Source: Desulfurellales bacterium (GTDB taxonomy: Bacteria > Campylobacterota_A > Desulfurellia > Desulfurellales > Hippeaceae). From it: 34,762 nucleotides of DNA. Positions 1 to 34,762 of the stretch are shown here, one piece after another. Each line of letters starts with the position of its first letter. Position 1 is the first letter of the stretch. The notes beneath the pieces were generated by a model. The model made no database searches, was not told where the DNA came from, and saw only the letters and a list, made by a program, of their open reading frames with translations. The stretch lies in contig JALVTR010000083.1 in assembly GCA_027035885.1 (NCBI GenBank), positions 1 to 34,762 on the forward strand. Reading direction: 5' to 3'. The position numbers and the translations under genes are program-made.

Positions 1-69
1 GGTGCATCGTTGAAGTTATTGGAAGGAAAAACGTTGCCTGCTGTTGAAGTTTTGGAGAGAAAACGATGA
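1..69 (+). CDS. pgk: phosphoglycerate kinase, C-terminal fragment
   Basis: Only the last 22 codons and the TGA stop lie in the window. The translated tail contains GASLKLLEGKTLPAVEVL, which matches the conserved C-terminus of phosphoglycerate kinase, the glycolytic enzyme moving phosphate between 1,3-bisphosphoglycerate and ADP. The stop overlaps the tpiA start as ATGA. The pgk-tpiA-secG order is common in bacteria and supports the call. The 5' part is outside the window, so nothing can be said about its start or promoter. Confidence 0.85.
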   Translation, partial: GASLKLLEGKTLPAVEVLERKR

Positions 70-797
70 GAAAAAATATTGTTGCTGCTAATTGGAAGAT
101 GTATTTTAGTATGGGTGAGGCTCAAAGTGTTGCGGAGAGGATAGCTGAGGTTGTAGATAATAAAACAGAAGTAATTGTATGTCCACCTTTTGTTTTTTTG
201 GATAGGTTGTCTGAGGTATTTTTAGATACTCCGATTAAACTTGGTGCGCAAAATATGTACTTTGAAGAAAAGGGAGCATTTACAGGAGAAATTTCTCCGG
301 TTATGCTTAAAAGTGTGGGTAGTGAGTATGTGATTCTTGGTCACTCCGAAAGAAGGCATATATTCGGAGAAGACGACATTGATATACACAAAAAGGTTGT
401 TAGTGCAATAGAGCATGGTTTAAAACCTATACTGTGCGTTGGTGAAACGCTTGCCCAGAGGAAGGATGATAAGGCAAAGGATGTTGTAGAAAGACAGATT
501 ATTACTGCTTTGGACGGTGTAGATTTAAGTGGTGTTGTGGTAGCCTACGAGCCTGTTTGGGCCATAGGCACAGGTGTTCCTGCAGATTTAAATACGGTTA
601 GCGAGATGCATACGTTTATTAGGGGTTTGGTTGAGGATGTGCCGATATTGTATGGAGGCAGCGTTAAGGATAAAAACGCCTATGAATTAGCACAAATTAA
701 CGATGTTGACGGTTTTTTGGTAGGATCTGCAAGCCTGGATACCGATACGTTTAAAAAGATTATAGATGAGTTTGAGAGGGCTAAGGGGGTAAATTAA
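66..797 (+). CDS. tpiA: triose-phosphate isomerase
   Basis: Interconverts glyceraldehyde-3-phosphate and dihydroxyacetone phosphate in cytosolic glycolysis and gluconeogenesis. The 243-residue protein is normal length for this TIM barrel. Visible active-site residues are N9 and K11 (ANWKM), H93 in the LGHSERR motif, and the catalytic base E162 in AYEPVWAIGTG; the phosphate-binding YGGSVK motif follows near residue 197. The lid loop after AIGTG reads VPAD rather than the more usual K-T/V-A form, a mild variation. The ATG overlaps the pgk stop (ATGA) and the stop overlaps the secG start (TAATG), so the three genes are almost certainly co-transcribed and translationally coupled. Confidence 0.97.
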   Translation: MRKNIVAANWKMYFSMGEAQSVAERIAEVVDNKTEVIVCPPFVFLDRLSEVFLDTPIKLGAQNMYFEEKGAFTGEISPVMLKSVGSEYVILGHSERRHIFGEDDIDIHKKVVSAIEHGLKPILCVGETLAQRKDDKAKDVVERQIITALDGVDLSGVVVAYEPVWAIGTGVPADLNTVSEMHTFIRGLVEDVPILYGGSVKDKNAYELAQINDVDGFLVGSASLDTDTFKKIIDEFERAKGVN

Positions 798-1126
798 TGC
801 TTACAATATTGATAGTTGTTCAGGTCGTTTTAGGTTTCTTACTTGTTGGTTTGATACTAATTCAAAAGGGTAAAGGTGCAGAAATGGGCGTGTCTTTTGG
901 GGCGGGTGCAGCAGACACATTATTTGGTCCTACTGGTACTATGAGTCTTTTGGCCAAAGTTACTTGGGTTTTGGCGTTTATTTTTATGCTTAATTCCATA
1001 AGCATCTCTTATATCGTTTATAGAGCTGGGACTAAGTCTATAGTTCAAAATGCACCTACACCTACACCGCAACAGCCAGCTAAACAACTTAAATTACCGG
1101 TCAATGCTAAGCCTATAACAAAGTAA
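797..1126 (+). CDS. secG: preprotein translocase subunit SecG
   Basis: Small inner-membrane partner of SecYE that assists the SecA-driven export cycle. The 109 residues show the family plan: a first membrane helix (about residues 3-22), a conserved cytosolic loop with QKGKGAEMG and FGAGAADTLFGPTG, a second helix (about 50-72), then a variable tail with a Pro/Thr-rich stretch (PTPTPQQP). Loop and topology together are diagnostic. It lies between tpiA and a binding-protein gene, overlapping both by one base. Confidence 0.95.
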   Translation: MLTILIVVQVVLGFLLVGLILIQKGKGAEMGVSFGAGAADTLFGPTGTMSLLAKVTWVLAFIFMLNSISISYIVYRAGTKSIVQNAPTPTPQQPAKQLKLPVNAKPITK

Positions 1127-2661
1127 TGTTGAAGCGATTATTAGTCGCTCTAACCTTTGTTTTCTTTTCATACAGCAGCTTTTCTTCCACCGTTTATTTT
1201 TCTTTAGGTGCGAACCCAAAAAGACTTATACCGTTCCTTGCTGTAGATTCATCAAGTGGTGAGATATCGTCTTATATTTTTAATGGTTTGTTAAAATTAG
1301 ATAAAAACATGCATATTGTGGGTGATTTGGCCAAAAGCTACGAGTTTAAAGAAAACGGTAAAATTTTAGTGTTTCATTTGAGAAGGAATGTTTTTTGGCA
1401 GGATGGTAAACCGTTCACGGCGCAAGATGTTATATTCACATACAAGCTTATTACAAATCCTCATACTCCAACCCCTTATTCGGGCAACTATAAAATAATC
1501 AAAAAGATATATGCACCGGATAACTACACTGTCGTTGTTGAGTATCCCTATCCGTTTAGGCCTGCACTCTACTCGTGGATGATGGGTATAGTACCAAAGC
1601 ACTTGCTAAAAGGTGTTAAAAATATTGCCACTTGTGAATTCAACAGAAAGCCTATTGGCACAGGTCCATATATTCTAAAGGATTGGAAAACATCCCAATA
1701 TGTAATCTTAAAGGCGTTTGATAGGTATTTTGTGCATGAGCCTAACATAAACAAAGTGATATATAGGATTATCCCTGATCCGACAACCGCGCTACTTGAG
1801 CTTAAAAACGGTAATTTGGATATGCTAACGCTCTCTCCTTTGCAGTACAAATACGAGTTCGGAAAGAAACAAAGAAAGCGTTATAAAGTATATTTTGAAC
1901 CGTCTGGGAGCTACACGTATTTGGGTTTTAATTTAAGGCTGAAGATGTTTAAGGATGTTAGGATTAGGAAGGCAATATGTGAGGCAATAAATAGAGATGA
2001 GATAAAAAAGGCCATACTGTTTAACTTTGGCGAGGTTGCAGATTGTATTTATCCAGAAAATTCGCCTTATTTTATTGGTAAGACAATTTGTCACTATAAT
2101 CCAAAGGATGCACTCAGGCTTTTAAAAGAAGCTGGCTATACAATAGGTAATGACGGATGGCTTTACAATAAAGATGGTAAAAGGTTTGAATTTACCATTT
2201 ACACAAATGAAGGCAATACAGAAAGAAAGTACGCCGCTATAATGATACAGCAGTATTTAAGGAAGATTGGTATTGATGTGAAAATTAGGATACTTGAATG
2301 GCAAGCGTTTTTGAACTTCGTGAATGAGAGGCACTTTGATGCCGTGATTTTGGGGTGGCAGTTGGGCGCTGATCCCGATCAGTATTCCATTTGGGACTCG
2401 AAGAGCGATTTTAAGGGAGGATTTAACTTCGTAGGTTTTCATGATAGACGTGTTGATAGGTTAATAGAAGAAGCGCGAAGAACTTTTGATAATAGAAAAG
2501 CTAAGAAATTATACCTTGAAATTAACGACTTAATCGTTCACCAATTTCCATACATTTTTTTGTATTATCCAACGGCCATTATTGCTGTTAATAAAAAAAT
2601 CAAAGGGATAAAACCTGCCAAAGCCGGCATAATGTATAACTTTATAGATTGGCAGTATTAG
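1126..2661 (+). CDS. peptide ABC transporter substrate-binding protein (SBP_bac_5 family)
   Basis: Probable periplasmic binding protein of the DppA/OppA family, which delivers di- or oligopeptides (in some members nickel or other solutes) to an ABC importer. The 511-residue length is typical. An N-terminal signal peptide is clear: K3/R4, a hydrophobic core to about residue 15, and a Ser-rich cleavage region. There is no lipobox cysteine, so a soluble periplasmic protein is likely. Family landmarks include the LVFHLRRNVFWQDGKP region and the KPIGTGPYILKDW region. No permease or ATPase gene adjoins it, so it is an orphan component here and its substrate cannot be read from context. Its stop overlaps the convergent ferredoxin gene by 4 bases. 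The family is secure; the substrate is not. Confidence 0.9.
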   Translation: MLKRLLVALTFVFFSYSSFSSTVYFSLGANPKRLIPFLAVDSSSGEISSYIFNGLLKLDKNMHIVGDLAKSYEFKENGKILVFHLRRNVFWQDGKPFTAQDVIFTYKLITNPHTPTPYSGNYKIIKKIYAPDNYTVVVEYPYPFRPALYSWMMGIVPKHLLKGVKNIATCEFNRKPIGTGPYILKDWKTSQYVILKAFDRYFVHEPNINKVIYRIIPDPTTALLELKNGNLDMLTLSPLQYKYEFGKKQRKRYKVYFEPSGSYTYLGFNLRLKMFKDVRIRKAICEAINRDEIKKAILFNFGEVADCIYPENSPYFIGKTICHYNPKDALRLLKEAGYTIGNDGWLYNKDGKRFEFTIYTNEGNTERKYAAIMIQQYLRKIGIDVKIRILEWQAFLNFVNERHFDAVILGWQLGADPDQYSIWDSKSDFKGGFNFVGFHDRRVDRLIEEARRTFDNRKAKKLYLEINDLIVHQFPYIFLYYPTAIIAVNKKIKGIKPAKAGIMYNFIDWQY

Positions 2662-3074
2662 AACTCATCAGGCAGGCTCATAGCTTTTACAGGGCAGACA
2701 TTGACACAATAGCCGCAGGCAATACATCTGTCTTTGAAAAGATCGACTCTCATTGTTTTTCTATCAGTTATGATTAGAGCTTCTGTTGGACAAACTGCAA
2801 CGCAGAAACCGCAGTGATAACAACTGCTCTCATCTCTATTTATACTTTCCTCAACGAAGCTGATAGATACACTATTATCTTTTAAGTATTGAATACCACT
2901 GTTAAAAGAATTTTCTTCCCCAGATATTTCAAGTGTCAATATGCCCTCTTTTCGTGGGAATATGTTTGCCCTCATAATATTGAATGTAAGTTCGAACTTT
3001 TTGCATATATCCGAAACAAGAGGTTTGTCTGCTATCTCTTCTGGAAACCTTAAGACAACCTTTTTTGATATCAT
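2658..3074 (-). CDS. NIL-domain 4Fe-4S ferredoxin (homocysteine-synthesis accessory)
   Basis: A 138-residue protein with an N-terminal NIL domain (about residues 3-75, an ACT-like fold also found in methionine transporter ATPases) and a C-terminal pair of 4Fe-4S clusters. The two cluster motifs are CYHCGFCVAVCP and CIACGYCVNVCP, each CxxCxxCxxxCP. NIL-ferredoxins of this kind are genetically linked with COG1900 proteins in homocysteine synthesis of methanogens and other anaerobes (work of Rauch and Perona). A strong Shine-Dalgarno, AGGAGG, precedes the ATG. It follows the COG2122 gene with an 8-base gap and is last in the operon. An electron-donor role is inferred. Confidence 0.9.
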   Translation of the reverse strand: MISKKVVLRFPEEIADKPLVSDICKKFELTFNIMRANIFPRKEGILTLEISGEENSFNSGIQYLKDNSVSISFVEESINRDESSCYHCGFCVAVCPTEALIITDRKTMRVDLFKDRCIACGYCVNVCPVKAMSLPDEF

Positions 3075-3082
3075 AAATCCTC

Positions 3083-3790
3083 CTAAACCAGCTCTATTTT
3101 TCCCCAGATGCCTATCTTTTTAGCTTTTATAAATAGGCACCCGTCCACGTTTTTACTCTTAGCAAACTCAATTGCGTTTTCTATATCATCTTCGTTTTTT
3201 ATTAAGTTAGCTGTTTTTGTAGCCAAAGCGTCTGCAAAGGCAGTATCCCTGTCAATAATAAGTGACAAATCTGCTTTGCCTAAGCTCAAAGAAGGCCCAA
3301 TTTTTGCACTGGATGAACATACTCCTATTGGAACTTTGGAAATCTTTATTTTTATGCTCAAACTATCCTTAAAGTAATGGTTTTGCGTGTATAGGCCGAC
3401 TACTGGTTCTGTGTTGAGTTTTAAAAAAACATCGCCGCCGTTTTCCACCACACACTCATTACACTCTTTCAAAAGCAACTGGCCAACTTCTTTTGCTATT
3501 GCACCTGCCACAGCTGCCATAGGCCCAACATCTGCCTTTCTTGATGACTCTATCATTTTTTTTGCTATCTTAGGGGCTTTTTTGTCCTGTCTTATAGGTT
3601 CCAGGGATGTTAGAAAACCCCTATTTTTTTCAATGTAAGTCAAAAGATCACTCCATAGCTTTTTAACTAACTCGAAGGTTTCAAACCTTAAATCCTTGCA
3701 AGCCTTGACGAATAGGTTTGTGCTTTTGTATGTTGTTTCCCAACTTTCGAAGCCATTTAGTTTAAATCTTTCCCTATAGATTCTTTTCAT
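3083..3790 (-). CDS. UPF0280 family protein (COG2122, ApbE-like fold)
   Basis: A 235-residue member of UPF0280/COG2122, distantly related to ApbE flavin transferases. Family landmarks seen are GPMAAVAGAIAKEVG near residue 89, the ENGGDVFLKL motif near 116, a Ser-rich segment (GVCSSSAKIG) and the C-terminal DTAFADALATKTANL motif. COG2122 proteins co-occur with COG1900 and NIL-ferredoxins and have been implicated with them in homocysteine formation in anaerobes; the exact chemistry is not settled. The gene overlaps the end of the COG1900 gene by 17 bases and lacks a strong ribosome site of its own, suggesting translational coupling. Family assignment is solid and the function is inferred mainly from the cluster. 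Confidence 0.87.
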   Translation of the reverse strand: MKRIYRERFKLNGFESWETTYKSTNLFVKACKDLRFETFELVKKLWSDLLTYIEKNRGFLTSLEPIRQDKKAPKIAKKMIESSRKADVGPMAAVAGAIAKEVGQLLLKECNECVVENGGDVFLKLNTEPVVGLYTQNHYFKDSLSIKIKISKVPIGVCSSSAKIGPSLSLGKADLSLIIDRDTAFADALATKTANLIKNEDDIENAIEFAKSKNVDGCLFIKAKKIGIWGKIELV

Positions 3791-4985
3791 ACTTCTTTAA
3801 GTACTTAAGTGGTTCGTAATCCCCAGATTGTGGTAGGGATACAGATGGCTTTGTTAAAAAGAATTTTTTGTCCAAAATCCACTGTTTTAATGTTTCTGAG
3901 ATTTTTATTGCGCCACTGTAGCTACTTAATGGTGCTGTTGGCACCTTTTTCCCGTTTATTGTTATAAAACCACTCTTTAACTTCTTGTAGTTTGTTAATC
4001 CATAGGTGTTGTCAATTTTTAATGGATAATCATGTCCGTAATCAAAGATGTAGGCATCTATCTCCTCATCGCTAACAGAGCTGAAAAAGGCGATTTCTTC
4101 GTTTAAAATCGGTATAGGTATGCCCAAGCCAACGCTTAAAGAAACGCCATATCCTAAAATCGATGCACCTTTGATAAAATCTGCATTCATCTGTTTCATA
4201 TTACCTAAAACGGCTAAAGCCCCTGCACCGGTTTTCGGAACTCCCCTTTCATTGCGCTCCTCATTAGGATTGTGTTGAGTCCCATGCCATATCACATAAC
4301 CAATACCACCGCCCAAAAAAATGCGTGTTCCTATACCGATTGTTAGGTAAAATGGGTCATTGAGTAATGGGGATAGTTGTCCTGCTGAAGAGTATGTTGC
4401 ATTTGAAAAACGGGGTTTTAAGACACCCATGTATGTGTAGATCGTTTTGTCCGTTGAGTTTGTGGCCACAGAGTAGTTTTGGTAAGCGTTTCTCGGGTTA
4501 AGCAAAGTAGCCTCCCTCAAGTCATCAATAAATATCTCCATCTCTATTCTTTTGGCTGGATAGCAATCGGTTCCGTAGCCTTCAGCTACCAACCTGACAG
4601 GTTTTCTTGCAATGAGATCCTCAATAACATGACCACCACCGTACTCAAATCTGCCTGGGTGGACAGCATTTAGTGGGTCGCCTTTCTTTACCGCTGATGC
4701 ACCTATGTATAAATCCACGGCTGCCAAGGAACCATATGCTTCAACGTCATTTAACCAAACTTTGGCTGCCTTAATTTTTGGTGCGGTATGGCCGAAGTTT
4801 AAAAGTGCTCCGCTTGAGCACATTGTCCCAAATGTGCCTGTTGTTACAACATCGACCTTTTTTGCTGCCTCAACCGTACCGTTTTTTCTTACAATATCAA
4901 TCATTTCTTCCGCGTTAACAACAACTGCTTCACCATGTTTTATTTTATAGTTTATCTCTTCAATGGTTTTGTTGACTTTGAACAC
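3774..4985 (-). CDS. homocysteine biosynthesis protein (COG1900/DUF39)
   Basis: COG1900/DUF39 proteins are required, in methanogens and probably other anaerobes, to convert aspartate semialdehyde and sulfide into homocysteine without O-acyl-homoserine. The 403-residue product has the two expected cysteines: C56 in GTFGTMCSSG and C141 in EGYGTDCYPAKR. It also has Gly-rich family segments (FLGGGIGYVIWHGTQHNP, VPKTGAGALAVLGNMKQM). Some archaeal relatives carry C-terminal CBS domains; none is visible here. The start is GTG, preceded at 5 bases by a strong Shine-Dalgarno (AAAAGGAGGT on the minus strand). It heads a three-gene unit with COG2122 and NIL-ferredoxin, which is the strongest functional support. 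Confidence 0.9.
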   Translation of the reverse strand: MFKVNKTIEEINYKIKHGEAVVVNAEEMIDIVRKNGTVEAAKKVDVVTTGTFGTMCSSGALLNFGHTAPKIKAAKVWLNDVEAYGSLAAVDLYIGASAVKKGDPLNAVHPGRFEYGGGHVIEDLIARKPVRLVAEGYGTDCYPAKRIEMEIFIDDLREATLLNPRNAYQNYSVATNSTDKTIYTYMGVLKPRFSNATYSSAGQLSPLLNDPFYLTIGIGTRIFLGGGIGYVIWHGTQHNPNEERNERGVPKTGAGALAVLGNMKQMNADFIKGASILGYGVSLSVGLGIPIPILNEEIAFFSSVSDEEIDAYIFDYGHDYPLKIDNTYGLTNYKKLKSGFITINGKKVPTAPLSSYSGAIKISETLKQWILDKKFFLTKPSVSLPQSGDYEPLKYLKKYEKNL

Positions 4986-5015
4986 CGTAAACCTCCTTTT
5001 GCGTATTGGGAAAAA

Positions 5016-5044
5016 CGAATAGCATTAAAATTGCTTGGCGTCAA
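5016..5044 (-). promoter_or_regulatory. sigma-70-type promoter for the homocysteine cluster
   Basis: On the minus strand, TTGACG (5039-5044) is followed after exactly 17 bases by TATTCG (5016-5021), preceded by TGC, giving an extended -10 (TGn). Transcription would begin near 5009, leaving a leader of about 24 bases with the AAAAGGAGGT ribosome site at 4991-5000. The leader is too short for a known riboswitch. The -35 begins about five bases past the nuclease-gene stop, so read-through from the restriction operon is also possible. Confidence 0.55.
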
Positions 5045-5049
5045 TATTT

Positions 5050-5652
5050 TTATTCTTTAAACTTAGCTACGAGATATTCTGGTATAGTTATTTTTAAGCC
5101 GTCGTTGGTTTTTTGATAATAGATTATGCATACCTCAATTTGTTCTGATAGCATTTTCTTGGAAGTGTAGCTTGATGGTTTTAGACTTACTGGTATTTCT
5201 CCTATATAACCATCGATGCCTTTGCTTTCCTCTTTTGGATTTGCTAATTTGTAGGTGGTGTTAAATTTTTCAGAGATTTTCTTCAGTACAGCTTCTTGAA
5301 ATTTTAAACCAATGTATGTTTTTACTATTATTAAATCGTACGACCATTTTTGCACCATTTCTCCATCGATTTTGTTTATAGCATGTTTAAGGTTATTGAT
5401 CATGTTTAATATTTTGTTGGTAGCGTTTTCAATAGCATTCGAGTGTTTTTCTAAGTACCATTCTTCCCAATCTTTGATGGTTCTACCTTTAAATTCCTTA
5501 ATAAGCTCGCTCATTTTACCCACTGTTGGTGGTCTTGTAGCTTGTGAATTTTGATTGGCTAAATTTAGAATTTGTGTTGTGTATTTAGGAAACTTAGGAG
5601 ACTCAATACCCATTAATTTGCGTATTTCTTTTGTTTTTAACTTAAGCTCCAT
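5050..5652 (-). CDS. type II restriction endonuclease, MjaI-like
   Basis: A 200-residue protein resembling the MjaI family (RE_MjaI), whose archaeal prototype cuts CTAG. Conserved-looking stretches are FPKYTTQILNLANQN near residue 21 and GIDGYIGEIPVSLKP at 145-159. In the latter, D147 and the S156-L157-K158 triplet could form a PD-(D/E)xK-type site, with E120 as a further acidic candidate. It directly follows and overlaps by 16 bases a DNA methyltransferase gene on the same strand, the normal layout of a type II pair. The family assignment comes from recalled similarity and partner context; CTAG specificity is inference, supported by near absence of CTAG in the window. Lysine- and isoleucine-rich coding suggests possible acquisition by transfer. 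Confidence 0.72.
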   Translation of the reverse strand: MELKLKTKEIRKLMGIESPKFPKYTTQILNLANQNSQATRPPTVGKMSELIKEFKGRTIKDWEEWYLEKHSNAIENATNKILNMINNLKHAINKIDGEMVQKWSYDLIIVKTYIGLKFQEAVLKKISEKFNTTYKLANPKEESKGIDGYIGEIPVSLKPSSYTSKKMLSEQIEVCIIYYQKTNDGLKITIPEYLVAKFKE

Positions 5653-6938
5653 TTAGATATTTCCTTTTTATATGGTTTTTCCTTCAATTCTTCTATATTT
5701 TTGAGGCTGTTTTCCATAGCTATGAATTTTTCCTTTAAGTCGTAATTTAGGTTTCTTTCGGCTATTGCATAGCCATTCTTTATCAGGTATGAATTTATGA
5801 AGATTTTGTTTTTCAAATAAACGTACGCTTCTGTACTATTTTTTTCTTCTTCAACGTATTCTTTATCGAATTTTAAGTATACATCCTTTTTGAGAATATA
5901 TTTCTTTAAATAGCTCATTGTCCCGTAAAGGTTGACAATTACAAGACCCCTAAATTTTACAATCAAACCTGTATTGAGCAAAAGTCTGGCATCATCAAGT
6001 ATATCGATAACCTTGTAACCTTCATTTTTTCTAAAGTTCAACTTTTTTGGATCCATAATTGGTTTAGCATCCTTAATGATGGGTTTATAGTTTATTTCCT
6101 CCACGGATACTTTAAAATCTCTCTTTGTGAGTTCAATTTTTTTTTGGGGTTCTATAATTTTGGTACTTTTTATCTTTTTCATAATTATTTCTGAAAAATC
6201 CTCGTTAATTTCATATCCAATGAAGTTTCTTTTGAGTTCCAATGCAACCTTTGCAGTTGTTCCACTACCCAAAAACGGATCCAATACGGTTTCGCCAATG
6301 AATGTAAACATCTTTATTATTCTTTTAGGGAGTTCCTCGGGGAACATTGCTTCATGCTCTATTTGCTTTGTCCCTCCGAAGGTCCAGTGTCCAAAAAAAA
6401 ATTCTTTCCATTCCTCTTTTGTTAGCTTCGATTTTTCTTTTATATCTTTAGATACTTTTTTGCTTTTTCCTGGCTTTTTAAATATAAGTATATATTCGTA
6501 GTCTATTTCAACCATACCATTAGGTGGATAAGGGTAGGAGCCCATAACATTGGCTCCGCCTGTTGTGTTCATGGTCGTTTTCTTTTGCCATATGATAGAA
6601 CCCATATAATCAAATCCTATATCTTCACATTGTGCAATAATCTCCGCATGCAAGGGTATAATTTTATATCTTCCGTATACTATGGATCTTGCAAATTGGT
6701 CCCCTATATTTATGATAAACCTCCTTCCTGGTTCTAAAACCCTAAACGATTCTTTCCATACTCTGTATAAATCCTTAAGATATTCATGAAGGCTTTGACC
6801 ATAGCCAATTTGGTTTTTTGATTTGTAGTCTTTTATTGACCAATAGGGAGGAGATGTAACAATGAGATGTATAAAGTTATCTTTTATCTCTATCATCTTT
6901 CTGCTGTCACCTATGATTATTTTGGCTCGACTTTCCAT
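5637..6938 (-). CDS. DNA methyltransferase (beta-class, SPPYW) with degenerate SNase-like C-terminal domain
   Basis: Amino-methyltransferase protecting host DNA against the neighbouring nuclease. Motif IV, TSPPYW (residues 28-33), precedes the AdoMet-binding motif I, DPFLGSGTT (220-228), the order of beta-class N4-cytosine/N6-adenine enzymes; SPPYW favours N4-cytosine but is not proof. The catalytic part ends near 260. After a Lys-rich linker, residues about 307-433 resemble a staphylococcal-nuclease (TNase) fold: KVIDI, the KFRG strand and the AYVYLKN...INSYLIKNGYAIAE segment. Equivalents of nuclease residues D40, E43 and R87 appear replaced, although R330 may match R35. A binding or target-recognition role is therefore more likely than cleavage. 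The gene holds two 9-base homopolymer runs. At 433 residues it is longer than a minimal beta-class enzyme because of this tail. Confidence 0.9.
   Translation of the reverse strand: MESRAKIIIGDSRKMIEIKDNFIHLIVTSPPYWSIKDYKSKNQIGYGQSLHEYLKDLYRVWKESFRVLEPGRRFIINIGDQFARSIVYGRYKIIPLHAEIIAQCEDIGFDYMGSIIWQKKTTMNTTGGANVMGSYPYPPNGMVEIDYEYILIFKKPGKSKKVSKDIKEKSKLTKEEWKEFFFGHWTFGGTKQIEHEAMFPEELPKRIIKMFTFIGETVLDPFLGSGTTAKVALELKRNFIGYEINEDFSEIIMKKIKSTKIIEPQKKIELTKRDFKVSVEEINYKPIIKDAKPIMDPKKLNFRKNEGYKVIDILDDARLLLNTGLIVKFRGLVIVNLYGTMSYLKKYILKKDVYLKFDKEYVEEEKNSTEAYVYLKNKIFINSYLIKNGYAIAERNLNYDLKEKFIAMENSLKNIEELKEKPYKKEISKWSLS
6137..6145 (-). repeat. A9 homopolymer tract in the methyltransferase linker
   Basis: Nine consecutive T on the plus strand (A9 in the coding strand) fall at codons for P-Q-K-K, between the catalytic and SNase-like domains. 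Slippage by one base would remove only the C-terminal domain. Confidence 0.7.
6393..6401 (-). repeat. T9 homopolymer tract in the methyltransferase catalytic domain
   Basis: Nine consecutive A on the plus strand (T9 in the coding strand) encode F180-F181-F182. Slippage here would truncate the enzyme before motif I and inactivate it. By eye these two are the only 9-base single-nucleotide runs noticed in the window; several 7- and 8-base runs occur elsewhere. Confidence 0.7.
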
Positions 6939-6959
6939 ACTCGCCCCTTTTTGTTGATA

Positions 6960-6988
6960 AGTTTACAATTTATTTTTCTTTCAAGCAA
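6960..6988 (-). promoter_or_regulatory. promoter for the restriction-modification operon
   Basis: On the minus strand, TTGCTT (6983-6988) is followed after 17 bases by TAAACT (6960-6965), upstream of the methyltransferase ATG at 6938. The ribosome site (GGGGCGAG) is weak. The same -10 hexamer, TAAACT, appears in the promoter of the long operon at 18873. It is divergent from the yggS promoter. Confidence 0.45.
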
Positions 6989-7013
6989 GTTTTGAGAAAA
7001 TGCATCTTTGTAA

Positions 7014-7041
7014 TTGAAAAGAATAGTTTTTGTGTTATACT
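7014..7041 (+). promoter_or_regulatory. extended -10 promoter for the NAD-salvage operon
   Basis: TTGAAA (7014-7019), a 16-base spacer, then TATACT (7036-7041) preceded by TGT, giving an extended -10. Transcription should start near 7048. This rules out an in-frame TTG at 7030 as the gene start, because it lies in or upstream of the promoter. It supports the ATG at 7063, which has AGAGGTG at 7051-7057 as its ribosome site. Confidence 0.6.
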
Positions 7042-7062
7042 TACGCAAAAAGAGGTGAACTT

Positions 7063-7737
7063 ATGTCCATTAAAGAGAGAGTTAAAGGATTACTTAGAGA
7101 GATACCAAAGGATGTAATCTTAGAGGCTGCGGCAAAGACGCGCACGGCTAAAGAGATAGATGAGGTCATTGAGGTAGGAATAAAGGTAATCGGTGAAAAC
7201 TACGTCAGCGAATTAAAAAAAGTCTATCCTGATGTTAAGAACAAAGCTAAATGGCATTTTATAGGTTCTACAAAGACTCAAAAACATGATCTTTTAAAGA
7301 GAAAGGTTTTAGAGATTATAGACATGATTGAAACGATAGATAATTTTGATTTTGCTTTTGAATTGAACAAGAAATGTGAGGATTTGGGCAAGGTTATGCT
7401 TGTTTTGATTGAGGTAAATTCGGCAAAGGAAAGCCGGAAATCGGGTGTTTATCCTGAAAATGTAGTTGAATTGGTGAAGAAGATATCAAAATTGAGCAAT
7501 ATCAAAGTTACTGGCTTGATGACGATGGGACCAAATGTTGAAAGGTCTGAGGATATAAGGTCGTATTTTCGTTTAACAAAGGGGCTCTTTAGTGATATAA
7601 AGAGCATGAGAATAGAAAATATTGATATGGAATTTTTGTCAATGGGCATGTCTGATACTTACAAGATTGCGATTGAGGAGGGTGCCAATATTGTGAGGAT
7701 TGGTACTGCTATATTTGGGCCAAGGAGGAAAAAATGA
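7063..7737 (+). CDS. YggS/PLPBP family pyridoxal-phosphate homeostasis protein
   Basis: A 224-residue single-domain PLP-binding protein of the YggS (PLPBP, COG0325) family, which buffers pyridoxal phosphate and affects amino-acid balance but has no known catalytic turnover. Seen in sequence: the likely PLP lysine K25 in EAAAKTRTAKEI, the IGENYVSEL and WHFIGSTKTQK segments, the VLIEVNSAKESRKSGV strand, GLMTMGP, and the C-terminal LSMGMSDTYKIAIEEGANIVRIGTAIFG signature. The ATG at 7063 was chosen because the promoter and Shine-Dalgarno lie immediately upstream; an in-frame TTG at 7030 would lie in the promoter. It is first in an operon with nicotinamide-salvage genes, and its stop overlaps the next start (ATGA). 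Confidence 0.93.
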   Translation: MSIKERVKGLLREIPKDVILEAAAKTRTAKEIDEVIEVGIKVIGENYVSELKKVYPDVKNKAKWHFIGSTKTQKHDLLKRKVLEIIDMIETIDNFDFAFELNKKCEDLGKVMLVLIEVNSAKESRKSGVYPENVVELVKKISKLSNIKVTGLMTMGPNVERSEDIRSYFRLTKGLFSDIKSMRIENIDMEFLSMGMSDTYKIAIEEGANIVRIGTAIFGPRRKK

Positions 7738-8249
7738 AAAGGGCGGTTTTGGTTATTGATATGTTGAACGATTTTACGTTGGACGGTGCACCTTTGAAGG
7801 TTGAGGAGAACAAGAAGATTATTCCTAATATAAAGGCTTTGTTAGATAGGGAAAAGGCTTTAGATACACCCATTATCTACGTTTGCGATTCACATGCTGA
7901 AAATGATAAGGAATTTGAAATTTGGCCCAATCACTGCATTGAAGGGACAAAAGGTGCCCAAGTTGTAGATGAACTTGCACCAAAGGAGAACGATTTTATC
8001 GTTAAAAAGACAACGTACGATGGTTTTTTTAGAACAAGCTTGGACGCTCTTTTGAAGAGCTTGGATGTGGATTATTTGATTGTCACAGGCTGTGTAATCA
8101 ATATTTGTATTTTGTACACAGTATCGAGTGCTGTTCTGCGCGGTTATAAGGTTGAAATTCCCCTAAACTGTGTTTCCTCTTTGGATGATAAATTAAAAGA
8201 ATGCGCTATCGATCAATTTAAAAACGTCTTGAATGTGAAGTTAACTTAA
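7734..8249 (+). CDS. pncA: nicotinamidase (isochorismatase-like hydrolase)
   Basis: Cysteine hydrolase of the isochorismatase fold, probably deamidating nicotinamide to nicotinate. The catalytic triad is visible as D9 (VIDMLNDF), K92 (KKTTYDGFF) and C125 (TGCVINICIL). A metal-binding set expected for nicotinamidases, D52 and H54 (CDSHAEND) plus H67 (WPNHC), is also present, favouring nicotinamidase over other family members. The 171-residue length is slightly short but complete. The next gene encodes nicotinate phosphoribosyltransferase, the following step in salvage, which strongly supports the call. The start overlaps the yggS stop by 4 bases, with GGAGG close by at 7724-7728. Confidence 0.83.
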   Translation: MKRAVLVIDMLNDFTLDGAPLKVEENKKIIPNIKALLDREKALDTPIIYVCDSHAENDKEFEIWPNHCIEGTKGAQVVDELAPKENDFIVKKTTYDGFFRTSLDALLKSLDVDYLIVTGCVINICILYTVSSAVLRGYKVEIPLNCVSSLDDKLKECAIDQFKNVLNVKLT

Positions 8250-8266
8250 AAAGGAGATGATGGAAG

Positions 8267-9415
8267 ATGTTTATTGCCGATGAAGATACGATAAAAGCCG
8301 GAAAGGTTACGGATGTTTACTTTGAAAGGGCACTTGAGATAATTAAAGCCAAGGATTTGGATAAAAACGTTAAAGCCGAGATCACGGTCAAGGGTTTGCC
8401 TAAAGGTTACGATTGGGCGGTTTTCTGCGGTTTGGAGGAGATTTTGGAGCTTTTAGAGGATAAAGAGGTCAATATCAGGGCCATTTCTGAAGGGAGTATT
8501 TTTAGGGAAAATCAGCCTGTGATTGAGATAGAAGGCAAGTATTCTGAATTTGCCGTTTATGAGACAGCTATTTTGGGCTTTTTGTGTCAAGAATCTGGTG
8601 TTGCTACAAAGGCTGCAAGGGTTAAAAAAATTGCCTGTGAAAAGACAGTGCTTTCCTTCGGTGCAAGAAGAATGCATCCATCTGTTGCGCCTGCTATAGA
8701 GCGTGCGGCATATATTGGTGGTTGCGATGGTTTCTCTACTGTTGCTGCAGCTGAGAAACTTAACATGAAACCAGCAGGCACGATGCCCCACTCCTTGATT
8801 TTGCTTGTTGGGGATACATTGCAGGCTGCTAAACACTTCGATGAGGTTGTTGATCCGGATGTGCCAAGAATAGTTCTTATAGACACGTTTGGCGATGAGA
8901 AGTTTGAGACTATAAGGGTAGCAGAGGTTTTGGGCAAAAGGTTAACTGGCGTTAGACTCGATACACCATCATCTAGACGTGGCAATATGAAAAAGATCTT
9001 GGAAGAGCTACGATGGGAGTTGGATTTGAGGGGATTAAAGCATATACAGCTATTTGTTAGTGGTGGTTTGGATGAAAATACGGTGACAGAAATAGTGGAT
9101 GTAGCCGATGGCTTTGGCGTAGGAACGAGTATCAGCAGTGCCACTACGATAGATTTTTCAATGGATATAGTTGAGATAGAAGATAAACCTATTGCTAAGA
9201 AAGGCAAAACATCTGGTTCAAAAAGTTTTTTAAGGTGTGATAAGTGTCTGAAGAGTGAAATAGTGCCTTTTACAACAGAGAGTAAACAGTGTGATTGCGG
9301 CGGTGTGATGGAAGATTTGCTCGAATACAAGATGAGAAATGGTAAGATTATAGTGAACAGTGAGGATGTAAAAACAATTAGGAATAGATGCTTGAGAGAG
9401 TTGCGTTATGTATGA
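8267..9415 (+). CDS. pncB: nicotinate phosphoribosyltransferase
   Basis: Makes nicotinate mononucleotide from nicotinate and PRPP, feeding NAD synthesis. The 382-residue length and sequence fit the shorter archaeal-like branch. Landmarks are EGSIFRENQPVIEI, the FGARRMHPSVAPAIERAAYIGG stretch around residue 130, the TMPHSL substrate-site motif, VRLDTPSSRRGN, and the phosphate-binding FVSGGLDE region followed by FGVGTSIS. A C-terminal metal-ribbon-like segment has four cysteines (CDKC and CDCGG), as in archaeal relatives. AGGAG lies 10 bases before the ATG. It follows the nicotinamidase gene by 17 bases and overlaps tatD by 8 bases. Confidence 0.92.
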   Translation: MFIADEDTIKAGKVTDVYFERALEIIKAKDLDKNVKAEITVKGLPKGYDWAVFCGLEEILELLEDKEVNIRAISEGSIFRENQPVIEIEGKYSEFAVYETAILGFLCQESGVATKAARVKKIACEKTVLSFGARRMHPSVAPAIERAAYIGGCDGFSTVAAAEKLNMKPAGTMPHSLILLVGDTLQAAKHFDEVVDPDVPRIVLIDTFGDEKFETIRVAEVLGKRLTGVRLDTPSSRRGNMKKILEELRWELDLRGLKHIQLFVSGGLDENTVTEIVDVADGFGVGTSISSATTIDFSMDIVEIEDKPIAKKGKTSGSKSFLRCDKCLKSEIVPFTTESKQCDCGGVMEDLLEYKMRNGKIIVNSEDVKTIRNRCLRELRYV

Positions 9416-10178
9416 GATTATTGACACCCATTGTCATTTGGATATGAAGGAGTTTGATGACGATAGGGATGAGGTTATAAAGAGGTCGCGTGAAAATGGT
9501 GTCAGAGCCATCATTATGCCGTCTACCATGAAAGAGGACTTTGAGAACGAAAAGTCTTTATGCGATGAATATGGCCTGCTTTTCTATATGGTCGGTATTC
9601 ATCCGCACGATGCAAAAACGGCGGATAGTGAGGCCTATGATTTGGCGAAAAAACACTTGAAAAATAAAAAATGTGTTGGTGTCGGTGAGATTGGCTTGGA
9701 TTATTACTACGATTTGTCCCCGAGAGATAAACAGAGAGACGTTTTTTCTGACTTTTTAGATATAGCAATCAAAAATAGTGTTCCTGTTTCCATACATTGC
9801 CGCGATGCGGATGACGATATGGTTGACATTTTGCGCTCAAAAAAGGATTTGAAAGGTGTTATTCACTGTTTTTCAGGTAGTGAAAAACAGTTGGAAGTTG
9901 GCCTTGATTTAGGTTTGTATTTCGGTATAGGCGGTACGTTAACGTTCAAGAACTCTGTTTTAAAGGAAGCTATTAGGGATGTGCCACTCGATTTTGTTGT
10001 TTTTGAAACAGATGCGCCGTATTTAGCTCCAGTGCCTAAAAGGGGCAAGAGGAACGAGCCTGTGTATATAAAGTACGTAATAGAAAAAATGGCCGAGATT
10101 TCAGGGGAAAATCCTCATAAAATATCTAAAAAAGTCTTTGAAAATTCTAAGAATGTCTTCTCTTTGGATAGAATATAA
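9408..10178 (+). CDS. tatD: TatD family metal-dependent deoxyribonuclease
   Basis: A 256-residue amidohydrolase-fold hydrolase of the TatD family; characterised members are 3'-5' DNA exonucleases acting in repair or DNA turnover. Metal-ligand motifs are in the expected order: DTHCHLD (D6, H8, H10), GEIGLDYYYD, VSIHCRDADDD, GVIHCFSGS and FETDAPYLAP. The length is typical. The start lies inside the end of pncB with no strong ribosome site, so coupling is likely. Its 3' end overlaps the convergent PAP2 gene by 32 bases, leaving no intergenic terminator. Paralogues are common in this family, so the exact orthologue (tatD versus ycfH type) is uncertain. Confidence 0.93.
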   Translation: MYEIIDTHCHLDMKEFDDDRDEVIKRSRENGVRAIIMPSTMKEDFENEKSLCDEYGLLFYMVGIHPHDAKTADSEAYDLAKKHLKNKKCVGVGEIGLDYYYDLSPRDKQRDVFSDFLDIAIKNSVPVSIHCRDADDDMVDILRSKKDLKGVIHCFSGSEKQLEVGLDLGLYFGIGGTLTFKNSVLKEAIRDVPLDFVVFETDAPYLAPVPKRGKRNEPVYIKYVIEKMAEISGENPHKISKKVFENSKNVFSLDRI

Positions 10179-11013
10179 CCTTCGATACGAAGTAAACAAG
10201 AAATGCTATAAAAGCTCCAGAAATAACATCTGCAAAATAGTGATATCTCAGGACCAATGTAGCAAGTATAAGAGATAGAACTATAGGTAAAATAATAAGT
10301 GCAATTTTTTTATTTTCGTCCCAGAACAAGAGGAATACAAGAAGGGAAATTTCTGTGTGACCGCTTGGGAAGCAATCCTGCTTTATACGTTCAAGAGAAT
10401 TTAAAAGCGGATGAATGGCCTCAAATACGACTCCGCCGCGAAGTGGTATGTGTGTTAGATAACTCAAAGTATATCTTGGGCCGATAGCTGGTATTAATAT
10501 ATAGCCCAAATACGATATATAGTAACCCAGAGATAAAGCAAACAACGTATAATTTAGACGTTTGATTCTGTTTTTTCTGTAGAGATAAAGGATTATTACA
10601 ATAGGTAAGAAGTAGTAGGCAAGGTAGGAAATTTGTAAGTAATCAACAACACCTTTTACGTTAAAAATGTTGAAAATTAAAGCAGCATCATTTCCCAAGA
10701 TATGTCTGTCAATATTAATAAGTATTTGATCTTTGTTGTGTGGGCTTATAAAAGGAACTATAAAACCCAAAGACTCAAATATAAAACCTATGAATATATA
10801 TGTATAAAAGAACCTTAAGAATCTAAATAGACTGTTGGAATTTTCGTTTATAATTAAAAATATTGTAGAGGCAATGATAGAGACATACATAAGCAATATT
10901 ATTTTCAGCATGGGAACTCTGTTTGCGTTTATTAGAACAAGTATGAGTATAAAAGCGTAAAATACTATATTTACGTAATCAAAAGGCCTTATATTTTCTT
11001 TGATTCTTTTCAT
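10147..11013 (-). CDS. PAP2 superfamily membrane phosphatase (inositolphosphotransferase-like)
   Basis: A 288-residue integral membrane protein with about six hydrophobic helices. The PAP2 active site is recognisable: GPRYTL near residue 178, CFPSGHT (PSGHT at 216-220), and RYHYFADVISGA at 256-267 with H258 and D262. The GPRYTL and H-Y-F-x-D forms resemble the Aur1/inositolphosphotransferase-like branch of PAP2 enzymes, so it may transfer or hydrolyse a lipid phosphate headgroup rather than act as a simple phosphatidate phosphatase. It is last in the long minus-strand operon, directly after a diacylglycerol-kinase-like gene (4-base overlap), suggesting paired lipid phosphorylation and dephosphorylation. 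The substrate is unknown. Confidence 0.87.
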   Translation of the reverse strand: MKRIKENIRPFDYVNIVFYAFILILVLINANRVPMLKIILLMYVSIIASTIFLIINENSNSLFRFLRFFYTYIFIGFIFESLGFIVPFISPHNKDQILINIDRHILGNDAALIFNIFNVKGVVDYLQISYLAYYFLPIVIILYLYRKNRIKRLNYTLFALSLGYYISYLGYILIPAIGPRYTLSYLTHIPLRGGVVFEAIHPLLNSLERIKQDCFPSGHTEISLLVFLLFWDENKKIALIILPIVLSLILATLVLRYHYFADVISGAFIAFLVYFVSKVIFYPKRRHS

Positions 11014-11858
11014 GGTACAATGATACTTATCGGATCACTCATTTTTATAATTACATCTGTTTTTGAAAAATAATCGCCGTCGATTTGTATATGTGGTCCG
11101 CCATCGATTTTTATAGGTTTGTCTGTGAATATATGTTTGACAAAAGGTGCAAATGTATGGAAACCTAAAAATAAAACCCCGTTACAATATGGAAGCATTG
11201 CAATTCTGTTTGCGCAGGGGCAGAAGAACACATCTAAAAACGGTGTGAATATATCTGTTCTTTTAGAAATATCAAAATTCCCTGCATATTTTCTTGAGTT
11301 TGAAACTATCACCCATAGTGCATTTAGGGTTACACCTTCTACTTCTATTTTGAAACAGAAAGATTTTCTCATATAAGCTTTAACGCCTGACAGAACGTAC
11401 TCTATTTTTCCCAATAACTTTTTGTTTCTTTCATTAATAGAGACAACGCTTTCCGCATCGAAACCTGCACCTGCCATTAGTATAAATTTACGGCCATTTA
11501 TTTTGGCTGTGTAGGCCTTATTTGTTTTGCCGTTGATTAAAGCCCTTAAAGCGAGGCTTAGGGATGGTTTCCCGTAAAGCTCTATAGCTAAGACGTTGGT
11601 CGTTCCAGCGGGGAGAACGCAAAGTGCAGATTTTTCCAAATCGCCATTTATCACTTCGTTTATAATGCCATCTCCGCCGTAAGTTGCGATTATTCTATAG
11701 TGACCATCAATTTGCTCCGCGATTTTTTTGCCATCGCCGGCCTTTTTAGTAAAAAAAACGTCCACTTTTAACCCATGTTGCTCTATTTCTTTTGTTACAC
11801 TCTTTAATTTTTCGCTATTGAACCTTAAAGCATTAGGATTTGCAATTATGCATATCAT
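11010..11858 (-). CDS. diacylglycerol/sphingosine kinase-family lipid kinase
   Basis: A 282-residue member of the DAGK catalytic family (YegS/DgkB-like, NAD-kinase-like fold). It should phosphorylate a lipid hydroxyl at the cytosolic membrane face using ATP. The nucleotide-binding motif YGGDGIINEVING (GGDG at 61-64) and the LPAGTTNVLA motif (82-91) are clear. The C-terminal half has the beta-sandwich pattern of the family, including IQIDGDYF. Start and stop overlap neighbours by 4 bases on each side, placing it tightly between the metallo-beta-lactamase and PAP2 genes. The physiological lipid (diacylglycerol, undecaprenol or another) cannot be deduced, though the operon also carries uppP and ispA. 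Confidence 0.9.
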   Translation of the reverse strand: MICIIANPNALRFNSEKLKSVTKEIEQHGLKVDVFFTKKAGDGKKIAEQIDGHYRIIATYGGDGIINEVINGDLEKSALCVLPAGTTNVLAIELYGKPSLSLALRALINGKTNKAYTAKINGRKFILMAGAGFDAESVVSINERNKKLLGKIEYVLSGVKAYMRKSFCFKIEVEGVTLNALWVIVSNSRKYAGNFDISKRTDIFTPFLDVFFCPCANRIAMLPYCNGVLFLGFHTFAPFVKHIFTDKPIKIDGGPHIQIDGDYFSKTDVIIKMSDPISIIVP

Positions 11859-12625
11859 ATATCAACCACCATACCGTCGTATGCAGCTATAACATTGCAG
11901 CCGGTTTCATCCGATATTTTCTTTGCGACCTCCCATGGTTTTTCTTTCAAAAACGAGAGCCCAAAATGGGTCATTATAAATTTCTTGGGACAGTTTTTTT
12001 CTAAGAATTTATAGACATCGTCTGAGGATAGATGCATAAAACCTTGACGCTCATGGCAAAATACAGTGTTCATAATGACAATGTCTGCCCTGTAAAGCTC
12101 TGGTAAATCATCAAAATATAATGTATCCGGTATGAATGCAAAATTGTGATACTGGAAGGAAAATATAGCGCCGTAGGTTTCTGTAGTGTGCATGTGCTTT
12201 GCTTTTACCCCTATCCTAACGTTGTTCACCTCGTAGGTGTGAAATTCGGTTTGGTTTACAATCTCGAAGTTTTTACGGTTGTACCTTAAGATTACGGGGT
12301 CTTCCTCTGTCGCCTCTCTTGGTGCAAATACAATGCCCCTCTTTTTGTGTCCGCCTTCGGTCATCGATTCTATAATGGCGTTCATATCTGCTGAGTGGTC
12401 TAAATGTCTATGACTTAAAAAAATTGCAGCGAGTTTTGACGGGTATAGCTTGTGCTTTATGGCTTCAACCAATGCTCCAGGCCCAGGATCTATTGCAAAG
12501 AGTTTGCCGTTTAATTTAAACCAAATGCCGCCTGATTTCCTGATTTGGTTAAAAACGGTAAACCTACCACCGCCAGTGCCCAAAAATATCAGCTGACAAT
12601 CATTAATCGTGTTTATTTTGGCCAT
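11855..12625 (-). CDS. metallo-beta-lactamase fold hydrolase, RNase Z-like
   Basis: A 256-residue metal-dependent hydrolase. The zinc motif is SHRHLDH (H72, H74, D76, H77), followed by H144/H146 (KHMHTTE), D167 (FIPDTLY) and H220 (MTHFG), matching the ordered ligands of the beta-lactamase fold. The N-terminal LIFLGTGGGR start resembles RNase Z/ElaC and PqqB/AthP-like proteins, but a clear RNase Z exosite is not evident, so an RNA substrate should not be assumed. It lies between mtaB (13-base overlap) and the lipid kinase gene (4-base overlap). Function beyond hydrolase is open. Confidence 0.87.
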   Translation of the reverse strand: MAKINTINDCQLIFLGTGGGRFTVFNQIRKSGGIWFKLNGKLFAIDPGPGALVEAIKHKLYPSKLAAIFLSHRHLDHSADMNAIIESMTEGGHKKRGIVFAPREATEEDPVILRYNRKNFEIVNQTEFHTYEVNNVRIGVKAKHMHTTETYGAIFSFQYHNFAFIPDTLYFDDLPELYRADIVIMNTVFCHERQGFMHLSSDDVYKFLEKNCPKKFIMTHFGLSFLKEKPWEVAKKISDETGCNVIAAYDGMVVDI

Positions 12626-13845
12626 TCACAGTATCCATATGTTCCGTCAAAATCTTTTAGCTTGCACTTAACAATACCTTCTTTAAAATCTTCAACTAAA
12701 ACCTTTACATATTCGCTTGACAAAGCCCTAAAGAACTTACCAAACTCAGTTTTCACTTTTGTTGTTTCTACAATCAGTTCAAGTTTTTTTCCAACAAGCG
12801 ATTTTATACTTTCTTTACGCTTTTTATCAAATAAATTCCTCAAGATTTTATTTCTTTCCCTAACTACAGGGCCGCGTGGTAATTTATCCTTTATCCTTGA
12901 TGCGGGCGTAAACGGCCTTTTGGAGTAGCTAAATACATGACCAAAACTCACAGGCAGGTTCTTTAAAAACTCAACCGTTTCTTTGAATACTGCTTCATCT
13001 TCACCAAAAAATCCTACAATAACATCTGTTCCGACGAAAATTCCTTTTTTATGGCAGTAATCAACAACTCTTTTAAAATCTTTTTTTCGATAATCTCTCC
13101 CCATGCGTTTCAATATTTCGTCCGAACCGGACTGTAGAGGTATGTGTAGGTGTTTTGCAAAATTCAGATCTGCCACGATATCGATTAGTTCATAATCTAC
13201 GTACATTGGTTCGATGGAACTAATCCTAATTCTAAAGTCATCTCCAATCTTTGATATTTTTTTTAAAAGCTCCTTAAAATTTGCATATGAACCGATGTTT
13301 GTTCCGGTAAGGACAATCTCTTTAAATCCCCTATTCACCAATTGCTTGATTTCCTCTATCACCAACCCTTTCGGTTTATCCCTCTCTTTTCCCCTCAAAA
13401 ATGGAATTATGCAATATGTGCAGTGGTTGTTGCAACCCTCTTGAATCTTAACAAAAGCCCTGCTTTTTCCAGAAAAATCATGGATTGCTGAGGTTAAAGG
13501 GTAGTATTTTGTTTCTTCGCTATAATCGTCAAATTTCTCTTCCAATACTTTTACTATGTTGTTCTTGTAACTATTACCTACTAAAATCACATTTCCCCTT
13601 AAGTTTTCCTCTAAATAGCTGTCGCAGCCTGTGTATATTATGGTGCCAAATTTAGAGAGTTTTTTGGCCAACATGCGCGCCTCTTTTGAAGCTTTTGATG
13701 TTACAGCACATGAATTTATTATAAAAAAATCTGCATCCTCGCTTATATCGGCAATCTCTATATTTTTTTGCTTCATTTGTTCAACCATAATCTGTGTTTC
13801 GTATTGATTGAGTTTGCATCCGAAAGTAGTGATAGCTACCTTCAT
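12613..13845 (-). CDS. mtaB: tRNA t6A37 methylthiotransferase MtaB
   Basis: Radical SAM enzyme that adds a methylthio group to t6A at position 37 of ANN-decoding tRNAs. The N-terminal UPF0004 domain holds the three auxiliary-cluster cysteines C10 (FGCKLNQYE), C46 (NSCAVTS) and C74 (TGCDSYL). The radical SAM motif CNNHCTYC has C138, C142 and C145. A C-terminal TRAM-like region follows (about 345-410). The CKLNQYET form and 410-residue length favour MtaB over MiaB or RimO. The stop overlaps the metallo-beta-lactamase start by 13 bases and the ATG overlaps the hisB stop by 4 bases. Confidence 0.93.
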   Translation of the reverse strand: MKVAITTFGCKLNQYETQIMVEQMKQKNIEIADISEDADFFIINSCAVTSKASKEARMLAKKLSKFGTIIYTGCDSYLEENLRGNVILVGNSYKNNIVKVLEEKFDDYSEETKYYPLTSAIHDFSGKSRAFVKIQEGCNNHCTYCIIPFLRGKERDKPKGLVIEEIKQLVNRGFKEIVLTGTNIGSYANFKELLKKISKIGDDFRIRISSIEPMYVDYELIDIVADLNFAKHLHIPLQSGSDEILKRMGRDYRKKDFKRVVDYCHKKGIFVGTDVIVGFFGEDEAVFKETVEFLKNLPVSFGHVFSYSKRPFTPASRIKDKLPRGPVVRERNKILRNLFDKKRKESIKSLVGKKLELIVETTKVKTEFGKFFRALSSEYVKVLVEDFKEGIVKCKLKDFDGTYGYCEWPK

Positions 13846-14408
13846 AAGGTCCCTTTTGTGGACATTACCTCACTTGAGGGTTTTATAGCCATTTTTGTGC
13901 TGTATGCGAATGATTTAAAAATTGCCTCGGCTATGTGGTGTTTATTTGTGCCATAAAGCTGTTTTATGTGCAGTATAATGGATGCGTTATTCACAAACGC
14001 CTTAAAAAACTCTTCAATCAACTCGCTGTCAAATTTTCCTATGTTACCAAAGAGCCTGCAATCATAGTTTAGAAATGCCCTGTTGCAGATGTCTACACTT
14101 GATAAAACCAATGCCTCATCCATTGGGATTGCAGCATAACCGTAGCGTGCTATCGTTTTATTTTTCAGAGCCTTTTTGAAAGCTTCTCCCAAGACTATGC
14201 CTACATCCTCAACTGTATGGTGAAAGTCGACATCTAAGTCCCCTTTTGCCTTGATTTGTAAATCAATGCAGGAGTGTTTTGAGAATGCCCCTAACATATG
14301 GTTAAAAAAACCAATATCTGTGTCTATTTTGTAGTTACCTTTACCATATAAATCCAACGTCACATCTATGGATGTTTCCTTTGTTACCCTTTTTAGATTT
14401 ATTTTCAT
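13842..14408 (-). CDS. hisB: imidazoleglycerol-phosphate dehydratase
   Basis: Sixth step of histidine synthesis: dehydrates imidazole glycerol phosphate to imidazole acetol phosphate, using manganese. This is the monofunctional 188-residue form without the phosphatase domain of enteric HisB. Metal-binding motifs are FFNHMLGAFSKH near residue 35, FHHTVEDVGI near 62, DEALV near 98, and NKHHIAEAIFKS near 155. No other his gene is in the window, so it is separated from the rest of its pathway. It sits between ispA and mtaB, overlapping each by 4 bases. Confidence 0.96.
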   Translation of the reverse strand: MKINLKRVTKETSIDVTLDLYGKGNYKIDTDIGFFNHMLGAFSKHSCIDLQIKAKGDLDVDFHHTVEDVGIVLGEAFKKALKNKTIARYGYAAIPMDEALVLSSVDICNRAFLNYDCRLFGNIGKFDSELIEEFFKAFVNNASIILHIKQLYGTNKHHIAEAIFKSFAYSTKMAIKPSSEVMSTKGTL

Positions 14409-15277
14409 CTATCCCTCTCAACCACTATTTTTGCAATGTACTTAAGTTCATTCGATCCATACAAATTTTTTATCTCTTCAATAGCCATATCCTTTAGCTT
14501 TTGCGCCATCTGATAAGATTTCTCAAGCCCATAGGTTTTTGGGTAAGTTAGGCTGTTGTTTATCTCGTCAACCTTCTTTTTGCCCAACTTCTTCTCATCC
14601 CCAACGACATCCAGATAGTCATCGATTATCTGGAACGCTACGCCAATATATAGACCAAACCTCTCGAGTTTCTTTAAAGTTTTTTCATCTGCGTTTCCAC
14701 AGATAGCCCCGCACATTACACTTGCCTGTATGAGCTTTGCCGTTTTGTGCTTATGTATAAAGTTTACAAGCCTTTTATTGGAGTACCCCTTTAATTTTTC
14801 ACGTGCAGTCAAAACATCCACAACCTGTCCAATAACCATGCCTCCAATACCGGCATTATTTGAAAGCCACTGAATTATCTTTACCTTTTTTGGGTCATCA
14901 ATTGGGGTATTGGCTATGACATTAAACGTGTATGTGTTGAGGCCATCGCCTGCGAGTAGTGCTAAATCTTCACCAAAGACCTTGTGATTTGCAGGTTTTC
15001 CACGCCTAAAATCGTCGTTATCCATAACAGGTAGGTCGTCGTGAATCAAAGAGTAGGCATGTAAGAGCTCTATTGCCGATGCTACGTGGACCAAATGTTC
15101 CTCTTTTGCACCTGTGATTTTTCCTGTGCTAAATACAAGCATTGCTCTTATGCGTTTTCCGCCGCTTTTTGGTGTATAGAAAAGGGCTTTTTGAAAAAAT
15201 TTAGGAAAGCTCCTTTGTTTTGATAGTTTCTCTATAAAATTATCAGTTAACTCTTTGTAATGTTTTAAGCTTTCCAC
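14405..15277 (-). CDS. ispA: polyprenyl synthetase, farnesyl-diphosphate synthase type
   Basis: Condenses isopentenyl diphosphate with allylic diphosphates, most likely producing farnesyl or geranylgeranyl diphosphate for quinone and undecaprenyl synthesis. The 290-residue length is usual. The first Asp-rich motif is DDLPVMDND (80-88), the bacterial FPP-synthase form with two extra residues, and the second is DDYLD (219-223). Y75, five residues before the first Asp, fits short-chain products. Basic substrate sites GGKRIRAML and RRGKPANH are present. It overlaps xseB by one base and hisB by four; xseB-ispA is a common bacterial pair. dxs, often next, is absent here. Confidence 0.94.
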   Translation of the reverse strand: MESLKHYKELTDNFIEKLSKQRSFPKFFQKALFYTPKSGGKRIRAMLVFSTGKITGAKEEHLVHVASAIELLHAYSLIHDDLPVMDNDDFRRGKPANHKVFGEDLALLAGDGLNTYTFNVIANTPIDDPKKVKIIQWLSNNAGIGGMVIGQVVDVLTAREKLKGYSNKRLVNFIHKHKTAKLIQASVMCGAICGNADEKTLKKLERFGLYIGVAFQIIDDYLDVVGDEKKLGKKKVDEINNSLTYPKTYGLEKSYQMAQKLKDMAIEEIKNLYGSNELKYIAKIVVERDR

Positions 15278-15489
15278 TATTCAAAGTCCTCAGTTTCTAC
15301 CTTGCCGTTTTTAATGCCTGTAATCAATTTTACCCTATTTTGAGCTTCCTGCAACTTTTTGGAGCAAAAATCCACAAGCTTCATGCCTTCTTCGTATAAG
15401 TTTATCGCCTCATCCAGCGCTATATCTTCCTTTTCCAACAGCTTTGCTATCTGCTCGAGCCTCTTTAGGGCTTCTTCGAAGTTTTTCAT
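15277..15489 (-). CDS. xseB: exodeoxyribonuclease VII small subunit
   Basis: A 70-residue helical protein that binds XseA to form exonuclease VII, which degrades single-stranded DNA from either end. The family signature is clear: NFEEALKRLEQIAKLLE, then IALDEAINLYEEGMKLV and C-S-K-K-L-Q-E-A. It lies immediately before ispA. xseA is not in the window. The stop shares its last base with the ispA start, and the ATG directly abuts the upstream dehydrogenase stop. Confidence 0.94.
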   Translation of the reverse strand: MKNFEEALKRLEQIAKLLEKEDIALDEAINLYEEGMKLVDFCSKKLQEAQNRVKLITGIKNGKVETEDFE

Positions 15490-16782
15490 TTACAAACCCC
15501 AATAGATAATGTCATCTCTCAATGTATTTTTATCAACAACACCCTTAATGTCAACAAAAACACCATTTTTATCTGTAAATTCGATAAAGTCTTTGATACT
15601 TTTCAAAAAATTTTCGTGCTTTACTGCTAAAATTACAATATCGTATCTATTTTTTGGTTCGTCTATCAAATCAATTCCATATTCCTCTTTAACCTCTTTT
15701 TTGCTTGCAAGCGAATCGTAAACATCCACGTTCAGGCCGAACTCTTTGAGCTCTTTCACTATGTCAATAACTTTGCTGTTTCTTGTGTCGGGAACATTTT
15801 CCTTAAATGTAATGCCGAGAACAAGTGCCCTTGCACCCAAAACTGTTTTTCCACTCTTTATTAGTTTTTTTACGGATTCTTTGGCAACGTGTTTTCCCAT
15901 TGAGTCATTTATGCGTCTCCCGGCTAATATCACCTCAGGATTGTAGCCAATCTCTTGTGCTTTGTATGTCAAATAATACGGGTCAACACCAATACAATGG
16001 CCCCCCACAAGACCAGGTTCAAAGGGCAAGAAGTTCCATTTTGTTTTAGCGGCCTTAAGCACAGAATAGGTGTTTATCCCCATTATGTTAAAGATTTTAG
16101 ATAGCTCATTCATCAGTGCAATGTTTAAGTCTCTCTGTGTATTTTCTATAACCTTGGCTGCCTCTGCCGTTTCTATCGACTCTGCAATGAAGATGCTATT
16201 GTTGTTTATCTTTCCGTATATTTTGGCCAAGAATTCAGCAACTTCCCTCGTGCAACCGCTGACCACTTTTGCAATTTTATCGGGCGTGTGGATTTTATCT
16301 CCTGGGTTAATTCTTTCTGGTGAATAACCAACAAAAAAGTCCTCGCAGGCCTTTAGATTTGATGTTTTTTCAATAACGGGCGCGCATTCCCTCATCGTGC
16401 AAGTTGGATAAACTGTTGATTCAAAGACAACCGTATCGCCCTTTTTTATGTGCTTACCTACTGTTTCTGATGCTGAAAGTAATGCCTTTAAGTTGGGTAA
16501 TTTATGATTGTCAATGGGTGTTGGCACAGCAACAATGAACAGATTTGCATCGTCTAACACAGCTTCATTATTAGAGAAGAGTATGTCGTATTTTAAGAAA
16601 TTAACGCTGTTTAGCTCACCTGTTGAGTCAATTCCTTTTTTTAATTCCTCAATTCGCTCTTTCTTTAAGTCAAATCCTATAGTTTTGAAATGTTTTGACA
16701 GATGGTAAAGCAGAGGCATACCCACATAGCCCAAGCCAACAACGGCAATCTTTTTTAACCCTTTATCAAAATCCTCAAACAT
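15490..16782 (-). CDS. nucleotide sugar dehydrogenase (TviB/WbpA-like)
   Basis: NAD-dependent four-electron dehydrogenase of the UDP-glucose/GDP-mannose dehydrogenase superfamily, making a uronic acid sugar nucleotide for surface polysaccharide. The Rossmann motif is VVGLGYVGMP (G16-G21). The catalytic cysteine is C263 in GGHCIGVDPYYLTYKAQ. That extended motif and the VILAGRRINDSMG stretch resemble TviB/VipA, WbpA and WbpO, so UDP-GlcNAc or UDP-GalNAc 6-dehydrogenation is the best guess. At 430 residues all three domains are complete. GAGGTG precedes the ATG. It lies 8 bases after uppP, which recycles the lipid carrier used in polysaccharide assembly. Confidence 0.91.
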   Translation of the reverse strand: MFEDFDKGLKKIAVVGLGYVGMPLLYHLSKHFKTIGFDLKKERIEELKKGIDSTGELNSVNFLKYDILFSNNEAVLDDANLFIVAVPTPIDNHKLPNLKALLSASETVGKHIKKGDTVVFESTVYPTCTMRECAPVIEKTSNLKACEDFFVGYSPERINPGDKIHTPDKIAKVVSGCTREVAEFLAKIYGKINNNSIFIAESIETAEAAKVIENTQRDLNIALMNELSKIFNIMGINTYSVLKAAKTKWNFLPFEPGLVGGHCIGVDPYYLTYKAQEIGYNPEVILAGRRINDSMGKHVAKESVKKLIKSGKTVLGARALVLGITFKENVPDTRNSKVIDIVKELKEFGLNVDVYDSLASKKEVKEEYGIDLIDEPKNRYDIVILAVKHENFLKSIKDFIEFTDKNGVFVDIKGVVDKNTLRDDIIYWGL

Positions 16783-16790
16783 TCTTCACC

Positions 16791-17555
16791 TCACATGCCT
16801 AAAATTTTAAACACTATTGAAGCCAAGATTCTATAGACTCCAAAGCCGACTAATGTAAAACGTGAAATAAAGCTGATAAATGTTTTTACAGCCAAAATTG
16901 CCGAAAAGAACGAAACAATAAAACCTATGGCTATCAAGTGCCACTGGTGTGCGTTTATGTATAAACCGCTTTTTAAAATATCGTAACCCGTTGCTGCAAA
17001 CATTGTTGGTATGGCAAGGAGAAATGAAAACTCAACGGCTTCCTTTCTTGACAGTCCAACAAACATGCCACCGATTATGCTTGATGCTGAGCGTGAGGTT
17101 CCTGGGATGACAGCCAATGATTGGATAAGGCCAACTATTGCAGCCTTTATGTAGCTCATGTTATTTATTTTTTGCTTCGGCGGATGTTTTTTGAAGTAGT
17201 TTTCAATGATTATTATCAAAACGCCTCCAATGAATAGAGAGTAGACAACAATGTGTGGATTGAAAAGGTATGTTTTTATAATTTTGTAAAGCAAAAAACC
17301 AACAATGCCCGTGGGGATGAAAGCAAATATGATTCTTTTCCACAGTTCAAAGTCCCTTTTTAGCCTATTGAAATACAAGAACACAACGCTTAAGATGGCT
17401 CCCAGCTGTATTATAATTTCAAAGCTTTTTGTGAAGTTTGTTTGTGGAATGTCCAAAAGCTTACTTGCAATGATTAAATGTCCTGTTGAAGAAATCGGTA
17501 AAAATTCGGTTAAACCCTCAACTATTCCCAAAATTATTGCATCAATCACACTCAT
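16791..17555 (-). CDS. uppP: undecaprenyl-diphosphatase UppP (BacA)
   Basis: Integral membrane enzyme that dephosphorylates undecaprenyl pyrophosphate to recycle the carrier for peptidoglycan and polysaccharides. The two signature motifs are present: EGLTEFLPISSTGHL near the N-terminus, and PGTSRSASSIIGGMFVGLSR in the middle, with seven to eight hydrophobic helices. The ATG at 17555 was chosen because GGGGTG lies at a suitable distance upstream; an in-frame TTG at 17567 would add four residues and place the ribosome site inside the gene. The resulting 254 residues match the family. It is third in the operon that starts at 18844. Confidence 0.95.
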   Translation of the reverse strand: MSVIDAIILGIVEGLTEFLPISSTGHLIIASKLLDIPQTNFTKSFEIIIQLGAILSVVFLYFNRLKRDFELWKRIIFAFIPTGIVGFLLYKIIKTYLFNPHIVVYSLFIGGVLIIIIENYFKKHPPKQKINNMSYIKAAIVGLIQSLAVIPGTSRSASSIIGGMFVGLSRKEAVEFSFLLAIPTMFAATGYDILKSGLYINAHQWHLIAIGFIVSFFSAILAVKTFISFISRFTLVGFGVYRILASIVFKILGM

Positions 17556-17569
17556 GTAACACCCCAATG

Positions 17570-18589
17570 CTAAAAACTTTTTTCAATAAAACCACTTAAG
17601 ATTACGCAATCATTTAAATAAACGCAAGCCACTTGTCCCGGTGCGGGTGCAAATTGTTCTTTTTCAAATTCTAAGACAAATTTTTTTCTGTTTACTTTGA
17701 CCGTGCACGGTTCATCGTTCATCATTGAACGAAGCTTGGCCGTGGCTTTGAAATCTCTGCTTGGCACGTAGATTTCGTTGGCCTTTTTAACAACCACGTT
17801 TTTTTTGTGAAGTTTATCCTTCGTAGCAAGTATTATGTCAAATGTTTTTGTGTCAATTTTTTCAACATACAAGGCCTCGCTGTATGCAATTCCCAAACCC
17901 TTTCTCTGACCCACTGTGTAGTTAAAAATACCCTTATGCTTTTTTATCCTTTTCCTTTCCAAAATAAAATAGCCGATGCCATAGTTTGGATATTTTTTTA
18001 AAAGCGTTTCCCTATAGTCACCTTTGATAAAGCAAACCTCGTAGCTTTCCTTTTTCTTAGCGGTAGGTAAGCCCAGTTTTTCTGCGATTTTTCTTATGTA
18101 AAGCTTTGAGTCAGCCTCTTCAAGTGGGAATAAGAGTTTCCTTATTTGGTCTTTTTCTAAAAATGATAAAAAATATGATTGGTCTTTATGCGTATTTTTT
18201 GATTTGCAGACTACTTCATGGCCTTCTATTATCCCTTTTTTTGCATAATGGCCTGTTGCAACGGTTTTTATGCCCAAACTTTCTGCTTTTTCTATCAAGA
18301 ATTTAAACTTGGCAAATCTATTGCAGTAAACGCAAGGATTTGGTGTTTTGCCTTCCTTGTACGTGGTGAAAAAGTAATCCATCACGGTTTTTTTGAACTC
18401 TTTTGCAAAATCAAAAACATACAAGGGAATGTTTAGAAGATTTGCAGCTCTTTCTGCGTCTTCTACTGAGTTTTCGTCATTGTGTAGCTTTAGGGTTATA
18501 CCAACAACGTCAAGCCCTTTTTCTTTTAGCAAATATGCTGCAACGCTAGAGTCAACGCCACCAGATAAACCTATTGCAACTGTGTCCAC
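17570..18589 (-). CDS. mnmA: tRNA-specific 2-thiouridylase MnmA
   Basis: Thiolates U34 of Lys, Glu and Gln tRNAs using ATP and a sulfur relay. The PP-loop is GLSGGVDSSVAAYLL at residues 8-22. The catalytic cysteine lies in NPCVYCNRFAKF and the second, persulfide-bearing one in SYEVCFIKGDYR, with GHYAKK between them. At 339 residues it is slightly shorter than many homologues but all three domains seem present. The start is GTG at 18587-18589, abutting the stop of the upstream small gene with no gap, so translation may be coupled. It is the second gene in the operon. Confidence 0.94.
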   Translation of the reverse strand: MDTVAIGLSGGVDSSVAAYLLKEKGLDVVGITLKLHNDENSVEDAERAANLLNIPLYVFDFAKEFKKTVMDYFFTTYKEGKTPNPCVYCNRFAKFKFLIEKAESLGIKTVATGHYAKKGIIEGHEVVCKSKNTHKDQSYFLSFLEKDQIRKLLFPLEEADSKLYIRKIAEKLGLPTAKKKESYEVCFIKGDYRETLLKKYPNYGIGYFILERKRIKKHKGIFNYTVGQRKGLGIAYSEALYVEKIDTKTFDIILATKDKLHKKNVVVKKANEIYVPSRDFKATAKLRSMMNDEPCTVKVNRKKFVLEFEKEQFAPAPGQVACVYLNDCVILSGFIEKSF

Positions 18590-18844
18590 TTATCCAACAC
18601 CAAAGGAACATGTGTGTAGATACGAATACTCGCCGTTTTTCTCTTTATATAGACATTTTCTTATAGGTGCTTCAGTTTTGTTTGATACGAGTAAAACTTG
18701 AACAGCCGAACTAATGGCCTCGATCGGTATGTCTTTTTTGAAGTGCTCTTTTATGTATCTTTGGATATCGCTTTCTGTAAACGGAATTCTACCTAACTCG
18801 TCAAGCGCCCTGCCCACCTTTTCAACAAGCATTACCACTTCCAT
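18590..18844 (-). CDS. small protein of unknown function, possible winged-helix fold
   Basis: I do not recognise this 84-residue protein. It is probably real: it has a good ribosome site (AAGGAG, 8 bases before ATG), lies just downstream of a convincing promoter, and ends exactly where mnmA begins. The sequence reads as three predicted helices (about 5-17, 22-34, 38-52), then two strands around IRKCLYKE and YSYLHTCS. That order would suit a small winged-helix domain, but this is pattern inference only. It contains two cysteines (C63 and C79) and ends in a Gly-containing tail. Being first in an 11-gene operon, it could be regulatory. Confidence 0.7.
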   Translation of the reverse strand: MEVVMLVEKVGRALDELGRIPFTESDIQRYIKEHFKKDIPIEAISSAVQVLLVSNKTEAPIRKCLYKEKNGEYSYLHTCSFGVG

Positions 18845-18872
18845 CTGTGTCTCCTTAAGAAGCTTTTTGTAG

Positions 18873-18902
18873 AGTTTATTTAAAAAAGTTTGAATGCGTC
18901 AA
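18873..18902 (-). promoter_or_regulatory. promoter of the 11-gene minus-strand operon
   Basis: On the minus strand, TTGACG (18897-18902) is followed after 18 bases by TAAACT (18873-18878). Transcription would begin near 18866, about 22 bases before the small gene's ATG, leaving room for its AAGGAG site. This is the only evident promoter upstream of the operon extending to 10147. The rest of the 18845-19013 gap holds a weak hairpin at the helicase end and otherwise AT-rich sequence. Confidence 0.55.
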
Positions 18903-18990
18903 GGAAAATTTTGCAAGTTAATTCTTCCATCTATGTCGTGCGAACAGGGAAAAAGGAATACAAAATTGGTACTTTAATAGTCTTTTTAAT

Positions 18991-19017
18991 AACAAAAGTA
19001 ACTATACAGCATGTTAC
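18991..19017 (-). terminator. weak terminator-like hairpin at the helicase gene end
   Basis: On the minus strand, GTAAC and GTTAC form a 5-base-pair stem with a 10-base loop (18998-19017), followed by TTTTGTT (18991-18997). The stem includes the helicase stop codon TAA. It is short and AT-rich, so termination would be inefficient unless helped by Rho. Confidence 0.35.
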
Positions 19018-20924
19018 GTGGTCCTTAATATGCCCTCTTTTGATGCATAATCTATTAGTTTGATATAAGTACGGCTGTTTGAGAGTGTTTTTGCATCACC
19101 CACGATGATTAACTTTCTCTTTGCCCTCGTTATTGCCACGTTGAGCCTTCTTTTGTCCCTCAAGAAGCCTATTTCTTCGTTATCGTTTGCCCTAACCAAA
19201 CTCAAGATTATCACCTCTTTTTCCCTACCTTGAAAGCCGTCAATGGATTTGATTTCTACAGCTTCAATTATCCTTTTCATATACTCTTCATGGTCTTTAT
19301 AGGGAGTAATCACGCCTATGTTTTCAGGTTTTACACCCAAGATTAAAAGCTCATCAACCAGTTTTTTAACAAACTCCGCCTCAAGCGGATTATACTTTGA
19401 ATGGCTTCCTTCCCTGTTTGTCTCTAAGAATTGCCCTTTTGTGTCAAAGAAAACAATTGGTACATCGTATCCCACAAATTCGCTGATATTTGCAATATCT
19501 GAAAGCTTTATGCTTTTTACGCTTTTATGCGATTTAACAACGCAATTGTAAAACTCACAACTCGGAAATCTGCTAATTTTCTCATTCATTCTATATTGAA
19601 TCTTGAGTGTGTAGCAATTCTCTGGAAACAGATTTGCAAATCTCTCGAACAGGTTAAAGTTTAACCTTTTTGCACGTTCGGATAACACAGTTGGCGACAG
19701 TTGTTTGTGGTCGCCTGCCATGATTAGCCTTTTTCCCTTTATAATGGGAATTAGCGCACTTGGCTCTATTGATTGTGCCGCCTCGTCCATGAATACTACA
19801 TCAAACTTAAGACTCTCTAAGAACTCGCTGCCCGCACCGGAGTTTGTTGCAAAGATTATCTCTGCGTTTCTCAACTGTTCATAGATTATCTTGTTCAGAA
19901 TTTTTTCCTTTTGCTCATAAAGCCAGCTAAGCTTGTTTGTGGCTTCAATCCAGTTTGCCATCTGTTTGATTTTAGATGGTTGTAAGCCCCTTTTTGATTT
20001 TCCTGTTGATGCAAGGGCTAAGATTTCGTCGTTTGTGAGCCCTCTCCTTAAAGAAGGCGTTGGCTTTTTATGTTGTTTGTCACGGATTTTTTTGAGTCTA
20101 TCGATTTTGTCTATATACTCTTCGATTTCCCTGTATTTTTCATCTTCACGAATCATCACATCCAGCGAGAATTTTAACAGGTCACCTTCTATCTTTGCCG
20201 GATGACCTATTCTTATAACTTTTCTGTCTTTTAATTTTTCAAGCATGTTGTCTATGGCAACGTTGCTGTCTGCAACAACCAATATACGTTTTTCTATATT
20301 TGCCCTAACAACTTCGGCAAGAGTTGTTGTTTTTCCTGTGCCTGGCGGCCCGTGGATTAGGAATAGTTGTGAATTTTTAGCCAAGCGCAAAGCTTCTTTT
20401 TGCGAAGAATTGAGCCTATCGGACGTTATTTCTGCTTTAAAAATATTCGGCTTTTTTAAACCCAAAATAATCTCTGGGTCAAATTCGCTATTTTCTATGC
20501 TATTTATGGCATTTTTCATCCTTTTGAAAGTTATGTCGCTAACGTATAAGTCGATTCGATATTTTTTTGACTTGAACAGCTTCTCTTTTATCATTACTTC
20601 GATGTACTTTTTTCCAACGGCACTGATCGTAGCTTCTTGTGAAAACTTTAACGGTTCTCCTTTTGAGATTAAAACAATATCTCCGATCTTTATTTGGTGC
20701 TCTCGCTCTTCTTGGTAGAAAAACCTGTATATTAGGTAGTCCAAAAATTTAGCAAATAGCTTTCCTTTTGTGTTTATTAAAGCCCTGCCTCGAGCCTGCC
20801 TCTGCTTGCCCGTTAGGTGTTTTATTTCTTCTAAGTGAAACTCTTTCTCGGCTTTTCTCTCAAGCTCTATTAAATTTAAGAAATAATGTTTATACTCTTC
20901 AAAACTTTTGAAAGCTAACCTCAT
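19014..20924 (-). CDS. superfamily 1 helicase, UPF1/IGHMBP2-like
   Basis: A 636-residue ATP-dependent DNA/RNA helicase of SF1B, related to UPF1, IGHMBP2 and bacterial homologues. All motifs are visible in order: Walker A HGPPGTGKTTT (191-201), motif II DEAAQS, motif III GDHKQLSPTV, motif IV region QYRMNEKISRFPS, IGVITPYKDH, motif V SIDGFQGREKEVIILSLVR and motif VI NVAITRAKRKLIIVGD. The N-terminal part (about 70-130) has the beta-rich pattern of the 1B barrel seen in eukaryotic relatives. The role in bacteria is unclear. It appears monocistronic, with its own promoter only about 9 bases upstream of the ATG and no Shine-Dalgarno, so a leaderless mRNA is likely. No alternative in-frame ATG occurs for over 100 codons. 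Confidence 0.92.
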   Translation of the reverse strand: MRLAFKSFEEYKHYFLNLIELERKAEKEFHLEEIKHLTGKQRQARGRALINTKGKLFAKFLDYLIYRFFYQEEREHQIKIGDIVLISKGEPLKFSQEATISAVGKKYIEVMIKEKLFKSKKYRIDLYVSDITFKRMKNAINSIENSEFDPEIILGLKKPNIFKAEITSDRLNSSQKEALRLAKNSQLFLIHGPPGTGKTTTLAEVVRANIEKRILVVADSNVAIDNMLEKLKDRKVIRIGHPAKIEGDLLKFSLDVMIREDEKYREIEEYIDKIDRLKKIRDKQHKKPTPSLRRGLTNDEILALASTGKSKRGLQPSKIKQMANWIEATNKLSWLYEQKEKILNKIIYEQLRNAEIIFATNSGAGSEFLESLKFDVVFMDEAAQSIEPSALIPIIKGKRLIMAGDHKQLSPTVLSERAKRLNFNLFERFANLFPENCYTLKIQYRMNEKISRFPSCEFYNCVVKSHKSVKSIKLSDIANISEFVGYDVPIVFFDTKGQFLETNREGSHSKYNPLEAEFVKKLVDELLILGVKPENIGVITPYKDHEEYMKRIIEAVEIKSIDGFQGREKEVIILSLVRANDNEEIGFLRDKRRLNVAITRAKRKLIIVGDAKTLSNSRTYIKLIDYASKEGILRTT

Positions 20925-20932
20925 CCCGAAGG

Positions 20933-20961
20933 CTTATATCAAAAAGGAGGATGGTTTTCAA
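20933..20961 (-). promoter_or_regulatory. strong extended -10 promoter for the helicase gene
   Basis: On the minus strand, TTGAAA (20956-20961) is followed after exactly 17 bases by TATAAG (20933-20938) preceded by TGA, an extended -10. The helicase ATG begins only 9 bases after the -10, so the expected start point lies within 0-3 bases of the start codon. Confidence 0.6.
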
Positions 20962-20997
20962 AGAAGTTGATCATGTGATTTTATTATTGTCTCTATA

Positions 20998-21026
20998 TTG
21001 ATTTTACTTGCTAAATTTATTAGTAT
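20998..21026 (+). promoter_or_regulatory. possible promoter for the lipoprotein-nadB-serA operon
   Basis: TTGATT (20998-21003), a 17-base spacer, then TAGTAT (21021-21026); each hexamer matches consensus at 4 of 6 positions. The predicted start point, near 21033, coincides with the lipoprotein ATG, and there is no Shine-Dalgarno before it. It is weaker evidence than the divergent helicase promoter. Confidence 0.35.
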
Positions 21027-21032
21027 TTATCC

Positions 21033-21146
21033 ATGAAAAAACTTATTATTGTTTTAGTGCTTGTTATGGTCGGGTTAACGCTCTATGGTTGTGGACACAA
21101 AACCAACATAGTCCCGCCAAAGGGTGTAACCACAATAAATATTTAG
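21033..21146 (+). CDS. very small lipoprotein, LptM (YifL)-like
   Basis: A 37-residue open reading frame with a textbook lipoprotein signal: MKK, a hydrophobic core, and the lipobox L-Y-G-C with the lipidated cysteine at residue 20. The mature peptide is only 18 residues, beginning CGHKTNIVPPKG. This resembles the conserved start of LptM (formerly YifL), C-G-x-K-G-P-L-x-x-P, which binds the LptD-LptE translocon in Enterobacteria. The homology is inferred from a very short motif. The gene ends 13 bases before the nadB start and appears to be first in the operon. A 73-residue frame at 21008-21229 overlaps it in another phase and is not credible. Confidence 0.72.
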   Translation: MKKLIIVLVLVMVGLTLYGCGHKTNIVPPKGVTTINI

Positions 21147-21159
21147 AAAGGGGCTTAAG

Positions 21160-22716
21160 ATGCCAGAAACCATATTGGTTGTGGGTAGTGGCGTTGCAGG
21201 TCTTTCTGCAGCTGTTCATTGCGCTATAGAGGGTTTTAAAGTACTTGTATTTTCTAAAAAGGATGTTGACTATTGCAATACCGATAAGGCGCAAGGCGGA
21301 GTAGCAGTGGTTTTAAATAAAGGAGATGATTACGAAAAGCATATCAAAGATACGTTGAAAGCCGGTGCTGGGCTTTGCAATAGAGAGGCTGTAGAGATTT
21401 TGGTAAAGGAAGGTCCAGAAAGGGTTAAAGAGCTTATAAGCTGGGGTGCAAACTTTGATAAAAATAAAAGCGGAGCTTTAGATTTTACGCGGGAAGCCGC
21501 GCATTCAATTAACAGGATTATACATGCTTTAGGCGATGCAACTGGCCATGAAGTTGAACAGACGCTTTTAAGAAAGGCAAGGACATTTAGCAACATAGAG
21601 TTTAAACCATTCAAAATGCTTGCAAGAATACTTACGGAAGATAATAGGTTCTCGGCAATAGAGGTGCTGGATACAAAAAGTGAGAATTATGAGTACTATG
21701 CGGGCTCTGCTTTAATTTTGGCCTCTGGTGGATATGCTGCCATATACAAGAACACAACCAATCCTGAAACAACAACAGGCGATGGTATCGTTGCGGCGTT
21801 TTTGGCGGGTGCAACTTTAGAAGATATGGAATTTGTTCAATTTCATCCAACGGCATTGAAGCGCTACAATGCACCACAGTTTTTGATTAGCGAATCGATG
21901 AGAGGCGAAGGGGCTTATCTTGTTAATGATAGAGACGAGAGATTTATGGAAAAATACCATAGATTGGGTGATCTTGCACCTCGTGATGTTGTTGCAAGAT
22001 CTATTGTTTTTGAGATGAAAGAGAGGAATATCGATAAGGTTTATTTAAACGCTACTCATTTAGGCGAGGAATTTTTAAAATCGCGTTTTCCAACAATATA
22101 CAATGAATGTATGAAGTATGGGCTTGATATATCAAAGGAGGCAATACCTGTGTCTCCGGCTGCCCACTACACGATGGGTGGCATAAAGACCGATGTAAAC
22201 GCAAAAACATCTATTAAAGGTATTTTTGCGGCAGGTGAGGTAGCTTGCAATGGAGTACACGGTGCAAATAGACTTGCATCAAACTCAATTTTGGAGGGTT
22301 TGGTTTACGGCAGAAGGGCGGCTGATAGCGCCTGCGAATTTACAAGGAATAACGATGTGGTTAACTTTAATAAACCGCAATTTAATAAAAAGCCATGCAA
22401 TAAGCAATTTTTGAAGAAAAGAATAGTGGATTTAAAAGAAACTATATGGGAAAAGTTGGGCGTTATTAGAAAAATCAAGGAGATGGAGGATATCTTGAAT
22501 TGCAGTTGGGCGCTATTTTTAAAGAACTATCAACCTTACAACTGCGAGGAAGGAATTACTTTGAGAAATATGGCTGCTTTGGCAAGCATAATTGCTTACT
22601 CTGCTCTCCAGAGGAAAGGCAGCATTGGCGCTCACTATTGCATAGATACTCCACACTCCTATGAGTCTAAGAAGCATATTTCTGTTAGTGCTGGCGAAAT
22701 GGTGGATAAACTATGA
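21160..22716 (+). CDS. nadB: L-aspartate oxidase
   Basis: FAD-dependent enzyme that oxidises L-aspartate to iminoaspartate, the first step of de novo NAD synthesis; under anaerobic conditions fumarate can serve as electron acceptor. The 518-residue protein shows the dinucleotide-binding VVGSGVAGLSAA motif at residues 7-18, HSINRIIHALGDATGHEV, FVQFHPTAL, the SESMRGEGAYL active-site region, DLAPRDVVAR, and GANRLASNSILEGLVYGRRA. These distinguish it well from fumarate reductase flavoproteins. AGGGG precedes the ATG. The stop overlaps the cysteine synthase start (ATGA). nadA and nadC are not in the window. Confidence 0.96.
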   Translation: MPETILVVGSGVAGLSAAVHCAIEGFKVLVFSKKDVDYCNTDKAQGGVAVVLNKGDDYEKHIKDTLKAGAGLCNREAVEILVKEGPERVKELISWGANFDKNKSGALDFTREAAHSINRIIHALGDATGHEVEQTLLRKARTFSNIEFKPFKMLARILTEDNRFSAIEVLDTKSENYEYYAGSALILASGGYAAIYKNTTNPETTTGDGIVAAFLAGATLEDMEFVQFHPTALKRYNAPQFLISESMRGEGAYLVNDRDERFMEKYHRLGDLAPRDVVARSIVFEMKERNIDKVYLNATHLGEEFLKSRFPTIYNECMKYGLDISKEAIPVSPAAHYTMGGIKTDVNAKTSIKGIFAAGEVACNGVHGANRLASNSILEGLVYGRRAADSACEFTRNNDVVNFNKPQFNKKPCNKQFLKKRIVDLKETIWEKLGVIRKIKEMEDILNCSWALFLKNYQPYNCEEGITLRNMAALASIIAYSALQRKGSIGAHYCIDTPHSYESKKHISVSAGEMVDKL

Positions 22717-23570
22717 ATGCCGTTGAAACAATAGGCAACACACCGTTGGTTGAGTTAAAAGAGAAAGGCGTGTATGCGAAGTTAGAGTTTTTTAACCCCA
22801 CAGGCTCTATTAAAGATAGAACGGCGTGGGGTATGCTTAAATGTGCTTTCGATGAAGGCCTTATTGATAAAGCCAAGGGTTTGGTTGAACCCACAAGTGG
22901 TAATACGGGCATATCACTTGCGTTTTTGGGGGCTTACTTTGGTATCGAAACCGTTATTGTGATGCCGGAGAACATGAGCAAACAGAGAACAAAAATCATG
23001 GAGAGCTTCGGTGCAAGGGTGGTTCTAACCGAGGCAAGCGGAGGAATGAAAAGATCAATTGAGGTGGCAAGGGATTTTGAAAAGGAAGGTTATTTGATGC
23101 TTGATCAATTCAAAAACAGTGCAAATCCAAAGGTTCATGAGATAACAACGGGTCAAGAAATTATAAGACAATTGCCTAATGTGGATGTGTTTGTTTGTGG
23201 CATAGGCACGGGTGGGACAATCACGGGTGTTGCAAGGGCTTTGAAAAAACACAATAAGGATATAAAGGTTGTTGGAATTGAGCCTGCATCGAGCCCTTTT
23301 TTGACAAAAGGTGAATCAGGTATTCACAAAATTCAAGGATTGGGTGCAGGTTTCAAGCCTGATGTTCTTGATTTGAATTTGATTGATGAAGTTTTTTGTG
23401 TGGAAGATGATATTGCGCTGGAGTACAATAAAAAATTGGTAGAAGAGGAAGGTATCTTTGCCGGTATTTCGAGTGGCGCCGTATATTTTGCTGCTTTAAA
23501 GTTTAAGAAAGAATGCCTAGACGAACGCATAGTGACCGTATTTGCGGATTCAATGGATAGGTATGTTTGA
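22713..23570 (+). CDS. cysteine synthase family PLP enzyme (O-acetylserine sulfhydrylase)
   Basis: PLP-dependent beta-replacement enzyme, most likely forming cysteine from sulfide and O-acetylserine. The PLP lysine lies in FFNPTGSIKDRTA near residue 36, the substrate loop is PTSGNTGISLA, the phosphate-binding loop is GIGTGGTITGVAR, and GISSGAVYFAAL is near the C-terminus. At 285 residues it is shorter than typical CysK (about 310). CysK and CysM types cannot be separated safely from sequence alone, and a different serine derivative as substrate is possible. It overlaps nadB by 4 bases and rnc by 8. serA in the same operon supplies the serine route. Confidence 0.91.
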   Translation: MNAVETIGNTPLVELKEKGVYAKLEFFNPTGSIKDRTAWGMLKCAFDEGLIDKAKGLVEPTSGNTGISLAFLGAYFGIETVIVMPENMSKQRTKIMESFGARVVLTEASGGMKRSIEVARDFEKEGYLMLDQFKNSANPKVHEITTGQEIIRQLPNVDVFVCGIGTGGTITGVARALKKHNKDIKVVGIEPASSPFLTKGESGIHKIQGLGAGFKPDVLDLNLIDEVFCVEDDIALEYNKKLVEEEGIFAGISSGAVYFAALKFKKECLDERIVTVFADSMDRYV

Positions 23571-24249
23571 CATTAGAAAAGTTGAGGAGAGGATAAAGTA
23601 CACTTTCAAAAATAATGGCCTTTTAAAGAAGGCACTTACGCATAGGTCAAGTGTTAGAGATAAAACCCAATCCAATGAGAGGCTTGAGTTTTTGGGTGAT
23701 GCGGTTTTAGAACTTGTTGTTACAGAATTTCTAATAAACAACTACAAAACCATCGATGAAGGTAAGTTGTCAAAGATTAGGGCGGCGAGTGTTAATACAA
23801 AGGCACTTGCCAGTATTGCCAAGAAATTAGAACTTTTTAACTATATTATTGTCGGTAAAAGCGAAAGAAAAGAGGGCATTGTTTACAACGAAAGCATACT
23901 CGAGGATACGTTTGAAGCCATAGTTGGCGCGATTTATTTGGACGGAGGATTGGAAAAGGCAAAAAGGTTTATTGAATATTACCTTGCGGATACAATAAAA
24001 ACTATTGTTGAGAAGGGTATTATTTTTGATTACAAGACTTACCTTCAGGAGCTAACCCAAAGGGTATTTGGCGGTTTGCCTGTTTATGAGATTATTAAAG
24101 AGGAAGGGCAAGAGCATAATAAAACTTTCTATTGCGATGTTTACATTAATGATATAAAATACGGCTTCGGCATTGGAAAAAGCAAGAAAGAAGCAGAAAA
24201 GAAAGCAGCCAAAGAGGCTGTAGAAAAATTGGAGAATGGTAGTGTTTAA
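23563..24249 (+). CDS. rnc: ribonuclease III
   Basis: Double-strand-specific endoribonuclease that processes rRNA precursors and regulates mRNAs. The signature NERLEFLGDAVLELVV is near residue 38, and the second acidic cluster is EDTFEAIVGAIYLDGG. A C-terminal double-stranded RNA-binding domain ends in YGFGIGKSKKEAEKKAAKEA. The ATG at 23563 was chosen, giving 228 residues and the usual N-terminus; an upstream in-frame extension to 23542 lies inside the cysteine synthase gene. The gene overlaps era, a widespread rnc-era pairing in which both proteins act on 16S rRNA maturation. Confidence 0.95.
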   Translation: MFDIRKVEERIKYTFKNNGLLKKALTHRSSVRDKTQSNERLEFLGDAVLELVVTEFLINNYKTIDEGKLSKIRAASVNTKALASIAKKLELFNYIIVGKSERKEGIVYNESILEDTFEAIVGAIYLDGGLEKAKRFIEYYLADTIKTIVEKGIIFDYKTYLQELTQRVFGGLPVYEIIKEEGQEHNKTFYCDVYINDIKYGFGIGKSKKEAEKKAAKEAVEKLENGSV

Positions 24250-25135
24250 GTCGGGATTTATTGCAATTTTAGGGAAACCCAACGTAGGAAAATCCACTTT
24301 GTTGAACATTTTGATAGGGGAAAAGATAGCCATTGTTTCGCATAAACCTCAAGCAACGAGGAAATCCATGAAGGGTATTTTAAACGGAGAGAACTATCAG
24401 ATTATTTTTGTTGATACGCCAGGTGTGCATGAGTCTCAGAAAAAGTTGAATCAAGTGATGAAAAGATACATAGATGGGGCGTTAGAGGATTTTGACATCG
24501 CACTTGTTATGACCGACAATCACGGAGAAATAGACGAGGTTTTAGAAGAGTATCTTGCCAAAATTAAGCAAAAGAGGAAAAAATCCATTTTGGTGATTAA
24601 CAAAACCGATTTGATGACCAAAGAACAAGTAGACGAGATAAGGGAAAGATTTACCTCAAAAGCTGACTTTAACATTATTTCAGATGTGTCGCTGATAAAA
24701 GACCCTGACGCGAGGGATAAGATTTTAAACGCCATTTTAGAGCTTCTGGAAGAAGGGCCTAAATATTATGAAGATGACATTATAAGCGCAGAAACCGAAC
24801 GTTTCATTATTGCAGAAATCATACGTGAAAAAATAATGAATAACGTGGCTCAAGAGATTCCGTACCATGTAGCTGTTACGGTTGAGGAGATGAAATACAG
24901 GGAAGAAAAGGGCTTGTACTACATACGTGCCAATATTATCGTTGAAAGACGAGCTCACAAGATGATTGTAATTGGAGAGAATGGCAAGTTAATTAAAGAG
25001 ATTGGAAGGCAGGCAAGGAAAGAAATTGAGGAATTTTTAAAAACAAAGGTTTACCTTGATTTGTGGGTGAAGATAAAAGAGCACTGGACAAAGAAGGAGC
25101 CTTTAATTAGAGAATATATAGACCCAAGGTTTTAA
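24242..25135 (+). CDS. era: GTPase Era
   Basis: Ribosome-assembly GTPase that binds the 3' end of 16S rRNA. The P-loop is GKPNVGKSTLLN, with the switch region PQATRKSMKG, DTPGVHE as G3, and NKTDLM as G4. The C-terminal KH domain carries IGENGKLIKEIGRQARKEIE. About 297 residues is normal. GGAG at 24231-24234 sits 7 bases before GTG (24242) but only 1 base before ATG (24236), so GTG is preferred; the ATG would add two residues. It overlaps the rnc end by 8 bases from this start. Confidence 0.96.
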   Translation: MFKSGFIAILGKPNVGKSTLLNILIGEKIAIVSHKPQATRKSMKGILNGENYQIIFVDTPGVHESQKKLNQVMKRYIDGALEDFDIALVMTDNHGEIDEVLEEYLAKIKQKRKKSILVINKTDLMTKEQVDEIRERFTSKADFNIISDVSLIKDPDARDKILNAILELLEEGPKYYEDDIISAETERFIIAEIIREKIMNNVAQEIPYHVAVTVEEMKYREEKGLYYIRANIIVERRAHKMIVIGENGKLIKEIGRQARKEIEEFLKTKVYLDLWVKIKEHWTKKEPLIREYIDPRF

Positions 25136-25138
25136 ACC

Positions 25139-26524
25139 ATGACAAATAACGAACTAAAAGAGCATATATACGACGAAATGATTATAAAGAACATAAGGAA
25201 GTTAATAAGAAAAGAAGCAAAGGAGAATGTGAACAAAATTCTCTCCAAATTGCACCCAGCTGATATTGCAAGGGTGCTTTTGAACCTCGCTCCAGATGAA
25301 CAGATTTATTCCATGAAGGCTTTAAAGGACATTGAGTTAAAGGCAGAAGCTGTTGAATATTTAGACGACTATAAAGTTGCAGCAAAACTTTTAGAGCAAC
25401 TCGACCCTAAAGAAGCAGCTATGATTTTAGAAAAAATTTCTCCAGATAAGGCTGTTGATATTATTGAGGAGCTGAGTGAGAAGTTTGAGGAGGAAGTTCA
25501 AAAACACTTCAGTAGCACCTTTAAAGAAGAAGTTTTAAGCCTGCTTAAATATCCTGAAGATACAGCAGGCGGCATAATGAACCCGGATTTCTTTGCTATA
25601 GACAAAGATATGACTGTTGAAGAGGCGTTAGAAGAAATTCGCAGGGCGAGTAAAGAAAAGAAGATAATATATGTTTATGTTGTTGATAAATTCGGGCACT
25701 TGATAGGCGTTGTTACCCTAAGAGCTTTGATAACGGCAGATAAGAATAAAAAGATAGAAAACATTACGAATACAAATATCATTTCTGTTAGAACCAGCAT
25801 GGATCAAGAAGAGGTTGCAAAGATTGTTGAAAAATATGACCTGTTGTGTGTGCCTGTTGTTGATAACAAAAATAGGCTTGTAGGTATTATTACCGTTGAT
25901 GACATTATTGATGTTATTCGCGAGGAAACAACGGAGGATATCTACAAATTAATCGGTACATCAGAAGATGAATTTGAAGAGACAAAGGTTGTAAACATAA
26001 TAAAATACAGGGCTCCATGGCTCATTATGAGTTTGCTGGGTGAGTCTGTCTCGGGCAGTGTTTTAAAATTCTTTGACGGAACACTGAGGACTGCAATTTC
26101 GTTGTCTTTTTTTATGCCATTAATCATGGCTTTGGGCGGTAACACAGGACAGCAATCTCAAACGATAGTCGTTAGGGCTTTGGCGCTTGGCAAATTCGAT
26201 GAGGGTGGTATTTGGAAGATTATCAAAATTCAGATAAAAACGGCTTTGTCAATCGGAACACTGTTTGCCATTTTGGGTTTCAGTATGGCTTTAATTTTCC
26301 AAAGAAACTTCCCTTTGGCTTTGGTAGTTGCCTCATCTTTGTTTTTATCCATGTTTCTGTCTACGATTATCGGAGCGTTTTTGCCTTTGGGTTTAAAGAA
26401 GTTAAACGTAGACCCAGCGGTTGCTGCAAGTCCTTTTATTTCAGCAATGAACGATATAATGGGACTTTTTATCTATTTAACAATAGCAACTCTTTCTATT
26501 AAATATTTTGGGGTTAGATTATGA
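25139..26524 (+). CDS. mgtE: magnesium transporter MgtE
   Basis: Homodimeric magnesium channel whose cytosolic part closes the pore when magnesium is plentiful. The 461-residue protein shows the family architecture: an N-terminal helical superhelix (about 1-130) with LHPADIARVLL repeats, two CBS domains (about 135-255), a connecting helix with YRAPWLIMSLLGESVSG, and a C-terminal pore domain of about five helices (about 285-458), including the conserved LPLIMALGGNTGQQSQT segment. It starts 3 bases after era with a modest AAGG site. No magnesium riboswitch fits, because no leader exists. Confidence 0.94.
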   Translation: MTNNELKEHIYDEMIIKNIRKLIRKEAKENVNKILSKLHPADIARVLLNLAPDEQIYSMKALKDIELKAEAVEYLDDYKVAAKLLEQLDPKEAAMILEKISPDKAVDIIEELSEKFEEEVQKHFSSTFKEEVLSLLKYPEDTAGGIMNPDFFAIDKDMTVEEALEEIRRASKEKKIIYVYVVDKFGHLIGVVTLRALITADKNKKIENITNTNIISVRTSMDQEEVAKIVEKYDLLCVPVVDNKNRLVGIITVDDIIDVIREETTEDIYKLIGTSEDEFEETKVVNIIKYRAPWLIMSLLGESVSGSVLKFFDGTLRTAISLSFFMPLIMALGGNTGQQSQTIVVRALALGKFDEGGIWKIIKIQIKTALSIGTLFAILGFSMALIFQRNFPLALVVASSLFLSMFLSTIIGAFLPLGLKKLNVDPAVAASPFISAMNDIMGLFIYLTIATLSIKYFGVRL

Positions 26525-27873
26525 AATTGTTTGGTACAGATGGTATTAGAGGGAAAGCCAACGTTTATCCAATGGCAGGCGATATGGCTTATAAGTTGGG
26601 CAAGGCTTTGGTTTATGCTTTAAACGGTACGCCCAACAAAAAGAGAAAAATAATAATTGGAAAAGATACAAGGCTTTCTGGGTATATGCTTGAAAGTGCC
26701 ATAACAAGCGGTATTGTTTCAATGGGAGCGGATGCGTATCTTGTAGGGCCTATGCCTACGCCTGCAATAGCATTTTTGGTTAAAAGCATGCGATGTGACG
26801 CTGGTGTTGTGATATCGGCAAGCCACAATCCTTATGATGATAACGGCATAAAGATATTCTCGCATAAAGGTCTGAAACTCGATGATGAGCTTGAAGAAAC
26901 CATTGAAGAACTGATCTTAAGTAATGCACTTGATGGTAAAGGCACTTTGGGTGATAAAATTGGAAGGGCGTATAGAATCAGGGATACGCTTGGTAGATAC
27001 ATTGTTTTTGCCAAAGATACCTTGCCTTACAGTGTTTCTTTAGAGGGATTAAGAGTTGTTTTAGACTGTGCAAATGGTGCTACATATAAGGTTGCGCCCA
27101 TGATATTTGAAGAGCTCGGCGCTGAGGTGATAGCGATTAACAATCAACCAAATGGTATAAATATAAATGATAAGTGTGGTTCAACTTATCCAAATACAAT
27201 TTTGGACGCAACGAGGCTTTATAGGGCTGATGTTGGCATAGCCTTTGATGGTGATGGTGATAGGGTTTTGATGGTTGATGATAAGTATAACTTGGTTGAT
27301 GGAGATGCCATTTTGGCTATTCTTGCAAAAAGCATGAAAGAAAATGGAACTTTAAAAGGTGATACGGTTGTTGGAACTGTGATGACAAACTATGGTTTGG
27401 AGCTTTTTCTGAAAAAAGTCGGCGTGAGACTTGAGCGTGTTGATGTTGGAGATAAAAATATAGTCAAAAGAATGATTGAAAGAAGCTATAATCTGGGTGG
27501 TGAGCAATCTGGGCATGTAGTTTTGTGGGATTTTAACACAACCGGTGATGGAATTGTTACGGCTTTAACGGTATTGTCGATAATGCAGCGAGAGAAAAAG
27601 AGACTGTCTGAACTAACTAAAGGCTTCAAAAAAATACCACAGAAAACATATAATGTTGTTGTCAAGGATAAGCCACCAATTAAAGATATAGACGAGATTC
27701 AAAGGGCTATAGAAAAAACAGAAAGCATTTTAAAGGGTAATGGAAGGATTGTTGTTAGATATTCCGGAACTGAGCCTATGTTGAGAATCACGACTGAATC
27801 GACGCAGGCGGAGTTGGTGGATGAATGTATAAGGATTGTTGCTGAGGCTGCTAAGGCCGTATTGGGGAGGTGA
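26521..27873 (+). CDS. glmM: phosphoglucosamine mutase
   Basis: Converts glucosamine-6-phosphate to glucosamine-1-phosphate, on the way to UDP-GlcNAc for peptidoglycan and lipopolysaccharide. The N-terminal LFGTDGIRGKAN is diagnostic. The phosphorylated serine is S101 in ISASHNPYDDNG. The metal-binding loop is FDGDGDR near residue 240, the sugar-binding loop is GGEQSGH, and the phosphate-binding C-terminal motif is RYSGTEPMLRI. At 450 residues all four domains are complete. The start overlaps the mgtE stop by 4 bases (ATGA). Its product could also feed the nucleotide-sugar dehydrogenase encoded at 15490. Confidence 0.96.
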   Translation: MKLFGTDGIRGKANVYPMAGDMAYKLGKALVYALNGTPNKKRKIIIGKDTRLSGYMLESAITSGIVSMGADAYLVGPMPTPAIAFLVKSMRCDAGVVISASHNPYDDNGIKIFSHKGLKLDDELEETIEELILSNALDGKGTLGDKIGRAYRIRDTLGRYIVFAKDTLPYSVSLEGLRVVLDCANGATYKVAPMIFEELGAEVIAINNQPNGININDKCGSTYPNTILDATRLYRADVGIAFDGDGDRVLMVDDKYNLVDGDAILAILAKSMKENGTLKGDTVVGTVMTNYGLELFLKKVGVRLERVDVGDKNIVKRMIERSYNLGGEQSGHVVLWDFNTTGDGIVTALTVLSIMQREKKRLSELTKGFKKIPQKTYNVVVKDKPPIKDIDEIQRAIEKTESILKGNGRIVVRYSGTEPMLRITTESTQAELVDECIRIVAEAAKAVLGR

Positions 27874-27878
27874 GTCAT

Positions 27879-28379
27879 ATGAAAAGGTTTATAGTTGTTT
27901 TTGCCTTTGTTTTAGGTACTTTTTTTGTTGCTCAGGCTAAAGATATAAATATACAGCTCGATTCTCCGTATTTCGATAATTCAACCACAACAAATGTTAG
28001 CCATTATTTGGGTAAAAAACCCGTTCTTTTGGTTTTCTTTTATCCAGATTGCCCACCTTGTGAGCATGAGGCAAAAAACATTAATAAACTTTACAATGAA
28101 TACAGGTATAAGATAAACATTATCGGCATAAGCTTGAGCAGGGATAGGTATGACATCGGGGATTTTATTAAGGATTTAAAAATAAAGTATCCCATTTGGA
28201 GAATACATTCGAAAGACCAACTAAAGTATGTTGGTGGAATCTTAGCTACGCCTACGGTCGTTATATTGGATAAAAATGGCAATATTGTGGCTAAATGTGT
28301 TGGCAAAAGAAGTTATAAATTTTTCAAGAGGCGGTTTAACAATCTGCTGAAAGGAGAAGATAAACCATGTTCAAAGTAG
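27879..28379 (+). CDS. periplasmic TlpA/ResA-like thioredoxin protein
   Basis: Exported thiol-disulfide protein of the TlpA/AhpC-TSA group. An N-terminal signal peptide (MKRF, a long hydrophobic core, A-Q-A cleavage region) precedes a thioredoxin fold with the redox motif DCPPCEHE (CPPC) and the cis-proline site in ATPTVVILDKNG. The substrate is unknown; cytochrome maturation or peroxide reduction are possibilities within the family. The ATG at 27879 is chosen because GGGGAGG lies 8 bases upstream; a GTG at 27870 would overlap that ribosome site. The C-terminal tail has another cysteine (DKPCSK). Its end overlaps serA by 13 bases. Confidence 0.86.
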   Translation: MKRFIVVFAFVLGTFFVAQAKDINIQLDSPYFDNSTTTNVSHYLGKKPVLLVFFYPDCPPCEHEAKNINKLYNEYRYKINIIGISLSRDRYDIGDFIKDLKIKYPIWRIHSKDQLKYVGGILATPTVVILDKNGNIVAKCVGKRSYKFFKRRFNNLLKGEDKPCSK

Positions 28380-29956
28380 CTGTTTGCGACCCCATATCTG
28401 AAAAAGGCATTGAAATTTTGAGAAATGATAAGGATGTTGTTGTTGAGATAAAAAGTGGCATCGATAAAAAGGAGCTTCCTAAAGAGCTTATAGACTCTGA
28501 CGCAATAATAACGAGAAGCTCTACAACCATTGATAAAGAATTTTTGGGCTACTGTAAAAATTTAAAGGTTATAGGTAGAGCTGGCGTTGGTGTTGACAAT
28601 ATTGATTTGGATGAAGCTTCTAAGAAGGGTATTGTTGTTTTAAATATGCCAACAGGTAATACACTTGCTGCAACGGAACACACTATGACCCATATGTTAA
28701 ACTGCATGCGTTTTATGCCCAATGCAAATTACGAGTTGAAATACAAACACACTTGGAATAGAAAGAAATGGATGGGCATTGAGCTTTATGAGAAGACACT
28801 TGGTATTATCGGTATGGGCAGAATAGGAACACGTGTTGCCGTAAGGGCTATGAGCTTTGGCGCGGATGTTGTTGTTTACGATCCGTATATACCTAAGGAA
28901 AAGGCAACTAAGATAGGCGCAAGGATTGTGGACGACTTAGACGAACTTCTTGAGGTTTCTGACATTATAACGATACACACGCCAAAGACAGAAGAGACAT
29001 ACAACATGATAGGAAAAGACGAGATAGCAAAGATGAAAGACGGGGTGATTTTGATAAACTGTGCTCGCGGTGGGTTATACAACGAAAAAGCTTTGTACGA
29101 TGGGCTAAAAAGTGGAAAAATCAGGGCTTTGGGTATAGATGTGTTTGAAAATGAGCCTCAGCCTAACCATCCTTTGTTTGAATTTGATAATGTGTTTGTT
29201 ACACCTCATCTCGGGGCAAATACATACGAGTCGCAGATTAGGGTGGCAGAAGGTATAGCAAAATCAGTGATTGATGCACTGAAAGGTAGAGGCTATGAAA
29301 ATGCTGTTAATATAAAGATGGAAGAAGAAGAAATCTCAGAAATAGGCAAACAATTTTTGGGGTTGGCAGAGCGTATGGGCTCTTTCTTGTCTCAATACAT
29401 CAAAGGGTTTATTAAAAAGGTTGCTCTCTATTCCCATGGGGAAATAGGGAGTTGTATGAATTCTTTAGGTTTATTTACAATTGTCGGCGTACTGAAAAAT
29501 ATGGTGGATGAGCATGTTAATTATGTCAATGCCCCTTATATAGCAAAGGATAGAGGCGTTGATGTGGAAACAGATGTTTACGATAAGACTACAGAGTTTA
29601 AAAATTATCTTTTAATAAAGGCTTATTATGACGATGGAAAAACGCTTGAAATTGGCGGAACGGTATTTGAGCCAAACAAGGCGCGCATAGTGTACATGGA
29701 CGGCTTTGATATGGAAATTGAGCTTACAGGTAACATAATTGTTTTTAAAAACTACGACAAGCCCGGTGTCATAGGCAAGGTTGGCTTGATTTTGGGCGAG
29801 CATAAAATCAACATTGCAGACTTTAGGTTAGGCAGAAAGAAGGATTTGGGCGAGGCGCTGTCATTTATAAAGGTCGACCAAGAGGTTAGCGATTCCATTT
29901 TAAAGGAGATTTTGAATATAGACGGTGCTATATTAATAGCCAAAGTTAAGCTCTAA
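28367..29956 (+). CDS. serA: D-3-phosphoglycerate dehydrogenase
   Basis: Oxidises 3-phosphoglycerate to 3-phosphohydroxypyruvate, the first step of serine synthesis. The 529-residue long form carries the substrate and NAD-binding domains, an intervening domain (about 320-450) and a C-terminal ACT domain (about 455-529), which in relatives mediates serine feedback. Motifs include ITRSSTTID, GRAGVGVDNID, the Rossmann GIIGMGRIGTRVA, NCARGGLYNEKAL, IDVFENEP and the catalytic His in TPHLGANTYESQ. The ATG has AAGGAG upstream within the previous gene. Its TAA overlaps the convergent maf stop by 4 bases. In the same operon as cysteine synthase, it supports a serine-to-cysteine route. Confidence 0.95.
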   Translation: MFKVAVCDPISEKGIEILRNDKDVVVEIKSGIDKKELPKELIDSDAIITRSSTTIDKEFLGYCKNLKVIGRAGVGVDNIDLDEASKKGIVVLNMPTGNTLAATEHTMTHMLNCMRFMPNANYELKYKHTWNRKKWMGIELYEKTLGIIGMGRIGTRVAVRAMSFGADVVVYDPYIPKEKATKIGARIVDDLDELLEVSDIITIHTPKTEETYNMIGKDEIAKMKDGVILINCARGGLYNEKALYDGLKSGKIRALGIDVFENEPQPNHPLFEFDNVFVTPHLGANTYESQIRVAEGIAKSVIDALKGRGYENAVNIKMEEEEISEIGKQFLGLAERMGSFLSQYIKGFIKKVALYSHGEIGSCMNSLGLFTIVGVLKNMVDEHVNYVNAPYIAKDRGVDVETDVYDKTTEFKNYLLIKAYYDDGKTLEIGGTVFEPNKARIVYMDGFDMEIELTGNIIVFKNYDKPGVIGKVGLILGEHKINIADFRLGRKKDLGEALSFIKVDQEVSDSILKEILNIDGAILIAKVKL

Positions 29957-32721
29957 TTTGCTCCTGTAAGCGATTTGATTTTTCCCATAAGCATGTTGTA
30001 TTCATTTATCATGCCCATTTCTTTGTAGCATACGGCTATTTTTGTTAAAGTTCTTATTTTATCGTCTGAAAATTGTAGGTATTCTTCAAAGGTTTTAAAA
30101 GCTTTTTCATATTCACCAAATTCGTAATATAAGTTGCCAAGCGTATCCAAAACACCCGGTTTTAGATTGTGGTTCATGCTTATAGCCTTTTCTAAGTTTT
30201 CCTTAGCTAAGCCATAGTCTTCTTTTTCTATATACAATTTGCCTAAAGCCAAATATACAAGTGGTTGGTATGGAATAAGCTCAACAGCCTCTTTTAAGTA
30301 TTTTTCCGCTTTATCAAGCTCCTTTTTGTCTATATAGATGCTTCCAAGCAAAAATGGTATATCGCCGAAACTACCGTACTTTTCATAAAGGTCTTTTAGA
30401 ATATCAAAGGCTTTCTCCATTTGTTCTTTTTTAACGAACTCAATAGCCGTTTTGTACTCTTCGAATATATCCCCTTCAAGGCTTAGCTGTTCATACAGTA
30501 AATTTTGCCTTTTCATGTCTTTTGACACTTTTGACATTTCCTCTACTATGCTTACCCATTTTTTGACCTCTTTGTTTTCGGGTTCGTAGTCTAACGCCCT
30601 TAAAACAAGCCTTTTTGCGTCAACGTAATCTTTGTTGTCTATCGCTTTCTTTGCAAGTATCAAGTGAGAAGAAACCATGTTTTTTTCCACTCTGTAATCA
30701 AACTCAGCTTTCTTATAATCTGGATTTAATTCAATAGCCTTTTTAAAGTTTTCCAAAGTCTCTTTGTGCATAAATCTATTTAAGCCACACAATTTGGCTT
30801 TCCAGTAATAAAATTCAGCCACATCTCCTTGTGTTTCTATAGCTAAATCTGCAAGTTCAATGCCAGTATAAATGTCTTTGAATTCAAAGTATAGCTCCAA
30901 TAGGGAAATGATTTTTTCCTTGTTTTTTAAAAATTTTTCCCTGTTTTTTCTAAAATCATACTCGAACTTCAATATATCCAAGAGGTTTTTTATGTGTTTC
31001 CTTGTTTCTACAGATTTTTCTCTAATTAGCTTAAAATATTCAATAGATCGGTTTATTCTATCTTCAACGCTTTGTTCTTCTATGTCTATCTCTTCTCTGT
31101 TAAAATAGAAAAACTCTTTAAAGAAAAAGCTCTGGACAGCACTGGAAAATATTGGGTCAAATGTAATTTCGTCGTTAATCGAGTTGATTTTGCTAACCTT
31201 TTTTCTTATCTGATTTTCGTCCTTGTTAATTTTCCATCTATCCAAAACGTCTTTTGCCATATCCAAAGCCTTTTTTGATTTGCGTATAATTTGTTCAACC
31301 CTGTTAAATATCTGTTCTGTTTTTGATATCACTTTTTCATAGTCTAAGCTGTTATCTGTCTCAAAAATAATCTTGTCGATTGAGTTTTTCAGGTATTTAT
31401 CTTCTGCCTCTTTAAGACTCATAAGTTCAGTACCTTCTATAAACGCTCCTCCCTCCGTTGCGTTAATAAACTTAAAGCCCCGTGGGATCAACATTTTAAC
31501 GATATCTTCAACCACTTTTAATCCGGTGTACATTGCCGAATCTGTAGGCAGTTTTTCTTGATAGTTTCCCTTAACCCAATAAACTTTTTTTGGTAAATCT
31601 GCTTCTACAGAGGCTCCCTTAGCATGATCTAATCCACCTGTAAATGACCAGTCCTGTCCAACAAAGATTATAGGATTGGCGCGCAGATAATAGGCCAATG
31701 ATATGGCTGTGTGGGTTACAGCGTTGCCAGGAAGCGATAAATCATCAAATTTTCCTGCGATATCTCCATATAATTCTGCAAAAGATATGCCCCGGCATTC
31801 CACTATTGATTTTTTGAATATCTTTGGTATCTGGTGGTAGACGGCTGCCGTATGAACATAAATAAGATCTGACTTTTTTTTATCTTTTAGTAATGATTTA
31901 TATTTTTCTATGTTCACGGGATTGTAATCCACTCCACACACTATGTCTGGTTTTATGCCGTATTCGCCTAAAGTTCCCAAAACACTATCTGCGGCAATTA
32001 TCAAAGCCTTATCTTTTAAAGTTTTTAGTTTGTCTATATTTTTCATAAGAGAAGGGCCGCTTGCGACTATTATAGCTGGCTTATTTTCAAACTTATTTTT
32101 TGTAAAATGCCCAATAGGCCCTCCCCTTACAAATGACAGTGTGTTTTTGATAGAATTTTCTGTCATAGTAGTAGATTTGTTAATCAAAGTTGCTCTGTTT
32201 ATATAGAAAGTCGCAAGGTATTTTTTTGTGTATTCTTTGATATCCTCTACGTTGTAAAAATAAACCTTATCATATCCTGCAATTGTGTATTGATAAACGT
32301 CAGCCCAGATTAGCCTCCTATTTAAAAAGCTTAAAAGCTTGTCTATCTCATCTTTGTAGTTTTCAGATAGTGGAATTATAAGCGTGTTGTCGTCTTTCAA
32401 TATATCGGAAACGTTTTTTTTGCTTAAAATTAACTTTAACAGAGCTAAATTGGTTTCAAAAACAATTATAAAGGTTTTTTTGAACTTCTCTCTCAATTTT
32501 CTAATGGTTTTCCCTTTTCCAAATCCGTGCAGTATTGCAATGTCATAAGGTTTTAAGTTTTCGGCTGTTTCATGCACAAAATCCAACTCTATATCTTTAT
32601 AAAACAGTTTGTCTTCTTCTTGTATGTATTTTAGGTCTTGATTAACCTCTATTTCTTCTAATTTCTCTAAAAGCCCTCTGTATATATCATTTGTCATTGC
32701 GTTTTTGTTGACTTCCAACAT
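29953..32721 (-). CDS. Maf/DUF115 flagellin glycosylation protein with C-terminal TPR repeats
   Basis: A 922-residue protein of the motility accessory factor family (MAF_flag10/DUF115), whose members in Campylobacter, Helicobacter and Aeromonas attach nonulosonic sugars such as pseudaminic acid to flagellin. The core (about 200-430) carries IIVASGPSLMKN (219-225 for VASGPSL), AADSVLGTLGEYGIKPDIVCGVD, LPGNAVTHTA and FVGQDWSFTGG. The C-terminal third (about 640-915) contains TPR-like repeats (for example LALGKLYIEKEDYGLAKENLEKA, seen as a series of W/Y-G-A spaced helices), probably for protein contact. A coiled-coil-like middle separates them. GGGAGG precedes the ATG. It is divergent from flagellin with a 242-base gap, supporting flagellin as the substrate. 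The sugar donor is unknown. Confidence 0.88.
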   Translation of the reverse strand: MLEVNKNAMTNDIYRGLLEKLEEIEVNQDLKYIQEEDKLFYKDIELDFVHETAENLKPYDIAILHGFGKGKTIRKLREKFKKTFIIVFETNLALLKLILSKKNVSDILKDDNTLIIPLSENYKDEIDKLLSFLNRRLIWADVYQYTIAGYDKVYFYNVEDIKEYTKKYLATFYINRATLINKSTTMTENSIKNTLSFVRGGPIGHFTKNKFENKPAIIVASGPSLMKNIDKLKTLKDKALIIAADSVLGTLGEYGIKPDIVCGVDYNPVNIEKYKSLLKDKKKSDLIYVHTAAVYHQIPKIFKKSIVECRGISFAELYGDIAGKFDDLSLPGNAVTHTAISLAYYLRANPIIFVGQDWSFTGGLDHAKGASVEADLPKKVYWVKGNYQEKLPTDSAMYTGLKVVEDIVKMLIPRGFKFINATEGGAFIEGTELMSLKEAEDKYLKNSIDKIIFETDNSLDYEKVISKTEQIFNRVEQIIRKSKKALDMAKDVLDRWKINKDENQIRKKVSKINSINDEITFDPIFSSAVQSFFFKEFFYFNREEIDIEEQSVEDRINRSIEYFKLIREKSVETRKHIKNLLDILKFEYDFRKNREKFLKNKEKIISLLELYFEFKDIYTGIELADLAIETQGDVAEFYYWKAKLCGLNRFMHKETLENFKKAIELNPDYKKAEFDYRVEKNMVSSHLILAKKAIDNKDYVDAKRLVLRALDYEPENKEVKKWVSIVEEMSKVSKDMKRQNLLYEQLSLEGDIFEEYKTAIEFVKKEQMEKAFDILKDLYEKYGSFGDIPFLLGSIYIDKKELDKAEKYLKEAVELIPYQPLVYLALGKLYIEKEDYGLAKENLEKAISMNHNLKPGVLDTLGNLYYEFGEYEKAFKTFEEYLQFSDDKIRTLTKIAVCYKEMGMINEYNMLMGKIKSLTGAN

Positions 32722-32740
32722 AAAAACCTCCCATTAACAA

Positions 32741-32776
32741 AAAGCTTTTCTATGTTTGTAGCATATAGCAAGCTTT
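32741..32776. repeat. inverted repeat between maf and flagellin
   Basis: AAAGCTT (32741-32747) and AAGCTTT (32770-32776) form a 7-base-pair stem, extended inside by CTAT/ATAG. On the minus strand the hairpin is followed by TTTTTGTT, just before the maf ribosome site, so it could act as an attenuator in the maf leader. It could equally be an operator between divergent genes. No convincing maf promoter was identified. Confidence 0.4.
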
Positions 32777-32814
32777 ATTCCTTTTTGCTGCATAAATAAA
32801 AAAAGTTTTAATGC

Positions 32815-32841
32815 TAAAGTTCTGCTAAAAGCTGCCGATAA
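32815..32841 (+). promoter_or_regulatory. perfect sigma-28 (FliA) flagellin promoter
   Basis: TAAA (32815-32818), exactly 15 bases, then GCCGATAA (32834-32841), matching the full enterobacterial sigma-28 consensus at every position. Transcription should begin near 32848, giving a leader of about 115 bases before the flagellin ATG. Confidence 0.93.
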
Positions 32842-32847
32842 ATTAGG

Positions 32848-32963
32848 TGAGGCAACTTGAGGAGAAAAGGAGGTGATGCCCTGAAGGAGAAAAACTTTCG
32901 GCCTAAGGGCTTTTAGGTTTTGGGTTTTTATGTTTAACGTTAGAAAAAAGTAAGGAGGTAACA
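32848..32963 (+). promoter_or_regulatory. structured flagellin 5' leader with GGA motifs and alternative hairpins
   Basis: The leader holds GGA at four places (32861, 32869, 32886 and 32953), three of them in AAGGA context, the core of CsrA/RsmA sites. Two competing stems are possible: GCCCT (32878-32882) with AGGGC (32906-32910), and CCTAA (32902-32906) with TTAGG (32913-32917) followed by TTTTGGGTTTTT. The genuine flagellin ribosome site, AAGGAGGT, is at 32952-32959. CsrA control of flagellin leaders is known in Bacillus and Campylobacter; here it is inference. Confidence 0.5.
32866..32877 (+). promoter_or_regulatory. isolated hyper-complementary Shine-Dalgarno in the flagellin leader
   Basis: AAAGGAGGTGAT would pair over 11-12 consecutive bases with the conserved 16S rRNA 3' tail (GATCACCTCCTT). 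It lies 86 bases before the flagellin ATG. The only ATG nearby (32876) is just two bases after GGAGG and is followed by CCC TGA, so no usable gene is served by it. Confidence 0.6.
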
Positions 32964-34757
32964 ATGGGACTTAGAATTAATACCAACATAGCTGCACAGT
33001 ACGCGGTTTACAATCTAAACAATACAAACAACAAACTATCGCTTGCTCTTAACAGACTTTCCACTGGTTTGAGAATTACAAAAGCAGCTGATGATGCTGC
33101 TGGCATGACGATTGCAGATGGTTTACAGTTTCAGTCTATGAACTTAGGTCAGGCAATAAACAACGGTAACAACGCTATAAAATTGATTCAGATTGCAGAC
33201 ATGGCTCTCCAAAAATCCGTAGATATAGTTCAAACAATTGCACAAAAGGCAACACAGGCTGCAAACGCTACAGAAGATTCAAGCTCAAGAAGTGCGCTAC
33301 AAGCTGAGATTAACAAGCTTATTCAAGAAGTTAACAACATTGCAAATACAACATCTTACAAGAACACAAAGTTGTTAAACGGAACGTTTGTTGATAAAAT
33401 GGTACATATCGGTGCTTATATGGACCAAACAATATCTATAGGGGCACGCAGGACAGCAGCCGATTCAATCGGTTGGGTAGCACAAACAACAAGCTCCGCT
33501 CATGCTACTTATGCTAATTCTATAGAGAACGCTTCAAGTGCTAATAACCAATACTTGCAATTCAACGCAAAGACAGGTTTTGCTGAGTTGCAGGGTGGTG
33601 ACCTCACAATAAACGGTGTTGATGTTGCAAACTATGCAGCAGGAATCAGCAAAGACCACCAACTGTCTGCAAAGACAATGGCAGCAGCAATAAATAAAGT
33701 CCAGTCAGAAACAGGTGGAGTTGAGGCAAGCGCGGAAACTACTGTAACTGCAAGTGCTGAGATTACAGCTGGAACGATATCTGCAGGCACATTCAAGATT
33801 AACGGTGTCGATATGGGCCAGATAGATGTAGCAGCTGGAGATGCAAATGGAAACTTGGTGAATAAGATAAATCAGTATTCTGACCAAACGGGCGTTGTCG
33901 CAAGCACAAATAGTGATGGAGAGCTTGTTTTAACAGCAGAGGATGGGAGGAACATAGCTATTACAGCAAACACAAATGTTCAGAATATTTTACATTTACA
34001 AGATACAGAAACGGTCAATAATGGTACGAGCACAGCTGTTGGGGCAGGCGGATTGACTTTCTACCTAAATGGCTACTCAATAACTTTAACTGGTGGGGAA
34101 GGAGCTGCTTCTGCTGCTTCAACTATAAATAGCGATCTTGCCTCTGCAGGTGTTGATACTACCAAGCTTTATGCTGCAACTAAAGTTAGTGGTGGTAACA
34201 GCTATTTGAAGCTTGTTGCAGATGACGGAAGGGATATTAATATAGTTGTTTCTAAAACTTATGCTTCGAAAGGAAATGTAAAATTCTTAGGTTTAGACTC
34301 TAATACCACAGGCGCTCAAATTAGATACATAGCCAATAACTCCAACCACGGAACAATCACTTTAACAAGTACAGACAACATTGAAATAAGCGGTGATAAA
34401 GCCGCTGTGGGTGGCTTTAAGGAAAGTGTGGTTTCACCAAACAATAACTTAGAAGATGTTAATGTTACAACGCAAAAAGGTGCAGAGTTGGCTATTAAGA
34501 TAGCGCAATCCGCCCTGAGTGACTTAGACTCGGTCAGGTCCGGGCTCGGTGCAATTCAAAACCAGATTCAGGCGACTGTCGAAAACATCTCTGTTACCCA
34601 GATCAACATCAACGGAGCTGAGTCAACAATAAGGGATGTAAACTTTGCTAAGGAGTCATCAACCTTCTCAAAACTCCAGATTCTCGCACAGTCAGGTACC
34701 TACGCACTTGCGCAGGCAAACGCAGTTCAGCAGAATGTCTTGAGACTGCTCCAGTAA
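32964..34757 (+). CDS. flagellin, Campylobacterota type
   Basis: Filament subunit of 597 residues. The N-terminal D0/D1 part (1-170) begins MGLRINTNIAAQYAVYNL and includes LSTGLRITKAADDAAGMTIADGL. The C-terminal D1/D0 part (about 495-597) includes NISVTQININGAESTIRDVNFAKE and ends NVLRLLQ. The variable middle contains hook-IN-like motifs: LTINGVDV (214-221), FKINGVDMG (277-285) with ELVLTAEDGRNIAI, and FYLNGYSI (366-373) with LKLVADDGRDINI. KATQAA, NNIANTTSYKNTKLLNG and MVHIGAYMDQTISIG closely resemble Helicobacter and Campylobacter flagellins. AAGGAGGT precedes the ATG. It is driven by a sigma-28 promoter and divergent from maf. Secretion is through the flagellar export apparatus, without a cleaved signal. 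Confidence 0.97.
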   Translation: MGLRINTNIAAQYAVYNLNNTNNKLSLALNRLSTGLRITKAADDAAGMTIADGLQFQSMNLGQAINNGNNAIKLIQIADMALQKSVDIVQTIAQKATQAANATEDSSSRSALQAEINKLIQEVNNIANTTSYKNTKLLNGTFVDKMVHIGAYMDQTISIGARRTAADSIGWVAQTTSSAHATYANSIENASSANNQYLQFNAKTGFAELQGGDLTINGVDVANYAAGISKDHQLSAKTMAAAINKVQSETGGVEASAETTVTASAEITAGTISAGTFKINGVDMGQIDVAAGDANGNLVNKINQYSDQTGVVASTNSDGELVLTAEDGRNIAITANTNVQNILHLQDTETVNNGTSTAVGAGGLTFYLNGYSITLTGGEGAASAASTINSDLASAGVDTTKLYAATKVSGGNSYLKLVADDGRDINIVVSKTYASKGNVKFLGLDSNTTGAQIRYIANNSNHGTITLTSTDNIEISGDKAAVGGFKESVVSPNNNLEDVNVTTQKGAELAIKIAQSALSDLDSVRSGLGAIQNQIQATVENISVTQININGAESTIRDVNFAKESSTFSKLQILAQSGTYALAQANAVQQNVLRLLQ

Positions 34758-34762
34758 CCACT

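Follow-up and report, generated by a model that had tools for sequence, protein, structure and literature searches.

A degenerate staphylococcal-nuclease-like domain fused to the predicted methylase of a MjaI-type restriction-modification system

The 34,762-nt stretch of DNA analysed here (the window) encodes a methyltransferase, M, that we assign from its sequence and neighbourhood as the modification half of a MjaI-type Type II restriction-modification system. Its C-terminal domain has the predicted fold of staphylococcal nuclease (SNase), with the catalytic site lost. We give about an even chance to the reading in which this dead SNase is an accessory module that helps the methylase in cis, most likely as a DNA clamp. 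The initial annotation had described the fusion and missed its membership in a restriction-modification system. The features of the locus are collected in Table 1.

Table 1. Features of the M-R locus, with positions in the window and the supporting evidence.
Feature	Position	Strand	Evidence
M gene (433 aa), beta-class DNA methyltransferase ending in an SNase-like domain	5637..6938	-	
Methyltransferase core, residues 1-256	6171..6938	-	PF01555 3.5e-48; fold match to TTHA0409, Z 25.8
Linker, residues 257-301, partly conserved (P286, D290, P297, K299)	6036..6170	-	
Degenerate SNase-like domain, residues 302-417 (116 residues)	5688..6035	-	Profile, model, alignment
R gene (200 aa), restriction endonuclease of the MjaI family, lying downstream of M	5050..5652	-	PF09568 1.6e-66
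Inserted M-R cassette, approximate	4986..7026	.	Congener similarity ends at 4985 and begins again near 7027 (the second boundary visible in 2 of 5 aligned empty sites)

The methylase core is covered by the Pfam model for N6/N4 DNA methylases (PF01555) from residue 23 to residue 254. It carries the motifs TSPPY (28-32) and DPFLGSGTT (220-228), an order that we take to be that of the beta class. The beta-class recognition region (residues ~117-200) sits within the core and is almost invariant across the family, and CcrM is among the fold matches of the core in structural comparison. An AlphaFold2 model of full-length M, built with an alignment of 74 relatives, reached a pLDDT of 80.8, with residues 302-417 well predicted. 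The M and R genes overlap by 16 nt (5637-5652), so that a PF09568 endonuclease (R, P0002) directly adjoins a beta-class N6/N4 methylase (P0001), the arrangement that places the pair among MjaI-type Type II systems. Plasmid pFZ1 encodes a MjaI-family endonuclease, which we take to be R.MthZI, and R shares 51% identity with it over 182 positions. The title of a cited reference describes MthZI as CTAG-recognizing, and M.MthZI appears in PMC5867850 as a characterised 4mC CTAG methylase. CTAG is therefore probably the target of the window system, by homology only, and N4-cytosine is probably the methylated base.

We also considered CTAG avoidance as evidence of specificity. The window contains 3 CTAG sites where 70 are expected, but the observed-to-expected ratio is equally low in three congeners without the system (0.02, 0.05 and 0.03) and in one with it (0.02). 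Since system-less congeners are just as CTAG-poor, the depletion says nothing about the window system and was rejected as an argument. Near absence of CTAG is a genus-wide trait (ratio 0.02-0.05 in the window and loci L278-L293), and ACGT, too, is extremely scarce in certain congeners (0.02 in G008, 0.04 in G005).

The M-R cassette is mobile. It is absent between the same divergent flanking genes, one DUF39-like and one YggS-like, in 8/8 congeneric genomes (9/9 loci), and one congener with an empty site (G008) carries its own copy of the cassette elsewhere. No target-site duplication was noticed by eye at the cassette ends.

The reading frame and the motifs reported by the initial annotation are present as described: KVIDI at 309-313, KFRG at 328-331, AYVYLKN at 371-377 and NGYAIAE at 388-394, within residues 307-433 (5640-6020, reverse strand). 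The SNase pattern that it proposed for this tail is borne out by profile and model alike. The SNase profile PF00565, whose cut-off is 21 bits, scores 21.3 bits against full-length M, where it covers residues 343-410, and 24.2 bits against the isolated tail; it also matches 58 of the 74 aligned relatives at E<=0.01. Modelled separately by AlphaFold2 with the alignment of 74 relatives, the tail has a pLDDT of 89.2 and a pTM of 0.81 and displays the OB-fold barrel and helices of SNase; a structure unlike that barrel, the outcome named in advance as refuting the idea, was not obtained. Foldseek retrieves SNase from the PDB with the tail model (E 4e-6), and VIA-align superimposes the two over 108 residues with Z 12.5-13.1 and an rmsd of 2.3-2.4 Å. 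In the predicted structure, the C-terminal domain of M is thus confirmed as a staphylococcal-nuclease fold on a beta-class methyltransferase. The first family alignment had 77 rows, four cut or frameshifted members (L030, L063, L065, L073) having been dropped beforehand; L015, L018 and L066 were further left out of A1/A2.

To map the catalytic residues, 121 distinct family members were aligned with 10 canonical SNases, one of them from the same genome. Added members needed, within a single frame, more than 350 bits for the core and more than 60 for the domain, and L084 and L086-L088 were added by hand. Fragments and the masked L141 were not included, nor were L295 and L296, which came later and have domains of only 21-29 bits. 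Residues D21, R35, D40, E43, R87 and N100 follow what we take to be the conventional SNase numbering. In the window protein D21 corresponds to A317, R35 to K328, D40 to V333 and R87 to S368, while E43 falls in an alignment gap, so that 0/5 are kept. The hand alignment of the initial annotation was correct in placing valine at D40 and serine at R87, but not in placing tyrosine at E43. Across the family, no catalytic residue is kept in 79 members, one in 36, two in 5 and three in 1, compared with 4-5 of 5 in the canonical SNases. The position of R35 is lysine in 76/121 and arginine in 33/121, and that of E43 is a gap in 77/121, with the glutamate kept in 2/121. The description of the domain as dead holds family-wide, and judged from these alignments the nuclease catalytic site is lost throughout. 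Relics persist in a few members (R87 in L086, L151 and L167), which fits descent from an active nuclease. Other positions are strongly conserved: N377, which is family-specific, and N382, the counterpart of SNase N100, are each present in 121/121, and K/R occupies position 378 in 116/121. K/R at 378 and 387 is specific to the family and non-canonical, whereas G331, N382 and Y372 are fold positions common to canonical SNases. The domain has a median net charge of +7 (range +1 to +18 in the 121 members; +6 in the window).

A survey of such fusions, as the initial annotation had proposed, found the same M in many bacterial and archaeal phyla. A collection scan retained 80/166 loci, which by their record titles come from archaea and many bacterial phyla. 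The domain profile matched 5/25 genomes of the window's own phylum and, at E<=1e-18, 26/392 genomes of an archaeal phylum sample. Searching 395 Bacteroidota genomes with the core alone gave 55 complete cores. For 52 of these the domain lies on the same contig, and in G790:C5, one of the 52, it is split off from the core by a stop codon. In a further phylum (that of G027, 377 genomes) the core query matched three sequences strongly; each still has a recognisable tail, which in two cases is very degenerate. When 85 cores were placed in a tree, a single supported group (80 rows, 98/95) took in every fusion together with one phage-like sequence. PF00565 itself is common, with at least 146 of 294 genomes of one archaeal phylum matched, yet an incomplete inspection by eye of 15 long-frame non-family matches from that phylum revealed no other methylase-SNase fusion: the clean frames resemble canonical SNases that are secreted and frequently contain additional repeats, and a few frames look spurious.

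The association with R is tight but not obligatory. Among 136 domain loci, found via the domain or the whole protein, 125 have at least 700 nt downstream, and 113 of these contain a MjaI-family R, accepted anywhere in the locus; the other 12 do not. The 113 comprise 25 of type A, the window-like subfamily, and 88 of a second subfamily, type B. These labels switch repeatedly on the M core tree, type A at least five times by supported branches. For the R-less fusions, 12/12 genomes are without any PF09568 gene. In one R-less locus (L019, 2798-4602, forward strand) an EcoRV-type R (PF09233) adjoins the fusion methylase, with McrB/McrC-like genes around it by eye. This R was rejected as a partner because, by eye, it has its own adjacent methylase, and we treat the L019 fusion as solitary.

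Between close pairs, dN/dS, obtained by simple counting with synonymous sites often near saturation, is mostly 0.06-0.25 for the domain and 0.01-0.07 for the core. These sequence comparisons indicate that the domain is under purifying selection; the initial annotation had remarked on a degraded nuclease fold fused to a modification enzyme, and that fusion is retained under selection across a large family. Natural variants nevertheless suggest that the domain is dispensable for the methylase fold. A core-only relative of 287 aa that lacks the SNase domain (L172, 3989-4852, forward strand) is encoded on a 147-kb phage-like contig of IMG/VR (IMGVR_UViG_3300035698_017111), which also carries sigma factor, clamp, clamp-loader and RuvC-like genes. 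This relative keeps 78/86 family-invariant core positions, and 30/32 in the recognition region. L172 lies on a long branch inside the family, and since its placement is not fully supported (92/81), domain loss and ancestral absence are both possible. An upstream ORF on the same contig (902-2995) encodes a 697-aa methylase that appears by eye to be interrupted by an intein. In two Bacteroidota (G573:C22, L300; G692:C52, L301) the methylase frame ends at the same point, just before the domain, and in G1096 and G1104 the domain is strongly degenerate (29 and 21 bits); genome-wide searches found no PF09568 gene in any of these four. A supported R-less clade (L064/L072/L074/L080/L081) includes two domains that have drifted beyond expectation (L080 and L081, residual z -3.1 and -3.3) and three that have drifted slightly (residual z -1.1 to -1.3), and several R-less fusions keep the domain at normal conservation. 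R is present in 18/21 full Bacteroidota fusions with enough flank and in 0/2 domain-less cores (Fisher p 0.04, or 0.003 once two degenerate members of another phylum join the domain-less cores), in a tiny sample that ignores kinship, leaves out the R-linked L299 and includes metagenome bins; several of the surveyed genomes are incomplete bins. L299 (G771:C84:4300-7500; 340-1734 forward, 1782-3171 reverse) adjoins two tandem PF09568 genes and joins the family core and linker to an unrelated C-terminal domain, which has no Pfam match, PDB matches only at E 0.085 or worse and no plasmid relative.

What the domain does can be approached through these variants. Beta-class methylases such as CcrM are known to have C-terminal DNA-binding extensions, and by that analogy the domain might itself recognise the target and set sequence specificity, one of the alternatives raised by the initial annotation ("target-recognition module"). 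We regard this as improbable: the near-invariant recognition region lies inside the core and is kept by the domain-less L172, and the domain is more variable than the core, the opposite of what a reader of a shared specificity should be. That the domain still cuts nucleic acid through a non-canonical site seems to us hardly credible. The fold is intact and L127 retains three catalytic residues (D21, R35 and D40), but 0/121 members keep all five and E43 is almost always lost.

The main rival reading, unlikely in our estimate, is a structural one, in which the domain supports dimerisation or stabilises the methylase without touching DNA. It fits the conservation pattern, in which most of the conserved sites belong to the fold and recur in canonical SNases, as well as the origin of many carriers, going by record titles, in thermophilic groups; against it stand the invariant N377 and the basic residues at 378 and 387, which are peculiar to this family, and the abundance of the family in the Bacteroidota sample. 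A regulatory role, with the domain docking on R or binding an operator and repressing the M-R operon, would account for the tight linkage to R and for the loss or strong decay of the domain in genomes without R. We think it a rather poor prospect, for two divergent R subfamilies share one M family, R-less systems keep the domain, and no shared operator emerged: the regions upstream of 22 type A and 45 type B systems yielded no common motif indicative of autoregulation, the commonest 8-mer occurring in only 5/22 and 9/45, respectively.

We favour the domain as an exchangeable accessory module acting in cis. It does not appear to set specificity, it occurs with more than one kind of R, and R-less systems retain it, so that action on the methylase itself is most likely; the pairing of one M family with two divergent R subfamilies, together with the R-less fusions, likewise speaks for action in cis rather than docking on R. 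The N-terminal 256 residues would recognise and methylate the target, and the C-terminal 116 residues, derived from a nuclease of the staphylococcal type whose catalytic site was lost, would be kept as a helper. Fold ancestry and positive charge favour an auxiliary DNA contact, although canonical SNases range from -5 to +15 (n=10), which makes the charge argument weak. DNA binding by the domain is plausible from its sequence, and its likeliest role would be a second contact beside the target. Such a clamp might bring modification to the completeness that a cell needs when R is present too, an effect that we infer. A link to restriction is favoured by the lack of PF09568 genes in the two Bacteroidota genomes with domain-less cores and in the two genomes with very degenerate domains. 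Retention in R-less systems means that R is not required for the domain to be kept, and a clamp tied to R is further opposed by the R-linked L299 with its unrelated domain and by the pFZ1 M without an SNase match. A bolder version, in which a widespread and ancient class of restriction-modification methylases took over a nuclease and made of it an exchangeable C-terminal safety clamp that completes modification beside R, can be replaced, and was shed or decayed in some R-less lineages and phages, is conceivable but unlikely.

Eukaryotic Tudor-SN proteins are the best-known bearers of pseudo-nuclease SNase folds; in the present family such a fold sits on a common bacterial and archaeal methylase, and its recurrence in many bacteria and archaea suggests an old nuclease turned into a helper part. 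The natural variants (core-only, truncated, swapped and R-less) amount to nature's own test of the contribution made by an accessory domain, and they bear on why R-paired methylases differ from solitary ones. No description of a methylase-SNase fusion was found in the literature searched, whose reach excluded most subscription papers and took in PMC5867850, PMC4752239, PMC3488263, PMC7641849 and PMC6471742.

The architecture is already implicit in databases, because a PADLOC model spans M alongside the Pfam matches: PDLC03259 (MTase_II), with 423 positions, covers residues 5-406, although its label reads only Type II methyltransferase and does not mention the SNase domain. The nearest solved structure to the core is the putative modification methylase TTHA0409 of Thermus (PDB 2zie), 34% identical over 224 residues, which differs in having 297 aa and in a phmmer match confined to query residues 7-253. 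The pFZ1 M, read as M.MthZI, likewise belongs to the beta class (34% across 283 aligned positions) and is paired with a similar R, but it has 355 aa and no SNase match; PMC5867850 gives 303-364 aa for M.MthZI, M.BfaI, M.MjaI and HVO_0794, compared with 433 aa for the window protein. The C-terminal domain resembles staphylococcal nuclease (PF00565) in fold and in the signature [A/C]Y.YL...N..L...G.A, and departs from it in lacking D21, D40, E43 and R87, in having mostly lysine for R35 and in being fused to a methylase. The top match in structural comparison is the extended Tudor domain of SND1 (Tudor-SN), with Z 13.7, within 1 of SNase. The catalytic residues of SND1 are lost according to PMC7641849, and both proteins present a degenerate SNase fold serving purposes other than cutting. 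The M domain differs from Tudor-SN in having no inserted Tudor (about 116 residues in total, 104 of them aligned to the 216-residue chain) and in its prokaryotic methylase context.
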